Of a stretch of 64,000 nucleotides of DNA, positions 1 to 64,000 are shown piece by piece (the stretch's first letter is position 1; each line of letters begins with the position of its first letter). The stretch is from assembly GCF_006088715.1 (NCBI RefSeq), contig NZ_CP030771.1, positions 5,094,001 to 5,158,000 on the forward strand, written 5' to 3'. A program made the position numbers and the translations under genes. The notes under the pieces are model-generated. The model worked only from the letters and a program-made list of their open reading frames with translations. It was not told the origin of the DNA and ran no database searches. This DNA comes from Streptomyces sp. YIM 121038. Its GTDB lineage: Bacteria > Actinomycetota > Actinomycetes > Streptomycetales > Streptomycetaceae.

Positions 1-12
1 TGAGAGCCGGTG

Positions 13-42
13 GTACGCCGACGGCTGAATCCGTCGGCGTAC
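13..42 (-). terminator. Intrinsic terminator hairpin after bkdR
   Basis: A perfect 12-bp stem (GTACGCCGACGG at 13-24 pairs with CCGTCGGCGTAC at 31-42) with a 6-nt loop lies 24 bases past the bkdR stop codon. It has no U-tract, which is usual for Streptomyces terminators. Confidence 0.7.
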
Positions 43-65
43 GCCCGGCGCGAACGGTCGGCGCC

Positions 66-566
66 TCAGCCCTCCGTCTCCAGGTCGTCCTCCTCGAAGA
101 CCAGCAGCGTGCGCGTGCTCAGGACCTCGGGGATGGACTGCAGACGGGTGAGCACCAGCTCGCGCAACGCGCGCGTGTCGGGCGTGTGCACCAGGAGCAG
201 TACGTCGAAGTCGCCGCTGACCAGGGCGATGTGCGACGCGCCCGGCAGTGTGCGCAGCTGGTCGCGGACCGTGCGCCAGGTGTTCTGGACGATCTTCAGG
301 GTGATGTACGCGGAAGCGCCCTGGCCTGCCCGTTCGTGGTTGATCCGGGCGCCGAAGCCACGGATGACACCGTCCTCGATGAGCCGGTTGATGCGCGCGT
401 AGGCGTTCGCCCGCGACACGTGGACGCGCTCCGCCACGGAACGTATCGAGGCGCGACCGTCCGTGTGCAGGATCTGCAGGATGTCGCGGTCGATGGCGTC
501 CAGCGGACGGGGCTGCGGTTCCGGACGGCCCCCGTCCTGCTTGTCGGCCATTCGTTCAGCTGCCAT
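66..566 (-). CDS. bkdR: Lrp/AsnC-family regulator (BkdR-type)
   Basis: 166-residue transcription regulator of the Lrp/AsnC (feast/famine) family. An N-terminal winged helix-turn-helix follows the typical LDAIDRDILQIL opening (about residues 23-75), then a C-terminal RAM/ligand-binding domain with a SGDFDVLLLVH core. The start at 566 is preceded by GGAGG on the minus strand; a longer frame exists but would run through the divergent promoter. It is transcribed away from the bkdABC operon, the arrangement known for the S. coelicolor bkdR regulator of branched-chain 2-oxoacid dehydrogenase. Family assignment is secure; the specific target is inferred from position. Confidence 0.87.
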   Translation of the reverse strand: MAAERMADKQDGGRPEPQPRPLDAIDRDILQILHTDGRASIRSVAERVHVSRANAYARINRLIEDGVIRGFGARINHERAGQGASAYITLKIVQNTWRTVRDQLRTLPGASHIALVSGDFDVLLLVHTPDTRALRELVLTRLQSIPEVLSTRTLLVFEEDDLETEG

Positions 567-585
567 GTCCCCCCGCCTCCTTACC

Positions 586-639
586 ATGGACGTAATGCGT
601 CCATCCCAGGCTGTGCAGAACCGTTTGTCCACAGCCTGG
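586..639. promoter_or_regulatory. Divergent bkdR/bkdA control region with two dyads
   Basis: Two inverted repeats sit between the divergent genes. ATGGACG/CGTCCAT (586-592 and 598-604) is followed at once by CCAGGCTGTG/CACAGCCTGG (606-615 and 630-639, perfect 10-bp arms). Both lie upstream of the bkdR start and 130-180 bases before bkdA. They are plausible binding sites for BkdR; no known consensus was matched. Confidence 0.45.
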
Positions 640-767
640 AGGTGCCTGTAGCCAAAATGTGCCAACGACCGAACAATCGGTAGGTGAGGCGCATCACATC
701 GCCGCGCCTCTTTTGCAGCTCCCACGAGGAGACCGCTTCCCTCAGCATCCCCCCAGGAGGTGCCGTC

Positions 768-1910
768 ATGACGGTCATGGAGCAGCGGGGCGCCTATCGA
801 CCCGCCCCGCCCCCCGCATGGCAGCTCAGGACAGACCCTGAGCCGCTGCTGCCCGACGCGGCGCCGTATCGGGTGCTCGGCACCGAGGCCGCCGCCTCGG
901 CCGACCCGCAGCTGCTCCTGCGCCTGCACGCCGAACTGGTGCGCGGACGGCGGTACAACACCCAGGCGACCGCCCTCACCAAGCAGGGCAGGCTCGCGGT
1001 GTACCCGTCAAGCACCGGCCAGGAGGCCTGCGAGATCGGCGCCGCGCTCGCCCTGGAGGAGCGCGACTGGCTCTTCCCCAGCTATCGCGACACCCTCGCG
1101 GCCGTGGCGCGCGGCCTCGACCCGGTGCGCGCCCTCACGCTCCTGCGCGGGGACTGGCACACCGGGTACGACCCGCGTGAGCACCGGATAGCGCCCCTGT
1201 GCACACCGCTGGCCACCCAGCTGCCGCACGCCGTGGGCCTCGCGCACGCCGCCCGCCTCAAGGGCGACGACGTCGTCGCGCTCGCCATGGTCGGCGACGG
1301 CGGCACCAGCGAGGGCGACTTCCACGAGGCGCTGAACTTCGCGGCCGTGTGGCGGGCGCCGGTGGTCTTCCTCGTGCAGAACAACGGCTTCGCGATCTCC
1401 GTGCCGCTCGCCAAGCAGACGGCCGCTCCCTCCTTGGCGCACAAGGCCGTGGGCTACGGCATGCCGGGCCGCCTGGTGGACGGCAACGACGCGGTCGCGG
1501 TGCACCAGGTGCTCAGCGAGGCCGTGCGGCACGCGCGCGAGGGCGGCGGCCCCACCCTCGTGGAAGCGGTGACGTACCGCCTGGAAGCGCACACCAACGC
1601 GGACGACGCCACGCGCTACCGCCAGGACGACGAGGTGGAGGCCTGGCGCGACCACGACCCGGTCCTGCTCGTGGAGCGGGAGCTGACCGCGCGCGGGCTG
1701 CTCGACGAGGACCGCGCCGCCACGGTGCGCGAGAACGCCGAGGCGATGGCGGCGGACCTGAGGGAACGGATGAACCAGGACCCCGAGCTCGACCCGATGG
1801 ACCTGTTCACCCACGTGTACGCCGAGCAGACCTCCCAACTGCGCGAGCAGGCCGCCCAGCTGCGGGCCGAGCTCGACGCCGAGACCGAGTCGGACGGAGC
1901 GGGCCGATGA
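768..1910 (+). CDS. bkdA: Branched-chain 2-oxoacid (or pyruvate) dehydrogenase E1 alpha
   Basis: 380-residue E1 alpha subunit of a thiamine-diphosphate 2-oxoacid dehydrogenase, which decarboxylates the keto acid and acylates the E2 lipoyl arm. The ThDP-binding stretch GDGGTSEGDFHEALNF (about residues 182-197) and the QNNGFAIS segment are clear. ATG 768 has AGGAGG seven bases upstream. It overlaps the E1 beta gene by ATGA. The GDGxTSEGDFHEA form is also typical of pyruvate dehydrogenase E1 alpha, so substrate (branched-chain keto acids versus pyruvate) is not settled by sequence. A paralogue lies at 17.4 kb. Confidence 0.88.
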   Translation: MTVMEQRGAYRPAPPPAWQLRTDPEPLLPDAAPYRVLGTEAAASADPQLLLRLHAELVRGRRYNTQATALTKQGRLAVYPSSTGQEACEIGAALALEERDWLFPSYRDTLAAVARGLDPVRALTLLRGDWHTGYDPREHRIAPLCTPLATQLPHAVGLAHAARLKGDDVVALAMVGDGGTSEGDFHEALNFAAVWRAPVVFLVQNNGFAISVPLAKQTAAPSLAHKAVGYGMPGRLVDGNDAVAVHQVLSEAVRHAREGGGPTLVEAVTYRLEAHTNADDATRYRQDDEVEAWRDHDPVLLVERELTARGLLDEDRAATVRENAEAMAADLRERMNQDPELDPMDLFTHVYAEQTSQLREQAAQLRAELDAETESDGAGR

Positions 1911-2911
1911 CCACTGTCGCCGTGAAACCGGCCACCATGGGGCAGGCGCTCGGGCGCGCCCTGCGCGACGCGATGGCCGACGACCCCACCGTGCACGTCA
2001 TGGGTGAGGACGTCGGCACGCTCGGCGGCGTCTTCCGCGTCACCGACGGACTCGCCGCGGAGTTCGGCGACGACCGCTGCACGGACACGCCGCTGGCCGA
2101 GGCGGGCATCCTGGGGACCGCGGTCGGCATGGCGATGTACGGCCTGCGGCCCGTCGTGGAGATGCAGTTCGACGCGTTCGCCTACCCCGCCTTCGAGCAG
2201 CTGATCTCGCACGTGGCGCGGATGCGCAACCGCACCAAGGGCGCGATGCCCATGCCGCTCACCATCCGGGTGCCGTACGGCGGCGGGATCGGCGGCGTCG
2301 AGCACCACAGCGACTCCTCCGAGGCGTACTACATGGCGACGCCGGGGCTCCATGTCGTCACGCCCGCCACGGTCGCCGACGCCTACGGCCTGCTGCGGGC
2401 CGCCATCGCCTCCGACGACCCCGTGGTCTTCCTGGAGCCCAAGCGCCTGTACTGGTCGAAGGCCGAGTGGAATCCGGACACACCGGAGACGGTGGAGCCC
2501 ATCGGCAGGGCCGTGGTGCGGCGCACCGGGCGCAGCGCCTCACTGATCACGTACGGCCCGTCCGTGCCGGTCTGTCTGGAGGCGGCGGAGGCGGCGCGCG
2601 CGGAGGGCTGGGACCTCGAAGTGGTCGACCTGCGCTCGCTGGTGCCGTTCGACGACGAGACGGTGGCCGCTTCCGTGCGGCGCACCGGGCGCGCGGTCGT
2701 GGTGCACGAGGCGAGCAGCTTCGGCGGGCCCGGCGGGGAGATCGCCGCGCGCATCACCGAGCGCTGCTTCCACCACCTGGAGGCGCCGGTGCTGCGGGTC
2801 GCCGGGCTCGACATCCCCTATCCGCCGCCGATGCTGGAGCGGCACCACCTGCCGGGCGTCGACCGCATCCTGGACGCCGTGGCGCGGTTGCAGTGGGAGG
2901 CGCGGAGCTGA
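1907..2911 (+). CDS. bkdB: 2-oxoacid dehydrogenase E1 beta
   Basis: 334-residue E1 beta subunit (transketolase pyrimidine-binding and C-terminal domains). Recognisable are GEDVGTLGGVFRVTDGL near the N-terminus, DTPLAEAGILGTAVGMA, and the IPYPP(P)MLE C-terminal region. It pairs with E1 alpha to form the alpha2beta2 decarboxylase. The start codon overlaps the upstream stop (ATGA at 1907-1910) and the stop overlaps the E2 start (TGATG), so the three genes are translationally coupled. Confidence 0.92.
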   Translation: MTTVAVKPATMGQALGRALRDAMADDPTVHVMGEDVGTLGGVFRVTDGLAAEFGDDRCTDTPLAEAGILGTAVGMAMYGLRPVVEMQFDAFAYPAFEQLISHVARMRNRTKGAMPMPLTIRVPYGGGIGGVEHHSDSSEAYYMATPGLHVVTPATVADAYGLLRAAIASDDPVVFLEPKRLYWSKAEWNPDTPETVEPIGRAVVRRTGRSASLITYGPSVPVCLEAAEAARAEGWDLEVVDLRSLVPFDDETVAASVRRTGRAVVVHEASSFGGPGGEIAARITERCFHHLEAPVLRVAGLDIPYPPPMLERHHLPGVDRILDAVARLQWEARS

Positions 2912-4374
2912 TGGCCCAGGTCCTGGAGTTCAAGCTGCCCGACCTCGGTGAGGGGCTCACGGAGGCGGAGATCACCCGCTGGCTGGTGCAGGTCGGCGAC
3001 GTGGTGGAAGTGGACCAGCTGGTCGTTGAGGTCGAGACGGCCAAGGCGATGGTCGAGGTTCCCTGCCCGTACGCGGGCGTGGTCACCGCCCGCTTCGGCG
3101 AGGAGGGCACCGAACTGCCGGTGGGGGCACCCCTGCTGACGGTCGCGGTGGGCACCCCGGCGGTGGGCGCGCCGGCACGCGGTGGAGCCCCGGACAGCGG
3201 CCCGGCCCCGGCGGACGAGACGTCGGGGAACGTACTCGTCGGCTACGGCACGGGAGCGGCCCCCGCCCGGCGGCGACGGATACGCCCGGCGCTGGACGTG
3301 ACGGCTGCCCCGGCCGCCCGAACGGAAGCCCGGGCGGAGGCCCGCACGGAAGCGCCCGTGGAGCCCCGGACGGGCTCCGGCCGGACCCTCGACGCCGGGC
3401 CGGGCCCCGAGCACGACGAGGGGCCCGTGCCGGTGATCTCGCCGCTCGTCCGCAGGCTGGCGCGGGAGAACGGCGTGGATCTGCGGCAGCTCGCGGGTTC
3501 GGGCCCGGACGGGCTGATCCTGCGCGCCGACGTGGAGGACGTCATGCGGGCGTCGGCGGCCACGGCCGCCCCGTCCACGGGCCCCGCCCCGGCGTCCGCC
3601 GCCGCGCGCACCACGGCGACGGGCCTCGGCGCCACCTTCGGCAGCACCCGGGAGGGCGCGCCCGCCGCGGGCCGCGCCGCCGTGTCCGGCACGCGCGTGC
3701 CGCTGCGCGGTGTGCGCGGTGCGGTGGCCGACAAGCTGTCCCGCAGCCGCCGGGAGATACCGGACGCCACCACGTGGGTCGACGCGGACGCGACGGAACT
3801 GATGAACGCGCGCGCGGCGATGAACGCGGCGGGCGGGCCGAAGGTCTCCCTGCTCGCGCTGCTCGCCCGGATCTGCACGGCGGCCCTCGCCCGCCATCCG
3901 GAGCTCAACTCCACGGTCGACATGGAGGCGCGCGAGGTCGTCCAGCTCGGCGAGGTCCACCTCGGCTTCGCCGCGCAGACCGAGCGCGGGCTCGTCGTGC
4001 CCGTCGTACGGGACGCGCACGCGCGCGACACGGAGTCGCTGAGCGCCGAGCTCGCCCGCCTCTCCGAGGCCGGCCGGGCCGGGACGCTCACGCCCGGGGA
4101 ACTGACGGGGTCCACGTTCACGTTGAACAACTACGGAGTGTTCGGCGTCGACGGATCCACGCCGATCATCAACCACCCCGAGGCGGCCATGCTCGGCGTC
4201 GGCCGGATCGTGCCCAAGCCGTGGGTGCACCAGGGGGAGTTGGCGGTCCGGCAGGTCGTCCAGCTGTCGCTCACCTTCGACCACCGGGTGTGCGACGGCG
4301 GCACGGCGGGCGGCTTCCTGCGGTTCGTGGCGGACTGCGTCGAACAGCCGGCGGTACTGCTGCGCAAGGTGTGA
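2911..4374 (+). CDS. bkdC: 2-oxoacid dehydrogenase E2 (dihydrolipoamide acyltransferase)
   Basis: 487-residue E2 core enzyme that transfers the acyl group from lipoate to CoA. There is one N-terminal lipoyl domain with the lipoylated lysine in VETAKAMVEV. A linker rich in Ala, Pro and Arg follows, then a peripheral-subunit-binding domain (PVISPLVRRLARENGVDL), a second flexible linker and a catalytic domain ending in FDHRVCDGG, the DHRxxDG active site. No E3 (dihydrolipoamide dehydrogenase) gene is in the operon, so E3 must come from elsewhere. Confidence 0.93.
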   Translation: MAQVLEFKLPDLGEGLTEAEITRWLVQVGDVVEVDQLVVEVETAKAMVEVPCPYAGVVTARFGEEGTELPVGAPLLTVAVGTPAVGAPARGGAPDSGPAPADETSGNVLVGYGTGAAPARRRRIRPALDVTAAPAARTEARAEARTEAPVEPRTGSGRTLDAGPGPEHDEGPVPVISPLVRRLARENGVDLRQLAGSGPDGLILRADVEDVMRASAATAAPSTGPAPASAAARTTATGLGATFGSTREGAPAAGRAAVSGTRVPLRGVRGAVADKLSRSRREIPDATTWVDADATELMNARAAMNAAGGPKVSLLALLARICTAALARHPELNSTVDMEAREVVQLGEVHLGFAAQTERGLVVPVVRDAHARDTESLSAELARLSEAGRAGTLTPGELTGSTFTLNNYGVFGVDGSTPIINHPEAAMLGVGRIVPKPWVHQGELAVRQVVQLSLTFDHRVCDGGTAGGFLRFVADCVEQPAVLLRKV

Positions 4375-4387
4375 CCGGGCTCCACCG

Positions 4388-4470
4388 GCTGAGGGCCGCC
4401 CCGCGCCACCCGGCCGACGGCAAAGGCCCCGCCGGGTGGCGCCCCGGCGCCACCTCCTGGAGCCCTCAGC
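4388..4470 (+). terminator. Nested terminator hairpins after bkdC
   Basis: An inner stem CGCCACCCGGC/GCCGGGTGGCG (4404-4414 and 4431-4441, 11 bp perfect) is enclosed by an outer pair GCTGAGGGC/GCCCTCAGC (4388-4396 and 4462-4470). It ends the bkd transcript. Confidence 0.65.
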
Positions 4471-4525
4471 GGCTGGTGCCCTCACCCGTCGGGTCTCTGC
4501 GCCTGTGAGGAACATGAGACCTGCG

Positions 4526-4567
4526 GGGCGCCCATAAGGGGTGGCGTTGACATCTCGGGCGCCCATA
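4526..4567. repeat. Direct repeat before mobA-like gene
   Basis: GGGCGCCCATA occurs at 4526-4536 and again at 4557-4567, 31 bases apart, just before the ATG at 4576. Each copy contains the palindrome GGGCGCCC. A TTGACA lies between them (4547-4552) but no -10 box sits at proper spacing. Function unknown; a regulator site is possible. Confidence 0.4.
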
Positions 4568-4575
4568 CTCGGTGG

Positions 4576-5667
4576 ATGACCACGAACACGGCCCCCGGCA
4601 CGGCGGCGTTCGACGCCGTCGTGCTCGCCGGAGGCCGCGCGGCGCGGCTCGGCGGCGCGGACAAGCCCGGTGTGCGCGTGGGCGGCAGGGCGCTCCTCGA
4701 CCGCGTCCTGACCGCCTGCTCCGGCGCGACGACGACCGTCGTCGTGGCGGCGCCCCGGCCCACCGGGCGGCCCGTGGTGTGGGCCCGCGAGGAGCCCGCG
4801 GGCGGCGGGCCCCTGGCCGCGCTCGACGCGGGCCTGCGCCACACCGCCGCCGAGCTGGTGGTGGTGCTCTCCGCGGACCTGCCGTTCCTGCGGGCGGAGA
4901 CGGTACGCGGCCTCGTCGCCGCGGTGGGCACGGCGGACGGCGCGCTGCTCACCGACCCGGACGGCCGTGACCAGCCGCTGGTCGCCGTGTACCGCGGCGC
5001 CGCGCTGCGACGGGAACTGGCCCGGATCGCGGCCGGGGATCCCGCCCGAGCCGCCGCCGGGGATTCCGCCCGGGGTGCGGCCGGGGAGCCTCCCCGCAGC
5101 GCCGCCGGGAAGCCCGCCCGCGCGGGAGCCGGGCCGGCCGGGCTGCCGCTGCCCGGGCTCGCCGGGCTGCCGCTGCGGCTGCTCACCGAGCGCCTCGACC
5201 TGGCCCGGATCGCCGAGCCGCTGGCCGCGTTCGACTGCGACACCTGGGACGACATCGCCACCGCCCGCGCGCGGATCAGGGAGCATGGGCACGTGTTGTT
5301 GGATGAATGGATTTCCGCAGTCAAGGACGAACTGGGCATCGACCTCGACGTCGACACCGGCACCCTCCTCGACCTCGCCCGCGACGCCGCGCACGGAGTG
5401 GCCCGGCCCGCCGCGCCGCTGACCACCTTCCTGGTCGGGTACGCGGCGGGGCTCGCCGGGGCGAGCGGCGGGCCGCAGGCCGTCGCGGAGGCATCGCGCA
5501 AGGCGGCCGCGCTCGCGGCCCGCTGGGCCGAGGAAGGGGACCCGGGCGGGGCACCCGCGGCTGGGAACCCGGCGCCAGGGTCCGGCACCCATGCCGGTAC
5601 GGCACCGGACGCGCTGTCCGGCAGCGCGCAGGCCGCCCCGGCCGACGAGAATCCGGGCGCCCGATGA
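4576..5667 (+). CDS. MobA-like NTP transferase fused to DUF6457 domain
   Basis: 363 residues. The N-terminal domain (about 12-230) is a MobA-type nucleotidyltransferase with VVLAGGRAARLGGADKP, the GGGPLAAL segment, and SADLPFL carrying the metal-binding Asp; this fits molybdenum cofactor guanylyltransferase (GTP plus Mo-molybdopterin). An Ala/Gly/Pro-rich insertion around residues 153-185 carries near-identical AAGDPAR-type repeats. The C-terminal part (about 237-315, LDEWISAVKDELGID onward) resembles the actinobacterial DUF6457 domain, and the last 45 residues are low complexity. It overlaps moeA by ATGA, supporting a cofactor-biosynthesis role. Confidence 0.8.
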   Translation: MTTNTAPGTAAFDAVVLAGGRAARLGGADKPGVRVGGRALLDRVLTACSGATTTVVVAAPRPTGRPVVWAREEPAGGGPLAALDAGLRHTAAELVVVLSADLPFLRAETVRGLVAAVGTADGALLTDPDGRDQPLVAVYRGAALRRELARIAAGDPARAAAGDSARGAAGEPPRSAAGKPARAGAGPAGLPLPGLAGLPLRLLTERLDLARIAEPLAAFDCDTWDDIATARARIREHGHVLLDEWISAVKDELGIDLDVDTGTLLDLARDAAHGVARPAAPLTTFLVGYAAGLAGASGGPQAVAEASRKAAALAARWAEEGDPGGAPAAGNPAPGSGTHAGTAPDALSGSAQAAPADENPGAR

Positions 5668-7814
5668 CCGGGGGCCAATCGGCCGACGCCGAGCTGGACG
5701 AAGCACTGGCCCTGGTGAACGAGGACCGCGCCGCCACCCGAGCCGCGAGCGGTCCGCCCGTCCCCGGGGCACCGGGCGTGCCGCCCACAGCGGGTTCGGC
5801 GAGCGTGCCGCCCGCCCCCGGGGCGCCGGGCGTGCCGCCCACAGCGGGCTCGGCGAGCGTTCCGCCCGCCCCCGGGACACCGGGCGTGCCGCCCACGGCG
5901 GGTCCCGCGAACGTGCCGCCCGCTCCGGGGGCACCCAGCGTTCCGCCCGTCCCCGGGACGCCCAGCGGTCCGACCGTCCCCGGGACGCCCAGCGGTCCGA
6001 CCGTCCCCGGGGCACCGGGCGTGCCGCCCACAGCGGGTCCCGCGAACGTGCCGCCCGCTCCGGGGGCACCCAGCGTGCCCCCCGTCCCCGGGACGCCCAG
6101 CGGTCCCCCCACCCCCGCGGCCCCCAGCGTGCCGCCCGCAGCAGGGCCCCCGGGCACATCGCCCGCCCCCAGGGCCGTGAACGACTCGCCGCCCGCCCCC
6201 GCGCCGGGCACCGCGTCGGCCCCCGGGCCGGAGTCCAGGCCCGGCTCCGCGAGCGGGCCGTCCACCGGCCAGGGCACCTCGCCCCACCGGGACGAGCCCG
6301 CCGCGCCCCGCTCCCGCGCCGAGCCGTCGGTGCCGTCCACGCCTGCCCAAGGCCGCCCCGGGTCCCCGCGCGACCGGGCCGCGGCGTCCGGCGACGACCC
6401 GGCGGCCCACGGGGGCGCGCGGCACCGCTCCCGCGCCGCCTCCTGGCCCGAAGCCCGCGCGGTGTCCCGCAGGGCCGGTGCTCCGGGGGCCGCAGCTGCC
6501 GTGGCCACGCCGTTGTCCGACGCCCTGGGGCGCGTCCTCACCGCGCCCCTGGCCGCCCTCACCGACCTGCCCTCGTTCGACACCTCGGCGATGGACGGGT
6601 GGGCGGTGGCCGGGCCGGGGCCCTGGACGGTCCTCGCGGACGGGGTCCTGGCCGGGCAGGAGCGGCCCGAGCCGCTCGGCGACGGCGAGGCGGTGCGGAT
6701 CGCGACCGGTGCCCGCATCCCGCAGGACACCACCGCCGTCATCCGCAGCGAGCACGCCCGCGTGGACGACAAGAACAAGCTGCACGCGCAGCGCGCTGTC
6801 GTGCCCGGCCAGGACATCCGGCCGCGCGCCCAGGAGTGCCGTTCCGGGGATCAACTCCTGCCGCCCGGCGCCCTGGTGACGCCCGCCGTGCTCGGCCTCG
6901 CCGCCGCGGCCGGGTACGACACGCTGCCCGTCGCCCCGCGCCCCCGCGCGGAAGTGCTCGTCCTGGGCGACGAGTTGCTCACCGAAGGGCTGCCGCACGA
7001 AGGCCGCATCCGGGACGCGCTGGGCCCGATGCTGCCGCCCTGGCTCCGCGCGCTCGGCGTGACCGTAACGGCCGTACGTCGTCTCGGCGATGACGCGGAA
7101 GCCCTCTACGAAGCCCTGTCCCGGTCCACGGCCGACGTGATCGTGACGACCGGCGGTACCGCGTCCGGGCCCGTCGACCACGTCCACCCCGCGCTGCGCC
7201 GTCTCGGCGCGGAGTTGCTCGTCGATGGGGTCGCGGTACGCCCCGGCCACCCGATGCTGCTCGCCCGCCTGCCCGAGGCCGCCCGACCGCAGGCCGCCCG
7301 ACCGCAGGACGCACAACCGCAGGCCGCCCAGCCGAAGCCCGCACAACCGCAGGCCACCCAGCCCGAGACACCCCCCGCCACCCCCGGCCGGGCCCCGGCA
7401 GCGCCGGGACGACCCCCCGTCCGCCACCTCGTGGGTCTCCCCGGAAACCCCCTCGCCGCCGTCTCCGGTCTGCTCACCCTGGCCGAGCCGCTGCTGCGCG
7501 GGCTCGCGGGCCGTCCCGCCGCCGAGCCGTACACGGCGCCGCTGCGGGACGACGTACACGGGCATCCGCACGACACGCGCCTCGTGCCGGTCGTCCTACG
7601 GGCCGAGTACGCGGTGCCGTTGCACTACAACGGCCCGGCGATGCTGCGGGGCATCGCGGTCGCCGACGGGCTCGCGGTGGTGCCGCCGGGCGGTGCGCGC
7701 CGTCGGCAAGAAGTGGAGATTCTCGATCTGCCCTGGACCGAACCAGGCGGATCACACGGCGAGTTGGGCCCCGACGGCTCGGCGGGCCCTTTCAGCGAGG
7801 TGTGTTTCACGTGA
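5664..7814 (+). CDS. moeA: Molybdopterin molybdenumtransferase MoeA with Pro-rich N-terminal insert
   Basis: 716 residues, far longer than the usual 400 or so. The MoeA core starts near residue 250 (WPEARAVSRRAG) and shows LPSFDTSAMDGWAV, GARIPQDTTAVIR, the GDEL segment, and TTGGTASGPVDHV, then VGLPGNPLAA. MoeA inserts molybdate into adenylylated molybdopterin. The first 250 residues contain a long Pro/Ala/Gly/Val repeat tract; a second low-complexity tract of PQAARPQ type interrupts the core near residue 540. The stop codon lies inside the first parS site. Coupled to the MobA-like gene upstream. Confidence 0.88.
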   Translation: MTGGQSADAELDEALALVNEDRAATRAASGPPVPGAPGVPPTAGSASVPPAPGAPGVPPTAGSASVPPAPGTPGVPPTAGPANVPPAPGAPSVPPVPGTPSGPTVPGTPSGPTVPGAPGVPPTAGPANVPPAPGAPSVPPVPGTPSGPPTPAAPSVPPAAGPPGTSPAPRAVNDSPPAPAPGTASAPGPESRPGSASGPSTGQGTSPHRDEPAAPRSRAEPSVPSTPAQGRPGSPRDRAAASGDDPAAHGGARHRSRAASWPEARAVSRRAGAPGAAAAVATPLSDALGRVLTAPLAALTDLPSFDTSAMDGWAVAGPGPWTVLADGVLAGQERPEPLGDGEAVRIATGARIPQDTTAVIRSEHARVDDKNKLHAQRAVVPGQDIRPRAQECRSGDQLLPPGALVTPAVLGLAAAAGYDTLPVAPRPRAEVLVLGDELLTEGLPHEGRIRDALGPMLPPWLRALGVTVTAVRRLGDDAEALYEALSRSTADVIVTTGGTASGPVDHVHPALRRLGAELLVDGVAVRPGHPMLLARLPEAARPQAARPQDAQPQAAQPKPAQPQATQPETPPATPGRAPAAPGRPPVRHLVGLPGNPLAAVSGLLTLAEPLLRGLAGRPAAEPYTAPLRDDVHGHPHDTRLVPVVLRAEYAVPLHYNGPAMLRGIAVADGLAVVPPGGARRRQEVEILDLPWTEPGGSHGELGPDGSAGPFSEVCFT
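5757..6150 (+). repeat. Imperfect coding repeats in moeA
   Basis: The tract encodes about a dozen units of 9-18 residues based on PGAPGVPPTAGSASVPPA and shorter PGTPSGPTV forms. DNA copies are nearly identical (for example 5757-5810 against 5817-5864), so they expand by slippage or unequal crossing-over. The product would be a flexible extended linker. Confidence 0.85.
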
Positions 7815-7817
7815 AAC
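7804..7817. other. parS: parS chromosome-partitioning site 1
   Basis: Perfect GTTTCACGTGAAAC, the 14-bp palindrome bound by ParB in Streptomyces. It overlaps the last codons and the TGA of moeA. Confidence 0.9.
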
Positions 7818-7841
7818 TGGCGGACCCCTTCGGTGAGGTGT

Positions 7842-7855
7842 GTTTCACGTGAAAC
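7842..7855. other. parS: parS chromosome-partitioning site 2
   Basis: A second perfect GTTTCACGTGAAAC, 38 bp (start to start) from the first, overlapping the start region of the K+ channel gene. The flanks (GAGGTGT before, TG after) are also repeated, suggesting a local duplication. Confidence 0.9.
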
Positions 7856-8955
7856 TGCCCGGCCATGACGCGATCGCGCGCCAAGCCGACGAACACCTCG
7901 TCACCCACCGCGTCAAACTCCCCCGGCGCGTCGTCGAACGCCCCCTGCGCCAGGTCGGCAAACGCCTGCTGATGGCGATGTTCGTGCTGGGGCTGACCAT
8001 CCTCATCGTGTACGTCGACCGCGACGGCTACCACGACAACGCGAACGGGACGATCGACTTCCTCGACGCCTCGTACTACGCCACCGTGACGCTCTCCACC
8101 ACCGGGTACGGCGATATCGTCCCGCACAGCGACAGCGCGCGGATGGCCAACATCTTCCTGATCACGCCGCTGCGCGTGCTCTTCCTGATCATCCTCGTCG
8201 GCACCACGCTCGAAGTGCTGACGGAACGCACCCGTGAGGAATGGCGGCTTTCCCGCTGGAGGTCCAACTTGCGTGACCACACCGTCGTCGTCGGCTTCGG
8301 CACCAAGGGCCGTTCCGCGATCCAGACCGTGCAGGCGACGGGACTCAAGCCCGAGCAGGTCGTGATCGTCGACCCCAGTTCGAAGGTCGTCGACGCGGCC
8401 ACGGCGGAGGGCTACGCGGGCGTCGTCGGTGACGCGACGCGCAGCGACGTGCTGCTGCGGGCCGAGGTGCAGAAGGCCCGCCAGATCATCGTGGCGACCC
8501 AGCGCGACGACACGGCGGTCCTGGTCACGCTCACCGCCCGGCAGCTCAACCGGCAGGCGAAGATCGTGGCCGCGGTGCGCGAGGAGGAGAACGCCCCGCT
8601 GCTGCGGCAGTCCGGTGCCGACGCCGTCATCACCAGTGCCAGCGCGGCGGGACGGCTGCTCGGCCTTTCGGTGCTCAGCCCGAGCGCGGGCGTGGTCATG
8701 GAGGACCTGATCCAGCAGGGCAGCGGCCTCGACCTGGTCGAACGGCCGGTGATAAAGGCTGAGGTGGGACGCGGAGTGCGCGATATGCCGGACCTCGTCG
8801 TCAGCGTCGTACGGGGGCACAGGCTGCTCGCCTACGACGATCCCGCCATCGGTGAGCTCCAGTTGACGGACCGGCTGATCACGATCGTCCGGGCCTCCCC
8901 GGCTCCGGAGCCACCGGCGGCGGACGCGCGGCGGGTGCCTCGGCCGCTGGACTGA
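7849..8955 (+). CDS. Potassium channel with TrkA-N (RCK) domain
   Basis: About 368 residues. Two membrane segments (around residues 35-52 and 100-120) flank a pore loop carrying the selectivity filter STTGYGDIVP. A cytoplasmic RCK/TrkA-N domain with VVVGFGTKGRS Rossmann motif and a TrkA-C-like end follow. This is the MthK-type ligand-gated K+ channel plan. GTG 7849 was preferred because GGTGAGG (7832-7838) is spaced correctly; GTG 7840 in the same frame would be too close. The start region lies in parS site 2, so ParB binding could influence its expression. Confidence 0.85.
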   Translation: MKLPGHDAIARQADEHLVTHRVKLPRRVVERPLRQVGKRLLMAMFVLGLTILIVYVDRDGYHDNANGTIDFLDASYYATVTLSTTGYGDIVPHSDSARMANIFLITPLRVLFLIILVGTTLEVLTERTREEWRLSRWRSNLRDHTVVVGFGTKGRSAIQTVQATGLKPEQVVIVDPSSKVVDAATAEGYAGVVGDATRSDVLLRAEVQKARQIIVATQRDDTAVLVTLTARQLNRQAKIVAAVREEENAPLLRQSGADAVITSASAAGRLLGLSVLSPSAGVVMEDLIQQGSGLDLVERPVIKAEVGRGVRDMPDLVVSVVRGHRLLAYDDPAIGELQLTDRLITIVRASPAPEPPAADARRVPRPLD

Positions 8956-8979
8956 GGCCCGCGCTGTCCGGAGTGCCGC

Positions 8980-9013
8980 CACGGCCCCGCGCCCCGAGAG
9001 GGCCGGGGCCGTG
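8980..9013 (+). terminator. Terminator after K+ channel gene
   Basis: CACGGCCCC (8980-8988) pairs with GGGGCCGTG (9005-9013), a perfect 9-bp stem 25 bases after the stop. Confidence 0.6.
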
Positions 9014-9067
9014 TCGTTCGTGTGCACCGCCCTTCCGGCCAAAGGGAGCGGGAGTAGCCTCGCCCGC

Positions 9068-10045
9068 ATGCATGCGATCACGATCCGCGAATCCGGTGGG
9101 CCCGAGGTGCTTCAGTGGGCCGAGGTCCCCGATCCCGTACCCGCTGAGGGCGAGGTCCTCATCGACGTGGCGGCCAGTGCCGTGAACCGTGCCGATCTGC
9201 TGCAACGGCAGGGCTTCTACGACCCGCCGCCCGGCGCGTCCCCCTACCCGGGCCTGGAGTGCTCCGGGCGGATCGCGGCGCTCGGCCCCGGCGTCGCCGG
9301 GCTGGCGGTCGGCCAGGAGGTGTGCGCGCTGCTCGCGGGCGGCGGCTACGCGGAGAAGGTCGCCGTCCCGGCGGGGCAGGTCCTGCCGGTGCCCGACGGC
9401 GTCGACCTCGTCACGGCGGCCGCGCTCCCGGAGGTCACGGCCACGGTCTGGTCGAACGTGTTCATGGTGGCCCATCTGCGCCCCGGCGAGACGCTCCTCG
9501 TGCACGGCGGCGCCAGCGGCATCGGCACCATGGCGATCCAGCTCGCGAAGGCCGTCGGGGCGCGCGTCGCGGTGACGGCGGGCGGCAAGGAGAAGCTGGC
9601 GTTCTGCGGCGACCTGGGCGCGGACATCCTCATCGACTACCGGGAGCAGGACTTCGCCGAGGAGATCCAGCGGGCCACCGACGGAGCGGGCGCGGACGTG
9701 ATCCTGGACATCATGGGCGCCAAGTACCTGGAGCGGAACGTGAACTCCCTCGCGGTCAGCGGCCGCCTCGCGATCATCGGCATGCAGGGCGGCGTCAAGG
9801 GCGAGCTGAACATCGCCACGCTGCTGCGCAAGCGCGCCGCCGTCACCGCGACCTCGCTGCGGGCCCGGCCCGTCGCGGAGAAGGCCTCGATCGTCGCGGC
9901 CGTGCGGGAGCACGTGTGGCCGTTGATCGGGGCGGGGCAGGTGCGGGCCGTGGTGGACCGGACGGTGCCGATGCGGGACGCGGGGGCCGCGCATCAGGTT
10001 CTGGAGGGTGGGGGGCACATGGGGAAGGTGCTACTGGTGCGGTAG
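9068..10045 (+). CDS. NAD(P)H-quinone oxidoreductase, zinc-independent MDR family
   Basis: 325-residue medium-chain dehydrogenase/reductase of the quinone oxidoreductase (QOR/PIG3) type. Features are AVNRADLLQRQGFYDPPPG near residue 40, the NADPH-binding HGGASGIGTMAIQLAK motif around residue 145, and no structural-zinc cysteine cluster. It reduces quinones with NAD(P)H. The start at 9068 gives the family-standard MHAITIRESGGPEVL; an in-frame upstream ATG at 9011 would add 19 untypical residues. Confidence 0.87.
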   Translation: MHAITIRESGGPEVLQWAEVPDPVPAEGEVLIDVAASAVNRADLLQRQGFYDPPPGASPYPGLECSGRIAALGPGVAGLAVGQEVCALLAGGGYAEKVAVPAGQVLPVPDGVDLVTAAALPEVTATVWSNVFMVAHLRPGETLLVHGGASGIGTMAIQLAKAVGARVAVTAGGKEKLAFCGDLGADILIDYREQDFAEEIQRATDGAGADVILDIMGAKYLERNVNSLAVSGRLAIIGMQGGVKGELNIATLLRKRAAVTATSLRARPVAEKASIVAAVREHVWPLIGAGQVRAVVDRTVPMRDAGAAHQVLEGGGHMGKVLLVR

Positions 10046-10129
10046 GGCCCTCGCGGGGGCGCCCCAGACCCGCCCCTTCCCGAAACCAGGGGGCTCCGCC
10101 CCCCGGACCCCCCCGGTTGTCGGCGCTGC

Positions 10130-10158
10130 GCGCCTCGTCCTCAAACGCCGGACGGGCT
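10130..10158. repeat. Dispersed intergenic repeat, family A copy 1
   Basis: GCGCCTCGTCCTCAAACGCC followed by GGACGGGCT. The same 29-bp core recurs at 40386-40414 and, inverted, at 54425-54453. It is preceded by the GC-rich stem-loop GGGGGCTCCGCCCCCC. This is a common Streptomyces intergenic repeat. Confidence 0.75.
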
Positions 10159-10248
10159 AGGGCGCCGAGATGCCGGATGGTGCGTGTCGTGTGACGCTGG
10201 CTGCACGCCCGCGATCTTGGCGACCCGGCAGCGGGAGGGAGTCGTGCG

Positions 10249-10668
10249 GTGACGTCGTGGCTGTGCCGTGCTGCGCGCGGGGCCGTACCGGTGGCGCTGG
10301 TGAGCGTGCTGCTCGCCCCGGCCCCGGGGTACGCCGCCGACCCGTCCCCCGCCCCCTCGGCCGCGTACTACGACGAGGTGGAGCTCGCCGGGAGCCGTGC
10401 GGGCGAGGGGAGGGCCCGGCCGGGCCGTGCGGAGCCGCTCGTCGTGCCCGATCCGCGGGGCTGGCGTCCGTTGCCGCCCCCGGCGGCCCGGAAACCGCGC
10501 ACCGAACCGAGGCCGCCGCCCGCCGTCGACGTGGCCGAGCCGTCGTCCGCGCGGCGTACGGCGACCGGACCGCCCATCCCCGGCCTGCGCGTCCTGCCGC
10601 TCGGTGCGGGCCTGGTCCTGATCGGCCTCGGCCTGGGGTTCCTGGGGCTGCGCGTGCGCCGGGGCTGA
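10249..10668 (+). CDS. Small membrane-anchored protein of unknown function
   Basis: 139 residues. An N-terminal signal-like segment (VPVALVSVLLAPAPGYAAD) is followed by a Pro/Arg-rich extracellular stretch and a C-terminal membrane helix (LPLGAGLVLIGLGLGFLGL) ending in basic RVRRG, so a sortase-independent tail-anchored or two-helix topology is likely. GTG 10249 has GGAGGGA eight bases upstream. No recognisable domain; function not assigned. Confidence 0.7.
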   Translation: MTSWLCRAARGAVPVALVSVLLAPAPGYAADPSPAPSAAYYDEVELAGSRAGEGRARPGRAEPLVVPDPRGWRPLPPPAARKPRTEPRPPPAVDVAEPSSARRTATGPPIPGLRVLPLGAGLVLIGLGLGFLGLRVRRG

Positions 10669-10768
10669 CGCGCCCACGAGCCCCGGTTCCGCGCGTCCGT
10701 ACACGGTGGATCATCGGCGAATGGGGGCACCAAGGATGTGTGAACAACGGGTGCGAGAGAATGGCGGC

Positions 10769-11311
10769 ATGGAGATGCCGAGGAACGAACGGTCGCCGGA
10801 GAATCCCCAGGTCCTGGTTGTCGGCCAGGACGGCATGGCGCTCGGCGGCGGAGGCGGCGACGACGTCCGCGAGGTCCCGGTGACGGACATGGTCGAACAG
10901 CCGGCGAAGGTCATGCGCATCGGCAGCATGATCAAGCAGCTTCTGGAAGAAGTGCGCGCGGCACCTCTGGACGAGGCGAGCCGGGTGCGCCTCAAGGAGA
11001 TCCACGCCAGCTCGGTGAAGGAGCTGGAGGACGGCCTCGCGCCCGAGCTCGTGGAGGAGCTGGAGCGCCTGTCGCTGCCGTTCACCGACGAGACGACGCC
11101 GAGCGACGCGGAGCTGCGCATCGCGCAGGCCCAGCTGGTGGGCTGGCTGGAGGGCCTCTTCCACGGGATCCAGACGACGCTGTTCGCGCAGCAGATGGCC
11201 GCACGGGCCCAGCTGGAGCAGATGCGCCGCGCGCTGCCCCCGGGCGTGGGCGGTCACGAGGACGACGAGGAGGGCGGCGTGGCGGGCCGCAGCGGCGGCC
11301 CCTACCTCTAG
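10769..11311 (+). CDS. bpa: Bacterial proteasome activator Bpa
   Basis: About 180 residues resembling Bpa (mycobacterial Rv3780 family), the ATP-independent ring-shaped activator of the 20S proteasome. A central helical-bundle region runs from VPVTDMVEQPAKVMRIGSMI to QMRRALPPG, and the C-terminus ends GGPYL, close to the GQYL tail that docks in the proteasome alpha ring. Start choice is uncertain: ATG 10769 fits the family, ATG 10736 is an alternative 11 codons upstream. Confidence 0.85.
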   Translation: MEMPRNERSPENPQVLVVGQDGMALGGGGGDDVREVPVTDMVEQPAKVMRIGSMIKQLLEEVRAAPLDEASRVRLKEIHASSVKELEDGLAPELVEELERLSLPFTDETTPSDAELRIAQAQLVGWLEGLFHGIQTTLFAQQMAARAQLEQMRRALPPGVGGHEDDEEGGVAGRSGGPYL

Positions 11312-11369
11312 CCCGTACGCGATTCAGCCCGTACGCGATCCAGCCCGTACGGGCATCCAGCCCGTACGC
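11312..11369. repeat. Short tandem repeats after bpa
   Basis: The unit AGCCCGTACGCGATTC and close variants occur four times in a row between the bpa stop and a hairpin at 11375. Likely slippage-derived filler; no coding potential. Confidence 0.6.
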
Positions 11370-11374
11370 GAAAG

Positions 11375-11399
11375 GCGCCGCCCGCAGGCCGGGCGGCGC
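11375..11399 (+). terminator. Terminator after bpa
   Basis: GCGCCGCCCG (11375-11384) pairs with CGGGCGGCGC (11390-11399) across a 5-nt loop. Confidence 0.6.
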
Positions 11400-11448
11400 G
11401 CCCGCACACCGAGTGCCCCGCCCGTACGCCGGGCGGCGCGGACACGAA

Positions 11449-11481
11449 AGGGCCCGGTACGCATCCCGCGTACCGGGCCCT
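11449..11481 (-). terminator. Terminator after AhpD-like gene
   Basis: AGGGCCCGGTACGC (11449-11462) pairs with GCGTACCGGGCCCT (11468-11481), a perfect 14-bp stem with loop ATCCC. It lies between the convergent genes and probably works both ways. Confidence 0.75.
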
Positions 11482-11499
11482 CGGTCGGTGGCTCCGGGC

Positions 11500-11961
11500 T
11501 CAGCCCCACGTACGGCCCGCGGGCTCCTGAATCGTGGCGTTGATCCGGTTGAACAGGTTCGTCACGCCGATGACCAGGATCAGGGCGGACAGCTCCCGCT
11601 CGTCGAAGTGGTCGGCGACCTCGTCCCAGAGTTCGTCGGACACGGCCTGCGCGGAGCGGTCCGCGAGCCGCGTGACGTGCTCCGTGAGGGCCAGCGCGGC
11701 GCGCTCGGCGTCCGTGAAGAACGGTGCCTCGCGCCAGGCCACCACCGCGGCGAGCCGCTCGGTGCTCGTTCCGGCCTTGACGAGGTTCGCCGTGTGGCTG
11801 TGGATGCAGGCGCTGCAGCCGTTGATCTGGCTGGCCCGCAGGCCGACGATCTCCTGGAGCTCCTGCGGAAGGCCGCTCTCGGCGATGGCCTGCATCATGG
11901 TGCCGATGCCCTTGAGGCTGTCGGGAAGGACGTACGCCGGGTTCTTCATACGGGCCTGCAT
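11500..11961 (-). CDS. Carboxymuconolactone decarboxylase/AhpD-family protein
   Basis: 153-residue CMD-family protein. The motif GCSACIHSH carries the CxxC redox pair and following His that define the AhpD alkylhydroperoxidase branch, so a peroxide-related thiol-disulfide role is more likely than lactone decarboxylation. AGGAGA lies upstream of ATG 11961. Single-gene transcript between convergent bpa and the kinase gene. Confidence 0.85.
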   Translation of the reverse strand: MQARMKNPAYVLPDSLKGIGTMMQAIAESGLPQELQEIVGLRASQINGCSACIHSHTANLVKAGTSTERLAAVVAWREAPFFTDAERAALALTEHVTRLADRSAQAVSDELWDEVADHFDERELSALILVIGVTNLFNRINATIQEPAGRTWG

Positions 11962-12094
11962 GGCTGGTCTCCTCTGTGCCGCTCTCGCGCCGCTCGGTCT
12001 GTTGCTTCACTGACGGAGCGGGAGGAGGGAATGTGACCGGGGCGCGGAAAAACTTCCGGGCCCACCGGCTGACCCCGCGAGGGCCGGGCAGGCG

Positions 12095-13732
12095 CTACGA
12101 GGGGTCGCCCGTCGAGATCTGGAAGGTGATCTCCACGTCCTTCGGGTCGACGTCGGAGCCCGCCTTGGGGATCTGCCCCATGACGGTGTCCTCGCCGTAC
12201 GTGTTCTCGTCGAGCTTCTGCTTGTCGTAGTTCCACCCGGCGGCCTGGAGACAGGAGAGGACCGAGCGCCAGTCCTTGTAGCTGAAGTCGGGCAGCTTGA
12301 TCTTGTCCGGGTCGTTGTACGCCGTGTCCGGCTCGGTGCACTCGGTCTTCTCGATGGTTTTCGTGCGGTCCGGGCCGCGGTGCCCGGCGACCGGCTTCTT
12401 CGACTCCTTGGAGCCGCCGCCGTCGTCGCTGTCGCCGTTCAGGGAGATCGCGGTGATCACGCCGCCGATGGCGAGGAGGGCGACGACGATCGAGCCGATG
12501 ACGACCGGCATGGTCCGCTTGCCGCCGCCCGAGCCGCCCCGCCCACCGGCCGGCGCCGCCGTGGCGGGCTGCGGCGACAGGGAGTACGGGGGCGGGGTCT
12601 GGGCCGCCTGCGGGGCCGGGGCGTACGCGTTGGTGGGCGCGGGGGTCGGGAAGCCCTGCTGCGGGTAGCCGTACCCGGGCTGCGGGGTGGGGGCGGCCGG
12701 GGTCGCGGGGCCGTAGGGGCCCGGCTGGTACGGCGTCTGGACGCTGCCCGGAGCCTGCGGGTTCGTCGAGTCGACCGGCGGGAAGACGGCGGAGCCGACG
12801 CCCGCGCCGCTCGCGGTCCGGGCGCCCGGGACGATGCTGGGGGCCGCCGCCTGGAAGGACTGCGCGACGCGCAGGCACTCGTCGCGCATCGCCTCGGCGG
12901 TCGGGAAGCGCTCGTTCGGGTTCTTCTTGAGCGCGCGGGCGACGAGGGCGTCGACGGCCGGGGGCAGCGAGCGGTTGACGGAGGACGGGGCGACCGGCTC
13001 CTCCTGGACGTGCGCGTACGCGATGGCGAGCGGCGAGTCCGCCTCGAAGGGGAGGCGCCCGGTCACGAGCTGGAACAGCATGATGCCGACCGAGTACAGG
13101 TCGGAGCGGGCGTCGACGCCGCGGCCGAGGGCCTGCTCGGGCGACAGGTACTGCGGGGTGCCGACGACCATGCCGGTCTGGGTCATGGAGGTGACGCCAG
13201 ACTGCATGGCGCGGGCGATGCCGAAGTCCATGACCTTGACGACGTTCCGCTTCGTCATCATCACGTTGCCGGGCTTGATGTCGCGGTGGACCAGGCCCAT
13301 CTCGTGGCTGATCTCCAGGGCCGCGAGCACATCGGCGGTGATCTTCAGCGCCTGGTCGGTGGGCATCGCGCCCTGCTGGCGGATCGCGGCGTCCAGGACG
13401 GAGCCGAGCGGCTTGCCCTCCACGTACTCCATGACGATGTACGGCATGGCCGCCCCGCCAAGGTCGTCCTCGCCGGTGTCGAAGACCGACACGATGTTCG
13501 TGTGCGTGAGCTTGGCCACGGACTGGGCCTCGCGCCGGAAGCGCTCGCGGAAGGACTGCTCACGGCCGAGCTCGGTGTGGAGTGTCTTGATCGCGACCTG
13601 TCGGTCGAGCACCGTGTCGTAAGCGAGGTGCACCGAGGCCATGCCGCCCTCGCCGAGCAGATCGCGCAGCTGATAGCGGCCGCCGGCCAGTGAACTGCCC
13701 GCGTACCGGCCCTGAGCGCCGTCCTGGCTCAT
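12095..13732 (-). CDS. Receptor Ser/Thr protein kinase with one PASTA-like domain
   Basis: 545 residues. The kinase domain (about 20-280) has the glycine loop LGEGGMAS, Lys49, HRDIKPGN, DFG and the activation-loop TSMTQTGMVVGTPQYLSPEQ stretch. A Pro/Gln/Tyr-rich juxtamembrane region follows, then a membrane helix (around 410-432) and an extracellular C-terminal domain (LPDFSYKDWRSVLSCL onward) that looks like a single PASTA repeat with two cysteines. PknB-type kinase sensing the cell envelope. Divergent from a second kinase, with 363 bp between. Confidence 0.9.
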   Translation of the reverse strand: MSQDGAQGRYAGSSLAGGRYQLRDLLGEGGMASVHLAYDTVLDRQVAIKTLHTELGREQSFRERFRREAQSVAKLTHTNIVSVFDTGEDDLGGAAMPYIVMEYVEGKPLGSVLDAAIRQQGAMPTDQALKITADVLAALEISHEMGLVHRDIKPGNVMMTKRNVVKVMDFGIARAMQSGVTSMTQTGMVVGTPQYLSPEQALGRGVDARSDLYSVGIMLFQLVTGRLPFEADSPLAIAYAHVQEEPVAPSSVNRSLPPAVDALVARALKKNPNERFPTAEAMRDECLRVAQSFQAAAPSIVPGARTASGAGVGSAVFPPVDSTNPQAPGSVQTPYQPGPYGPATPAAPTPQPGYGYPQQGFPTPAPTNAYAPAPQAAQTPPPYSLSPQPATAAPAGGRGGSGGGKRTMPVVIGSIVVALLAIGGVITAISLNGDSDDGGGSKESKKPVAGHRGPDRTKTIEKTECTEPDTAYNDPDKIKLPDFSYKDWRSVLSCLQAAGWNYDKQKLDENTYGEDTVMGQIPKAGSDVDPKDVEITFQISTGDPS

Positions 13733-14095
13733 GTCGTGCGTCCCCCATCGGCGCGGACGCGAGACGGCGCCGCGGTTGTGACTGTGGCTATGGGTTGCGA
13801 CCGATGACGTCGAGAAGACGGTGATCGATCCGCTATTCCTGGCCAAGTCTGCCCGAGGGGGATGCCACGTCAAGCTCGGTGCCCGTTCCGTGACCGTACG
13901 CGCAAGAAGAGTCTCGGAAGCGTTACAAGTTTGCCTCGGGGAGCCCTCGGCGGGTTTGATGGCCGGTCCTTCTCGGACCGGCATGCCGCGCGGAGGCTGT
14001 AGCGTGGCACGGCGGAGTACCCCGTACCGCTCCTATCACGTATCCGGTGCACGCCCTCCACGGGCGGACCACGATCAGAACGACGGCGAGGACTG
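13733..14095. other. Divergent kinase promoter region
   Basis: 363 bp between two divergent Ser/Thr kinase genes. It is less GC-rich in the half near the minus-strand gene. Only weak promoter-like hexamers are visible and no ORF or clear dyad; it must hold the promoters for both kinases. Confidence 0.5.
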
Positions 14096-15697
14096 ATGGC
14101 ACAGACGCAGCGCGCTCAGGGCCCGTCCGACCCCGAGGCGACTGGCGGCGGTATGTCAGACGTGCCCGAGATGTGGGGGAACGGTGGCCTGGTCGGAGAC
14201 GGTAGGTACCGGCTGACCCACCGGCTCGGCCGTGGTGGCATGGCCGAGGTGTTCGCCGCGGAGGACGTGCGTCTGGGACGTACGGTCGCGGTCAAACTGC
14301 TGCGCGCCGACCTCGCCGAGGACCCGGTGTCCAAGGCCCGCTTCACGCGCGAGGCGCAGTCGGTCGCCGGTCTGAACCACCACGCGGTCGTCGGGGTCTA
14401 CGACTCCGGCGAGGACTTCATCGGCGGGAACTCCGTCCCGTACATCGTGATGGAGCTGGTCGAGGGCCGCACCATCCGCGATCTGCTGATCAACGCGGAG
14501 GCGCCCGGGCCCGAGCAGGCGCTGATCATCGTGTCGGGCGTCCTGGAGGCGCTCGCCTACTCGCACCAGCACGGCATCGTGCACCGCGACATCAAGCCCG
14601 CGAACGTCTCCATCACCAACACCGGCGCGGTGAAGGTGATGGACTTCGGCATCGCGCGCGCCCTGCACGGCGCGTCCACGACGATGACGCAGACCGGCAT
14701 GGTCATGGGCACGCCCCAGTACCTGTCGCCCGAGCAGGCGCTCGGCAAGGCCGTCGACCACCGGTCCGACCTGTACGCGACGGGCTGTCTGCTGTACGAA
14801 CTGCTCGCGCTGCGGCCGCCGTTCACCGGTGAGACGCCGCTGTCCGTGGTCTACCAGCACGTCCAGGACACGCCCGTACCGCCGTCCGAGGTGTCCGACG
14901 CGGCGCCGCCGGAGCTCGACGGGCTCGTCATGCGGTCCCTCGCCAAGGACCCCGACGACCGCTTCCAGACCGCCGAGGAGATGCGCGGTCTGATCCAGTA
15001 CGGGCTCCAGATGCTCGCCGAGCAGGGCAGCCACACGGGGACCTGGAACACCGGCCCGGTGACGGCCGTGCACGGGCACGAGGGCGCGCACACCCCGGCG
15101 ATGGGCGTCGGCGGCACCACCGCGATGCCGCACCCCGGGGACAGCGGTACCCAGCAGATCCCGAGCCCCATGCTGCGGCCGCCGGGCGGCGACGACGGCG
15201 GCTTCGACGGCGGGCACCGCGACGGTGGCGGGCGGGGCCGCGCGGGCAAGGTGTGGATCCTGGCCGTGCTCGCGGTGATCGCGGTCGCGGTGGGCGTCGC
15301 GTTCGCGCTGTCCGGGAACGGCGGCGGCGACAAGAAGGACGACGGCCCCTCCAAGACGCCCTCGACGAAGCAGTCGCAGGAGAAGAAGCCGAGCAAGAGC
15401 GCGGACGACGACGAGACGGCCGACAACAACACGCAGCCCGGTGGCGACGGCACCGGGGGGCAGAACGACTACCCCCAGCAGTCGACCCGGCCGACGCATC
15501 AGCAGACCCAGCCGACGACGAAGCCCACGGAACCGACGAATCCGCCGACGGAGCCCACGGATCCGCCGACCGATCCGACGGACCCGCCCACCGATCCCTC
15601 GGATCCGCCCACCGAGCCGTCCGACCCGGTCTCGCCGCCGGACGACGGCGGGAACGACGGCGGTACGGAGGGCGGCGAGGGCTCCGACTCCGAGTGA
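14096..15697 (+). CDS. Receptor Ser/Thr protein kinase with Thr/Pro-rich extracellular tail
   Basis: 533 residues. The kinase domain (about 38-300) shows LGRGGMAEVF, VAVKLL, HRDIKPAN, DFGIA and MTQTGMVMGTPQYLSPEQ. A membrane helix (about 385-407) is followed by a charged spacer and a wall-spanning Thr/Pro tract built of PTEPTDPPTDP repeats, then a Gly/Asp/Glu-rich end. It lacks PASTA domains. GGCGAGGA precedes ATG 14096. The sequence closely mirrors the divergent kinase, implying an old duplication. Confidence 0.9.
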   Translation: MAQTQRAQGPSDPEATGGGMSDVPEMWGNGGLVGDGRYRLTHRLGRGGMAEVFAAEDVRLGRTVAVKLLRADLAEDPVSKARFTREAQSVAGLNHHAVVGVYDSGEDFIGGNSVPYIVMELVEGRTIRDLLINAEAPGPEQALIIVSGVLEALAYSHQHGIVHRDIKPANVSITNTGAVKVMDFGIARALHGASTTMTQTGMVMGTPQYLSPEQALGKAVDHRSDLYATGCLLYELLALRPPFTGETPLSVVYQHVQDTPVPPSEVSDAAPPELDGLVMRSLAKDPDDRFQTAEEMRGLIQYGLQMLAEQGSHTGTWNTGPVTAVHGHEGAHTPAMGVGGTTAMPHPGDSGTQQIPSPMLRPPGGDDGGFDGGHRDGGGRGRAGKVWILAVLAVIAVAVGVAFALSGNGGGDKKDDGPSKTPSTKQSQEKKPSKSADDDETADNNTQPGGDGTGGQNDYPQQSTRPTHQQTQPTTKPTEPTNPPTEPTDPPTDPTDPPTDPSDPPTEPSDPVSPPDDGGNDGGTEGGEGSDSE

Positions 15698-15750
15698 TCC
15701 TCCGCGGCGACTCCGAGTGATCCTCCGCGGCGACTCCGAGTGATCCTCCG
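15685..15750. repeat. 23-bp tandem repeat spanning the kinase stop codon
   Basis: Three head-to-tail copies beginning at 15685, 15708 and 15731, each starting CGACTCCGAGTGATCCTCCG. The first contains the gene's final codons and its TGA (15695-15697); the others carry the TGA again outside the gene. Confidence 0.85.
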
Positions 15751-15762
15751 GGGTCCCCGGGC

Positions 15763-16215
15763 TCAGCCCCGGGCCCTGGCCACCCGGTGGGCGGACCAGC
15801 CGTCCACAGAGGTACCGGCGGGGCTCAGCGTGTGGACCACGGCCTTCTGCGGGGCTATGCGCAGGTACACCGCGTCGTACGGCTCGCCGTCCACGAAGCG
15901 CGGGGGTGCGCCGAAGCGCGCGAGCTCCGCCGTGGTGGGGCGCACGGCCTCGCAGAGCCCGACGAGCTGGACCGTCCACTGGCCCTCGGCGGCCGCCGCC
16001 GTGCCCAGGTTGTCCGCGCCGTACGCGACGACGCTCCCGACGCACGCGTCGTGGTACCCGAAGCCCCGGTGCATGCGCAGCAGGACGTGCCCGTCGGTCA
16101 CGATGTGGCGGGCCGCCGCGAGGAAGGGCAGGGCGCGCATGCTGGTCGCGACCCGGCCGTAGTCGGTGCGCCGGAGCAGGGCGAAGGCGAGCTGCTGGTC
16201 GGAGTCGGAGGGCAT
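15763..16215 (-). CDS. Pyridoxamine 5'-phosphate oxidase-like FMN-binding protein
   Basis: 150 residues with a split-barrel flavin-binding look: LLRRTDYGRVATSMRALPFLAAARHIVTDGHVLLRMHRGFGYH at the N-terminal half, then a barrel strand set ending in RIAPQKAVVHTLSP. Probably binds FMN or F420; the reaction is not predictable. The start at 16215 follows GGAACC; longer in-frame starts would add Pro/Arg-rich untypical sequence. Confidence 0.7.
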   Translation of the reverse strand: MPSDSDQQLAFALLRRTDYGRVATSMRALPFLAAARHIVTDGHVLLRMHRGFGYHDACVGSVVAYGADNLGTAAAAEGQWTVQLVGLCEAVRPTTAELARFGAPPRFVDGEPYDAVYLRIAPQKAVVHTLSPAGTSVDGWSAHRVARARG

Positions 16216-16416
16216 GGTTCCTACCGTCCCGCACGCGCGCGGGGCGGGAGAAGAGCCCCCCGCCCCGTAACCAAGGGACGTAAGTCCCGAGGGCCCGGGC
16301 CCGCTGCGGTCCGGGAGCGCCGGAAGGGGCACGGGGCTGTGTCTGTGTGCGGCTCCACCGCGAGGGCGCGACAGCGACAACGGTGCCCGCATGGTGCGGC
16401 ACATCCCGCGAAGCGC

Positions 16417-17097
16417 TCAGCGAAGGCGCTCGGCCTGCATCCGCGCCACGTACGCCGCCGCCTGCGAGCGGCGCTCCATGCCGAGCTTGGACAGCAGGCT
16501 GGAGACGTAGTTCTTGATCGTCTTCTCGGCGAGGTGGAGGCGCTCGCCGATGGCGCGGTTGGTGAGTCCCTCGCCGATCAGGTCGAGGATCTTGCGCTCC
16601 TGCTCGGTGAGGTTGGCCAGGCGGTCGTCGCCCTTGGCGCCGCTGCCGTCGCGCAGGCGCTCCAGGACGCGGGCCGTGGCGACCGGGTCGAGCAGGGACT
16701 TCCCGGCGGCGACGTCCCGCACGGCGGACAGGAGTTCATTGCCGCGGATGGCCTTCAGGACATATCCGGAGGCACCGGCCATGATCGCGTCGAAGAGGGC
16801 CTCGTCGTCCGCGAAGGAAGTGAGCATCAGGCATTTGATGGAGTCGTCCTGCGAACGGATCTCACGGCAGACCTCGACTCCGCTGCCGTCGGGAAGGCGG
16901 ACGTCGAGCACCGCCACATCCGGACGCGTGGCCGGAATGCGCACCAAGGCGTCGGCGGCCGTGCCCGCCTCTCCGACCACCTCGATGTCGGACTCCACCG
17001 AGAGGAGCTCATGGACTCCGCGACGCACGACCTCGTGATCATCGAGCAGGAATACCGTGATTTTTCCTTGTTCGCGCACGGTGCCAGTGTCACACAT
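16417..17097 (-). CDS. Orphan NarL/FixJ-family response regulator
   Basis: 226 residues. The receiver domain (about 12-130) has the acidic pair in FLLDDHEVV and the phospho-acceptor Asp in VAVLDVRLPDGSG; the C-terminal LuxR-type HTH contains LTEQERKILDLIGEGLTNRAIGE split by the recognition helix. No histidine kinase gene is adjacent, so it is an orphan; by position it matches an orphan regulator known beside the bkd genes in S. coelicolor (from memory, SCO3818). It is transcribed away from the second bkd operon. Confidence 0.9.
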   Translation of the reverse strand: MCDTGTVREQGKITVFLLDDHEVVRRGVHELLSVESDIEVVGEAGTAADALVRIPATRPDVAVLDVRLPDGSGVEVCREIRSQDDSIKCLMLTSFADDEALFDAIMAGASGYVLKAIRGNELLSAVRDVAAGKSLLDPVATARVLERLRDGSGAKGDDRLANLTEQERKILDLIGEGLTNRAIGERLHLAEKTIKNYVSSLLSKLGMERRSQAAAYVARMQAERLR

Positions 17098-17207
17098 CAA
17101 CTCTTCCCGTGCCCGGGGTGGCCGGGATAACGTGCCGGTGTTCCGGCCCCCTGCCAGGCTGTGATCAGTGGCGTGACCAGCGAGTGTTTCCCGGCTTCTC
17201 GGTTTAG

Positions 17208-17244
17208 TTGGATTTCCTAGTGGGCCTTTACTTGGAAATCCAAG
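17208..17244. promoter_or_regulatory. Dyad upstream of second bkd operon
   Basis: TTGGATTTCC (17208-17217) and GGAAATCCAA (17234-17243) are perfect 10-bp inverted arms with a 16-nt spacer. The right half is itself palindromic, CTTGGA-AA-TCCAAG at 17231-17244. The stretch is AT-rich for this genome and lies in the 341-bp divergent region between the response regulator and bkdA. Probable regulator site. Confidence 0.55.
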
Positions 17245-17438
17245 CAAAATTGCAGGTCAGACGGGGTTTCACAGTTTCGGTACGCACTGGGTAACGTGCT
17301 TGGAGAAGGGCGCTCGCCGGGACGACTGTCACGCCTAATCCCGCTGAGCCGCACCCACCCCGTGCGACGGGCTGGAATCGGGCGAGCCGTACTGGCCTGC
17401 CGGTGGACCCCGGGGGCCGGACCGACGGAGGAGCACAC

Positions 17439-18683
17439 GTGACCGTGGAAAGCACCGCCGCGCGTACGCCGCGCCGCGCAGGCACAGGCAGCGGCGCCAA
17501 GCGCACCAGTGCCGGCGCGAAGAAGAGCGCAGGCGCGAAGAAGAGCGCGAGTGCCGAGAAGGCCACGGGCCCGGGCACGCAGCCCGAGCTCGTCCAGCTG
17601 CTGACGCCCGAGGGCGAGCGGGTCGAGAACCCCGCGTACGACAAGTACGTGGCGGACGTGACCCCCGAGGACCTGCGCGCGCTGTACCGGGACATGGTGA
17701 TGACCCGCCGCTTCGACGCCGAGGCCGTCACGCTCCAGCGCCAGGGCGAGCTGGGCCTGTGGCCCTCGCTGCTCGGCCAGGAGGCGGCCCAGGTCGGCTC
17801 GGGGCGCGCGACCCGCGACGACGACTACGTCTTCCCCACCTACCGCGAGCACGGCGTCGCCTGGTGCCGTGGCGTCGACCCGACGCTGCTGCTCGGCATG
17901 TTCCGCGGCGTGAACCACGGCGGCTGGGACCCCAACAGCAACAACTTCCACCTGTACACCATCGTGATCGGCTCCCAGACGCTGCACGCGACGGGCTACG
18001 CGATGGGCGTGGCCAAGGACGACGCGGACAGCGCGGTGGTCGCGTACCTCGGCGACGGCGCCACCAGCCAGGGCGACGTGGCGGAGGCCTTCACGTTCGC
18101 GGCGGTCTACAACGCCCCCGTGGTGTTCTTCTGCCAGAACAACCAGTGGGCGATCTCCGAGCCGACCGAGAAGCAGAGCCGCGTACCGCTGTACCAGCGC
18201 GCGCAGGGCTACGGCTTCCCGGGCGTGCGCGTCGACGGCAACGACGTCCTCGCCTGCCTCGCGGTCTCCAAGTGGGCCCTGGAGCGGGCGCGCACCGGCG
18301 AGGGCCCCTCCCTCGTCGAGGCGTTCACGTACCGCATGGGCGCGCACACCACCTCCGACGACCCGACGCGCTACCGCCGCGACGAGGAGCGCGAGGCGTG
18401 GGAGGCCAAGGACCCGATCAAGCGGCTGCGGGCGTATCTGGAGGCCGGGGGCCACGCGGACGAGGCGTTCTTCGCGGAACTCGACGCGGAGAGCGAGACG
18501 TTGGGCAAGCGGGTGCGGGACGTGGTGCGGTCCATGCCCGACCCCGAGCCGATGTCGATCTTTGAGAACATCTACGCGGACGGGCACGCTCTCGTGGACG
18601 AGGAGCGGGCCGATTTCGCCGCCTACCAAGCGTCGTTCGCGGACGCCCCTGCGGACGCCGTCACCGGCGGAGAGGTCAAGTAG
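17439..18683 (+). CDS. bkdA: Branched-chain 2-oxoacid dehydrogenase E1 alpha (second copy)
   Basis: 414 residues. The ThDP motif GDGATSQGDVAEAFTF and QNNQWAISEPTEKQS define a BCKDH-type E1 alpha. An extra N-terminal tail (first 45 residues) is made of Ala/Lys-rich GAKKSA repeats, absent from the copy at 768. GTG 17439 follows ACGGAGGAG. Start of a three-gene operon with no E3. Oxidative decarboxylation of valine, leucine and isoleucine keto acids supplies acyl-CoA starters for fatty acids and polyketides. Confidence 0.92.
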   Translation: MTVESTAARTPRRAGTGSGAKRTSAGAKKSAGAKKSASAEKATGPGTQPELVQLLTPEGERVENPAYDKYVADVTPEDLRALYRDMVMTRRFDAEAVTLQRQGELGLWPSLLGQEAAQVGSGRATRDDDYVFPTYREHGVAWCRGVDPTLLLGMFRGVNHGGWDPNSNNFHLYTIVIGSQTLHATGYAMGVAKDDADSAVVAYLGDGATSQGDVAEAFTFAAVYNAPVVFFCQNNQWAISEPTEKQSRVPLYQRAQGYGFPGVRVDGNDVLACLAVSKWALERARTGEGPSLVEAFTYRMGAHTTSDDPTRYRRDEEREAWEAKDPIKRLRAYLEAGGHADEAFFAELDAESETLGKRVRDVVRSMPDPEPMSIFENIYADGHALVDEERADFAAYQASFADAPADAVTGGEVK

Positions 18684-18685
18684 CC

Positions 18686-19666
18686 ATGGCCGTGAAGAAG
18701 TTGCCGGTCGCCAAGGCGATCAACGAATCCCTGCGCACGGCCCTGGAGGCCGACCCCAAGGTCCTCGTGATGGGTGAGGACGTCGGCAAGCTCGGCGGCG
18801 TCTTCCGGGTCACGGACGGGCTGCAGAAGGACTTCGGCGAGGACCGCGTCATCGACACGCCGCTCGCCGAGTCCGGCATCGTCGGCACCGCGATCGGCCT
18901 GGCCCTGCGCGGCTACCGGCCGGTCGTGGAGATCCAGTTCGACGGCTTCGTCTTCCCCGCGTACGACCAGATCGTCACGCAGCTCGCGAAGATGCACGCG
19001 CGGTCGCTCGGCAAGGTCAAGGTGCCGGTCGTCATCCGCATTCCCTACGGCGGCGGCATCGGCGCCGTCGAGCACCACAGCGAGTCCCCCGAGGCGCTGT
19101 TCGCGCACGTCGCGGGCCTGAAGGTGGTCTCTCCCTCGAACTCGTCGGACGCGTACTGGATGCTCCAGCAGGCCATCCAGAGCGACGACCCGGTCATCTA
19201 CTTCGAGCCGAAGCGGCGCTACTGGGAGAAGGGCGAGGTCAACACCGAGTCCATCCCGGACCCGCTGCACGGGGCGAGCGTGGTCCGCGAGGGCACGGAC
19301 GCGACGCTCGTGGCGTACGGCCCGATGGTGCGCACCTGTCTGGAGGCGGCCGCGGCCGCGGCCGAGGAGGGCAAGTCCCTGGAGGTCGTCGACCTGCGCT
19401 CCGTCTCGCCGATCGACTTCGACACGGTGCAGGCCTCGGTCGAGAAGACCGGCCGGCTGATCGTCGTGCACGAGGCGCCGGTGTTCTTCGGCTCGGGCGC
19501 GGAGATCGCCGCGCGCGTCACCGAGCGCTGCTTCTACCACCTGGAGGCGCCCGTCCTGCGGGTCGGCGGCTTCCACTCCCCGTATCCGCCCGCGCGGGTG
19601 GAAGAGGACTATCTGCCGGGCCTCGACCGGGTGCTCGACGCCGTCGACCGCTCGCTTGCGTACTGA
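18686..19666 (+). CDS. bkdB: Branched-chain 2-oxoacid dehydrogenase E1 beta (second copy)
   Basis: 326 residues, two bases after the E1 alpha stop. GEDVGKLGGVFRVTDGL, DTPLAESGIVGTAIG and the RIPYGGGIGAVEHHSES segment match E1 beta and closely mirror the copy at 1907. Confidence 0.93.
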   Translation: MAVKKLPVAKAINESLRTALEADPKVLVMGEDVGKLGGVFRVTDGLQKDFGEDRVIDTPLAESGIVGTAIGLALRGYRPVVEIQFDGFVFPAYDQIVTQLAKMHARSLGKVKVPVVIRIPYGGGIGAVEHHSESPEALFAHVAGLKVVSPSNSSDAYWMLQQAIQSDDPVIYFEPKRRYWEKGEVNTESIPDPLHGASVVREGTDATLVAYGPMVRTCLEAAAAAAEEGKSLEVVDLRSVSPIDFDTVQASVEKTGRLIVVHEAPVFFGSGAEIAARVTERCFYHLEAPVLRVGGFHSPYPPARVEEDYLPGLDRVLDAVDRSLAY

Positions 19667-19677
19667 GGGAAGGGGTC

Positions 19678-21087
19678 GTGACGACAATGACTGACACCAC
19701 GTCGGCCGTCCGCGAGTTCAAGATGCCCGACGTGGGCGAGGGACTCACCGAGGCGGAGATCCTCAAGTGGTACGTGGCCGCGGGCGACACCGTCACCGAC
19801 GGCCAGGTCGTGTGCGAGGTGGAGACGGCCAAGGCGGCCGTGGAGCTGCCGATCCCGTTCGACGGCACGGTCCGTGAGCTCCGGTTCGCCGAGGGCACGA
19901 CCGTGGACGTCGGCCAGGTGATCATCACCGTGGACGTGTCCGGGGGCGCGGCGCCCGCGCCCGCCGCGGCGCCGGAGCCCGCGCCGTCGGCGGAGCCCGC
20001 GGCCCCCTCGGGGCGCCAGCCGGTCCTCGTCGGGTACGGCGTCGCGGAGTCCTCCACCAAGCGCCGCGCCCGCAAGCAGGTTCCGGGCCAGGCCGATCCC
20101 TCGCCCGCCGCGGCCGCCGTCCAGGCCGAGCTGAACGGCCACAGCGCGCCGCCGCCCGCTCCGGAGGCGGCGGCTCCCGCGCCCGCCGGTGCCCGGCCGC
20201 TGGCCAAGCCGCCGGTGCGCAAGCTCGCCAAGGACCTGGGCGTGGACCTCGCCACGGTCACGCCGACGGGCCCGGACGGCGTCATCACCCGCGAGGACGT
20301 GCACGCGGCGGTGGCCCCGGCGCCCGCGCCCGCGGCCCCCGCGGCCGCGGGGGTCCAGGAGCCCGTAGCGGTGGTGGCCGGGGACGCGCGGGAGACCCGC
20401 ATCCCGGTCAAGGGCGTCCGCAAGGCGACCGCGCAGGCGATGGTCAGCTCGGCGTTCACGGCGCCGCACGTCACGGAGTTCGTGACGGTGGACGTGACGC
20501 GCACGATGAAGCTCGTCGAGGAGCTGAAGCAGGACCGGGCCTTCGAGGGCCTGCGGGTCAACCCGCTCCTGCTGATCTCCAAGGCGCTCCTGGTGGCGAT
20601 CCGCCGCAACCCGGGGGTGAACGCCGCCTGGGACGAGGCGAACCAGGAGATCGTCCAGAAGCACTATGTGAACCTGGGCATCGCCGCGGCGACCCCGCGC
20701 GGTCTGATCGTGCCGAACATCAAGGACGCGCACGCCCAGACCCTGCCCGAACTGGCCGCCTCGCTCGGCGAGCTGGTGTCCACGGCCCGCGAGGGCAGGA
20801 CGTCGCCCGGCGCGATGCAGGGCGGCACGGTGACGATCACGAACATCGGCGTCTTCGGCATCGACACGGGCACGCCCATCCTGAACCCCGGGGAGTCCGC
20901 GATCCTCGCGGTCGGCGCGATCAAGCTCCAGCCGTGGGTCCACAAGGGCAAGGTGAAGCCGCGCCAGGTGACCACCCTCGGCCTCTCCTTCGACCACCGC
21001 CTGGTGGACGGGGAGCTGGGCTCGAAGGTGCTCGGCGACGTGGCGGCGATCCTGGAGCAGCCCAAGCGGCTGATGACCTGGGCGTAA
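19678..21087 (+). CDS. bkdC: Branched-chain 2-oxoacid dehydrogenase E2 (second copy)
   Basis: 469 residues. Lipoyl domain with the modified lysine in VETAKAAVEL, Ala/Pro linker, subunit-binding domain (VRKLAKDLGVDLATVTPTG), second linker, and catalytic domain ending FDHRLVDGELG. GTG 19678 has GGAAGGGG upstream; ATG 19687 in frame is the alternative. A strong terminator follows. Confidence 0.93.
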   Translation: MTTMTDTTSAVREFKMPDVGEGLTEAEILKWYVAAGDTVTDGQVVCEVETAKAAVELPIPFDGTVRELRFAEGTTVDVGQVIITVDVSGGAAPAPAAAPEPAPSAEPAAPSGRQPVLVGYGVAESSTKRRARKQVPGQADPSPAAAAVQAELNGHSAPPPAPEAAAPAPAGARPLAKPPVRKLAKDLGVDLATVTPTGPDGVITREDVHAAVAPAPAPAAPAAAGVQEPVAVVAGDARETRIPVKGVRKATAQAMVSSAFTAPHVTEFVTVDVTRTMKLVEELKQDRAFEGLRVNPLLLISKALLVAIRRNPGVNAAWDEANQEIVQKHYVNLGIAAATPRGLIVPNIKDAHAQTLPELAASLGELVSTAREGRTSPGAMQGGTVTITNIGVFGIDTGTPILNPGESAILAVGAIKLQPWVHKGKVKPRQVTTLGLSFDHRLVDGELGSKVLGDVAAILEQPKRLMTWA

Positions 21088-21104
21088 GCGCGCACATACG
21101 GGAG

Positions 21105-21139
21105 AAGGGGGCCCGCCGCGGTGTGCGGCGGGCCCCCTT
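21105..21139. terminator. Bidirectional terminator between bkdC and DD-carboxypeptidase
   Basis: AAGGGGGCCCGCCGC (21105-21119) pairs perfectly with GCGGCGGGCCCCCTT (21125-21139), a 15-bp stem with a 5-nt loop, between convergent genes. Confidence 0.85.
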
Positions 21140-21158
21140 TCCCCTGTGACGGCGGGAG

Positions 21159-22064
21159 TTACGCGACGCGGAAGCCGTAGTCCATGATCTTCTTGGCGTC
21201 CTTGTAACGGGCTTCCTTCGTCGGCGCGGTCAGGACGGTGCCGACGACCGTCTTGCCGTTGCGGGTCGCGGCGAAGACCAGGTTGAACTTGGCCTGGGCG
21301 CCGGAGCCCGTCTTCACGCCGATGGCACCGCGGTAGGTGCCGAGCAGCTGGTTGGTGTTGCCCCAGACCGGCATCCCACGGGTGCCGCCGTTGGGCATCT
21401 TGGGCTTGGCCTTGTAGCCCTTGGTCTTCACGACGGTGCGGAAGAGCGAGTTCTTCATCGCCTTGACCGTCAGCTTGGTGAGGTCGCGCGGCGAGGAGTA
21501 GTTCGCGCCATTGCTTATGCCGTCGAACGAGTCGAAGTGCGTGTTGCGCAGGCCCAGGTCGCGCGCGGTCTTGTTCATCTTGCCGATGAAGGACTTCACG
21601 CGGGCGGCGCGCGAGGAGCCCTTGCCGTAGGTGTCGGCGAGGGCGTAGGCGGCGTCGCAGCCGGACGGCAGCATCAGGCCGTAGAGCAGCTCGCGGACCG
21701 TGGCGGTGTCGCCGACGATCAGGCCCTTGGCCGAGGAGGCGCCGTTGCGGACGATGTAGTCGCTGTACGCCTTCTGGTACTTGACCTTGCGGTTCAGGTT
21801 CAGCCCCGGCTGGTTCAGCACCGTGAGCGCGGTCGCGATCTTGGTGGTGGACCCCGTCTTGAGGCGGGTGTCGGCGCCCTTCGTGAACAGCGTCTTGCCC
21901 GTGCCGCTGTTCATGAGGAAGCCGCCCTTGGCCGAGATCGACGGCTTGGGCGGCGCGGCGGCGTGCGCGGCGGGGACCGTGATGACCGTCGTCGTCATGA
22001 CGGCGCCGGCCGTGATGACGGCGGCGGCCGAGGCCCGGCGCATGCCTGTTGTCCGAATTCTCAA
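21159..22064 (-). CDS. D-alanyl-D-alanine carboxypeptidase (S11 family)
   Basis: About 301 residues. Penicillin-binding protein with SxxK (GSTTK, Ser72), the SGC motif (PSGCDAAYA) and KTG (GVKTGSG). A signal peptide (AAVITAGAVMTTTVITVPAAHA) directs export. It trims the terminal D-Ala of peptidoglycan stem peptides. TTG 22064 is chosen because GGAG sits eight bases upstream; ATG 22043 seven codons later is possible. Usual S11 enzymes carry a C-terminal amphipathic domain, which is missing here. Confidence 0.87.
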   Translation of the reverse strand: MRIRTTGMRRASAAAVITAGAVMTTTVITVPAAHAAAPPKPSISAKGGFLMNSGTGKTLFTKGADTRLKTGSTTKIATALTVLNQPGLNLNRKVKYQKAYSDYIVRNGASSAKGLIVGDTATVRELLYGLMLPSGCDAAYALADTYGKGSSRAARVKSFIGKMNKTARDLGLRNTHFDSFDGISNGANYSSPRDLTKLTVKAMKNSLFRTVVKTKGYKAKPKMPNGGTRGMPVWGNTNQLLGTYRGAIGVKTGSGAQAKFNLVFAATRNGKTVVGTVLTAPTKEARYKDAKKIMDYGFRVA

Positions 22065-22309
22065 AGTAAACGCTCCATTGTCCCTGATGCGTAAGTTGGG
22101 CGGCCCGCGCCCCGAATCCCCCTGAAGTACAGACGACATGGGGGAGCCGCCACGGACAAGACTCGCGACGGCGCGTGAAGGATGCACGGACGACGGAAAA
22201 AGTGACCCGAAAGTTGTCGCATGGTCACGTACGTACGAGTGCCGCGTTTGGACGGGGCGGGACGGGGCGTGCGGGTGCCGCGTCCGGATCGTGGACGCAA
22301 GATCCATCG

Positions 22310-22324
22310 GATACCTGTTGTATC
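22310..22324. promoter_or_regulatory. Candidate GntR operator
   Basis: Inverted repeat GATAC-CTGTT-GTATC, 13 bases before the ATG of the GntR gene. Position fits autoregulation; short arms make it tentative. Confidence 0.4.
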
Positions 22325-22336
22325 TATGCTGTGCGC

Positions 22337-23044
22337 ATGCCGACCGCGCCTGCCGCTCCCCCCGCCCCCGTCACGTCCGGCCCCGTCACGGCCGCTGCCT
22401 CGCCCGGGAAACAGCCCCCCGCCGCCGAGCGCGTCTACGCGCACGTGAAGCGGGCCGTCCTGGAGCGGCACTACGAGGGCGGCACGCTCCTGACCGAGGG
22501 CGAGCTGGCCGAGGCCGTGGGGGTGTCCCGCACACCGGTGCGCGAGGCGCTCCTGAAGCTGGAGGTGGAGGGGCTGCTCCGGCTCTACCCGAAGAAGGGC
22601 GCGCTCGTCCTGCCCGTCTCCGCGCAGGAGATCGCGGACGTCGTCGAGACCCGGCTCCTGGTGGAGACCCACGCGGTGCGCAAGGCGGTGCCCGCGCCGC
22701 CGGGCCTGCTCGACCGGCTCGCCGAACTCCTCGAGAAGCAGCGGGCGCAGGCGACGGCGGGCGACCTCGCGGGGGCGGCCACCACGGACCGCTGCTTCCA
22801 CGCCACGATCGTCCGCAGCGGCGGCAACGAGATCCTGGCGCGCCTGTACGACCAGCTGCGCGACCGCCAGCTGCGGATGGGCGTCGCGGTGATGCACTCC
22901 CACCCCGACCGGATCGCCAAGACCCTGGCCGAGCACGAGGAGATCCTGGCCGCGCTGACGGCCGAGGACGCGGACGCCGCGGTGGCGGTCGTCACCCGGC
23001 ACGTCGGCTGGTTCCAGAACCTGGCCCGGGGGGCCACGCGATGA
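22337..23044 (+). CDS. GntR-family regulator, FCD (FadR C-terminal) type
   Basis: 235 residues. N-terminal winged helix (RVYAHVKRAVLERHYEGG and the ELAEAVGVSRTPVREALLKL recognition region) and a helical FCD ligand domain with DRCFHATI and RHVGW histidines that usually bind metal. The stop overlaps the downstream MFS gene by ATGA, so it likely controls that transporter. Confidence 0.88.
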   Translation: MPTAPAAPPAPVTSGPVTAAASPGKQPPAAERVYAHVKRAVLERHYEGGTLLTEGELAEAVGVSRTPVREALLKLEVEGLLRLYPKKGALVLPVSAQEIADVVETRLLVETHAVRKAVPAPPGLLDRLAELLEKQRAQATAGDLAGAATTDRCFHATIVRSGGNEILARLYDQLRDRQLRMGVAVMHSHPDRIAKTLAEHEEILAALTAEDADAAVAVVTRHVGWFQNLARGATR

Positions 23045-24363
23045 GCGCCTCCGCCACCAGGGCCGGGCGGCTGCCCGGGGATCCGCCGGGCGGACGGCGG
23101 GCCGTCTTCGTGTGGTCCGTCGGCGTCGCCGTCTACTTCGTCGCCGTCACCTTCCGTACGTCGCTCGGCGTCGCGGGCCTGGACGCCGCCGACCGCTTCC
23201 ACGTCAACGCGTCGGCCCTGTCGACGTTCTCCATCCTCCAGCTCCTCGTGTACGCGGGCATGCAGATACCCGTCGGCCTGATGGTCGACCGGCTCGGCAC
23301 GAAGAAGGTCCTCACGCTCGGCGCGGTCCTGTTCACCGCGGGGCAGCTCGGCTTCGCGCTCGCGCCCTCGTACGGGACGGCGCTCGCCGCCCGCGCGCTG
23401 CTCGGCTGCGGCGACGCGATGACGTTCATCAGCGTGCTCCGGCTCGGCACCCGCTGGTTCCCGGCCCGGCGCGGGCCCCTGGTCGCGCAGCTCGCGGGCC
23501 TGGTGGGCATGGCGGGCAACCTGGTCTCCACGCTCGTCCTGGCCCGGCTCCTGCACGACATCGGCTGGACCCGGGCGTTCGCGGGCAGCGCGCTCGCCGG
23601 AGTCGTCGTCCTCGTCCTCATGGCGCTGTTCCTGAAGGACCACCCCGAGGGCCACGAGCCGCCGCCGCGGGCCGCCAGGGACGCGGCCGGGCCCGGCTTC
23701 GTGCGCGAGCAGATCGCGCGGTCCTGGCGGGAGCCCGGCACCCGGCTCGGCCTGTGGGTGCACTTCACCACGCAGTTCCCGGCGATGGTGTTCCTGCTGC
23801 TGTGGGGCCTGCCGTTCCTGGTCGAGGCGCAGGGCCTCAGCCGGGGCGCGGCGGGCGACCTGCTGACCCTCGTCGTCCTGTCGAACATGGCGGTCGGCCT
23901 GGTCTTCGGCCAGATCGTGGCCCGGCACCACGCGGCGCGGCTGCCGCTGGCGCTCGGCACGGTGGGAGCTACCGCGGTGGTCTGGGCCGGTGTCCTCGCG
24001 TACCCCGGCGACCACGCGCCGCTGTGGCTGCTGGTGGTGTTGTGCGTGGTGCTCGGGGCGTGCGGCCCCGCCTCGATGATCGGTTTCGACTTCGCGCGCC
24101 CGGCGAACCCGCCGGAGCGCCAGGGCACGGCCTCGGGCATCACCAACATGGGCGGCTTCGTGGCGTCCATGACCACGCTGCTCGCGGTCGGCGTCCTCCT
24201 CGACGCCACGGGCGACGACTACCGGATCGCGTTCTCCTCGGTCTTCGTGCTTCAGGCGCTCGGGGTGAGCCAGATCCTGCGGCTGCGGGGGCGCGCGGCG
24301 CGGCGGGAGCGCGAGCGGCTCGTCGCGAGCCGGGTGGAGACGGTGCACGTGCCCGCGGCGTGA
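23041..24363 (+). CDS. MFS transporter
   Basis: 440 residues with about 12 membrane segments. The family signature between helices 2 and 3, GLMVDRLGTKKVL, is present and a loop of charged residues separates the two halves (KDHPEGHEPPPRA). Substrate not predictable. Translationally coupled to the GntR regulator. Confidence 0.85.
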   Translation: MSASATRAGRLPGDPPGGRRAVFVWSVGVAVYFVAVTFRTSLGVAGLDAADRFHVNASALSTFSILQLLVYAGMQIPVGLMVDRLGTKKVLTLGAVLFTAGQLGFALAPSYGTALAARALLGCGDAMTFISVLRLGTRWFPARRGPLVAQLAGLVGMAGNLVSTLVLARLLHDIGWTRAFAGSALAGVVVLVLMALFLKDHPEGHEPPPRAARDAAGPGFVREQIARSWREPGTRLGLWVHFTTQFPAMVFLLLWGLPFLVEAQGLSRGAAGDLLTLVVLSNMAVGLVFGQIVARHHAARLPLALGTVGATAVVWAGVLAYPGDHAPLWLLVVLCVVLGACGPASMIGFDFARPANPPERQGTASGITNMGGFVASMTTLLAVGVLLDATGDDYRIAFSSVFVLQALGVSQILRLRGRAARRERERLVASRVETVHVPAA

Positions 24364-24369
24364 GGCGGT

Positions 24370-24391
24370 GGGAGGGGGCTCGCCCCCTCCC
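24370..24391 (+). terminator. Terminator after MFS gene
   Basis: GGGAGGGGG pairs with CCCCCTCCC around a 4-nt loop, seven bases after the stop. Confidence 0.6.
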
Positions 24392-24430
24392 CGGGGCCGC
24401 GTCGTGGGGAGGCGCCTGTGTGCGGCCGGG

Positions 24431-25255
24431 TCACGGGGTGACGGAGAAGTCCCCCAGGATCGCCTCGCCCAGCTCCTGGTCGCCCTCGACCTTCACGCGG
24501 TCGCGGACCGCCGTGTGCGCCACGCGCCCGCAGGCGAGACGCGCGTACGTCTCCCAGTCGGTGGCGATGGTGACGAGCGGGCCCAGCGAGGGGGTGTTGT
24601 CGACGGTGCCCCTGCCCTCCGCGTCCACGCGCACCGTGCGCAGGAACTCCACGGGCCCGCTCACGTCCACGACGACGGCGGAGTTCGCGGGGGCGCCCGC
24701 CTTCTTGGCGACGACCTTCGCGAGGCCGTACAGCATCAGATCGCGGGCGACGTACGCGCCCGGCGAGTCGAGGTTTCCCGGCCTGCCCAGCGTGACCCGC
24801 AGGTCCTGCTCGTGCACCCACACGTCGAAGGCCCGGATCCGCATGGCGAGTTCGAGGCTCTGCTCGGTGCCGAGGGGGCCGCGCACCATGGTCTCCGGGG
24901 CGCGCGACTCGTTCCGGATCTGCCGGTTGCGGCGGATGATCGTGTACTCCAGCTCGGAGGTCATCTCCGGTGCCGTGTGGTGGCGGCGGACGTCCACCTG
25001 CATCTCCATGTACCGCTGGCCCTCGGTCTTCACGTGGTACAGGTCGCGCGGCAGCGTGTGGATCGGGCGCGGATCGCCGAGCATCTCGCAGTCCAGGCCG
25101 ATGACGTGCGAGACGATGTCCCGCACGGACCAGCCCGGGCACGGGGTTGGCTGGTTCCACTCGCCCTCGGCGAGCGGGGTCACCAGCTCGGATATCGCTT
25201 CCACGGCGTGGGCCCAGGCATCGGCGTAGGTTTGCAGGCTGGGATGGAGACTCAC
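24431..25255 (-). CDS. Maleylpyruvate isomerase-family mycothiol-dependent protein
   Basis: 274 residues. The N-terminal DinB-like four-helix domain carries WNQPTPCPGWSVRDIVSHVIG, the usual W..PTPC.GW..D...H metal-ligand signature, and the C-terminal half resembles an SCP2-type domain. Such proteins use mycothiol in isomerisation or S-transfer. GTG start at 25255 preceded by GAGGGG. Exact substrate unknown. Confidence 0.8.
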   Translation of the reverse strand: MSLHPSLQTYADAWAHAVEAISELVTPLAEGEWNQPTPCPGWSVRDIVSHVIGLDCEMLGDPRPIHTLPRDLYHVKTEGQRYMEMQVDVRRHHTAPEMTSELEYTIIRRNRQIRNESRAPETMVRGPLGTEQSLELAMRIRAFDVWVHEQDLRVTLGRPGNLDSPGAYVARDLMLYGLAKVVAKKAGAPANSAVVVDVSGPVEFLRTVRVDAEGRGTVDNTPSLGPLVTIATDWETYARLACGRVAHTAVRDRVKVEGDQELGEAILGDFSVTP

Positions 25256-25391
25256 GGGACCCCTCGGCGGTCGTACGCGGGCGGTGGGTGTCTTGGGGCT
25301 TTAAGTTACGCTGCCCGTGGGCACCCCGGCAGTGCTTTCGTGTGACGATCGTAGGCCTACTTGACGGTTCGAATGCCAGGACGGTGGTACT

Positions 25392-26219
25392 GTGCGCGCC
25401 TCTCTCCTCCAGATCGCCGTAGAGGATGACGAATCAGTCAAGTCCCGGCGGCTGCGGGTCTCTTCGCTGGTGCGCGAGGTGGCCGAGCGGGAGAGCCCCG
25501 ATCTGATCGTCCTGCCCGAGCTGTGGACCACCGGGGCCTTCGGGTACGAGGCGTTCGCCACGGAGGCGGAACCGCTGGAGGGTCCGACGTACGAGGCGAT
25601 GGCCGAGGCCGCGCGCGACGCGGGCGTGTGGCTGCACGCGGGCTCCGTCCCCGAGCGCGCCGCGTCCGACGGCGGCGCCGCGGGCGAGGGGGCCCTCTAC
25701 AACACCTCCCTCGTCTTCTCGCCCGCCGGTGAGCTCGCCGGCGCCTATCGAAAGATCCACCGCTTCGGCTTCGACAAGGGCGAGGCCGTGCTGATGGGCG
25801 CGGGCCGCGAGCTGGTCACCGTCCGGACGCCCGAGGCGGTGCTCGGCCTCGCCACCTGCTACGACCTGCGCTTTCCCGAGCTCTTCCGGGGGCTCGTGGA
25901 CGCGGGGGCCGAGGTCTTCGTGGTGCCCGCGGGGTGGCCCGCGCGGCGGCGCGCGCACTGGTCGCTGTTCGCGCGGGCGCGGGCGGTGGAGGACCAGGTG
26001 ATCGTGCTCGCGTGCGGGACCGCGGGGGCGCACGCGGGGGTGCCGCAGGCGGGGGCGAGCGTGGTGGTCGACCCCTGGGGCGAGGTGCTCGCGGAGGCGG
26101 GGCCCTCCGGGGCGGAGGTCCTCACCGTGGATCTCGACCTTGCCAAGGTCGCGGAGGTCCGGGAGCAGTTCCCGGCGCTGAAGGACCGGCGGCTGGGCGT
26201 GGCCGAGCCCCGGCTTTGA
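25392..26219 (+). CDS. Carbon-nitrogen hydrolase (nitrilase superfamily)
   Basis: 275 residues with the Glu-Lys-Cys catalytic triad: Glu43 in LPELW, Lys in YRKIHRFGFD, Cys in LATCYDLRFPEL. This amidase-like signature resembles omega-amidase/deaminated glutathione amidase members. GTG 25392 is the first in-frame start after GGTGG. Divergent from the mycothiol isomerase gene. Confidence 0.87.
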   Translation: MRASLLQIAVEDDESVKSRRLRVSSLVREVAERESPDLIVLPELWTTGAFGYEAFATEAEPLEGPTYEAMAEAARDAGVWLHAGSVPERAASDGGAAGEGALYNTSLVFSPAGELAGAYRKIHRFGFDKGEAVLMGAGRELVTVRTPEAVLGLATCYDLRFPELFRGLVDAGAEVFVVPAGWPARRRAHWSLFARARAVEDQVIVLACGTAGAHAGVPQAGASVVVDPWGEVLAEAGPSGAEVLTVDLDLAKVAEVREQFPALKDRRLGVAEPRL

Positions 26220-26276
26220 CCGCTGGGCCGTGCCTGGGCCGCGCCTTTGCTTCGACGGCTGAGCGGCGCCTCGGTG

Positions 26277-26356
26277 CTGTGCCCACCCTTCCCCAAGCTC
26301 TCGGCTCCGCTCGAGCAGGGGATGCCCCACTCGCCCTGCGGGACGATTGCCCACAG
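26277..26356. repeat. Dispersed repeat, family B copy 1 with nested insert
   Basis: Outer element CTGTGCCCACCC ... GCGGGACGATTGCCCACAG is split by about 44 bases (CCCCAAGCTCTCGGCTCCGC, then TCGAGCAGGGG), itself a common Streptomyces repeat. Other family B copies lie at 34797 and 46356. No gene here. Confidence 0.65.
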
Positions 26357-26374
26357 CGGAGACGGCGGGGGGGG

Positions 26375-26872
26375 CTAGTCCTCGCCGTGTTCCTTTTCCG
26401 CGAGGCGGATGACGCAGACCGTGATGGCCACCAGGAGGGCCGGGTCCGCGTCGTCGCGGGTGATGTGGAGGCCGTAGGTGTCCCGCACGCTGAACCAGCG
26501 GCGGGAGACGTCCGCGAGCAGCTCCCCCTCGTACTCGATCGCGAACTCGCGGTCGAAGATCTTGCCGCTGACGTCGAGCACGGTGCTGCCGTCGGCCAGC
26601 TCCACGCGGTAGTGGTTGCGCAGCAGCGAGAGCCGCTTGCGCTTGATCCTGGCCAGCGGCTCGCCCTCGCGCTCGATCACCATCGTGTCGCGCAGGGCGA
26701 GCATCTTGGCGTGGATGTCGATGAGCACCCGCCCCTGCGGATCCTTCAGCTCGAAGGTGTCCCGCAGCCGCATGGCCTTGCCGTCGACGAGGAAGACCTT
26801 GCGGCCCCGGTCGTCCTCGATCCAGTAGTCGTCACCGATGCCGAACAGACGGTCGCGCACGAGAAGCCTCAT
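26375..26872 (-). CDS. LURP-one-related (LOR)/scramblase-like protein
   Basis: 165 residues, a tubby-like beta-barrel fold: MRLLVRDRLFGIGDDYWIEDD, then alternating strands with KVFLVDGKAMRLRDTF and FDREFAIEYEGELLADVSRR. These small bacterial LOR proteins have no defined reaction. Single gene, upstream of the convergently unrelated nitrilase gene and following M18 aminopeptidase on the same strand. Confidence 0.8.
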   Translation of the reverse strand: MRLLVRDRLFGIGDDYWIEDDRGRKVFLVDGKAMRLRDTFELKDPQGRVLIDIHAKMLALRDTMVIEREGEPLARIKRKRLSLLRNHYRVELADGSTVLDVSGKIFDREFAIEYEGELLADVSRRWFSVRDTYGLHITRDDADPALLVAITVCVIRLAEKEHGED

Positions 26873-26937
26873 GCGCCCATGAGTACCCGCAAACGGGATG
26901 TTTCCGCCTCCCGCGCGCAGGGACGGCCCGAAAGGGG

Positions 26938-28242
26938 TCAGCCTTCGAGGAACGCCCGCAGCGCGTCCGCCAGCATGGGCGGGTCGTCGACGCCGCACAG
27001 CTCGCGCACGCTGTGCATGGACAGGATCGCGACGCCGATGTCGACCGTCTTGATGCCGTGCCGCGCCGCCGTGATGGGGCCGATGGTCGTGCCGCAGGGC
27101 ATCGCGTTGTTGGAGACGAACGACTGGAACGGCACGCCCGCCTTCTCGCACGCGGCGGCGAACACCGCGCGGCCCGCGCCGTCGGTGGCGTAGCGGTTGT
27201 TGACGTTCACCTTCAGGATCGGGCCCCGGTTGGCGCGCGGGTGGTGCGTCGGGTCGTGCCGCTCCGCGTAGTTGGGGTGCACGGCGTGCCCGGTGTCGGA
27301 CGACAGACAGACCGTGCCCGCGAAGGCGCGGGCCTTGTCCTCGTACGAGCCGCCGCGGGCGAACACCGAGCGCTCCAGGACGCCGCCGAGCAGCGGACCG
27401 TCGGCGCCGGTGTCGGACTGCGAGCCGTTCTCCTCGTGGTCGAAGGCGGCGAGCACCGGGACGTACGGCAGCGCGTCGGCGCCGGAGGCGGTGGCCACGG
27501 CGGCGAGCGCGGCCGTACCGGCGTGCACGGACAGGAGGTTGTCCATGCGCGGGCCCGCGAGCAGCTCGCGGTCGCGGCCCAGATACGCGGGCGCCTCGAC
27601 GGAGTGGGTCATCAGGTCCCAGCCGGTCACCTCGCCGGGGGCGAGGTCGCACTCCTCCTCCACGAAGCGGATCAGGTCGCCCTCGCGCACGTCGTCGCCC
27701 AGGCCCCAGATGGGCTGCATGTGCTTCTGCTTGTCCAGCTTGAGGCCCTCGGTGGGCACCGAACGGTCCATGTGGATGGCCAGTTGGGGCACGCGGAGCA
27801 GCGGGCGGTCCACATTGACCAGGCGGGTGGAGCCGTCGCGCAGGGTGAGGCGGCCCGCGAGGCCGAGGTCGCGGTCCAGCCAGGAGTTGAGCAGCGGCCC
27901 GCCGTAGATCTCGACGGCCACCTGGCGCCAGCCGTGGGCACCGGCGTCCGGCAGCGGCTTCACCCGCAGGTTCGGGGAGTCGGTGTGCGCGCCGACGATG
28001 CGGAACGGGGTGTGGGCACGTGCGCCCTCCGGCACGAACCAGGCGATGATCGCGCCGCCGCGCAGCACGTACTTGCCGCCGCTCGAGGCGTCCCAGGCGT
28101 CGGTCTCCTCGACCTGCCGGAAGCCCGCTTTCTCCAGCCGCTCCGCGGCGCTCGCCACGGCGTGGTACGGCGACGGGCTGGCCGCGAGGAAGGACATCAG
28201 GTCGTCGGTGTGACCGCGATCGAAGCGGGGGCGTGTGCGCAT
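26938..28242 (-). CDS. M18-family aminopeptidase
   Basis: 434-residue metallo-aminopeptidase of the aspartyl aminopeptidase/ApeB group. Metal-binding and catalytic pieces seen are GAHTDSPNLRVKP, FDHEENGSQSDTGADG, and the final SMHSVREL His. Cytoplasmic peptide turnover. Start at 28242 gives the standard N-terminus (DDLMSFLAASPSPYHAV). Confidence 0.9.
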   Translation of the reverse strand: MRTRPRFDRGHTDDLMSFLAASPSPYHAVASAAERLEKAGFRQVEETDAWDASSGGKYVLRGGAIIAWFVPEGARAHTPFRIVGAHTDSPNLRVKPLPDAGAHGWRQVAVEIYGGPLLNSWLDRDLGLAGRLTLRDGSTRLVNVDRPLLRVPQLAIHMDRSVPTEGLKLDKQKHMQPIWGLGDDVREGDLIRFVEEECDLAPGEVTGWDLMTHSVEAPAYLGRDRELLAGPRMDNLLSVHAGTAALAAVATASGADALPYVPVLAAFDHEENGSQSDTGADGPLLGGVLERSVFARGGSYEDKARAFAGTVCLSSDTGHAVHPNYAERHDPTHHPRANRGPILKVNVNNRYATDGAGRAVFAAACEKAGVPFQSFVSNNAMPCGTTIGPITAARHGIKTVDIGVAILSMHSVRELCGVDDPPMLADALRAFLEG

Positions 28243-28348
28243 GCCGCTCAGCCTAACCAGGCCCTCGGGCCCTGTGCGGGGCCTCCGGTCGCGGTGGTGC
28301 CCCTGGTCCCGTCCCCTTGGCCCGCTGTGGCGGGTGTCGCCCGACACC

Positions 28349-28380
28349 GGTGGCCCGCCCCCGGACGGGAGCGGGCCACC
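28349..28380 (-). terminator. Terminator after acyl-CoA dehydrogenase gene
   Basis: GGTGGCCCGC (28349-28358) pairs with GCGGGCCACC (28371-28380), 17 bases past the stop of the minus-strand gene. Confidence 0.65.
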
Positions 28381-28396
28381 AGAGCTTCGGCGGGGC

Positions 28397-30223
28397 CTAG
28401 AACGCGGCCTCGTCGAGCTCCATCAGGTCGAGGCCGACGCCCTCGGCGAGGGCGCGCTGGGTGGCGACGCCCGGCAGGACGTTCGCCGCGAAGAACCTGG
28501 CCGCGGCGATCTTGCCCTGGTAGAAGGGCACGTCCTTCGAGGCCGCGGTCGGCAGCTTCTCGGCGGCCACGGCGGCACCGCGGAGCAGCAGATAGCCCAC
28601 GACCACGTCACCGGAGGCGAGCAGCAGGCGGGTGGTGTTGAGCCCGACCTTGTAGATCGACTTCACGTCCTGCTCGGTGGCGGCGAGGTCGGTCAGCATG
28701 ACGCCGACCATGGCCTCCAGCTCGACGGCGGCCTTGGCCAGCTCCTCGCGGGCCCCGGCGAGCTCCTCGCCCCCGGTGCCGACGGCGAGGAACTTCTTGA
28801 TGTCCTCGGCGAGGCCGTTGAGCGCGGCGCCCTGGTTGCGGACGATCTTCCGGAAGAAGAAGTCCTGGCCCTGGATCGCGGTCGTGCCCTCGTAGAGAGT
28901 GTCGATCTTGGCGTCGCGGATGTACTGCTCGATCGGGTACTCCTGCAGATAACCCGAGCCGCCGAAGGTCTGGAGCGACTGGGCCAGCTGCTCGTAGGCC
29001 TTCTCGGAGCCGTAGCCCTTGACGATGGGGAGCAGCAGGTCGTTGAGCGCGTGCAGGGCGGTGGCGTCCTCGCCCGTCGCCTCCTTGACCGCGATCTCGT
29101 CCTGGACGGCGGCGGTGTGCAGGACCAGGGCGCGCATGCCCTCCGCGTACGCCTTCTGCGTCATGAGGGAGCGGCGCACGTCCGGGTGGTGGGTGATCGT
29201 CACCTTGGGCGCGCTCTTGTCCATGAACTGGGCGAGGTCGGGGCCCTGGACGCGCTCCTTGGCGTACTCCAGGGCGTTGAGGTAGCCCGTGGAGAGGGTG
29301 GAGATCGCCTTCGTGCCGACCATCATGCGGGCGAACTCGATGATGCGGAACATCTGGCGGATGCCGTCGTGCTTGTCGCCGATCAGCCAGCCCTTGGCGG
29401 GGTGCTGGTCGCCGAACGTCATCTCGCAGGTGTTGGACGCCTTGAGGCCCATCTTGTGCTCGACGTTCGTCGCGTACACGCCGTTGCGGGCGCCGAGCTC
29501 GCCCGTCTCGAAGTCGAACTCGTACTTCGGGACGAGGAAGAGGGACAGGCCCTTGGTGCCGGGGCCCGCGCCCTCGGGGCGGGCGAGGACGTAGTGGAGG
29601 ATGTTCTCCGACATGTCGTGCTCGCCGGACGTGATGAAGCGCTTCACGCCCTCGATGTGCCAGGAGCCGTCCTCCTGCTGCACGGCCTTGGTGCGGCCCG
29701 CGCCTACGTCCGAACCGGCGTCCGGCTCGGTGAGGACCATCGTCGAGCCCCACTGCTTCTCGACGGCGATCTCGGCGATCTTCTTCTGGACGTCATTGCC
29801 CTCCTCGAAGAGGATCCCGGCGAACGCCGGGCCCGAGGAGTACATCCAGATCGCCGGGTTCGAGCCGAGGAGCAGCTCCGCGTACGCCCAGATCAGGGAG
29901 CGGGGCGAGGTGGTGCCGCCGATCTCCTCGGGCAGGCCGAGGCGCCAGTACTCGGAGTCCATGAAGGCCTGGTAGCTCTTCTTGAAGGAGGCCGGGACGG
30001 GGGCGGTGTTGGTCTCCGGGTCGAAGACCGGAGGGTTGCGGTCGGCGTCCTCGAAGGAAGCGGCCAGCTCGTTCTCCGCGAGGCGGGCGAGCTCGCTGAG
30101 GACGCTCTTGGCGGTCTCGACGTCCATCTCCGCGAACGGGCCGGTGCCGTACAGCTTGTCGCGGCCGAGGACCTCGAAGAGGTTGAACTCGATGTCGCGG
30201 AGATTCGACTTGTAGTGCCCCAT
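28397..30223 (-). CDS. Acyl-CoA dehydrogenase, FadE5-like with extended C-terminus
   Basis: 608 residues, the long form of the acyl-CoA dehydrogenase family found in actinobacteria (mycobacterial FadE5 type). FAD-binding core [15 protein letters not shown], substrate strand [10 protein letters not shown], and the catalytic base region [12 protein letters not shown] are clear, plus a 130-residue extra helical C-terminal domain. Catalyses the first oxidation of beta-oxidation. It uses ATG 30223. Upstream dyads suggest lipid-responsive control. Confidence 0.92.
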
Positions 30224-30268
30224 GGCGACGGCTCCGTAATGGCTTGGGAGGCGGGGACCTCGTAGGCG

Positions 30269-30313
30269 TACCAGTAAGTAGCTTGTGGTCTTAAATGATG
30301 CTACCCGTCGGTA
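30269..30313. promoter_or_regulatory. Promoter/operator region of acyl-CoA dehydrogenase gene
   Basis: TACCAGTAA (30269-30277) and the near-palindrome TACCCGTCGGTA (30302-30313) flank a GTAGC/GCTAC pair (30278-30282, 30300-30304). The shape resembles TetR-type fatty-acid regulator sites; the regulator is not in the window. Confidence 0.4.
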
Positions 30314-30352
30314 ATAAGAGGCAACCCCTGAGCGCCCAAGTGTGAGCTGGGT

Positions 30353-31210
30353 CTACTTCCTCCCGCCCCGGTGTGCGGGCTGGCCGTCCAGGAAGTCGGA
30401 TATCAGCCGCTGCCACTGGGCGGGCTGCTCGGCGAAGGGCAGGTGGCCCGTCGCGAGGTCCGCCGTCCGGGCGCCCGCGATGCCGGCCGCCGCCTCGCGC
30501 TGGAGCGCGGGCGGGATCAGCTGGTCCTCGGTCGTGATGATCGCCAGCGTCGGCACCGCGATCCGCGCCAGGTCGGCCCGCACGTCGACCCTGGCCACCA
30601 GGTCCACATGGTCGGCCGAGCCCTCCGGGATCGACTCCGCCGTGCCCCGCACGGTCGCCTCCGTGTCGGCGGCGGACAGGGACGCGAGGGCCGCCGGGCT
30701 CAGCGCGAGCGGCAGCAGGAACCGGGCCAGGGTGTCCCGGTCACCGGACGCGGCGAGGCCGCGCCAGACCTCGGCCGTCAGTCGCGTACGGGTGTCCGGG
30801 CGGGCGAAGGGGGCCGTCAGGACCAGGGCCGTCACCCGCTCCGGGTGGCGCGTCGCCGCCCGCAGCGCCACGGCCGTGCCCAGCGAATAGCCCACCAGGG
30901 CGAAGCTCTCCAGGCCCTCGGCGTCGGCCGCCGCGACCAGCTCGTCCGCGAGGGCGTCCAGGGCCAGCGGGGTCTGCGACCGGGGGGTGGCTCCCGTGCC
31001 CGGGTAGTCGACGCCCACGACGCGGTGCGTCGGCGTCAACGCGTCGAGAACCGGGCCGTAGTTGGCCGCTGTCGAGCCGCCCGCGCCGTGGGCGAGCAGT
31101 ACGCCGGGGCCCGTGCCCGCGGCCGTGCGGGCGAACGTCGCGCCGGGCGCGGGTGCGGTCGGGGCCGGCGAATCCGTCGCTGAGGTCGGCGTCTGCGGGT
31201 GTGCGGGCAT
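30353..31210 (-). CDS. Alpha/beta-fold hydrolase
   Basis: 285 residues. Oxyanion-hole strand LLAHGAGGS, nucleophile elbow GYSLGTAVAL (Ser), acid in TTEDQLIPP and His in ATGHLPFAEQP. Proline-, alanine- and threonine-rich N-terminus of 25 residues. Substrate not predictable. Divergent from the SseB-family gene across a promoter with two dyads. Confidence 0.85.
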   Translation of the reverse strand: MPAHPQTPTSATDSPAPTAPAPGATFARTAAGTGPGVLLAHGAGGSTAANYGPVLDALTPTHRVVGVDYPGTGATPRSQTPLALDALADELVAAADAEGLESFALVGYSLGTAVALRAATRHPERVTALVLTAPFARPDTRTRLTAEVWRGLAASGDRDTLARFLLPLALSPAALASLSAADTEATVRGTAESIPEGSADHVDLVARVDVRADLARIAVPTLAIITTEDQLIPPALQREAAAGIAGARTADLATGHLPFAEQPAQWQRLISDFLDGQPAHRGGRK

Positions 31211-31245
31211 GGGAGTCCCCCTTCGGTTCCGGCGGCCACGACTAT

Positions 31246-31307
31246 CTGTAGCCGCCACTACAGAAACCGTAGCCGAGTCGTCGCGCCATTGTCTAGCGGT
31301 CGCTAGA
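31246..31307. promoter_or_regulatory. Two dyads in divergent hydrolase/SseB promoter
   Basis: CTGTAG-CCGCCA-CTACAG (31246-31263) and TCTAGCG-GT-CGCTAGA (31292-31307) are both perfect inverted repeats. The second is followed by AT-rich TAAATATTCC. They look like operators of a dimeric regulator, but no regulator gene is adjacent. Confidence 0.6.
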
Positions 31308-31354
31308 TAAATATTCCGGCGGCCCGCCACGCCGCTCTCGGTAGGCTGGGGGGC

Positions 31355-31831
31355 ATGTACGGCTACGACCAACACGCCGGTGTCGGCCAGGGGTACGCCC
31401 CGCCGCAGCAGCCGCAGCACGCGCAGATGCCCGGTGGTTACGGCCAGCAGCCCCCGCTGTATCCCGAGCCGTCGCCGCCGTCCCTCGCGGACGCGGTGCG
31501 CGCGTTCACCACGGGCTCGATGTCCGCCGAGGACTTCCAGCAGATCTTCGCGACCTCGAAGGTGTACTGCCCGCGCGGCGACAACCCGGGCTTCCTCGCG
31601 CTGCACAACACCCAGCAGCCGGTCATCCCGATGTTCACGTCGCTCAAGGAGCTGCGCCGCTACGCGGGCAAGGACTCCAAGTACTTCGTCATCACCGGCG
31701 CCGAGGTGATCGACCTGCTGCCGACCGGCTACGGCTTCGTCCTGGACATGGAGGGCGAGCACCGCATGGTGTTCGACGCGAAGGCCGTCGAGCAGATGGT
31801 GGACTTCGCGATGCGCCGCATGTACGGCTGA
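31355..31831 (+). CDS. SseB-family protein
   Basis: 158 residues. A Gln/Pro/Tyr/Gly-rich N-terminal tail (40 residues) precedes a compact SseB-like domain: VYCPRGDNPGFLALHNTQQP, MFTSLKELRRYAG, ITGAEVIDLLPTGYGFVLD. Function of this actinobacterial branch is unknown. ATG 31355 follows GGGGGGC. Confidence 0.78.
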   Translation: MYGYDQHAGVGQGYAPPQQPQHAQMPGGYGQQPPLYPEPSPPSLADAVRAFTTGSMSAEDFQQIFATSKVYCPRGDNPGFLALHNTQQPVIPMFTSLKELRRYAGKDSKYFVITGAEVIDLLPTGYGFVLDMEGEHRMVFDAKAVEQMVDFAMRRMYG

Positions 31832-31886
31832 CCGCCCGTCAGGACCCGTGCCTGTAGGGGCCGCCCGTCAGGGACCCGGCCGCCCG

Positions 31887-33080
31887 TCAGGTCCGGCGGA
31901 CCTTGTCGCGGTGGCCCACGTGGACGGTCCGTACGCCGAGCAGGCCGAGGAGCGGTACCTCCGCGGTGCGTTGGCCGGGGGCGACGATCAGGCCGGTCCT
32001 GCGGATGTGGCCGAGGAGCAGCTCGGCGAGCGGCATGACCAGATGGCGGCCCCAGCAGCGCTCGCTGACGTGGCCGAACGGCAGGTAGCCGGGGGTGTCG
32101 TCGGGGTCGAGGGCGTCCCAGCGCTCGGGCCGGAACTCGTCCGGGGCGTCCCAGAGGGCGGGGTCGCGGTGGGTGAGCAGCGGCAGCATCAGGATGTCGT
32201 CGCCGGGGCCTATCCGGTCGTCGACGGCCGGGTACTCGGGCGACCGGTTGCGCAGCAGGTTCCACGACGGGGGCAGTAGGCGCATCGCCTCGTACAGGAC
32301 GGCGCGGTCGGACGCGGAGTCGTCGAAGGGGGAGCCGAGCCACAGGGCGTTGGCGACGAGGGTGGAGACGGTGAAGCAGACCGGGGCGGCGGCGCGACGG
32401 TACATGCCCATGGCGTAGCGCCGGTCCTGGTAGGTCTCCGCCTCGGCGACGAGGTTCGCCAGCTGGGTCAGGTGCGGGCCGGGCCGGGGGCGGCGGGGCA
32501 GGGCCGCGCCGGTCACGATCGTCGTCCAGGTGACCTTGGTGTCGATCTCCAGGAGGCGGGACATCAGGACGCGCAGGCGCCAGGGGTCGTCGCGCAGGAC
32601 CAGGTCGCGCAGGAACCGGTGCCCGGTGATCGGCCACGGCCCGGACAGGTCCGTGTCCGCGGGGAGCGGGTCGGGGCCGTCCAGGGCGGCGCGGACGTCC
32701 CGGCCGACGGTCCGCATCACCGACGCGGCCTCGGCCTTGGAGATCGAGCGGCCGTGCAGGGGCTTGAAGGTGGGGCGCTCGGTCTCGGTCGCCCGGCGCG
32801 CGGCCAGGACGCGGTCCGAGAGCTCCGCGCCCGCGATGCCGATCGTGTCGGGTTCCAGCCGTACGAGATCCTTGCCGGTGTGCTCGTCGAGGAGCGCCTG
32901 AAGCCGGGGCGCGAAAACCGTGGTGCGGCGATTCCGCGGATGCGTCCGAGTGCGGGCGGATGGATTTCCCGGGCCGCCGGTTCCACGCACCGCTGCGCTT
33001 TCTGAATTCTTTACGGTGGCGTCGGTTGCGCTCTCCGCCTTTTTGCTCCGCTGATTCTGGCTGTGCTCGGTGGATGACAT
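31887..33080 (-). CDS. Cytochrome P450 of an atropopeptide (tryptorubin-like) cluster
   Basis: 397 residues. ExxR is EAMR (Glu264, Arg267), followed by the PERW segment, and the heme-ligand loop is FGHVSERCWG with Cys342. The loop departs from the usual FGxGxHxCxG: Val replaces the second Gly and Glu the conserved His/Arg. The first 50 residues are a polar, low-complexity extension. It lies 135 bases downstream of a 28-codon gene ending in AWYIWY on the same strand. In atropopeptide pathways a single P450 forges the carbon-carbon and carbon-nitrogen links between aromatic side chains; that role is inferred here. No ferredoxin gene is adjacent. Confidence 0.88.
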   Translation of the reverse strand: MSSTEHSQNQRSKKAESATDATVKNSESAAVRGTGGPGNPSARTRTHPRNRRTTVFAPRLQALLDEHTGKDLVRLEPDTIGIAGAELSDRVLAARRATETERPTFKPLHGRSISKAEAASVMRTVGRDVRAALDGPDPLPADTDLSGPWPITGHRFLRDLVLRDDPWRLRVLMSRLLEIDTKVTWTTIVTGAALPRRPRPGPHLTQLANLVAEAETYQDRRYAMGMYRRAAAPVCFTVSTLVANALWLGSPFDDSASDRAVLYEAMRLLPPSWNLLRNRSPEYPAVDDRIGPGDDILMLPLLTHRDPALWDAPDEFRPERWDALDPDDTPGYLPFGHVSERCWGRHLVMPLAELLLGHIRRTGLIVAPGQRTAEVPLLGLLGVRTVHVGHRDKVRRT

Positions 33081-33100
33081 ACGGAGGTCTCCGGAATGAG

Positions 33101-33155
33101 GGGCCCGCGCGCGGCGGAACGGAAGGAAACCGGCTCCTGTGCCGTGCGCGGGCCC
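33101..33155 (-). other. Hairpin between precursor and P450 genes
   Basis: GGGCCCGCGC (33101-33110) and GCGCGGGCCC (33146-33155) are perfect 10-bp inverted arms with a 35-nt loop; a GGGCCC-GT-GGGCCC motif adjoins at 33150-33163. In the minus-strand transcript this could act as a partial terminator or stabiliser, giving more precursor than P450 mRNA. Confidence 0.5.
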
Positions 33156-33215
33156 GTGGGCCCGAAGGTCAGTACCGGACGTGCCGGGCGGTCCGGACCC
33201 GGGTCAGCAGGGCGC

Positions 33216-33302
33216 TCAGTACCAGATGTACCAGGCGGACTGCTTCAGGCTCGGCTCGTTCTTCTTCGTGGCGGCCTTCAGGGCCTTGATGATCTTAGCC
33301 AT
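33216..33302 (-). CDS. Tryptorubin-like atropopeptide precursor
   Basis: 28-residue peptide. The first 22 residues are a basic leader (MAKIIKALKAATKKNEP then SLKQS), rich in Lys and Ala; the last six are AWYIWY before TGA. AWYIWY is the residue order I know for tryptorubin A, a ribosomal peptide whose aromatic rings are cross-linked into a rigid shape. The ribosome site AGGGAGGGAGGG stands about eight bases before ATG 33302. The P450 gene follows on the same strand and no other tailoring or export gene is near, matching the two-gene clusters described for atropopeptides. Leader removal would need a host protease. Too short for routine gene prediction. Confidence 0.87.
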   Translation of the reverse strand: MAKIIKALKAATKKNEPSLKQSAWYIWY

Positions 33303-33707
33303 GTAAAACCCTCCCTCCCTGCGTTTTGAGTACGCGGAAACAGTGGTTTAGGAGCAGCAATTCGCGGGCGCCCAAAGGGTGCCGGGAAATGTGCTCCTGT
33401 TGTTGCGTGGTGAGTGAATCGGTCTGCGGCTCACGTTGTCAATGGGTTGCTCTTCTTTTGGCGCGTCCCGAGAAGTCGTTATCTCTATATGTGGGATATG
33501 TGGCGATCTTGTGGTGGCGGGTGCGGGACTGGTGCGGGGTGGGTGCGCTCCCGGGTGCGGAGGGGTGACGGGGGCGCCGGGGGGCGCGTTTCGGTCAGGG
33601 GGGTGTGTGGCGGGGCGGGCGGCGGGAATGCCGTCGGGCCGTGCCGCGTTCCAGGTGGCAGAAAGTTCTACGTTCAACTAACCTGAGCGCAAGAGGAGGT
33701 CCGAACC
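33303..33707. promoter_or_regulatory. Divergent promoter region of precursor and pirin genes
   Basis: 405 bp with a markedly AT-richer core (33410-33510) than the flanking genes. A minus-strand TTGACA is at 33437-33442, 135 bases before the precursor start, with no clean -10. ATGTGGGATATGTGG (33489-33503) is a short direct repeat. Open frames here lack coding character. The long leader before the precursor may be regulatory. Confidence 0.5.
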
Positions 33708-34664
33708 ATGCCTGCAGTGACCGTTGAGAACCCGCTGACCCTGCCCCGCGTGACCGTGCCCGCCGACACCACGGCGCGGCCCGTGCTCGCCGTGAAGACC
33801 GCGCCGAGCGGCTTCGAGGGCGAAGGGTTCCCGGTGCGCCGGGCCTTCGCCGGGATCAACTACAAGTACCTCGACCCGTTCATCATGATGGACCAGATGG
33901 GCGAGGTGGAGTACGCGGCCGGAGAGCCCAAGGGCACGCCCTGGCACCCGCACCGCGGCTTCGAGACCGTGACGTACCTGATCGACGGCACGTTCGTGCA
34001 CCAGGACTCCAACGGTGGCGGCGGCACCATCAAGAACGGTGACACCCAGTGGATGACGGCCGGCTCCGGCCTGCTCCACATCGAGGCGCCGCCGGAGTCG
34101 CTCGTCATGTCCGGCGGCCTCTTCCACGGGCTCCAGCTGTGGGTGAACCTGCCCGCCAAGGACAAGATGATGGACCCCCGCTACCAGGACATCCGCGGGG
34201 GCCAGGTGCGGCTGCTGACCTCGCCGGACGGCGGGGCGCTGCTGCGGGTCATCGCCGGTGGGCTCGACGGGCACGAGGGGCCCGGCATCACGCACACCCC
34301 GATCACCATGGTCCACGCGACGGTGCGGCCGGGGGCCGAGGTCACGCTGCCCTGGCGGGAGGACTTCAACGGGCTCGCGTACGTGCTGGCCGGGCGCGGG
34401 TCGGTGGGTGCGGAGCGGAGGCCCGTCCAGGTGGGGCAGACCGCCGTCTTCGGGGCGGGGGGTTCCCTCACCGTCCGGGCGGACGAGCGGCAGGACTCCC
34501 ACACGCCGGATCTGGAGGTCGTCCTGCTGGGCGGGCAGCCGATTCGGGAGCCGATGGCGCACTACGGGCCGTTCGTGATGAACACCCGCGAGGAGCTGCA
34601 GCAGGCGTTCGAGGACTTCCAGAAGGGGAGGCTGGGGTCCGTGCCCGCGGTCCACGGCATGTGA
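33708..34664 (+). CDS. Pirin-family protein
   Basis: 318-residue two-cupin protein. The N-terminal metal-binding set is in PHRGFETVTYLIDG and HxD/E (FVHQDSNG), ending GLLHIEAPP; the C-terminal cupin is degenerate. Pirins act as quercetinase-like dioxygenases or redox regulators. AAGAGGAGG lies upstream of the ATG. Sits opposite the atropopeptide genes, with no evident functional link. Confidence 0.9.
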   Translation: MPAVTVENPLTLPRVTVPADTTARPVLAVKTAPSGFEGEGFPVRRAFAGINYKYLDPFIMMDQMGEVEYAAGEPKGTPWHPHRGFETVTYLIDGTFVHQDSNGGGGTIKNGDTQWMTAGSGLLHIEAPPESLVMSGGLFHGLQLWVNLPAKDKMMDPRYQDIRGGQVRLLTSPDGGALLRVIAGGLDGHEGPGITHTPITMVHATVRPGAEVTLPWREDFNGLAYVLAGRGSVGAERRPVQVGQTAVFGAGGSLTVRADERQDSHTPDLEVVLLGGQPIREPMAHYGPFVMNTREELQQAFEDFQKGRLGSVPAVHGM

Positions 34665-34979
34665 CCTCCTCCGGCCGGGCGCCTGCCCCCCTGCGCGGGG
34701 CGGGCGCCTTCTGCCTGGGCGGGGGCCTTCCCTGTGCGGGGCGGTGCCCCTCTGCCCGGGGCCGGGCCCTGTTGGACGGTTGCTCCCCGCTGTGGGCTGT
34801 GCCCACCCGTTCCGCCCTCTGGGCGGACCAGCTGCCCACAGCGGGGAGGGGGGAGGGGGTGAGCGGATCAGCTGCGCACAGCGGGGCGGACCGGCTGCCC
34901 ACTGCGCGGAGCGGGAGGGTGGCCACTCGGGCGCTTCGTTCCGGGTGCGGGGTGCCGGGGGGCGTGTTCGGGTGGCAGG
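34665..34979. repeat. Repeat-rich intergenic region, family B copy 2
   Basis: 315 bp without a gene. It holds GGGCGCCTGC/GCGGGCGCC stems near the start, a family B element at 34797-34841 (CTGTGCCCACCCGTTCCGCC and onward), and two further decayed copies of the GGACCAGCTGCCCACAGCGG half at about 34864 and 34887. Confidence 0.65.
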
Positions 34980-36065
34980 GTGTCTTCGCTTCTGCCTGAG
35001 GTGGTGCGGCGGCTGGCCGCCTGGTGCGTGGTGGCGCTGCTCGTCACGGGTGTCGCCGCCGTCGGGGTCTGGCTGTGCGTCGTCTTCAAGACCGCCGTCA
35101 CCCCCGTACTGCTCGCGCTGCTCGGGACCGCGCTGCTCGGGCCGCTGTACCGGCGCCTGGTGCGGATGCGGGTGCAGCGGTCGCTCGCGGCCGGACTGAC
35201 GTGCGCGGCCGTGCTCGCGGTCGTCGGCGGGGCGACGTACATCGTCGTGAAGGCCCTGATCGACACCGGCGGCCAGATCGTGGACTCCCTCAAGAACGCC
35301 GCGCACGACCTGTCGAAGCACTTCGGCGCGGCCGGGACCTCCCTGGACGACCTGGCGTCCAACTCCAAGGACCTCCTCGGCAAGTTCGGCGGCACGGCGG
35401 CCTCGGGCGTGGTCAGCGGCCTGAGCGTGGTCGGCGAGATGATCGCGACCGCGGTCCTCGCGCTGCTGCTCGTGTTCTTCTTCCTGCGGGACTCCCACAA
35501 GGCGGCGAGCACGCTGCGGTCCCTGGTGCCCGCGCACTCCGGGGACACCGTGGAGGCGATGGCGCGGCGGGCCTTCACGGCCGTCGAGGGGTTCATGCGC
35601 GGCACGACGTTCATCGCGCTCATCGACGCGGTGTGCATCACCGTCGGGCTGCTGATCCTGCGCGTTCCGGGGGCGTGGGGGCTCGGCGCCCTGGTGTTCG
35701 TCGGGGCCTACATCCCCTACCTGGGGGCGTTCCTCTCCGGGGCCATCGCCATCCTCGTGGCGCTCGCCGACCGCGGCCTCGTCATCGCCCTGTGGGCGCT
35801 CGGCGTGGTGCTCGCGGTGCAGGTCCTGGAGGGGCACGTGCTCCAGCCGATGATCCAGAGCAGGACCGTGCAGATGCACCCGGCGGTGGTGATGCTCGCG
35901 ATCACCGCGGGCGCGTCCGTCGCCGGGATCATCGGCATGCTGCTCGCCGTGCCGCTGACGGCCGCGGCCTTCGGGGTGGTCAGCGAGTTGCGGGTCCGCT
36001 ACGCGGAGAAGGCGTCCGCGGGGCCCTCCCCGGCGTCCCCTTCGGCCGAGGCCGAGCCTTCGTAG
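34980..36065 (+). CDS. AI-2E family transporter-like membrane protein
   Basis: 361 residues, about eight membrane segments of the AI-2E/YdiK-PerM family. The conserved late segment GALVFVGAYIPYLGAFLSG and LEGHVLQPMIQSRTVQMHP are diagnostic. Despite the family name, most members are permeases of unknown cargo. GTG start 34980. Its last 67 bases overlap the 3' end of the convergent SpoIIE-type gene. Confidence 0.85.
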   Translation: MSSLLPEVVRRLAAWCVVALLVTGVAAVGVWLCVVFKTAVTPVLLALLGTALLGPLYRRLVRMRVQRSLAAGLTCAAVLAVVGGATYIVVKALIDTGGQIVDSLKNAAHDLSKHFGAAGTSLDDLASNSKDLLGKFGGTAASGVVSGLSVVGEMIATAVLALLLVFFFLRDSHKAASTLRSLVPAHSGDTVEAMARRAFTAVEGFMRGTTFIALIDAVCITVGLLILRVPGAWGLGALVFVGAYIPYLGAFLSGAIAILVALADRGLVIALWALGVVLAVQVLEGHVLQPMIQSRTVQMHPAVVMLAITAGASVAGIIGMLLAVPLTAAAFGVVSELRVRYAEKASAGPSPASPSAEAEPS

Positions 36066-38296
36066 AGCTCGAACCAGATGCTCTTGCCCTCCCCGCGCGG
36101 GTCCACGCCCCACCGGTGGGCGAGCAGGTCCATGAGGACGAGACCGCGCCCGGAGGAGGCGAGTTCGCCGGGGTGGCGCTTGTGCGGCAGGTCGTCACTG
36201 CTGTCGGTGACCTCCGCGCGCAGCCTGCGCGTGCCGTTCTCGCCGGTGACCTCGGCGACGAGGAGGGCGTCGCCGTCGGTGTGCACCAGGACGTTGGTGA
36301 TCATCTCGGAGATCAGCAGGACGGCGGAGTCGACCTGGTCGGTGTCCGCCCAGTCGTGCAGCAGGTCCCGCAGGTGCCCCCGCGCGCCCGCGACGCGCTC
36401 CGGCTCGGCCTGCGCGATGGTCAGCATCGTGCGGCGGATGCGGACGCGCTCCTCGGGGCGCCCGGTGCGGCGCAGCAGCAGGAGGGCGATGTCGTCCTCG
36501 CGGCGGTCGGCGAGCGGCCCCGTGGTGTGGTGCGAGGAGGGGCCGTGCACCGCCTGGACGAGGGTGTCGGCGAGGGTCTCCAGGTCGTCGTCCGCCCCGG
36601 CGGGGCGGGACCGGGTCTCGTACTCCGGGCCCGCGGGCTCCGCGTACTCGGAGAACCCGTCGTAGTTCTCCAGGACGCGCCGGATCCGCGTCCAGCCGGT
36701 CTCCAGGTCGTGGCCGCCGGTCTCTATCAGGCCGTCGGTGCAGATCAGCATCGTCTCGCCGGTGTCGAGGACGAGCCGGGTCGTGGGGTAGTCCGCGTCC
36801 GGGTCGATGCCGAGGGGCAGGCCGCCCGCGATGGGCCGCTGCAGAACCGTTCCGTCGGACATGCGGACGACGGGTTCGGGGTGGCCCGCGCGGGCGATCT
36901 CCAGGAGGCCGGTCGCCGGATCGGCCTCTACGTAGAGGCACGTCGCGAAGCGCGGGTCCGTGGCCGCGTGGTCGGGGTCGTCCCGGGAGTCCGTGGACCC
37001 GTAGGTGATGCCGTCCGTGATGCCGGACAGGAAGCGGGTGGCGCGGGAGAGGACCGCGTCCGGGCGGTGGCCCTCCGAGGCGTACGCGCGCAGGGCGATG
37101 CGGAGCTGCCCCATCAGGCCCGCCGCCCGGACGTCGTGGCCCTGTACGTCGCCGATGACGAAGGCGATGCGCCCGCTGGGCAGCGGGATCATGTCGTACC
37201 AGTCGCCGCCGACCTGGAGGCCGCCGCCGGTCGGTACGTAGCGCGCGGCGACGCTCATGCCGGGGATCTCGGGGCCGAGCGTCGGCATCATGGACCGCTG
37301 GAGGCCCTCGGTCAGCTCCCGCTCGGACTCGGCGACCCCGGCCCGCGACAGGGCCTGCGCCAGCATCCGGGCGACGGTCGTCAGGACGGAGCGCTCGTCG
37401 GGCGTGAACGAGACGGGGTACGTGAACGCGGCCATCCAGGCGCCCATCGTGCGGCCCGCCACGGTCAGCGGCAGGAACGCCCAGGACTGCCGCTTGAAGC
37501 GGGACGCGAGGGGCCACGTCGTCGGATAGCGGCGGCGGTACTCCTGCGGCGACGACAGATAGACGGCGCGGCCGGTGCGCAGCACCTCGGCGGCCGGGTA
37601 GTCGGTGTCCAGGGGCATGGCGGCGAGCGGATCGTCGTCCCCGTAGCCGTGGTGTCCGTGGTGGCCGACGACGGTGAGCCGGTCGCCGGTGGAGCCGAAG
37701 ACGGCGAGGCCGTCCGGGGAGAACCCGGGCATGGACAGGCCCGCGGCGACCCGCAGGACCTCCTCCGTGGACCGCGCCTCCGCGAGCGCGCGCCCCGCGT
37801 CGAGCAGGAAGGCCTCGCGGGAGCGGCGCCAGTCGCCGGTGACGGGCGCGCGGGCGGCGGCGCCGGGCCCCGGCTCGGTGACCTCCTGGAGGGTGCCGAT
37901 GAGCTCGTACGCGGTCGACGAGGAGTCGTGGACCACCGGCTTGGTGCGGCTGCGGACCGTGCGCAGGACGTGCCGGCCCTGCTCGTCCATGATCCGCAGC
38001 CGGGCCTCGGCGAGGGTGCCCTCGGCGACGGCGAGCTGCACGATGCCGTGGATCTCGTTCCAGTCGACCGGGTGGAAGCGGGAGCGCACGCCGACCTCGG
38101 TGGTGGTCTGGGCGCGCGGCGCGAGCCCGAGCAGCCGGGCGGCCTCCGCGTCGAGCGTGACGGTGCCGCTCGCGTTGTCCCAGCGCCACAGGCCGGTGGC
38201 GATCGCGGCGAGTACGTCCTCCACAGGGGGCAGTGCGCCCTGGCCGGGCGGCAGGGAGGCGTCACCCCTCTGCTCGCGGGGCTCATTGGTGCGCAT
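35999..38296 (-). CDS. PAS-GAF-SpoIIE phosphatase with HATPase domain
   Basis: 765 residues. In order: a PAS domain (about 25-140), a GAF domain (about 165-320), a PP2C-type SpoIIE phosphatase (VGGDWYDMIPLPSGRIAFVIGDVQGHD around residue 370, later TDGLIE), and an anti-sigma-factor-like HATPase (about 640-745: ISEMITNVLVHTDGDA, SGRGLVLMDLLAHRWG). Such proteins control anti-anti-sigma factors of the SpoIIAA type; both phosphatase and kinase modules in one chain suggest a self-contained switch. Convergent overlap with the AI-2E gene. Confidence 0.9.
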   Translation of the reverse strand: MRTNEPREQRGDASLPPGQGALPPVEDVLAAIATGLWRWDNASGTVTLDAEAARLLGLAPRAQTTTEVGVRSRFHPVDWNEIHGIVQLAVAEGTLAEARLRIMDEQGRHVLRTVRSRTKPVVHDSSSTAYELIGTLQEVTEPGPGAAARAPVTGDWRRSREAFLLDAGRALAEARSTEEVLRVAAGLSMPGFSPDGLAVFGSTGDRLTVVGHHGHHGYGDDDPLAAMPLDTDYPAAEVLRTGRAVYLSSPQEYRRRYPTTWPLASRFKRQSWAFLPLTVAGRTMGAWMAAFTYPVSFTPDERSVLTTVARMLAQALSRAGVAESERELTEGLQRSMMPTLGPEIPGMSVAARYVPTGGGLQVGGDWYDMIPLPSGRIAFVIGDVQGHDVRAAGLMGQLRIALRAYASEGHRPDAVLSRATRFLSGITDGITYGSTDSRDDPDHAATDPRFATCLYVEADPATGLLEIARAGHPEPVVRMSDGTVLQRPIAGGLPLGIDPDADYPTTRLVLDTGETMLICTDGLIETGGHDLETGWTRIRRVLENYDGFSEYAEPAGPEYETRSRPAGADDDLETLADTLVQAVHGPSSHHTTGPLADRREDDIALLLLRRTGRPEERVRIRRTMLTIAQAEPERVAGARGHLRDLLHDWADTDQVDSAVLLISEMITNVLVHTDGDALLVAEVTGENGTRRLRAEVTDSSDDLPHKRHPGELASSGRGLVLMDLLAHRWGVDPRGEGKSIWFELYEGSASAEGDAGEGPADAFSA

Positions 38297-38356
38297 TGCT
38301 TCACTGTAGGAAGAGGTACGGACCAGCCGCCACCGAGTGCCGGGCGCGGCATCGCC

Positions 38357-38452
38357 GGCGGGGTTGCGCCCCCGCCGTACCGCTTCGCTCGATTTCGCGG
38401 CTGCGGGCTTGCCGCGGCTGGGCGCGCAGTTCCCCGCGCCCCTACGGGGCGC
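38357..38452. repeat. Hairpin repeats upstream of aspS
   Basis: The divergent region contains a GGCGGGG/CCCCGCC stem (38357-38376) and GCGCCCC-TAC-GGGGCGC (38436-38452) next to GCGCGCAGTTCCCCGCGCC, a sequence common between Streptomyces genes. AspS promoter follows: TAGCCT near 38463 is a possible -10. Confidence 0.55.
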
Positions 38453-38512
38453 TCACAAACGGTAGCCTTGCCAGCTAGTGTCCCCCGATCTCGAAAGACT
38501 GGATGAACGACG

Positions 38513-40294
38513 ATGCATCGGTACAGGTCCCACACGTGCGGTGAGCTCCGCGCCTCCGACGTCGGCACGGACGTCCGGCTGAGCGGCTGGCTGCACAATC
38601 GGCGCGACCTGGGCGGCATCCTCTTCATCGATCTGCGCGACCACTACGGCATCACGCAGCTCGTCGCCCGTCCCGGCACGGCCGCCGCCGAGGCCCTGGA
38701 CAAGCTCTCCAAGGAGACGGTCGTCCGCGTCGACGGCAAGGTCGTCTCCCGCGGCGCGGACAACGTGAACCCGGAGCTGCCCACCGGCGAGATCGAGATC
38801 GAGGCCGCCGACGTCGAGGTGCTCGGCGCCGCGGCCCCGCTGCCCTTCACGATCAACGCGGAGGACGGGGTCAACGAGGAGCGGCGTCTGGAGTACCGCT
38901 TCCTGGACCTGCGCCGCGAGCGCATGCACCGCAACATCATGCTGCGCTCGGCCGTCATCGCCGCGATCCGCCACAAGATGGTGGCCCTCGGCTTCAACGA
39001 GATGGCGACGCCGATCCTCACCGCGACCTCCCCCGAGGGCGCGCGCGACTTCGTGGTCCCCTCCCGGCTGAACCCGGGCAAGTTCTACGCCCTGCCGCAG
39101 GCGCCGCAGCAGTTCAAGCAGCTGCTGATGATCTCCGGCTTCGACCGCTACTTCCAGATCGCGCCGTGCTTCCGCGACGAGGACGCGCGCGCGGACCGCT
39201 CGCCGGGCGAGTTCTACCAGCTCGACGTCGAGATGAGCTTCGTGGAGCAGGAAGACGTCTTCCAGCCCATCGAGAAGCTCATGACCGAGCTCTTCACGGA
39301 GTTCGGCGGCGGCCGCGAGGTCACCTCGCCGTTCCCGCGCATCCCGTTCCGCGAGTCGATGCTGAAGTACGGCAACGACAAGCCGGACCTGCGCGCCAAG
39401 CTCGAACTGGTCGACATCACCGACGTCTTCGAGGGCTCGGAGTTCAAGGCCTTCGCGGGCAAGCACGTGCGCGCGCTGCCGGTGCCGGACACGGCCGGGC
39501 AGTCCCGCAAGTTCTTCGACGGCCTCGGTGAGTACGCCGTCGAGCACGGCGCCAAGGGCCTGGCCTGGATCCGCGTCGGCGAGGACGGGGCCTTCGCGGG
39601 CCCGATCGCCAAGTTCCTCACCGAGGCGAACGTGGCGGAGCTGACCAAGCGCCTCGGCCTGGAGGCCGGTCACGCCGTGTTCTTCGGCGCGGGCGAGTTC
39701 GACGAGGTCTCCAAGATCATGGGCGCGGTCCGCGTCGAGGCCGCCAAGCGCGCGGGCCACTTCGAGGAGAACGTCTTCCGCTTCTGCTGGATCGTCGACT
39801 TCCCGATGTACGAGAAGGACGAGGAGACCGGCAAGATCGACTTCTCCCACAACCCCTTCTCGATGCCCCAGGGCGGCATGAAGGACCTGGAGGAGAAGGA
39901 CCCGCTCGACATCCTCGCCTGGCAGTACGACATCGTCTGCAACGGCATCGAGCTGTCCTCCGGCGCCATCCGCAACCACGAGCCCGAGGTCATGCTGAAG
40001 GCCTTCGAGATCGCGGGTTACGACGCGGAGACCGTCGAGCACGAGTTCAAGGGCATGCTGAAGGCCTTCCGCCTCGGCGCCCCGCCGCACGGCGGCATCG
40101 CCCCGGGCGTCGACCGCATCGTGATGCTCCTCGCGGACGAGCCGAACATCCGCGAGACCATCGCCTTCCCGCTCAACGGCAACGCCCAGGACCTGATGAT
40201 GGGCGCGCCCACGGTGCTGGAGGAGGCGCGGCTCAAGGAGCTGAACATCGCTCTGCGTAAGGCTCCCGCCAAGGGTGAGCAGGGCGAGAAGTAA
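38513..40294 (+). CDS. aspS: Aspartate-tRNA ligase
   Basis: 593 residues, bacterial-type class II AspRS: N-terminal OB-fold ([26 protein letters not shown]), catalytic motif 2 region [18 protein letters not shown], bacterial GAD insert (about 310-410), motif 3 [14 protein letters not shown]. It charges tRNA-Asp (and perhaps tRNA-Asn if AsnRS is absent). Strong terminator follows. Confidence 0.97.
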
Positions 40295-40312
40295 GCCTCC
40301 GGCTCTGCGGTG

Positions 40313-40342
40313 GGGGTCCGGGGCCAGCTGGCCCCGGACCCC
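40313..40342 (+). terminator. Terminator after aspS
   Basis: A 30-bp perfect palindrome: GGGGTCCGGGGCCAG (40313-40327) with CTGGCCCCGGACCCC (40328-40342), then TTTCGTCT. Confidence 0.85.
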
Positions 40343-40385
40343 TTTCGTCTGGGGCTTCGCCCCTTTCCCCCTTCGTCGGCGCTTC

Positions 40386-40488
40386 GCGCCTCGTCCTCAA
40401 ACGCCGGACGGGCTGGATTGCCTCGCGTCTCGTTCTCGGGTGCCGGAGGGGCTGGATTGCCTCGCGTCTCGTTCTCGGGTGCCGGGCG
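40386..40488. repeat. Family A repeat followed by 39-bp tandem duplication
   Basis: Family A copy 2 (40386-40414) leads into two near-identical 39-bp units (40411-40449 and 40450-40488), each starting GGCTGGATTGCCTCGCGTCT. The units look like diverged family A sequence. Confidence 0.75.
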
Positions 40489-40490
40489 TT

Positions 40491-40508
40491 ACAGTACGAA
40501 CGTACTGT
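40491..40508. promoter_or_regulatory. TetR operator
   Basis: Perfect dyad ACAGTACG-AA-CGTACTGT, 24 bases before the TetR start codon. Position argues for autorepression. Confidence 0.7.
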
Positions 40509-40532
40509 TGTGCGCGTCGTCGAGGAGCAGAC

Positions 40533-41117
40533 ATGGCCGCCCCCGAGCCCCGTCGGCGTGATCCCGCGCGGCGTGTCGCGGAGATCGCCGCCGCCACCGA
40601 GCGCGTCATCGCCGAGCGCGGTGTCGAGGGGCTCACGCACCGGGCCGTCGCCGCCGAGGCGGGGGTGCCGCTCGGCGCGACGACGTACCACTTCGCCACG
40701 AAGGACGACCTGATCGCGGCGGCCCTGCGCCGGTCCGTGGACCGGTTCGCCGCGTACCTCGACGAGTGGGTCGCGCGCCGGCCCCAGCTCACGCCCGAGC
40801 AGCACGCCGTGCTGCTCGCCGACGCGGTCCTGCCGCCGCTCGCCGGGCCCGAGCGGGCCCAGCAGGTGGTGGACCTGGAGCTGTACCTCGCCGCCCTGCG
40901 GCGGCCCGCGCTGCGCCACATCGCCGAGGAGCACCAGGGGCACATCCTGCGCGCCCTGGCCCACTACACCGACCCGGACACCGCCGCCGCCGCGGGAGCC
41001 GCGCTCATGGGGATCAGCCTGCGCTCCCTCGCCTCGCAGACCCCGCCGACCCGGGCCGAGGTCGAGGCGATCCTGCGCCGCATCCTCACTCCGAACCCGG
41101 CGCTCACCGGAGCCTGA
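40533..41117 (+). CDS. TetR-family regulator
   Basis: 194 residues. The HTH region is VIAERGVEGLTHRAVAAEAG followed by VPLGATTYHFATKDDLI; the C-terminal ligand domain is all-helical. GAGGAG precedes ATG 40533. The 18-bp palindrome upstream is its probable operator. Target genes beyond itself are unclear; the next gene downstream is 111 bases away. Confidence 0.88.
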   Translation: MAAPEPRRRDPARRVAEIAAATERVIAERGVEGLTHRAVAAEAGVPLGATTYHFATKDDLIAAALRRSVDRFAAYLDEWVARRPQLTPEQHAVLLADAVLPPLAGPERAQQVVDLELYLAALRRPALRHIAEEHQGHILRALAHYTDPDTAAAAGAALMGISLRSLASQTPPTRAEVEAILRRILTPNPALTGA

Positions 41118-41227
41118 CGGCCAATCGTGACCCGGCGGGGTCTCCTCAACACCCCTGTCCTGCGCTTACCCTGACGATCCGTCACGCTACGGGGCGCGGG
41201 ACGGAATCGTGACGCTTCGGGGGACCG

Positions 41228-41689
41228 GTGCCCGACGATCTGGGATTCGGCAAGCTGCTGGACGACGACGGCCTTCTCGCCCGGCTGCTCGGCAAGACGG
41301 CCAGGGGCCGCAACCGCCCGCTCCTGTACGGGCCCGACCTGCCGGTGGTGTTCCTCACCGGCGGACCCGGCATGGGCAAGGGCCGGCTGCTGGCCTGCGT
41401 GCACGACGGCGTGCGCACGATCGCGCAGGCCGTCTTCCTCGCCAACGCCCGCTCGGCGGGGTCGGTGCCGCCCCGCGAGCGGGTCGCCGCCCAGTGGTCA
41501 CGCCTGGAGTCCGCGCACCGGGTGGCCGGAACCAGTGGGTGGGTGTGTCTGACCAACGCGGGCAACCCCTACGACAAGCCCGTGGCGGTGGTCGAACTCG
41601 ACCCCCGCACGCGCAAGCTGAGGTTCGTGGGGCTCGGGTGGCCGGGCGGGCGGGTCCAGCCGCGCGACTGCGTCGTGCCCAGCGGCTGA
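41228..41689 (+). CDS. Small protein with Walker A-like motif, function unknown
   Basis: 153 residues. VVFLTGGPGMGKGRLLACVH looks like a P-loop but lacks the Ser/Thr after Lys (GKG), and no Walker B follows, so ATP binding is doubtful. Later residues form beta-rich stretches (CLTNAGNPYDKPVAVVELD). GTG start 41228. I do not recognise the family; it could be a cut-down ATPase or a coincidental resemblance. Confidence 0.6.
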   Translation: MPDDLGFGKLLDDDGLLARLLGKTARGRNRPLLYGPDLPVVFLTGGPGMGKGRLLACVHDGVRTIAQAVFLANARSAGSVPPRERVAAQWSRLESAHRVAGTSGWVCLTNAGNPYDKPVAVVELDPRTRKLRFVGLGWPGGRVQPRDCVVPSG

Positions 41690-41692
41690 CGC

Positions 41693-41890
41693 CTACGCCG
41701 CTCTGGTCGGGAGGTCCTGCTGGTCCGCGGCTTCCGCCGTCGCCCACTCGGTCACCAGGCGCTGATACTCGCGTCGCTGGTCGGTGCTCAACCGCCCGCC
41801 GCAGCGCAGCCACAGCGCACGGATCTCCTCGTTCACCTCGTCCGCGGTGCGCTGAGGGCGCCGCGGGTCGGAAGCGGGATTCGTGGCCAT
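41693..41890 (-). CDS. Small conserved-looking hypothetical protein
   Basis: 65 residues, hydrophilic and helical, with EVNEEIRALWLRCGGRLSTD and DQRREYQRLVTEWATAEAAD. The stop is three bases past the convergent gene's stop. Weak ribosome site. Coding is supported by good third-position GC and helix pattern; function unknown. Confidence 0.55.
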   Translation of the reverse strand: MATNPASDPRRPQRTADEVNEEIRALWLRCGGRLSTDQRREYQRLVTEWATAEAADQQDLPTRAA

Positions 41891-42021
41891 GCTGTGAAGC
41901 GTACGTGCGTGGGCGTGAAGAGGGAGTGAGTCCGGTCACGAAGTGATCAACAGCTCATTGGCGGGGTAGAGATCAAGCCACTCGTGCGGGCCGCGGCGCG
42001 CGGCCCGCACGGTCCCGGCGG

Positions 42022-42891
42022 TCAGGCGGGCCTCTTCATGAGGTCCACCAGCTTGCTGAAGCTGTCGGCGCCGTGCCCGGCGTCCGCGCCCCGGCGGAAG
42101 GCGTCCAGGACGACCTGCGGGAACGCCGTGTCCACGCCCGCGTCCGCGTTGGTGTGGACGACGTGCTCCATGCTCGCCACGCCCATCGAGATGCGGTCCA
42201 CGTCGCCCGCGTGGTTGCCCGCGTCGATGCGGGGCGCGTAGAAGTCGACGAACTGCCGCATGCCCTCGTAGTTGCCGGCCACGTACGGAGCCATCTCCGA
42301 GGCCGAGATGCCGTGCGCCCCGGCGAGGGCGACGGCCTGCCAGTAGGCGAGCATCGCGGGCCAGAAGACGACCATGTTGAGCTGGTACATCAGGGCCGCG
42401 AGGCCCGGGTCCTCGCCGCGGTAGTCGGTCTTGCCGGTGATGACCTCCAGGGCCGCGCGGTGCGTGTCGTAGGCCTCGCGCGGGCCGCTGTAGAAGGTGG
42501 ACATGTCCGGGCTGCCGATGGTGGGCGGCGGGGACAGGACGCCGCCGGTCAGATGGGTGCCGCCGAGCTCCGTCACCCAGCGGGCCGCGGCGCGGGCCTT
42601 CTCGGGGACGTCCGAGCTGAGGTTCACCAGGACCCGGCCCGCGACCGCGGCCTCGGCGCCCCGGAGCGCGGTGTACATCGCGTCGTAGTCGATCAGGCTG
42701 AGCACCACCAGGTCGTTGGCGCGCAGGGCCTCCTCGGCGGTGGCGGCGACGCGGGCGCCCCGCTCGGCGAGCGCGGCGGCGCGCGAGGGGGTCCTGTTCC
42801 ACACCGTCACCTCGTAGCCCCGGTCGAGGAACGCGCCCGCCATGGCCTGCCCCATCGGACCGAGCCCCAGAACAGTTACGGACTGTGACAT
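42022..42891 (-). CDS. Imine reductase-like NAD(P)-dependent oxidoreductase
   Basis: 289 residues. Rossmann motif VLGLGPMGQAMA at the N-terminus and NRTPSRA choosing NADP; the all-helical C-terminal domain has the beta-hydroxyacid dehydrogenase fold. NLSSDVPEKARAAARWV and GGVLSPPPTIGSPD match the imine reductase (IRED) branch rather than 3-hydroxyisobutyrate dehydrogenase. It diverges from a TetR gene across twin operators. Confidence 0.82.
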   Translation of the reverse strand: MSQSVTVLGLGPMGQAMAGAFLDRGYEVTVWNRTPSRAAALAERGARVAATAEEALRANDLVVLSLIDYDAMYTALRGAEAAVAGRVLVNLSSDVPEKARAAARWVTELGGTHLTGGVLSPPPTIGSPDMSTFYSGPREAYDTHRAALEVITGKTDYRGEDPGLAALMYQLNMVVFWPAMLAYWQAVALAGAHGISASEMAPYVAGNYEGMRQFVDFYAPRIDAGNHAGDVDRISMGVASMEHVVHTNADAGVDTAFPQVVLDAFRRGADAGHGADSFSKLVDLMKRPA

Positions 42892-42923
42892 GGCTGTCTC
42901 CTGACTTCTCTGTTGAGTACCTC

Positions 42924-42985
42924 TAGAACGAACGCTCTATCCAGAGCCAGGAGTAACGTAGCACAGCACTAGAACGAACGCTCTA
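42924..42985. promoter_or_regulatory. Twin TetR operators
   Basis: TAGAACGAACGCTCTA occurs at 42924-42939 and again at 42970-42985, 46 bp apart, a near-perfect dyad. They lie between the divergent IRED-like and TetR genes. A diverged third copy is at 58957. Confidence 0.8.
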
Positions 42986-43010
42986 CTCAGAGGATGGGTA
43001 AGGTGGCGGG

Positions 43011-43598
43011 ATGAGCATGTACAGCGCGCCCCCCAGCACGCGCGAGCGGATCGTCGTGGTCGCCGCGCAGCTCATCCAGCGGCAGGGCTACGTCGGCACC
43101 GGCATCAAACAGATCGCCAAGGAGGCGCAGGCCACGCTCGGCTCCGTCTACCACTTCTTCCCGGGCGGCAAGGAAGCCGTCGCGGTGGCCGCGATCAAGC
43201 ACGGGGAGAGGGAGTTCGGCCGGCTGCTCCAGGACGCGCTCACCCCCGAGGGCGACCCGGCCGCCGCGATCGAGGCCTGCGCCGTGCGGCTGGCCGTCGA
43301 ACTGCGCGCGTCGGGCTGGACCGACGGCTGCCCGATCACGGCCGCCGCCCTGGAGACCCTCGGCACGGATTCGGAGATCCAGCGGGTGTGCGGCGAGGCG
43401 CTGCGCAGCTGGGAGAACATCGTCGCCGAGAAGCTCCTGGCCTGCGGCTTCACGGAGGCCGACGCGCGCGAGGTGGCCACCACCGTCATCAGCACCCTGG
43501 AGGGCGCCGAGGTGACGGCGCAGGTCAACCGCAGCGAGGAGCCCCTGCGGGCGGCCGGACGCCAACTGGCGCGGCTCGTCCGGACGTACGAGGGCTGA
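43011..43598 (+). CDS. TetR-family regulator
   Basis: 195 residues. HTH: AAQLIQRQGYVGTGIKQIAK and ATLGSVYHFFPGGKEAV. This form, with FPGGKE, belongs to the YxaF/LmrA-like TetR group that represses neighbouring oxidoreductases. Probable regulator of the divergent IRED-like gene. Confidence 0.9.
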   Translation: MSMYSAPPSTRERIVVVAAQLIQRQGYVGTGIKQIAKEAQATLGSVYHFFPGGKEAVAVAAIKHGEREFGRLLQDALTPEGDPAAAIEACAVRLAVELRASGWTDGCPITAAALETLGTDSEIQRVCGEALRSWENIVAEKLLACGFTEADAREVATTVISTLEGAEVTAQVNRSEEPLRAAGRQLARLVRTYEG

Positions 43599-43631
43599 CG
43601 CCACCTCGTACGGAAGGCGCGCGGAGACGCG

Positions 43632-43666
43632 GGAAGGGCCCGGAACACATGGTTCCGGGCCCTTCC
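43632..43666. terminator. Bidirectional terminator between TetR and metG
   Basis: GGAAGGGCCCGGAAC (43632-43646) pairs perfectly with GTTCCGGGCCCTTCC (43652-43666), loop ACATG. Confidence 0.85.
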
Positions 43667-43689
43667 TCCGAGCTGTGCCGCGTGTCCGG

Positions 43690-45318
43690 CTAGGCCTTCT
43701 TCGGCTCCTCCAGGCGCGGGAAGAGCACCGCGCCCTTCGTCACCGTGGAGCCCGCGGGGAGCTGCCCCCACGCGCCCGCGCCCTGGACCTTCTGGTCCGC
43801 GAGCGCGCCCAGGGACGCCTCGGCGCCGAGGGAGTCCCAGAGCTTCTGGGAGGTGTCCGGCATGACGGAGTTGAGGAGCACGGCGACCGCGCGCAGGGAC
43901 TCGGCGGCCGTGTACAGGATGGTCGCGAGGCGGGCCTTGCCCTGCTCGCTCTCGTCCTTGGCCACCTTCCACGGCTCCTGCTCCGTGATGTAGCCGTTGA
44001 CCTGCTTCACGAAGTCGAAGACGGCGAGGATGCCGCCCTGGAAGTCGAGGTCGTCGCCGATCTTCGCGTCCGCCGTGGCGACGGCCTTCGCGAGGCCCTC
44101 GTGCACCGCGGCCTCCGCCGGGCCGTCCGCGGCGGCCGCGGGCAGCGCTCCGCCGAAGTACTTGCCGACCATGGCGGCCACGCGCGAGGCGAGGTTGCCG
44201 TAGTCGTTGGCCAGCTCGCTGGTGTAGCGGGCGGTGAAGTCCTCCCAGGAGAAGGAGCCGTCCTGGCCGAAGGCGATGGCGCGCAGGAAGTACCAGCGGT
44301 AGGCGTCGACGCCGAAGTGCGAGGTCAGGTCCTGCGGCTTGATGCCGGTCAGGTTCGACTTCGACATCTTCTCGCCGCCGACCATCAGCCAGCCGTTCGC
44401 GGCGACCTTGCCGGGCAGCGGGAGGCCCTGGGCCATCAGCATCGCGGGCCAGATGACCGCGTGGAAGCGGAGGATGTCCTTACCGACGAGGTGCACGTTC
44501 GCGGGGAAGGTGCCGTCGAACTTCGCCGGGTTCTCGTTGTACCCCACGGCCGTGGCGTAGTTGAGCAGCGCGTCGACCCACACGTAGATCACGTGCTTGT
44601 CGTCCCACGGCACCTTCACGCCCCAGTCGAAGGTGGAGCGCGAGATCGACAGGTCCTGAAGGCCCTGCTTGACGAAGTTCACGACCTCGTTGCGCGCCGA
44701 CTCGGGCTGGATGAAGCCCGGGTTCGCGGCGTAGTGCTCCAGGAGCTTGTCGCCGTACTCGCTCAGCTTGAAGAAGTAGTTCTCCTCGCTGAGGAGCTCC
44801 ACCGGCTTCTTGTGGATCGGGCAGAGCTTCTGGCCCTCGTACGCGCCCTCGCCGTCGAGGAGCTCGCCCGGGAGCTTGTACTCCTCACAGCCGACGCAGT
44901 ACGGGCCCTCGTAGCCGCCCTTGTAGATCTCGCCCTTGTCGTAGAGGTCCTGGACGAACTCCTGCACCCGGTCGGTGTGCCGCTTCTCCGTCGTGCGGAT
45001 GAAGTCGTCGTTCGCGATCTCCAGGTGCTCCCAGAGGGGGCGCCAGGCCTCCTCGACGAGCTTGTCGCACCACTCCTGGGGCGTCACGCCGTTCGCCTCG
45101 GCCGTGCGCATGATCTTCTGACCGTGCTCGTCCGTGCCGGTGAGGTACCACACCTTCTCGCCGCGCTGCCGGTGCCAGCGCGTGAGCACGTCGCCTGCGA
45201 CGGTCGTGTAGGCGTGGCCCAGGTGAGGAGCGTCGTTTACGTAGTAGATGGGGGTCGAGACGTAGAACGCCTTCGCGCTCTCGTCCGCCCCCTGCTTCTC
45301 GGATCCAGTGGCCGCCAT
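43690..45318 (-). CDS. metG: Methionine-tRNA ligase
   Basis: 542 residues, class I MetRS. HIGH appears as HLGH (APHLGHAYT), KMSKS is present (GGEKMSKSNL), and a zinc-knuckle part C..C (GPYCVGCEE) has a short second half (CPIH). The anticodon-binding helical domain closes the chain; no C-terminal tRNA-binding domain. Essential for initiation and elongation. Confidence 0.96.
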   Translation of the reverse strand: MAATGSEKQGADESAKAFYVSTPIYYVNDAPHLGHAYTTVAGDVLTRWHRQRGEKVWYLTGTDEHGQKIMRTAEANGVTPQEWCDKLVEEAWRPLWEHLEIANDDFIRTTEKRHTDRVQEFVQDLYDKGEIYKGGYEGPYCVGCEEYKLPGELLDGEGAYEGQKLCPIHKKPVELLSEENYFFKLSEYGDKLLEHYAANPGFIQPESARNEVVNFVKQGLQDLSISRSTFDWGVKVPWDDKHVIYVWVDALLNYATAVGYNENPAKFDGTFPANVHLVGKDILRFHAVIWPAMLMAQGLPLPGKVAANGWLMVGGEKMSKSNLTGIKPQDLTSHFGVDAYRWYFLRAIAFGQDGSFSWEDFTARYTSELANDYGNLASRVAAMVGKYFGGALPAAAADGPAEAAVHEGLAKAVATADAKIGDDLDFQGGILAVFDFVKQVNGYITEQEPWKVAKDESEQGKARLATILYTAAESLRAVAVLLNSVMPDTSQKLWDSLGAEASLGALADQKVQGAGAWGQLPAGSTVTKGAVLFPRLEEPKKA

Positions 45319-45356
45319 GGTCGAAATCCTAACGGTCCGACGAAGATCGACTCACC

Positions 45357-46763
45357 TCACGGCCGGGGGCTCCAGGTGGCCAGGAGGCCGTCGTAGAACT
45401 GCTTGTCGGTGAGCTCCTTGGGGGCGGGGCCCGCGAGGAAGCGGGCGGCGTTGTCCGCCTTGAGGCGGCGCAGGTAGTCGAAGGCCTTGTTGTCCTCTTC
45501 CCCGAAGGCGACGAAGGAGAAGAACAGCGGGTGCCGGGCGGCGTCCGCCAGGGCCTGGGTCGCGGGGCCCTTGGTGTCCGGGGCGCCGTCCGTCTGGAAG
45601 ACCACGAGGGCGGGGCCCTCGTCCCCGGACTTCTCGTAGTGGGCCACGACCTCCTCGACGGCGCGGTGGTAGCTGGTGCGGCCCATGCGGCCGCAGGCCG
45701 CGTGCAGCTCGTCGACGCGGTTCTCGTGGTCGGCCGGGGTGAGGGTGCCGGTGCCGTCGACGTCCGTCGAGAAGAAGACGACGTGGACGGTGGCGGTGGG
45801 GTCGAGGTGGGCGGCCAGGGCGAGGGTCTGGTCGGCGAGGGCCTGGGCGGAGCCGTCCTTGTAGTACGGGCGCATGGAGCCGGAGCGGTCCAGGACGAGG
45901 TAGACCCGGGCGCGGGTGCCCGTCAGGCCCCGCTTGCGCAGGGCCGTGCCGGCCGCCTTGTACGCCGGGGCGAGCCTTGGCGCCCGCGCCTTGAGCCTGG
46001 CCAGGCTGAGCGCGGGCTTGGCGGCGGCGTCCGCGTGGGCCGGGGCGTCCGCCGGGGCCGGTCCTTCCTCCTCGGCCGAAGCTCCCTCCGAGGCTTCCGC
46101 CTCGGGCTGCTCCTCGGCCGGGGCCTGCGCCTCGGGCTCCTGCTCGGCGGGGGCTTCCGCCTCAGGCTGCTCCTCGGCCGGGGCGTCTGCCTCGGGGGCG
46201 GCCTGGGCCGGGGCCTCCTCTTCGGCCGGGGCTTCGGCCTTGGGCTGGTCCTCCGCCGGGGTCTCTATGGCCTGGGGCTCCTCCGCCCGGGGCGCCTCCG
46301 CGGGGGCGGGCACCGTGGGGGCGGGCTCTGCTGCACGGTTGCTCGGCACCTCAGGCTGTGCCCACCCGTCCCGCCCTGCGGGACGATTGCCCACAGCGGT
46401 GGGGGGCGGTTCTTCGGCCGCTTCCAGGGGAGCGAGCTCCGTGGGGGCCTTGCTGGGGAGTTCCCCGTCATGGGTGGGCGGGTGGGCGGGGGCTTCCGCC
46501 GCGGAGCGGCGGACCGTGACGTTGTCGAAGGCCGCCGCCACGAGGTCGTCCGCCGGGGACGCCTGGGCCGGGACGGCCGGGGCCCGGTCGGCGGGCTCCT
46601 CCCGGGGCGGGGCCTGGAGCCCGGCAGGGGCGGGGGACTCGGCCCGCGGAGCGGGGGACTCCGCCTCGGGGGAGGGGGGCTCGGGTTCGGCCCGGGGGGA
46701 GGGGGGCGTTGGATTGGTTCGGGGGCGCCGGAAGGCGCTCCGCAGACGATCCAGAATGCCCAT
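45357..46763 (-). CDS. von Willebrand factor A domain protein
   Basis: 468 residues. The C-terminal 190 residues form a vWA domain with an intact MIDAS ([10 protein letters not shown] and [10 protein letters not shown]). The first 260 are disordered, with acidic [14 protein letters not shown] repeats. [14 protein letters not shown] opens the protein as in TerD-associated vWA proteins. Bases 46356-46396 are a family B repeat read in frame, giving [22 protein letters not shown] precedes ATG 46763. Confidence 0.85.
46356..46396. repeat. Family B repeat inside the vWA coding region
   Basis: CTGTGCCCACCCGTCCCGC-CCT-GCGGGACGATTGCCCACAG, an imperfect palindrome matching the intergenic copies at 26277 and 34797, here within the disordered part of the vWA gene without breaking the frame. 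Confidence 0.8.
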
Positions 46764-46895
46764 ATGCGCACCCCTAAATGTGAGTTCAGCGTGAGTGGGT
46801 CCCCGACAGGCCCCCTGGCCACAAGGGACACGTAAGGGTATCCGCCGCCTCCCCGGCCACACGGGGCCCCCGCCCCACCCCAGGGGCCAGGCGCG

Positions 46896-46917
46896 GTTCA
46901 CGCTCCGTTCACCCGCA
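46896..46917 (+). promoter_or_regulatory. PHO box upstream of phoX
   Basis: Two 11-bp direct units, GTTCACGCTCC and GTTCACCCGCA, exactly abutting. This is the PhoP-binding direct repeat of Streptomyces, 48 bases before the phoX start, so phosphate limitation should induce the gene. Confidence 0.75.
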
Positions 46918-46964
46918 GTCCCCCGTGCTGCTGGCAGCCGCCCCTAGCCTCCAGCCGGACCGCT

Positions 46965-49133
46965 GTGAACCGAGTGAAAACAGCCACGTCGCAGCCCATT
47001 TCAGCCACCCTGGAGGAACCCGTGCGCAAGCTGCTGCCCCTGATCACCTCACACCCGGGCGGCACCGGCGGCCGCTCGGCCATGACGTGCCGGTTCCGCT
47101 GCGGCGACGCCTGCTTCCACCCGGTGCCGAACACCAGCGACAACGAGTACGTCGGCGACGTCATAGCCGGTGCCCTGAGCCGACGCTCGGTGATGCGCGC
47201 GGCGGCCGTGGTGACCGTGGCCGCCACCGCGGCGGGCGGCGTCGCCCTCGGCCCCGGCGCGGGCGAGGCCGCGGCGGCCGAGGGCGCGGCCCCGGCGGCG
47301 TACAAACCGAGAGGGAAGAAGGCGGCCCGCGGCCTGCGGTTCACGCCCGTCGCGCCGAACACGGCCGACCAGGTCACCGTCCCCGCGGGCTACCGCCAGA
47401 ACGTCGTGATCCGCTGGGGCGAGCCCATCCTGCGCGGCGCCCCCGCCTTCGACGCGGACAAGCAGTCCGCGAAGGCCCAGGCCGGCCAGTTCGGCTACAA
47501 CAACGACTTCCTCAGCCTGCTGCCGCTGCGCGGCGAGAGCGAGGAGCACGGCCGTCAGGTGCTCGTGGCCAACCACGAGTACACGGACGAGGTCCTGATG
47601 TTCAAGGGCTACGACGCCAAGAACCCGACCCGCGAGCAGGTCGAGATCGCCTGGGCCGCGCACGGCCTGTCCGTGGTCGTGGTCGACGGCGAGCGGAAGA
47701 CCGGCGCCCTGCGCGCCGTGCCCCGCCACCGCCTCAACCGGCGCCTGACCACCACCAGCAAGTTCCACCTCTCCGGCCCCGCCGCCCACAGCGAGTTCGT
47801 CCGGACGAAGGCCGACCCGCGCGGCACCACCGTCCTCGGCACGCTCAACAACTGCTCCGGCGGCACCACCCCGTGGGGCACCACGCTGCACGGCGAGGAG
47901 AACTTCAACCAGTACTTCGCGCACGCGGACCAGGTCACCGACCCCACCCAGGCCGCGCGCCTGAAGCGCTACGGCGTCGTCGGGGGCGAGTCCGAGCGCA
48001 AGTGGGAGCGGTTCGACGACCGCTTCGACCTGACCAAGGAGCCGAACGAGCCGCACCGCTTCGGCTGGGTCGTCGAGCTCGACCCGTACGACCCGGACTC
48101 CGTGCCGCGCAAGCGCACCGCGCTCGGCCGCTTCAAGCACGAGGGCGCCCAGCCCCGCCTGACCCGCGACGGCCGCCCGGTGGTCTACATGGGCGACGAC
48201 GAGCGGTTCGACTACGTGTACAAGTTCGTGAGCAGCAAGCGGATGGCGAAGGGGGACTCGCGCTGGGCGCGCGAGCACAACCTCACGCTGCTCGACGAGG
48301 GCACGCTGTACGTCGCCAAGTTCACGGGCGACTCCCCGGCGACGGAGATCGACGGCACGGGCAAGCTCCCGGCCGACGGCGAGTTCGACGGCAGCGGCCA
48401 GTGGATCCCGCTGGCCACCGCCTACGCGGGCGGCAAGGCCGTCTCGCACGTCGAGGGCATGACCGCCGACGAGGTGTACGTCTTCACGCGGCTCGCGGGC
48501 GACAAGGTGGGCGCCACGAAGATGGACCGCCCCGAGGACATCGAGCCGTCCCCGACGACCGGCAAGGTGTACGTCGCCCTGACGAACAACTCCGACCGCG
48601 GCAAGCCCGGCAAGGCCGCCGCCGACGAGGCCAACCCGCGCAACCTCAACAAGCACGGGCAGGTGCTCGAACTGACGGAGTCCCGTGACCGCCCGGAGTC
48701 CACGCGCTTCGCCTGGAACCTCTTCCTCGTCGCGGGCGACCCGAACGACCCGGCCACGTACTTCGCGGGCTTCCCCAAGGACAAGGTCAGTCCCATCTCC
48801 TGCCCCGACAACGTGGCCTTCGACCCGCACGGCAACCTGTGGATCTCCACCGACGGCAACCAGCTCGGCTCCCACGACGGCCTGTTCGGCGTGGCCACGA
48901 AGGGCGAGCGGCGCGGTGAGCTGAAGCAGTTCCTGACGATGCCGACCGGCGCGGAGACCTGCGGCCCGCTCGTGCAGGAGCGGCGCGTGCTCGTCGCCGT
49001 GCAGCACCCGGGCGAGGTCGACGGCGCGTCCGTCGAGAAGCCCGCGAGCGTCTGGCCCGACGGCCCCGGCAAGATCGTGCGCCCGGCCGTCGTGTCGGTG
49101 TGGCGCGCGGACGGCGACGACATCGGCGTCTGA
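46965..49133 (+). CDS. phoX: PhoX-family alkaline phosphatase, Tat-exported
   Basis: 722 residues of the DUF839/PhoX family. The N-terminal Tat signal has SRRSVMRAAAV near residue 73, long n-region included. Core pieces include NHEYTDEVLM, GTTPWGTTLHGEENFNQYF, and CPDNVAFDPHGNLWISTDG, the beta-propeller metal-binding elements. Secreted calcium/iron-dependent phosphomonoesterase. GTG 46965 chosen; GTG 46977 possible. Confidence 0.92.
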   Translation: MNRVKTATSQPISATLEEPVRKLLPLITSHPGGTGGRSAMTCRFRCGDACFHPVPNTSDNEYVGDVIAGALSRRSVMRAAAVVTVAATAAGGVALGPGAGEAAAAEGAAPAAYKPRGKKAARGLRFTPVAPNTADQVTVPAGYRQNVVIRWGEPILRGAPAFDADKQSAKAQAGQFGYNNDFLSLLPLRGESEEHGRQVLVANHEYTDEVLMFKGYDAKNPTREQVEIAWAAHGLSVVVVDGERKTGALRAVPRHRLNRRLTTTSKFHLSGPAAHSEFVRTKADPRGTTVLGTLNNCSGGTTPWGTTLHGEENFNQYFAHADQVTDPTQAARLKRYGVVGGESERKWERFDDRFDLTKEPNEPHRFGWVVELDPYDPDSVPRKRTALGRFKHEGAQPRLTRDGRPVVYMGDDERFDYVYKFVSSKRMAKGDSRWAREHNLTLLDEGTLYVAKFTGDSPATEIDGTGKLPADGEFDGSGQWIPLATAYAGGKAVSHVEGMTADEVYVFTRLAGDKVGATKMDRPEDIEPSPTTGKVYVALTNNSDRGKPGKAAADEANPRNLNKHGQVLELTESRDRPESTRFAWNLFLVAGDPNDPATYFAGFPKDKVSPISCPDNVAFDPHGNLWISTDGNQLGSHDGLFGVATKGERRGELKQFLTMPTGAETCGPLVQERRVLVAVQHPGEVDGASVEKPASVWPDGPGKIVRPAVVSVWRADGDDIGV

Positions 49134-49139
49134 GTGCGC

Positions 49140-49175
49140 AGGAGGGGCGCCCCCTTGCCCGGGGGCGCCCCTCCT
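49140..49175. terminator. Terminator after phoX
   Basis: AGGAGGGGCGCCCCC (49140-49154) with GGGGGCGCCCCTCCT (49161-49175), 15-bp perfect stem, between convergent genes. Confidence 0.85.
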
Positions 49176-49188
49176 CACGTACCGGTGC

Positions 49189-50187
49189 CTAGTCGTTCTG
49201 CTTGCGGCGGTACATCGCGAAGCCCAGGCCCGCCGCGCCCAGGGCCGCCATGCCGCCGCCCGCGGCGACCAGCGGGGCGGGGTGCGAGGCGTCGGCGGAG
49301 CCGTCCACGCCTTCGGCGCCCGCCTTGACGCCGCCCCGGGGCACCTTGGTGGAGGGGTGCGTGGGCTTCGGCGTGGTGCCGCCCTGCGCGTGGCCCTCGA
49401 CCCAGCCCTTCATGGTGCCGTCGGGGTCGAGCACGAAGTGCGCGCCGTTGTGCTGCCCGTACGCCGCCTTGGCGCCGGTCTGCTTCAGGGTGTCCCAGAC
49501 GGTCTTCCTGCCGGTGTCCGGAGCCGGGGCGATCATGTCCGCCTCGTAGCCGGCCCTGGTCTTGTAGACCTTGGCGTCGAAGCCGGTCCCGCCCAGGTTC
49601 TTGTACTCGCGCACGAAGGCGCGCTTCTTCGCGGGCTGCGGCTTCGGCTGCGGCTTGGGCGGGGTCGGCGTGCCGGTCTTGGTGACCGTGCCGTCGGCGG
49701 TCAGCGTGAACGTACAGCCGTCGATCTTCGTGGAGGCGGGCTTGACGTACGCCTCCAGGGAGCCCTTGGCGACGCCGCCCTTGAGGAGCTGGGCCTTGGC
49801 GGAGCGGGCGGAGGCGTTCACGTCGACCTTCGCGGTCCAGCCGTGGCCGAGGGCGACGGTGCCCTTGGACTCCCAGCCGCCGGGGACCGGCTTGTCCTTG
49901 TCCTCGTCGGGCTTGGTCTCGTCGTCGGGCTTGGTGCGGTCGTCCGGCTTGGTCTCGTCGTCCGGCTTGGTGTGGTCGTCGGGCTTGGTGTGGTCGTCCG
50001 GGTTCGGCGTGGGGTCCGGGCTCGGCGTCGTGTCGTCGCCGCTCTGATCGCTCGGCGCGGTGGCGCCGTCGACCTGGTGCGGGACCGCCGGGGAGTCGGC
50101 GAAGGCCGCGGTGGCGGGGACGGCGAGCGCGGCGATCGCGCCGGTGGCGATGGCGGCGGTGCGGATGGTGCGTCGGGTGGCGCGCAT
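49189..50187 (-). CDS. Secreted, C-terminally anchored surface protein with DDxTKPD repeats
   Basis: 332 residues. A signal peptide (IATGAIAALAVPATAAFA) is followed by an acidic repeat (DDHTKPDDETKPDDRTKPD), a middle globular region with KNLGGTGFDAKVYK, and a C-terminal membrane helix (LVAAGGGMAALGAAGLGFAMY) ending RRKQND. No LPxTG sortase motif is seen. Function unknown; likely an envelope protein. Confidence 0.72.
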   Translation of the reverse strand: MRATRRTIRTAAIATGAIAALAVPATAAFADSPAVPHQVDGATAPSDQSGDDTTPSPDPTPNPDDHTKPDDHTKPDDETKPDDRTKPDDETKPDEDKDKPVPGGWESKGTVALGHGWTAKVDVNASARSAKAQLLKGGVAKGSLEAYVKPASTKIDGCTFTLTADGTVTKTGTPTPPKPQPKPQPAKKRAFVREYKNLGGTGFDAKVYKTRAGYEADMIAPAPDTGRKTVWDTLKQTGAKAAYGQHNGAHFVLDPDGTMKGWVEGHAQGGTTPKPTHPSTKVPRGGVKAGAEGVDGSADASHPAPLVAAGGGMAALGAAGLGFAMYRRKQND

Positions 50188-50349
50188 GGCGTGGTTCCCT
50201 CGTACTGGTCGGCGTCTTGTCCGTCTATGTGCCCCTTTGCGGTGGCGACGGACATGAAGCTACGGGCGCCGTGTGTGCGTCGTCCGTAGGGCACGTAACA
50301 ACTGGCCGCAGACCGCGACGCAGAACCGTAAAACGGCGAGAAGTGCAGG

Positions 50350-51432
50350 TCAGAGAGGGGTTGGCCGAAGGTCCCGAGCGGGGTGGGGGCCAAGGTCCCC
50401 GGGCGCGGGGACGGCACGCGCCGACGCCGGGCGGTCGGGGGGTGGTGCGGGGAGCGACGCGGGGGGACACACGGGGGGGCAGGGTGCGGGGGGTCCGGCG
50501 CCGCGGGTGCCGAGCAGCCAGTCCTGGTAGGCGGGGGCCTCCGCGGCGGCCTCCCAGTAGGCGGCCTCCAGCTCGCCGTACACGGCGTTCAGCTCCGTCT
50601 CCGTACGGGCCGCGACGTACAGGCGGACGCCCAGCGGATCGCCGTGCAGGGGTCTGACCGCCATGTCGGGTCTCGCCACCGAGGTGGGCTGGCAGACGGT
50701 GACGACCTCGCCGGTGGCGACGAGCGTGGCGGCGGTCAGGTAGTCGCCGTGCAGCACGCGGGGGTCGAGCCCCGCGGATCTCAGCATCCGCCGCAGGCCG
50801 TCCCACTCCCCGTCCACGGTCGGGTCGACCATCCAGCGGTCGTCGGCGAGGTCGGCGAGGCTGATGACGGGCTCGCGGGCGGCGGGGTGGTCGGCGGCGA
50901 GCGAGACGAACTGCGGCTCGCGGTCGATGAGCACGCGGCGGGCGAGCCCGTCGGGGAACCTGAGCGGACTGCCCTCCACCTCGTGCACGAACGCGACGTC
51001 GAGGCGGCCCTCGGCGACGTCCCGGAGCAGCGCGTTCGCGGACACGTCCATCTGGAGCGAGGTCTCGGTGCCGGGCATGCTGGCGCGCAGCCTGCGCAGC
51101 CAGCCCGGTATGGCACGGCTCGCCGTGGACCCGATGCGCAGCCGCGGCTCCCCGTCGGCGGAGCGGGCGGCGGCCGCGCGGGCCTCGGTGACGAGCGCCC
51201 GCATCTCGATGACCAGTGGCCGGGCGCGGCTGAGGACGGTGCGGCCCAGCGGGGTCGGGCGGCAGCCGGTGCGCTCGCGGGTGAAGAGCTGGCCCCCCAC
51301 GGCGTGTTCGATGCGCCGCAGCTGGGTGGTCAACGAGGGCTGGCTCATGCCGAGTTGGCGCGCCGCCTTGTGCAGGCTGCCGCTGTCAGCGATGGCGCAG
51401 AGTGCGCGGAGGTGCCTGACCTCGAGCTCCAT
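50350..51432 (-). CDS. snpR: LysR-family regulator of snapalysin
   Basis: 360 residues. The HTH is LRALCAIADSGSLHKAARQL with GMSQPSLTTQLRRIE; the ligand-binding domain follows, then a Pro/Ala-rich tail of about 55 residues. Divergent from snpA, the arrangement known for SnpR activators in Streptomyces. The 23-bp dyad between them fits its binding site. Confidence 0.88.
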   Translation of the reverse strand: MELEVRHLRALCAIADSGSLHKAARQLGMSQPSLTTQLRRIEHAVGGQLFTRERTGCRPTPLGRTVLSRARPLVIEMRALVTEARAAAARSADGEPRLRIGSTASRAIPGWLRRLRASMPGTETSLQMDVSANALLRDVAEGRLDVAFVHEVEGSPLRFPDGLARRVLIDREPQFVSLAADHPAAREPVISLADLADDRWMVDPTVDGEWDGLRRMLRSAGLDPRVLHGDYLTAATLVATGEVVTVCQPTSVARPDMAVRPLHGDPLGVRLYVAARTETELNAVYGELEAAYWEAAAEAPAYQDWLLGTRGAGPPAPCPPVCPPASLPAPPPDRPASARAVPAPGDLGPHPARDLRPTPL

Positions 51433-51527
51433 GGGCGTGAGCGTAGAGCGGGTTACGGCAGCACACCAGCCTCCCAAACACCCATGGAACCGTAGAAGTT
51501 GCCCCTCCGTTCGGTGACCGGATGTAC

Positions 51528-51550
51528 GGCGATAGCCCTGGGCTATCGCC
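51528..51550. promoter_or_regulatory. LysR (SnpR) operator
   Basis: Perfect inverted repeat GGCGATAGCCC-T-GGGCTATCGCC; its core TAGCCCTGGGCTA is the T-N11-A box of LysR regulators. It lies 93 bases before the snpA start. Confidence 0.85.
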
Positions 51551-51642
51551 AGCTGCCATCATCCGCAACGCGCCTGGCTCCCCGACACTCACGGATACCG
51601 AAACGTTCATCTTTCACCGAACGAGTAGGGAGCCCCCCCCAC

Positions 51643-52317
51643 ATGCACAAGCGTTATGTCTCCGTCGCCGCCGCACTCGGACTCGCGGTAGCCGCGCTCG
51701 GCACCTCGTCCGTCGCTTCGGCGGCCACGTCGTCCGACTCGGCCAAGGCCGCCACGACCGCGTCGTCCTCCTACGCCGGGTACACCGGCTCCGCCGAAGA
51801 GGCCGCGGCCAACAAGGCGTTCTTCGAGGCCGTCGTCAAGGCGGTCGCCGAGAAGCGTGCCGCCAACCCCGGTGCCCAGGCCGTCACGGTGACCTACAGC
51901 ACCCAGCGCGCCCCGTCGTTCCGGCAGCAGATCGCCGCGAGCACCTCCATATGGAACGCGGCCGTCTCCAACGTCAAGCTCCAGGAGGGCACGAGCGGTA
52001 CGAGCTTCGAGTACCGCGAGGGCAACGACGCGCGCGGCTCGTACGCGAGCACCAACGGCCACGGCCGCGGCTACATCTTCCTCGACTACCGGCAGAACCA
52101 GCAGTACAACTCCACCCGCGTGACCGCCCACGAGACCGGCCACGTGCTCGGCCTCCCCGACCACTACTCCGGCCCCTGTTCGGAACTGATGTCCGGCGGC
52201 GGCCCCGGCACGTCCTGCCAGAACGCCCAGCCCAACGCGCAGGAGCGGGCCCGCGTCAACCAGCTCTGGGCCAACGGTCTGGCCAAGGCCATGAAGCAGG
52301 TCGAAGCAGCGAAGTGA
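51643..52317 (+). CDS. snpA: Snapalysin (small neutral metalloprotease, M7)
   Basis: 224-residue secreted zinc protease. A signal peptide ([22 protein letters not shown]) and propeptide precede a mature domain with [12 protein letters not shown] (HExxHxxGxxD zinc site) and [12 protein letters not shown]et-turn. Activated by the divergent LysR. Scavenges extracellular protein. Confidence 0.93.
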
Positions 52318-52319
52318 CC

Positions 52320-54281
52320 CTACTGGGGCCGCGGTGACGCGATCGCGCGGGCCGCGGCCACCTCCTGGCGGAGGGGTTCGAGGACGCTGTCCTTGGGGCC
52401 CGTGAACTCCACGGGCACCGGGACGAGCACCTCCACCTCCCGCAGCGCGGCAGCCAGTTCACGCAGCTGACGCACGACTTCCCCGGCCTCCGCCCCCTCG
52501 GGGGCGGAGGCTCCGTGCCGTACGCGCACCCGTGCGGCCGTGGTCGCGTCGACGATCCGCTCGACGGCCACCACCAGCGGCCACCACGCGGTGGCCCGCG
52601 CCCCGACGGGCGGCGGCTCGGTCAGCGCCCGCTGGAACTCGGTGCGGATGTCGGACAGGTCGCGGTACAGGCGCCGCCGCATCCGGGCCCGCGCGGCGGG
52701 ATCGCCCGCGGCGCCGTCCTTGCCGAACGCGCACTCCACGTACTCCGCCGTGTCGGCGACCGCGTCCGCGAGCCGGTCCCCGATCCGCGTGTGCCAGCTC
52801 TCCGGCCACAGCAGATAGCCCGCGACCAGCGCGATGGCGCAGCCGATGAGGCTGTCGAGCAGACGGGGCAGGACGAGCCCGAAGCCCTGGTGGTTGAGGA
52901 CGTCCGACAGGAGCAGGATCACCGGGGTGATGGCGGCGGTCTGGTAGCCGTACCCGCGCGGGGTGAGCGCGGGGACGAGCATGGCGAGGACGAGCACCAC
53001 GGGCACGTCCCACCAGCCCCGTTCGAGGGCGGCGAGCACCGCGGCGGCCACCACGAGGCCCACCGCCGTGCCGACGGCCCGCATCACCGCGCGCGAGAAC
53101 ACCGAGCCGAAGTCCGGCTTCAGGACGAAGGTGACGGTGAGCGCCACCCAGTACGAGCGCGGCACGTCGATGAGGGACACCAGGGACTGCGCGATGCCGA
53201 TGCACAGCGCGAGCCGCAGGCCGTAGCGCCAGGAGGCCCCGGAGAGCACGACGTTGCGGGTCGCGCGCCGGGCCCGCACGCGCAGCGCGGCGGGCCGCCC
53301 GAGCCGGTCGTCGGCGTGCACGGCGGTCAGCGGGTCGGGGTCGGCGAGGGTGTCGGCGGCGTGCCGCAGCGCCTGGTGGACGGCGCGGGCCGCGGCCCCG
53401 TACGTCCCCGGCAGCTCCGCGGGCAGGCCGAGTGCGACGGGCTCCGCGCCGGGGCCGCGCGCGATGGCCGCGGCAAGGCGGCGGGCCGCACCGGGGAGTT
53501 CGGGCGGCAGCTCCTCGCCGTACTGGTGGGCGGCGGGCGCGGCCTCGACGACCGGGGTGATGGCGTTCAGCTCGGCGATGAGCCGCACCAGGTCGGGGCT
53601 GCGGCCGTGGTCGCGGGCGCGGCGGGCCAGGACGAGGTCGTAGGCCTGGTTGAGCTGGGCGGTGACGGCGGCGCGGGCCTCGTCGTAGGCGTCGTCCCCG
53701 GTGTGTTCGGTGCCCGCCGCCTCCAGGAGCGCGGCCACCTTCTCGTACGCGGCCGCGACGGCGGCCCGTTCGGGTACGCCGGACCGCAGCGGCCAGGCGA
53801 GCAGCGCGAGCACGAGGACGAGCAGGCCGCCGCCGGTCATCAGGGCGGGGGCGAGCCACCACGCGCCGGGCAGCGGCAGGCCCGCGCCGATGACCGCGTT
53901 GAGCAGCAGCAGGAGCCCCGACACGGAGGCGACGGCGCCGATCGTCGACATCATCCCCGAGACCAGGGCGATGACGGTCACCGCGGCGACCGCGGCCCAG
54001 CCGTGGCCGTGGGCCAGCGAGCCCAGGGTGACGCCGAGCGCGCCGAACAGCTGCGGGACGGCGATGTTGAGGATCCGCATGCGGTACGCGTCGGCGGTGT
54101 CGCCGATCACCCCCGACAGGGCGCCCATGCTGGCGAGCGCCCCGTAGGCGGGGTGGCCCGCCGCCGTGCCGATCGCCAGGGGCAGGGCCATGGCGGTGGC
54201 GGCGCGGGCGACCGCCGCCCAGGGGACGGGGGCCGGTTGGGGCTTGAGCGACCTGACGAGCCAGTCCGGTGGGCGGGGCAT
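52320..54281 (-). CDS. FUSC-family transporter
   Basis: 653 residues. Two membrane bundles (about 30-170 and 345-480) with a large cytoplasmic helical stretch between, the fusaric acid resistance/aromatic carboxylate exporter plan. RSYWVALTVTFVLKPDFGSV marks the second bundle. Substrate unknown. The stop lies three bases from the convergent snpA stop. Confidence 0.82.
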   Translation of the reverse strand: MPRPPDWLVRSLKPQPAPVPWAAVARAATAMALPLAIGTAAGHPAYGALASMGALSGVIGDTADAYRMRILNIAVPQLFGALGVTLGSLAHGHGWAAVAAVTVIALVSGMMSTIGAVASVSGLLLLLNAVIGAGLPLPGAWWLAPALMTGGGLLVLVLALLAWPLRSGVPERAAVAAAYEKVAALLEAAGTEHTGDDAYDEARAAVTAQLNQAYDLVLARRARDHGRSPDLVRLIAELNAITPVVEAAPAAHQYGEELPPELPGAARRLAAAIARGPGAEPVALGLPAELPGTYGAAARAVHQALRHAADTLADPDPLTAVHADDRLGRPAALRVRARRATRNVVLSGASWRYGLRLALCIGIAQSLVSLIDVPRSYWVALTVTFVLKPDFGSVFSRAVMRAVGTAVGLVVAAAVLAALERGWWDVPVVLVLAMLVPALTPRGYGYQTAAITPVILLLSDVLNHQGFGLVLPRLLDSLIGCAIALVAGYLLWPESWHTRIGDRLADAVADTAEYVECAFGKDGAAGDPAARARMRRRLYRDLSDIRTEFQRALTEPPPVGARATAWWPLVVAVERIVDATTAARVRVRHGASAPEGAEAGEVVRQLRELAAALREVEVLVPVPVEFTGPKDSVLEPLRQEVAAARAIASPRPQ

Positions 54282-54395
54282 GCCGCCATTATCGCCGGGC
54301 CTCGCCTTGACCTGCGCTTACGGTCGCGGGCCCTGCCGGGGGCCTCCCCAATCCCGCCCCTTCCCGATTCCTGGGGCTCCGCCCCAGACCCCGCT

Positions 54396-54444
54396 CCTCA
54401 AACGCCGGAGGGGCTGGATCTTCCAGCCCGTCCGGCGTTTGAGG
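54396..54444. repeat. Inverted pair of family A repeats forming a long hairpin
   Basis: A 23-nt left arm (54396-54418) and right arm (54422-54444) match in 22 positions with a 3-nt loop. The right arm is a family A element in reverse (to 54453). It probably also serves as a terminator for the gene at 54483. Confidence 0.85.
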
Positions 54445-54482
54445 ACGAGGCGCGGAGCGCCGATAGAGCGGTGGCACGGGGG

Positions 54483-55499
54483 TCAGGGCCGGTGCAGCGT
54501 CAGGTCGAGGAGCACCGCACGGTGGTCCGTGTTGCCCAGGGTGAGGAAGCGGGCCTCGTGCGCGGCGAAGTCCGGTGTCGTGAGGACGTGGTCGATCTGC
54601 GCGCCGAAGGGCCGCGGCAGCAGCGTGGGCCAGGTCGGCGTCCGCGAGGCCCCGGCGAGCCGCGCCGCGTCGTGCAGCCCCGTACCGAGGATGCGCCGGA
54701 ACGCCGCGTGGTCCTGCGTGGCGTTGAAGTCCCCGGCCAGGACGGTGGGCCGCCCGTCCCCCGCCGCGGCGAAGTCCCGCAGGGCGCCGAGCTCCGTGCG
54801 CCAGCGGTCGACGCCGCCGGGCGTGGGCGGCATGGGGTGGGCGAGCTGGAGCCGCACGGCCACGCCCTTGACGTCGGCGACGGCCCCGGGCATGCCGAGC
54901 GTCCCGCGCACCCCCTCGGCCCGCTTCAGGGGCACGTCGGCGAGGATGACGGACCCGTCGGCCCCGTCGCCCCCGGCGGCCACCCGGTGGGGGTACGCCG
55001 ACTTCGGCAGCCCCTCGCGCAGCGTGTCCTGGCAGGCGCGGTCGCATTCGGAGACGAAGACGAGGTCCGGCTTGTGCTTGCGTACGGCCTCGACGAGGCC
55101 GGGGGCGCCGTGCCCGAACTCGACGTTGGCGGCGAGGACGCGCAGATCGGCCAGGGGCGGCCCGTCCGGCTCCCCCACCTTCCCGTACGGCTCCATGTAC
55201 CAGGCGAGCCCGCCGAGCACGGCCACCGCCCAGACGAGCCCGACGCGCCAGCGCCCGTACGCGGCGAGCAGCAGGGCGAGCACGGCGGGCGCCAGGAGCC
55301 AGGGCAGGAAGGCGAGGACCTGCGGTACGGGCGTGACCGCGTCGGTGTCGGCGGCGCGGCAGCCGAGGACCGCGCTCACTCCGGCGAGCAGCAGCCCGGC
55401 CGTCCAGGCGGAGGCCCGCCACCGGCCCGGCCGCCGGGTGGGGGCGTCGTCGGGGAACGGGTCCTCGGGGGCGGTGGGCGGTGCCGTCGCGTGCTCCAA
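54483..55499 (-). CDS. Membrane-anchored endonuclease/exonuclease/phosphatase-family protein
   Basis: 338 residues. Three N-terminal membrane segments (about 28-110), then an EEP-fold domain with LRVLAANVEFG, LAGDFNATQDH, and NTDHRAVLLDL, the Asn, Asp and His catalytic residues. Likely an extracytoplasmic phosphodiesterase. Apparent TTG start at 55499 with GAGGAAAGG upstream. Confidence 0.8.
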   Translation of the reverse strand: MEHATAPPTAPEDPFPDDAPTRRPGRWRASAWTAGLLLAGVSAVLGCRAADTDAVTPVPQVLAFLPWLLAPAVLALLLAAYGRWRVGLVWAVAVLGGLAWYMEPYGKVGEPDGPPLADLRVLAANVEFGHGAPGLVEAVRKHKPDLVFVSECDRACQDTLREGLPKSAYPHRVAAGGDGADGSVILADVPLKRAEGVRGTLGMPGAVADVKGVAVRLQLAHPMPPTPGGVDRWRTELGALRDFAAAGDGRPTVLAGDFNATQDHAAFRRILGTGLHDAARLAGASRTPTWPTLLPRPFGAQIDHVLTTPDFAAHEARFLTLGNTDHRAVLLDLTLHRP

Positions 55500-55556
55500 G
55501 GGGCGGCCTTTCCTCGACGGGGCGCCCGGTGGGCGGCGCGCTGTCCGAATCCTCCC

Positions 55557-56420
55557 TTAGAGACGTGGCGGCCCCGCGGAAAGTTTCCCGGGGCGCCTGC
55601 GGGAGAGCAGCCACACTCCGGCCGCCACGAGCAGCCCCAGGCCCACCAGGACCCAGGCCGTCACGCGCAGGCTCTCCGTGAGCGCGTCGTAGACGGCGCC
55701 GGCGGCGGCCCGGGACACGTCCGGGGGCAGGTCGTCCAGGGTGAGCGCGCGGCCGACGGCGACGGCGGCGGCGAGCGCGGCGGCCCCGGCGGCCGTGCCG
55801 AGTGCGGTCGCGAGGACGGCGCGGCGGCGGCGCACCGCGAGGAGGATGCCGCCGACGGCGAAGACCACCGCGGCGACGGGCAGCCAGAGGCCCGCGGCCT
55901 GGAGCATGCGGAACACCTTCCGGTAGTCGCTCAGGTCCTGCGCCTTCATGACCGTGACCTCGGTGTGGCGCACCGGGATGCGGTCGGCGAACGGCACGCC
56001 CTCTTCCGTGAGCCGCCGTTTGACCTGTTCCGTGATCGGCGCGAGGTCGATGCTCACCTCGCCGTCGGAGTCGTTCTCCAGGGCCTGTTCGACGGCCGCG
56101 TGCGCGGCGCGGTTCGCCGCGTTCCAGGCGGTGCGGAAGGCCGTGGTGCCGGTGAAGGAGCCCACGGCCTCCCGGACGAACGACTCGACCGTGGACTGGA
56201 GCGGTCCCGCGTCGATCTCCTTGACCAGGGAGTCGGTGACGGCGTCGGCCACGGCCGCCCGCACCGCCGGGTCCGCGGACAGGGGCGCCATCGTGGCGAC
56301 GTACCGGTCCGTGTCGTGGATCTCGTACGCGGCCCAGGTCGAGACCACGCCGAGGGGCACCAGGAGGCAGGTGAGGACGAGCAGGACGGCACAGAGGGCG
56401 GCGCGCAGGCGTGGGGGCAC
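55557..56420 (-). CDS. Integral membrane protein, two-domain, function unknown
   Basis: About 287 residues. One membrane helix at the N-terminus (LCAVLLVLTCLLVPLGVV), an extracellular alpha-helical domain of 150 residues (YVATMAPLSADPAVRAAVADA onward in pieces), then three membrane helices at the C-terminus. GTG 56420 starts it; other longer frames overlap the upstream ABC permease. Conserved in Streptomyces by appearance; no role known. Confidence 0.7.
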   Translation of the reverse strand: MPPRLRAALCAVLLVLTCLLVPLGVVSTWAAYEIHDTDRYVATMAPLSADPAVRAAVADAVTDSLVKEIDAGPLQSTVESFVREAVGSFTGTTAFRTAWNAANRAAHAAVEQALENDSDGEVSIDLAPITEQVKRRLTEEGVPFADRIPVRHTEVTVMKAQDLSDYRKVFRMLQAAGLWLPVAAVVFAVGGILLAVRRRRAVLATALGTAAGAAALAAAVAVGRALTLDDLPPDVSRAAAGAVYDALTESLRVTAWVLVGLGLLVAAGVWLLSRRRPGKLSAGPPRL

Positions 56421-56497
56421 GCCACCCAGGCAAGACCCCGGCCGCGCCGGGCGCGACCGGGGTGACTCCGGATGGAGCAGGACGGGCGGGCGGCTGC

Positions 56498-57343
56498 CTA
56501 CTTGCGGTTGTACAGGCGCATCGTCACCGGCCCGAAGACCGCCACGAGCAGGCCCGCCCAGCCCAGGCTCCACGCGATCTCCGCGCCCGGCCAGTCGCCG
56601 GCCATCAGGCCGCGCACGGCGGAGGCGACGTGGGTGACGGGGTTGTTGTTGACGAAGGCCTGGAGCCAGCCCGGCATCGTCTCGGGCCGCACGAAGATGT
56701 CGGAGAGGAACGTCAGCGGGAACAGCACCATCATGCTCACGCCCATCACGGACTTCTCGGTGCGCAGGAGCAGCCCGAACATCGTCCACACCCAGGAGAA
56801 GGCGAAGGAGAAGACCAGCAGGAGCAGCACGCCGAGCAGCACCCCGAGCGCGTTGTCCGGGCGGAAGCCGAGGACCAGGCCGACGCTCAGCATCACGGCG
56901 GAGGCCATGGCGTAGCGCAGGACGTCGCCGAGGAGATAGCCGACCATCGCCGAGGGCCGCCAGATCGGCAGCGAGCGGAAGCGGTCGAAGACGCCCTTCT
57001 CGATGTCGGTGTTGACCGAGACGCCCGTGTACATCGTGATCATGACGACGGACATCACGAGGATGCCGGGCAGCAGGTACTGGATGTACTCGCGCGGCGA
57101 TCCGGCGAGGGCGCCCCCGAAGAGGTACGTGTACATCAGCACCATCATGATCGGGAACGCCGTCACGTCGAAGAGCTGCTCCGGCACGTGCTTGATCTTC
57201 AGGACGGCCCGCCAGCCGAACGTCAGGGACGTCGACAGGGCGCTGGGGCGGCGCGGCCGCTCCTTGGCGACGAGCAGTTCGGCGAGGGACTCGGTGTGGA
57301 CGGGAGCGAGTTCCCGGTCCTCGACGGGGATCACGGTGCTCAT
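56498..57343 (-). CDS. ABC-2 type transporter permease (DrrB-like)
   Basis: 281 residues, six membrane segments of the ABC-2 exporter type. Segments such as [19 protein letters not shown] and [17 protein letters not shown] are typical of DrrB daunorubicin-resistance permeases. Start overlaps the ATPase stop by ATGA, making a two-gene exporter. Confidence 0.87.
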
Positions 57344-58389
57344 GGCGCGGCCTCGGCTTCCTTGCGGTCCTGCGGTGCGTGGCTCTGCTGGTGGGGGTCG
57401 AGCGGCTGGTCGGTGAGGGCCAGGAACACCTCGTCGAGGCTGGGCTGGCCCAGGGAGAAGTTGTCGACGACGATGCCCGCGCGGGCGAGTTCGGCGAGGG
57501 CCCGGGAGGCCTTCTCGGCGGCGGCCTCCTCGGCGCCGCGCCCGCCGTCGCCGACCCGGGCGGTGAGCGCCACCGGGTCCGGCTCCGGCTGCACCTGCGC
57601 GTCCAGGGCGAGCCCGAGAAGGCGGGCCGCCTCCTCGCGCCGGGCCGCGTCCCGCAGCCGGACGTGCACGGAGCCCGCGCCGACGGAGGCCTTCAGCTCG
57701 CCCTTGGTGCCCTCGGCGATGACCCGGCCCTTGTCGATGACGGCGATCCGGGACGCCAGCTGGTCGGCCTCGTCCAGGTACTGCGTGGTCAGCAGGACCG
57801 TGGTGCCCTGGGCGACGACGGCGCGCACGATGTCCCAGACCTGGTTGCGGCTGCGCGGGTCGAGCCCCGTGGTCGGCTCGTCGAGGAAGAGCAGGTCGGG
57901 CGTGTTCAGGATGGACGCGGCGATGTCGATGCGGCGCCGCATGCCGCCCGAGTAGTTCTTCACCTGCCTTCCGGCGGCCTCGGCCAGGCCGAACGCGGCG
58001 AGCAGCTGCTCGGCGCGCGCGTACGAGGCCTTCTTGCCGTGGCCCGTGAGCCGGGCGAGCAGGACCAGGTTCTCGGTGCCGGTGAGGTCCTCGTCCACCG
58101 ACGCGTACTGGCCGGTGAGGCTGACGCGGGTGCGGACGGCGTCGGCCTCGCGGACCACGTCGTGGCCGAAGACGTGCGCCTCGCCGCCGTCCGGGCGCAG
58201 CAGCGTGGCGAGCATCTTCACGGTCGTCGTCTTGCCCGCGCCGTTCGGCCCGAGCAGGCCGTAGACCGTGCCCGCGGGGACGGCCAGGTCGACGCCGTCG
58301 ACCGCGCGGTTGTCGCCGAACGTCTTCACCAGGCCCGCGGTCTCGATGGCGAGGCCGTCCGGCCCCCGTCCCGGCTGTGTGCTGCTCAT
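57340..58389 (-). CDS. ABC transporter ATP-binding protein (DrrA-like)
   Basis: 349 residues. Walker [13 protein letters not shown], signature [13 protein letters not shown], Walker [13 protein letters not shown], switch His replaced by Gln in [11 protein letters not shown], a DrrA-subfamily trait. The C-terminal DUF4162-like region ends with a polar tail. Exporter of an unknown drug or lipid. Confidence 0.92.
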
Positions 58390-58553
58390 GTCCCTGCGCC
58401 CTCCGATGCGATGCCTCGCGCGGTGCGGTAGCGGTGCGCCGTGTCATGGGGGAGACCGGTCCCGGCCCGGAAACTCATCGCTCCGGTGGAGCGCGGGCCC
58501 ACGCGGGTGTTTCCTGGGAGGAGGCCGCAGGGCCCGAGCAGAGAGGAACCGCC

Positions 58554-58931
58554 ATGGCACTCACCGCACACGGATCCCCCGGCATCCGCAGCCTCTCCCA
58601 CGTCCTCGCGGGGCCCCTCGTCCTCGCCGTCGTCTACGGCGTCTGGGCGGCGGGCATCCACCGCGAGGGCGGCCCCATCACCGGCGGAAACGTCCTGTAC
58701 GGCGTGGTCACCGGGGTGGTCTTCGGCGTCCTGTACGCCGCCGTGCGCCGCTTCGCCCCCGGCCTGCCGCGCGAGCTGCGCGCCGCGGCCTGGGCCACCT
58801 TCGCGGGCGTGAGCTTCGGCTTCCTGTACAGCCTCACGGACGCGAGCGTGCTGCGGTCGACGGGCATGGCCGCGGTGGTCGCGGGCGGCGTCTTCGCGGC
58901 GACGTTCTACCACTTCTACACGCACGAGTAG
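58554..58931 (+). CDS. Small four-helix membrane protein
   Basis: 125 residues with four predicted membrane helices (LVLAVVYGVWAAGI, GGNVLYGVVTGVVFGVLYAA, AAWATFAGVSFGFLYSL, AAVVAGGVFAATFYHFY). AGAGAGGAAC precedes ATG 58554. Function unknown. Confidence 0.72.
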   Translation: MALTAHGSPGIRSLSHVLAGPLVLAVVYGVWAAGIHREGGPITGGNVLYGVVTGVVFGVLYAAVRRFAPGLPRELRAAAWATFAGVSFGFLYSLTDASVLRSTGMAAVVAGGVFAATFYHFYTHE

Positions 58932-58956
58932 CCCACGGCGGAACCTCATCACCGAC

Positions 58957-58972
58957 TGGAGCGAACGTTCTA
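58957..58972. promoter_or_regulatory. Stray operator-like copy
   Basis: TGGAGCGAACGTTCTA followed by TCCAGAGC, closely matching the TetR operators at 42924 and 42970 including flanking TATCCAGAGC, but located between convergent genes rather than in a promoter. Confidence 0.5.
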
Positions 58973-59002
58973 TCCAGAGCGGGAACAGAAGAGGGGGCGG
59001 GG

Positions 59003-60274
59003 CTAGAGGGTCTTGAGGTCGACCGCGCGGGCCATGGCCCGGTACCCGGCGTCGTTCGGGTGCAGATGGTCGCCGCTGTCGTACGCGGGCCGGATGCGCT
59101 CGGGGTCCGCGGGGTCGGCGAGGGCCTGGTCGAAGTCGACGTACCCGTCGTACGCGCCGGACGTCCGCACCCAGGTGTTGAAGGCGTCGCTGACGGCGGC
59201 GGCGCGCTCGCCGTAGTGGTCGGAGCCGCCGAACGGCACCAGGGTCGCGCCGACGACCTTCAGGCCCTTGGCGTGCGCGGCGCGGATCAGCTTCCGGTGG
59301 CCGTTGATGAGTTCCCTCGCGGTCACGACCGGCGCGGGCTTGTACGTCGGCTTGTCGGTCTCGCTGAAGCCGATGTCGTTGACGCCTTCGAGGACGACGA
59401 CGGTCCCGGCGTTCGGCAGGTCGGTGACGTCCCGCGCGAACCGCGTGGAGCTCTTGTCCCCGAACCACGCCGAGTCGTTGAGGACCAGGTTGCCGCCGAT
59501 GCCGGAGTTGACCACGGGGCGCGGCGTTCCCGCCTTCGCGAGGCGCTCGGCGAGGGCGTCCGACCAGCGGCGGTTGTGGTCGGGGGAGGAGCCGAAGCCG
59601 TCGGTGATGGAGTCGCCGAACAGGACGATCCCGTCGCGCCGCGCGGGCCGTTCGCCGCGTACGTCGACGCCCGCGAGGTAGTACCAGGACTCGGTGGATT
59701 CGTCGAAGGCGCCGCCGCCGGTGTCGGTGAGGTGGTCGCCCGTGGCGCGGTAGCTGGTCGCGAAGGACTGGGCGTGGAAGGTGGCGGGCCCGGTGGTGCC
59801 CGCGAGCCGGAGCGTCACGGTGACGGAGTCGAAGCGGTCCAGGCCGAGCGCTGCCGCGTCGCTGGAGAGCTGCCCTCCGGCCGGGATCGTGACCGCGCGC
59901 TCGCCGCCGAAGGTGAGGCGGCGCAGCGTGCCCTTCGCGACGGCGGCGCCCTTGGTGCCCTCGGTACGCGCGACGGTGGCGCCCGCGATGCGCAGCGGGG
60001 ACGCGCCGTAGGCGTTGGAGAGGCGGATGCGGGCCCGGTCGCCGCCCTGGGTCACGCGCACCACCTGGCGCAGCGTGTGACGGTCGAAGCCCGCCTCCGC
60101 CCAGTTGGGCACGAAGCCGATGCTGGGGCGCTGCGGGGCGGCCGCCCAGGCGGCGTTCCACCGGGTGTCCTTGCCCGCGGGGGCGGTGGAGGCGCTGGCC
60201 CCGGCCGCGGAGAATCCCGCGACGAGGGCGAGTGCGGTGGCGGCGACGACGGACCTGCGGGGGCGCGAAGACAT
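59003..60274 (-). CDS. Secreted SGNH/GDSL hydrolase
   Basis: 423 residues. Signal peptide ending GASAS; an N-terminal jelly-roll domain of 170 residues precedes the hydrolase domain with block I FGDSITDGFGS (Ser), block III GVNDIG, block V DHLHPNDAG (Asp, His). Esterase or lipase of extracellular substrates. AAGGATCC upstream of ATG. Divergent from a LysR gene. Confidence 0.88.
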   Translation of the reverse strand: MSSRPRRSVVAATALALVAGFSAAGASASTAPAGKDTRWNAAWAAAPQRPSIGFVPNWAEAGFDRHTLRQVVRVTQGGDRARIRLSNAYGASPLRIAGATVARTEGTKGAAVAKGTLRRLTFGGERAVTIPAGGQLSSDAAALGLDRFDSVTVTLRLAGTTGPATFHAQSFATSYRATGDHLTDTGGGAFDESTESWYYLAGVDVRGERPARRDGIVLFGDSITDGFGSSPDHNRRWSDALAERLAKAGTPRPVVNSGIGGNLVLNDSAWFGDKSSTRFARDVTDLPNAGTVVVLEGVNDIGFSETDKPTYKPAPVVTARELINGHRKLIRAAHAKGLKVVGATLVPFGGSDHYGERAAAVSDAFNTWVRTSGAYDGYVDFDQALADPADPERIRPAYDSGDHLHPNDAGYRAMARAVDLKTL

Positions 60275-60419
60275 GGCGGATCCTTGGAAGTTGACGTGGG
60301 GTGGGCCAAGGGCAACGATCCGCCGCCGCCCGCGGCCGATCAACGACGATCCATGAAACGATCACCACGCTCTGACTTATCGATGCAGGTCAGGCTGGTA
60401 CCAGGGGGAGGGGCCGGGG

Positions 60420-61328
60420 ATGGAACGGCAGGAGCTGGAGACGTTTCTGACGCTCGCCGAGGAGCTGCACTTCGGGCACACGGCCCAGCGCCTGCTCGTC
60501 TCGCAGGCGCGCGTCAGCCAGACCGTGAAGAAGCTGGAGCGCACGATCGGCGGCACGCTCTTCGAACGCACCAGCCGCGTGGTGCGGTTGTCGCCGCTCG
60601 GGCGCCGCCTGTACGAGGACCTGGCGCCGCTGCACCGGCTCATGGAGGAGGCGGTGGCCCGTGCCAAGGACGCGGCGCGCGGTGTGGAGGGCGAGTTGGG
60701 CGTCGGCTTCCTCGGCGCGGGGGCCGGGGCGCTGACCCAGCCCATCCTGGAGCTGTTCCGCGAGCGGTGCCCGCGGTGCGAGGTCCGGATGCGGGAGACC
60801 CAGTTCCAGGATCCGCTCGGGCCGCTGCGGTCCGGGGAGGTCGACGTGCTCTTCACCTGCCTGCCCGTGCGCGAGCCCGACCTGACCGTCGGGCCCGTCG
60901 TCATCAGCCAGCCCCGCGTCCTGGCGATGCCCGTCGGCCACCGCCTTGCCGGGCGTGCCTCCGTGTCCTGGGAGGACCTGGCGGGCGAGACCTGCTTCGG
61001 GGTGGTGAACAGCGCCCCGTCCTACTGGTGGGACTTCCAGGTGCCGCCGCGGACGCCGTCCGGCCGGGAGATCAGGCGGGGGCAGGCGGTGGCCACGTTC
61101 CAGGAGCTCATCACGCTCATCGCCACGGGCCAGGGGGTCTCGCCGGTGATCGCCTCCGTCCAGACGTACTACTCCCGGCCCGACATCACCTTCGTCCCCG
61201 TGCCGGACCTGCCCGCGGCGGAGGTGGCGGCGGTGTGGCGCACGGGCACCCCCTCGGCCCCGGCCCAGGCCTTCACCCGGGCCATCCACGACGTCCTGGC
61301 GGCCAACGGCGGGCCCGCGACGTTCTAG
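60420..61328 (+). CDS. LysR-family regulator
   Basis: 302 residues. HTH: LEELHFGHTAQRL-like opening (FLTLAEELHFGHTAQRLLVS) and RVSQTVKKLERTIGGTLFER; ligand domain of the PBP2 fold follows. Likely controls the divergent GDSL hydrolase. The 145-bp gap has four CGATC words and no perfect dyad. Stop overlaps the convergent gene by 4 bp. Confidence 0.88.
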   Translation: MERQELETFLTLAEELHFGHTAQRLLVSQARVSQTVKKLERTIGGTLFERTSRVVRLSPLGRRLYEDLAPLHRLMEEAVARAKDAARGVEGELGVGFLGAGAGALTQPILELFRERCPRCEVRMRETQFQDPLGPLRSGEVDVLFTCLPVREPDLTVGPVVISQPRVLAMPVGHRLAGRASVSWEDLAGETCFGVVNSAPSYWWDFQVPPRTPSGREIRRGQAVATFQELITLIATGQGVSPVIASVQTYYSRPDITFVPVPDLPAAEVAAVWRTGTPSAPAQAFTRAIHDVLAANGGPATF

Positions 61329-61780
61329 ACGGTGCCGGCGGAGTCGTTCGTGCACAGGGCCCAGATGATGAACGCCCCGATGGCCAGGGAGATCAGGGCC
61401 CAGAGGGGGCTGTAGGGGAGCCAGAGGAACTGGGCGACCATGGCCACCGCGGCGAGGGCGATGCCGGTCGCGCGCGCCCATTCGGCGCCCTTGAGGATGC
61501 CCCAGCCCGTCACCGCCACCAGGAGCCCGAGCACGAGGTGGATGCATCCCCAGGCGGTGAGGTTGAACTTGTACACGTAGTCGCCGATGCGCGCGTACAC
61601 GTCGTCCTTGCCGATCCCCGCGATCCCCGTGAGGACCCCGAGGGCCCCGTACACGAGCATGAGCACACCGGCGAAGAGCGTGCCGCCCGACGCCCAGGCG
61701 CTCTCGTCGTCCCCGGGGCCCGAGGGTCCGGCGGGCCCCGGGGGCGCCGCACGATGCGTGTCACGTTCCGGTGAGGTCAT
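61325..61780 (-). CDS. DUF7144-type membrane protein
   Basis: 151 residues. Four membrane helices (FAGVLMLVYGALGVLTGIAG, AWGCIHLVLGLLVAVTGW, ATGIALAAVAMVAQFLWL, LWALISLAIGAFIIWAL) after a Pro/Ala-rich N-terminus. Small actinobacterial family of unknown role. Start at 61780. Confidence 0.78.
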   Translation of the reverse strand: MTSPERDTHRAAPPGPAGPSGPGDDESAWASGGTLFAGVLMLVYGALGVLTGIAGIGKDDVYARIGDYVYKFNLTAWGCIHLVLGLLVAVTGWGILKGAEWARATGIALAAVAMVAQFLWLPYSPLWALISLAIGAFIIWALCTNDSAGTV

Positions 61781-61852
61781 GGCCCGAGCGTCCGGCGGCC
61801 GTCGGGGGACGGCCACCGGAGCGGGCCATTGGAGGGACCGGGCCCTGCCGCG

Positions 61853-62596
61853 TCAGGGGGCGACGTGGGTCTCCAGGCCGTCGAGGATGCAGGCGATGCC
61901 CACCTCGAAGTAGCCCTGCCGCGCACTGCTCGCGTCGGCGCCCTGCGGGGACATCGCGTACATCTTCCGCAGCCGCGGATAGGCCTGCACCGCGTCGGCC
62001 GCCGCGGGCCGCACCGTGTCGTGCCACTCCTGTTCCGTACGCCCGCTGCGCGCGACCGTCGTGAGGTACGCGGCCTCGGTGGTGGCGATGCCGATGACGT
62101 ACGCCCAGATGGTCTTGACGGCGATCTCGGAGGTCTCCAGGTCGAAGCCGCCCGCCTCGAAGAGGCCGAGCATCTCCTCCGTGAGCCCCATCATGTTCGG
62201 CCCCAGGTGGGCCATGCCCAGCTCGCCGAGGACCGAGGAGATCCACAGGTGTCGCAGGAGCGTCTCGCGGACGTTCTCGGCGAACTGCTTGGTCGCGGCG
62301 CGCCAGTCGTCGCGGGAGCCGGACGCGGGCATCGGCACTTCGATCTCGCCGTAGATCCGGTCGACGGCGAGCTCGATGATCTCGTCCTTGTTCGACACGT
62401 GCGTGTAGAGCGAGGTGGCGCCCGCGTTCAGCCGCGTGCCCAGCTTGCGCATGCTCAGGGCCTCCAGGCCCTCGGCGTCCAGCAGCGCGATGGCCTCGGA
62501 GACGATCTGATCGCGACTGAGCGCGGGCTGTTCCCGGCGCGGTCGCTGCGGCCGGGTCCAGACAGAGATCGCGGTCGGCTTCCCGGTGCGCGCCAT
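61853..62596 (-). CDS. TetR-family regulator of efflux pump
   Basis: 247 residues. HTH: AIALLDAEGLEALSMRKLGT and NAGATSLYTHVSNKDEI, with a TetR_C-type domain (tetracycline-repressor-like). AAGGGTGG precedes ATG 62596. Divergent from a DHA2-type exporter with three repeated operators between, so it very likely represses that pump. Confidence 0.9.
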   Translation of the reverse strand: MARTGKPTAISVWTRPQRPRREQPALSRDQIVSEAIALLDAEGLEALSMRKLGTRLNAGATSLYTHVSNKDEIIELAVDRIYGEIEVPMPASGSRDDWRAATKQFAENVRETLLRHLWISSVLGELGMAHLGPNMMGLTEEMLGLFEAGGFDLETSEIAVKTIWAYVIGIATTEAAYLTTVARSGRTEQEWHDTVRPAAADAVQAYPRLRKMYAMSPQGADASSARQGYFEVGIACILDGLETHVAP

Positions 62597-62650
62597 GCGG
62601 CCACCCTTCTTTCTGCTCCGACGTGACGCCCCCACCTTAGCGCAGAATGC

Positions 62651-62699
62651 GAACAGTGTTCGGAGGTTGCGAACAGTGTGCGGCGTGCGTACAGTGTTC
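62651..62699. promoter_or_regulatory. Triple TetR operator
   Basis: GAACAGTGTTC (62651-62661), GAACAGTGTGC (62671-62681) and GTACAGTGTTC (62689-62699) are three near-identical dyads spaced 20 and 18 bp, between the TetR and exporter genes. Confidence 0.8.
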
Positions 62700-62731
62700 G
62701 GTGTCAGCGAACGACGTACCGAGGAGGTCCG

Positions 62732-64000
62732 ATGGACGGGCTTGCAGCGCAGGGCACGGACGACCGGGGGGAGGGAACGGGCGGTGAGACCCCGGTGCGT
62801 GACCCGCGACGTTGGCTGATCCTCGTCGTGCTGTGCCTGAGCACGCTGGTCCTGGTCGTGGACAACATGATCCTGACCGTGGCGATCCCGCCCATCGCCG
62901 AGGACATCGACGCCACCGCCTCCGACATCCAGTGGATCCTCGACTCGTACATGCTGGTCTTCGCGGGCCTGCTGCTGACGTCCGGTTCGCTGTCCGACCG
63001 CTTCGGCCGCCGCAAGGTGATGGTGCTCGGCCTCGTCCTCTTCGGCGGGGCCTCACTGATCGCGACCATCGCGAACAGCCCCGAGCAGCTGATCGCGGGC
63101 CGTGTCCTCATGGGCATCGGCGGCGCGCTGATCATGCCCAGCACCCTCTCGATCCTCATCACCGTCTTCGACGAGGAGGAGCGGCCCAAGGCCATCGCGG
63201 CCTGGAGCGCCGTGGCGATGGTCGGCCTCGTCGGCGGCCCGGTGTTCGGCGGCGCCCTGCTCGGCCACTTCTGGTGGGGCTCGGTCTTCCTGATCAACCT
63301 GCCCATCGTGGGTCTCGCGATCCTCGCCGCGCTCATCCTGATGCCCGAGTCCAAGGGGCCCTGGCGCAAGGCCGATCCGCTCGGCATCGTCCTGTCGGTC
63401 GTCGGCATGGTCGCCCTGGTGTGGACGATCACCGAGTGGCCGAAGGAGGGCTTCGACTCCCCGAAGGTGTTCGTCGCCGGGATCGTGGCCGTCGCCGCCC
63501 TCGTCAGCTTCGGCTTCTGGGAGACCCGCGTCGACGAGCCGATGGTCCCCATCGAGCTCTTCCGCAACCGCGTCTTCACCGGCGCCAGCTTCTCGATCGT
63601 CCTGCTGACCTTCGCCAACGGCGGTCTGCTGCTGGTCCTGACCCAGTACCTGCAGTTCGTCCTGCACTACTCGCCGACGAAGACCGGCTGGGCCTTCGCG
63701 CCGCTCGCCGTCGCCTCCCTCGTCTTCAACACGCTGGGTGCCACGCTCGGCCAGAAGCTCGGCAACCGCTTCCTGGTGGCCGTCGGCCTCACCATCACCG
63801 CGGGCGGCTTCTTCACCCTCACCACGCTCTCGCCCGGTGACGGCTTCGGCATCGTCGCCATCGCCATGGTCCTGATGGGCATGGGCGGCGGTCTCGCGAT
63901 GCCCGCCGCGGTGGCGGCCCTCATGAGCGCGGTTCCCGGTGAGCACGCCGGTGTGGGCTCCGCCCTCAACGACACCGTCCAGCAGGCGGGCGCCGCCCTC
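62732..64000 (+). CDS. MFS drug exporter, DHA2/EmrB-QacA family (partial, runs off window)
   Basis: At least 423 codons, no stop before the window end. Fourteen-helix DHA2 plan: TM1 LILVVLCLSTLVLVVDNMIL, motif A SGSLSDRFGRRKVM, then motif C-like GGPVFGGALLG. It exports amphipathic or cationic drugs by proton antiport. GAGGAGG precedes ATG 62732. Controlled, by context, by the divergent TetR. Confidence 0.9.
   Translation, partial: MDGLAAQGTDDRGEGTGGETPVRDPRRWLILVVLCLSTLVLVVDNMILTVAIPPIAEDIDATASDIQWILDSYMLVFAGLLLTSGSLSDRFGRRKVMVLGLVLFGGASLIATIANSPEQLIAGRVLMGIGGALIMPSTLSILITVFDEEERPKAIAAWSAVAMVGLVGGPVFGGALLGHFWWGSVFLINLPIVGLAILAALILMPESKGPWRKADPLGIVLSVVGMVALVWTITEWPKEGFDSPKVFVAGIVAVAALVSFGFWETRVDEPMVPIELFRNRVFTGASFSIVLLTFANGGLLLVLTQYLQFVLHYSPTKTGWAFAPLAVASLVFNTLGATLGQKLGNRFLVAVGLTITAGGFFTLTTLSPGDGFGIVAIAMVLMGMGGGLAMPAAVAALMSAVPGEHAGVGSALNDTVQQAGAAL

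Follow-up and report, generated by a model that had tools for sequence, protein, structure and literature searches.

What does a two-gene operon consisting of a 28-residue precursor and a single cytochrome P450 make, how did it become so small, and what sets the balance between its two products? The operon lies in the window, the whole 64,000-nucleotide stretch of Streptomyces sp. YIM 121038 DNA that was analysed. Its genes are:

33216..33302, minus strand: precursor gene, 28 aa, identified by a PSLK leader motif at residues 17-20, the core AWYIWY and homologous precursors
31887..33080, minus strand: atropopeptide-type cytochrome P450, 397 aa, identified by Pfam, protein search and tree

The core AWYIWY has the residue order of tryptorubin A. 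Judged by its sequence, this is a real and typical atropopeptide operon. The class itself is not new; what is new is the context and likely regulation of the operon, and a spacer hairpin, an absent second P450 and an insertion site are added here to the preliminary description.

Translation of 33216-33302 on the minus strand gives MAKIIKALKAATKKNEPSLKQSAWYIWY, and the ribosome site of the gene, GGGAGGGAGGG, stands 6 nt ahead of the ATG. This agrees with the first account of a 28-codon minus-strand gene with a strong ribosome site and an AWYIWY end. Short ORFs are frequent, and a frame of this size could arise by chance. Here that is scarcely credible: AWYIWY-stop, back-translated and with up to two mismatches allowed, has one match in the window and none in 100 shuffles, the looser pattern WY-x-WY-stop has a single match across the 11.1-Mb genome, and a precursor is present at 33 of 33 further loci (L067-L099, at least eight of them from the same strains as loci found in species genomes). 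The chance reading is thus refuted by conservation and pattern rarity.

NCBIfam NF038372 (tryptorubin_fam), which is a model of the precursor and not a definition of the family, scores the window precursor at 23.8 bits, below its 33-bit cut-off. Together with the window, all seven relatives tested from the 12 other PSLK-motif loci score 23.8-30.1 bits, all below 33, and the three KSLK precursors tested score 51.7-55.8 bits. The earlier statement that routine gene calling would miss the precursor stands to this extent, that NF038372 would not name the gene. The window is likely an additional source of tryptorubin A, in a leader branch that falls below the cut-off of the NCBI precursor model.

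Membership of the atropopeptides requires a class-defining P450, a leader motif of KSLK type and Trp as the second core residue; PSLK is listed among the variants of the motif (PMC11450843). More than 650 atropopeptide clusters have already been predicted in print. All three features occur in the window: the P450 is nested in the tree of precursor-adjacent P450s, that of Streptomyces jumonjinensis (jum) included, the leader carries PSLK, and the second residue of AWYIWY is Trp. With Trp at core positions 2 and 5, the core also belongs to the Bitryptides (the xWxxWx subset). A second P450 directly downstream, as in lau-type operons, is absent from the window. Biarylitides likewise involve P450 cross-linking of a tiny ribosomal peptide, and P450Blt is among the weak fold matches of the window P450; however, their precursor has five residues and is encoded by an 18-bp gene (PMC13417212), in contrast to the 28 residues, leader included, encoded in the window.

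A P450 outside the atropopeptide clade would have refuted the first interpretation. The window P450 lies inside the tree, and over 340 residues it shares 71% identity with P0071, a Streptomyces laurentii P450 equated with LauB1 from the species name only. Across 65 P450s, the tree pairs the window with L001 (Streptomyces sp. NRRL B-1347; 100/100) and places both in a clade of 14 rows (100/100). PSLK is the motif of every precursor in this clade but that of L012, which has the variant motif RSFK and the core AWYHWY. Searching species genomes by the P450 yielded 58 loci, comprising 54 full-length relatives and four matches to the heme region only; a fixed pattern finds an adjacent precursor at 52 of the former and none of the latter. 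The other two full-length relatives are L012, whose motif is a variant, and L049, whose precursor is broken. Within a genus sample, 31 of 295 genomes, this one included, encode a P450 relative at E <= 1e-60. Isoleucine at core position 4 has come and gone repeatedly, since the tree needs at least nine gains or losses of it on starred branches. The same was suggested for the tryptorubin core in 2024 (PMC11450843).

The leaders show some further variation. Motifs outside the published CoreFinder list are found at L012 (RSFK), L018 and L050 (both QSLK), and L098 and L099 (both KSMK); precursors with RSFK, QSLK or KSMK may therefore escape that list. Four PSLK-branch leaders (L003, L009, L010 and L036) contain a PIC(R/L) insert between the N-terminal part and KKSEPSLK, which is present in L003 and absent from its close relative L005. 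In Amycolatopsis echigonensis (L049, about 9850-9900), an in-frame stop at core position 2 leaves a broken precursor beside a P450 relative.

The P450 gene has GGAG ahead of its ATG and follows the precursor on the same strand after a spacer of 135 nt (33081-33215), exactly the spacing first given. Pfam p450 matches the protein at E 4e-13 over residues 260-359 only, solved P450 structures match by sequence over about residues 253-371 only, and a profile search of solved structures added no closer match. The invariant residues, including the Cys342 region, are retained. A protein search scored 7999 candidates; among the best 120 of its 446 matches, the nearest relative is 98% identical (Streptomyces sp. 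MNP-20), the others are at most 86% identical, and lengths are mostly 347-376 aa, with 397 aa in the window and in P0003. The window, L001 and P0003 share an N-terminal extension, some 40 residues of low complexity (32940-33080), that most relatives lack and that diverges strongly between the window and L001. A structure model built from 40 close relatives was of low quality (mean pLDDT 64), and a fold search with this model returned weak P450 matches only, led by EryK (E 1.9e-4), with P450Blt at rank 7; neither the model nor the fold search carries weight. The genome encodes one precursor and one P450 of atropopeptide type. No second copy was found in it, and the 13 remaining P450 matches show 27-38% identity in the heme region.

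The window and the tryptorubin A cluster share the core AWYIWY. The two differ in leader, that of the window coming from the PSLK branch. In both, a precursor with a KSLK-type motif and core Trp2 is followed by a P450, which in the tryptorubin A cluster is TryB (WP_007820080.1; PMC11450843). The jum cluster (L051; amyxirubin B) has the same two-gene layout and a P450 68% identical to that of the window, but its core is AWYIWW and its motif RSLK, as opposed to AWYIWY and PSLK. LauA and LauB1 of S. laurentii are reported to yield tryptorubin B (PMC11450843). Taken with the place of the window P450 in the atropopeptide tree and its likeness to the S. laurentii enzyme, this makes the product originally proposed, tryptorubin A or a very close relative, well supported at the level of sequence.

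By analogy with the tryptorubin and laurentirubin work, the leader would dock on the P450, which would form one C-C bond and two C-N bonds and so remove four hydrogens net, as in varsorubin B1 (three bonds, four hydrogens lost; PMC11450843). Host proteases would likely then cut the precursor and free tryptorubin A, or tryptorubin B should the first alanine also be removed. A minimal operon of this kind, in which one P450 cross-links the 28-residue precursor before proteolytic release of either compound, is the probable reading of the locus. The expected [M+H]+ with four hydrogens lost is 897.393 for the hexapeptide (tryptorubin A) and 826.356 for the pentapeptide (tryptorubin B); a loss of six hydrogens, as reported for the laurentirubins (PMC11450843), would give m/z 895.377 and 824.340.

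Certainty about the product is reduced because one P450 can give different patterns on one core. SvaB makes two non-overlapping cross-link patterns, the varsorubins, from a single core, and ScaB sets a single bond only (PMC11450843); in the tree, the window branch is also apart from that of the S. laurentii P450. A working operon that places another number or pattern of cross-links on AWYIWY, giving an isomer of tryptorubin A or a relative with fewer cross-links, is nevertheless unlikely, considering that the jum and amyxirubin P450s produce the same compound from the same core at only 59% identity, and that tryptorubin B is the reported product (PMC11450843) of the S. laurentii enzyme, 71% identical to the window P450. 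That the operon stays unexpressed or has decayed in this strain and yields no product is very improbable. Its relocation in the window lineage and the loss of a neighbour gene would be in keeping with decay, but between the window and L001 both reading frames, the ribosome sites and a promoter-like pair, described below, are kept, as are the invariant residues of the P450, those of the Cys342 region among them.

The operon is smaller than most in its own branch. A second P450 gene, which abuts or overlaps the first at its end, is found at 10 of the 14 branch loci and is missing at the window, L001, L007 and L012. Across 62 loci it is present at 17 (L002-L006, L008-L011, L036, L025, L028, L030, L034, L035 as a partial match, L038 and L053), absent from 43, and two loci are too short to judge. 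L053 is the cluster of Streptomyces sp. MMG1121, which is mentioned in print as having the two-P450 layout (PMC11450843). In the laurentirubin (lau) cluster of S. laurentii, whose first P450 is taken to be the relative P0071 compared above, the second P450, LauB2, adds an ether bridge after LauB1 has acted (PMC11450843); the window has no such enzyme, and the best match to the second P450 in its genome, located elsewhere, is 45% identical.

The presence of the second P450 needs at least five changes on the tree, four of them on starred branches, and is tracked by phenylalanine at core position 4, which occurs at 14 of 17 loci with the enzyme versus 2 of 43 without it, an association inflated by shared ancestry. 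The exceptions are L009, L010 and L028 (second P450 without Phe4) and L007 and L033 (Phe4 without second P450); lau is a further one, having a second P450 and a core whose reported masses fit AWYIWY. On grounds of parsimony, loss of the second P450 is preferred to repeated gain. Most likely, the second P450 disappeared and Phe4 gave way to Ile4 in the common ancestor of the window and L001, with order and direction inferred. The operon would then be secondarily minimal, an enzyme of the LauB2 kind having been lost, and plain tryptorubin A becomes the favoured product. That the second P450 and core position 4 vary together hints at how product complexity rises and falls.

The operon has also moved. 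It is enclosed by two genes of the opposite strand:

31355..31831, plus strand: SseB-like gene, left border of the insertion (Pfam SseB), present in 41 of 41 genomes, this one included
33708..34664, plus strand: pirin gene, right border of the insertion (Pfam Pirin), with the SseB-like gene as its neighbour at 19 of the 29 other loci

Gene order at L001 is the same as in the window on both sides, and within the stretch compared it is absent at the other 12 branch loci. Among 29 other loci with the SseB-like gene, pirin lies 109-300 nt behind it at 19, is further off or reversed at three, and is not found in the 1.5 kb examined at seven; a P450 follows the SseB-like gene at none of the 29. The empty sites have a short inverted repeat behind SseB; in the window it survives in altered form next to pirin. 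From the P450-free SseB-pirin sites and this displaced repeat, it follows that the operon was inserted behind the SseB stop in the window lineage. Between the end of the P450 and the SseB-like gene, CCGCCCGTCAGG occurs three times on the plus strand (31832-31843, 31861-31872 and 31880-31891). These copies lie at the left insertion border and are not seen in the L101-type empty junctions examined.

The balance between precursor and enzyme may be set by the spacer, which contains a predicted hairpin:

33101..33155, minus strand: predicted stem-loop in the spacer between precursor and P450, from the fold of 33092-33160 and pairing in relatives

The stem ends 8 nt ahead of the P450 ribosome site and no U run follows it. 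The segment 33092-33160, chosen after the stem had been seen, folds at -41.9 kcal/mol (z -6.2); the window spacer as a whole, with extra sequence inside, is weak (z -1.82, and -0.31 by a uniform rule that takes 110 nt after the stop). Relatives also pair here. A PSLK-branch alignment of 13 loci (A2, L012 left out) has one stem of 19 pairs, eight with both sides changed. A second alignment of 12 KSLK loci (A3), picked because their folds looked alike, has a stem at the same place with a sequence unrelated to that of A2. Each structure was derived from its own alignment, a bias in favour of the following figures: in A2, 90.7% of cells are paired versus 81.1% in shuffles (0/500 as high) and at most 51.4% when the stem is slid, covariation is 0.235 versus 0.118 (0/500), double-change pairs number 8 versus 5.2 (6/500), and pair types show no excess (12 versus 12.1, with 326/500 as high); in A3, 99.4% of cells are paired versus 94.8% (0/500), covariation is likewise reached in 0/500 shuffles, and 4 of 15 pairs are double changes (2/500).

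Stability across loci points the same way, in statistics that depend on a crude ORF caller and related loci, with reversed loci left out of the 60-locus set. For the 41 of 60 non-redundant loci with a placeable P450 start, the spacer has a median z of -3.63 (31 below -2), as against -0.42 (18 below -2) for 96 further same-strand gaps at those loci. Under the uniform rule, applied to all 60 loci, the values are -2.89 (41 below -2) for the spacer and -0.51 (19 below -2) for 94 other gaps; z is above -2 at 19 of the 60, where the spacer statistic is weak. An Rfam scan of 31800-33800 gave nothing at E <= 1, and a generic terminator scan gave one terminator-like site, on the other strand, with as many in shuffles. 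A hairpin in such operons is not described in the main texts of PMC11450843, PMC12352619 and PMC13417212 by word search, and no description was found in the wider literature as judged by titles and the starts of abstracts.

The stem likely tunes the ratio of precursor to enzyme, as its position and pairing suggest. Partial termination fits, because Streptomyces terminators are reported to have long stable stems with few Us (PMC12207403); protection of the 3' end of the short precursor transcript fits too. By either route the hairpin would let precursor exceed enzyme. Inserting a ribosome site before svaB raised yield 100-fold (PMC11450843), in line with the P450 as scarce partner. If the stem is constrained, it would explain that gain and offer a handle for higher yields.

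The hairpin could instead be an ordinary terminator-like element with no special role in the operon, which is possible, if less likely than not. Similar arms, GGGCCCGC-N25-55-GCGGGCCC, occur at 38 places in the genome versus 13 for a reversed control, and Streptomyces terminators typically combine long stable stems with few Us (PMC12207403). Yet the stem sits between a stop codon and the ribosome site of the next gene, shows compensatory changes in each of two versions of unrelated sequence, and belongs to spacers whose stability exceeds that of the other same-strand gaps at these loci; a leaky terminator would, moreover, itself be a form of ratio control. As a tentative synthesis, possible though short of probable, the spacer would act as an RNA valve holding the P450 far below the precursor, its stem kept while its sequence was replaced between branches, and the window operon would have been trimmed from a two-P450 ancestor, with Phe4 to Ile4 and loss of the enzyme falling together on one branch and converting a laurentirubin-type pathway back into one for tryptorubin A.

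Upstream of the precursor, a possible promoter or operator recurs among the relatives:

33413..33442, minus strand: promoter-like pair TTGACA-N18-TTCACT, noted for its recurrence at other loci, ending 110 nt upstream of the start codon

A generic sigma-70/promoter scan found no promoter-like site and does not list this pair. Within 250 nt upstream, the pattern TTGACR-N16-19-TTYACT appears at 20 of the 60 non-redundant loci, namely 12 of the 13 PSLK-motif loci and eight in other branches; the other 40 are without it. In all, 30 matches occur in the 2.94 million strand-bases of the complete locus set, a figure that includes those at the 20 loci and their duplicates, and the 11.1-Mb genome holds three. 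Another of the genome matches (L137 1501-1530; G000:C1:9760528-9760557) points to an ORF about 240 nt downstream that has a signal-peptide-like start.
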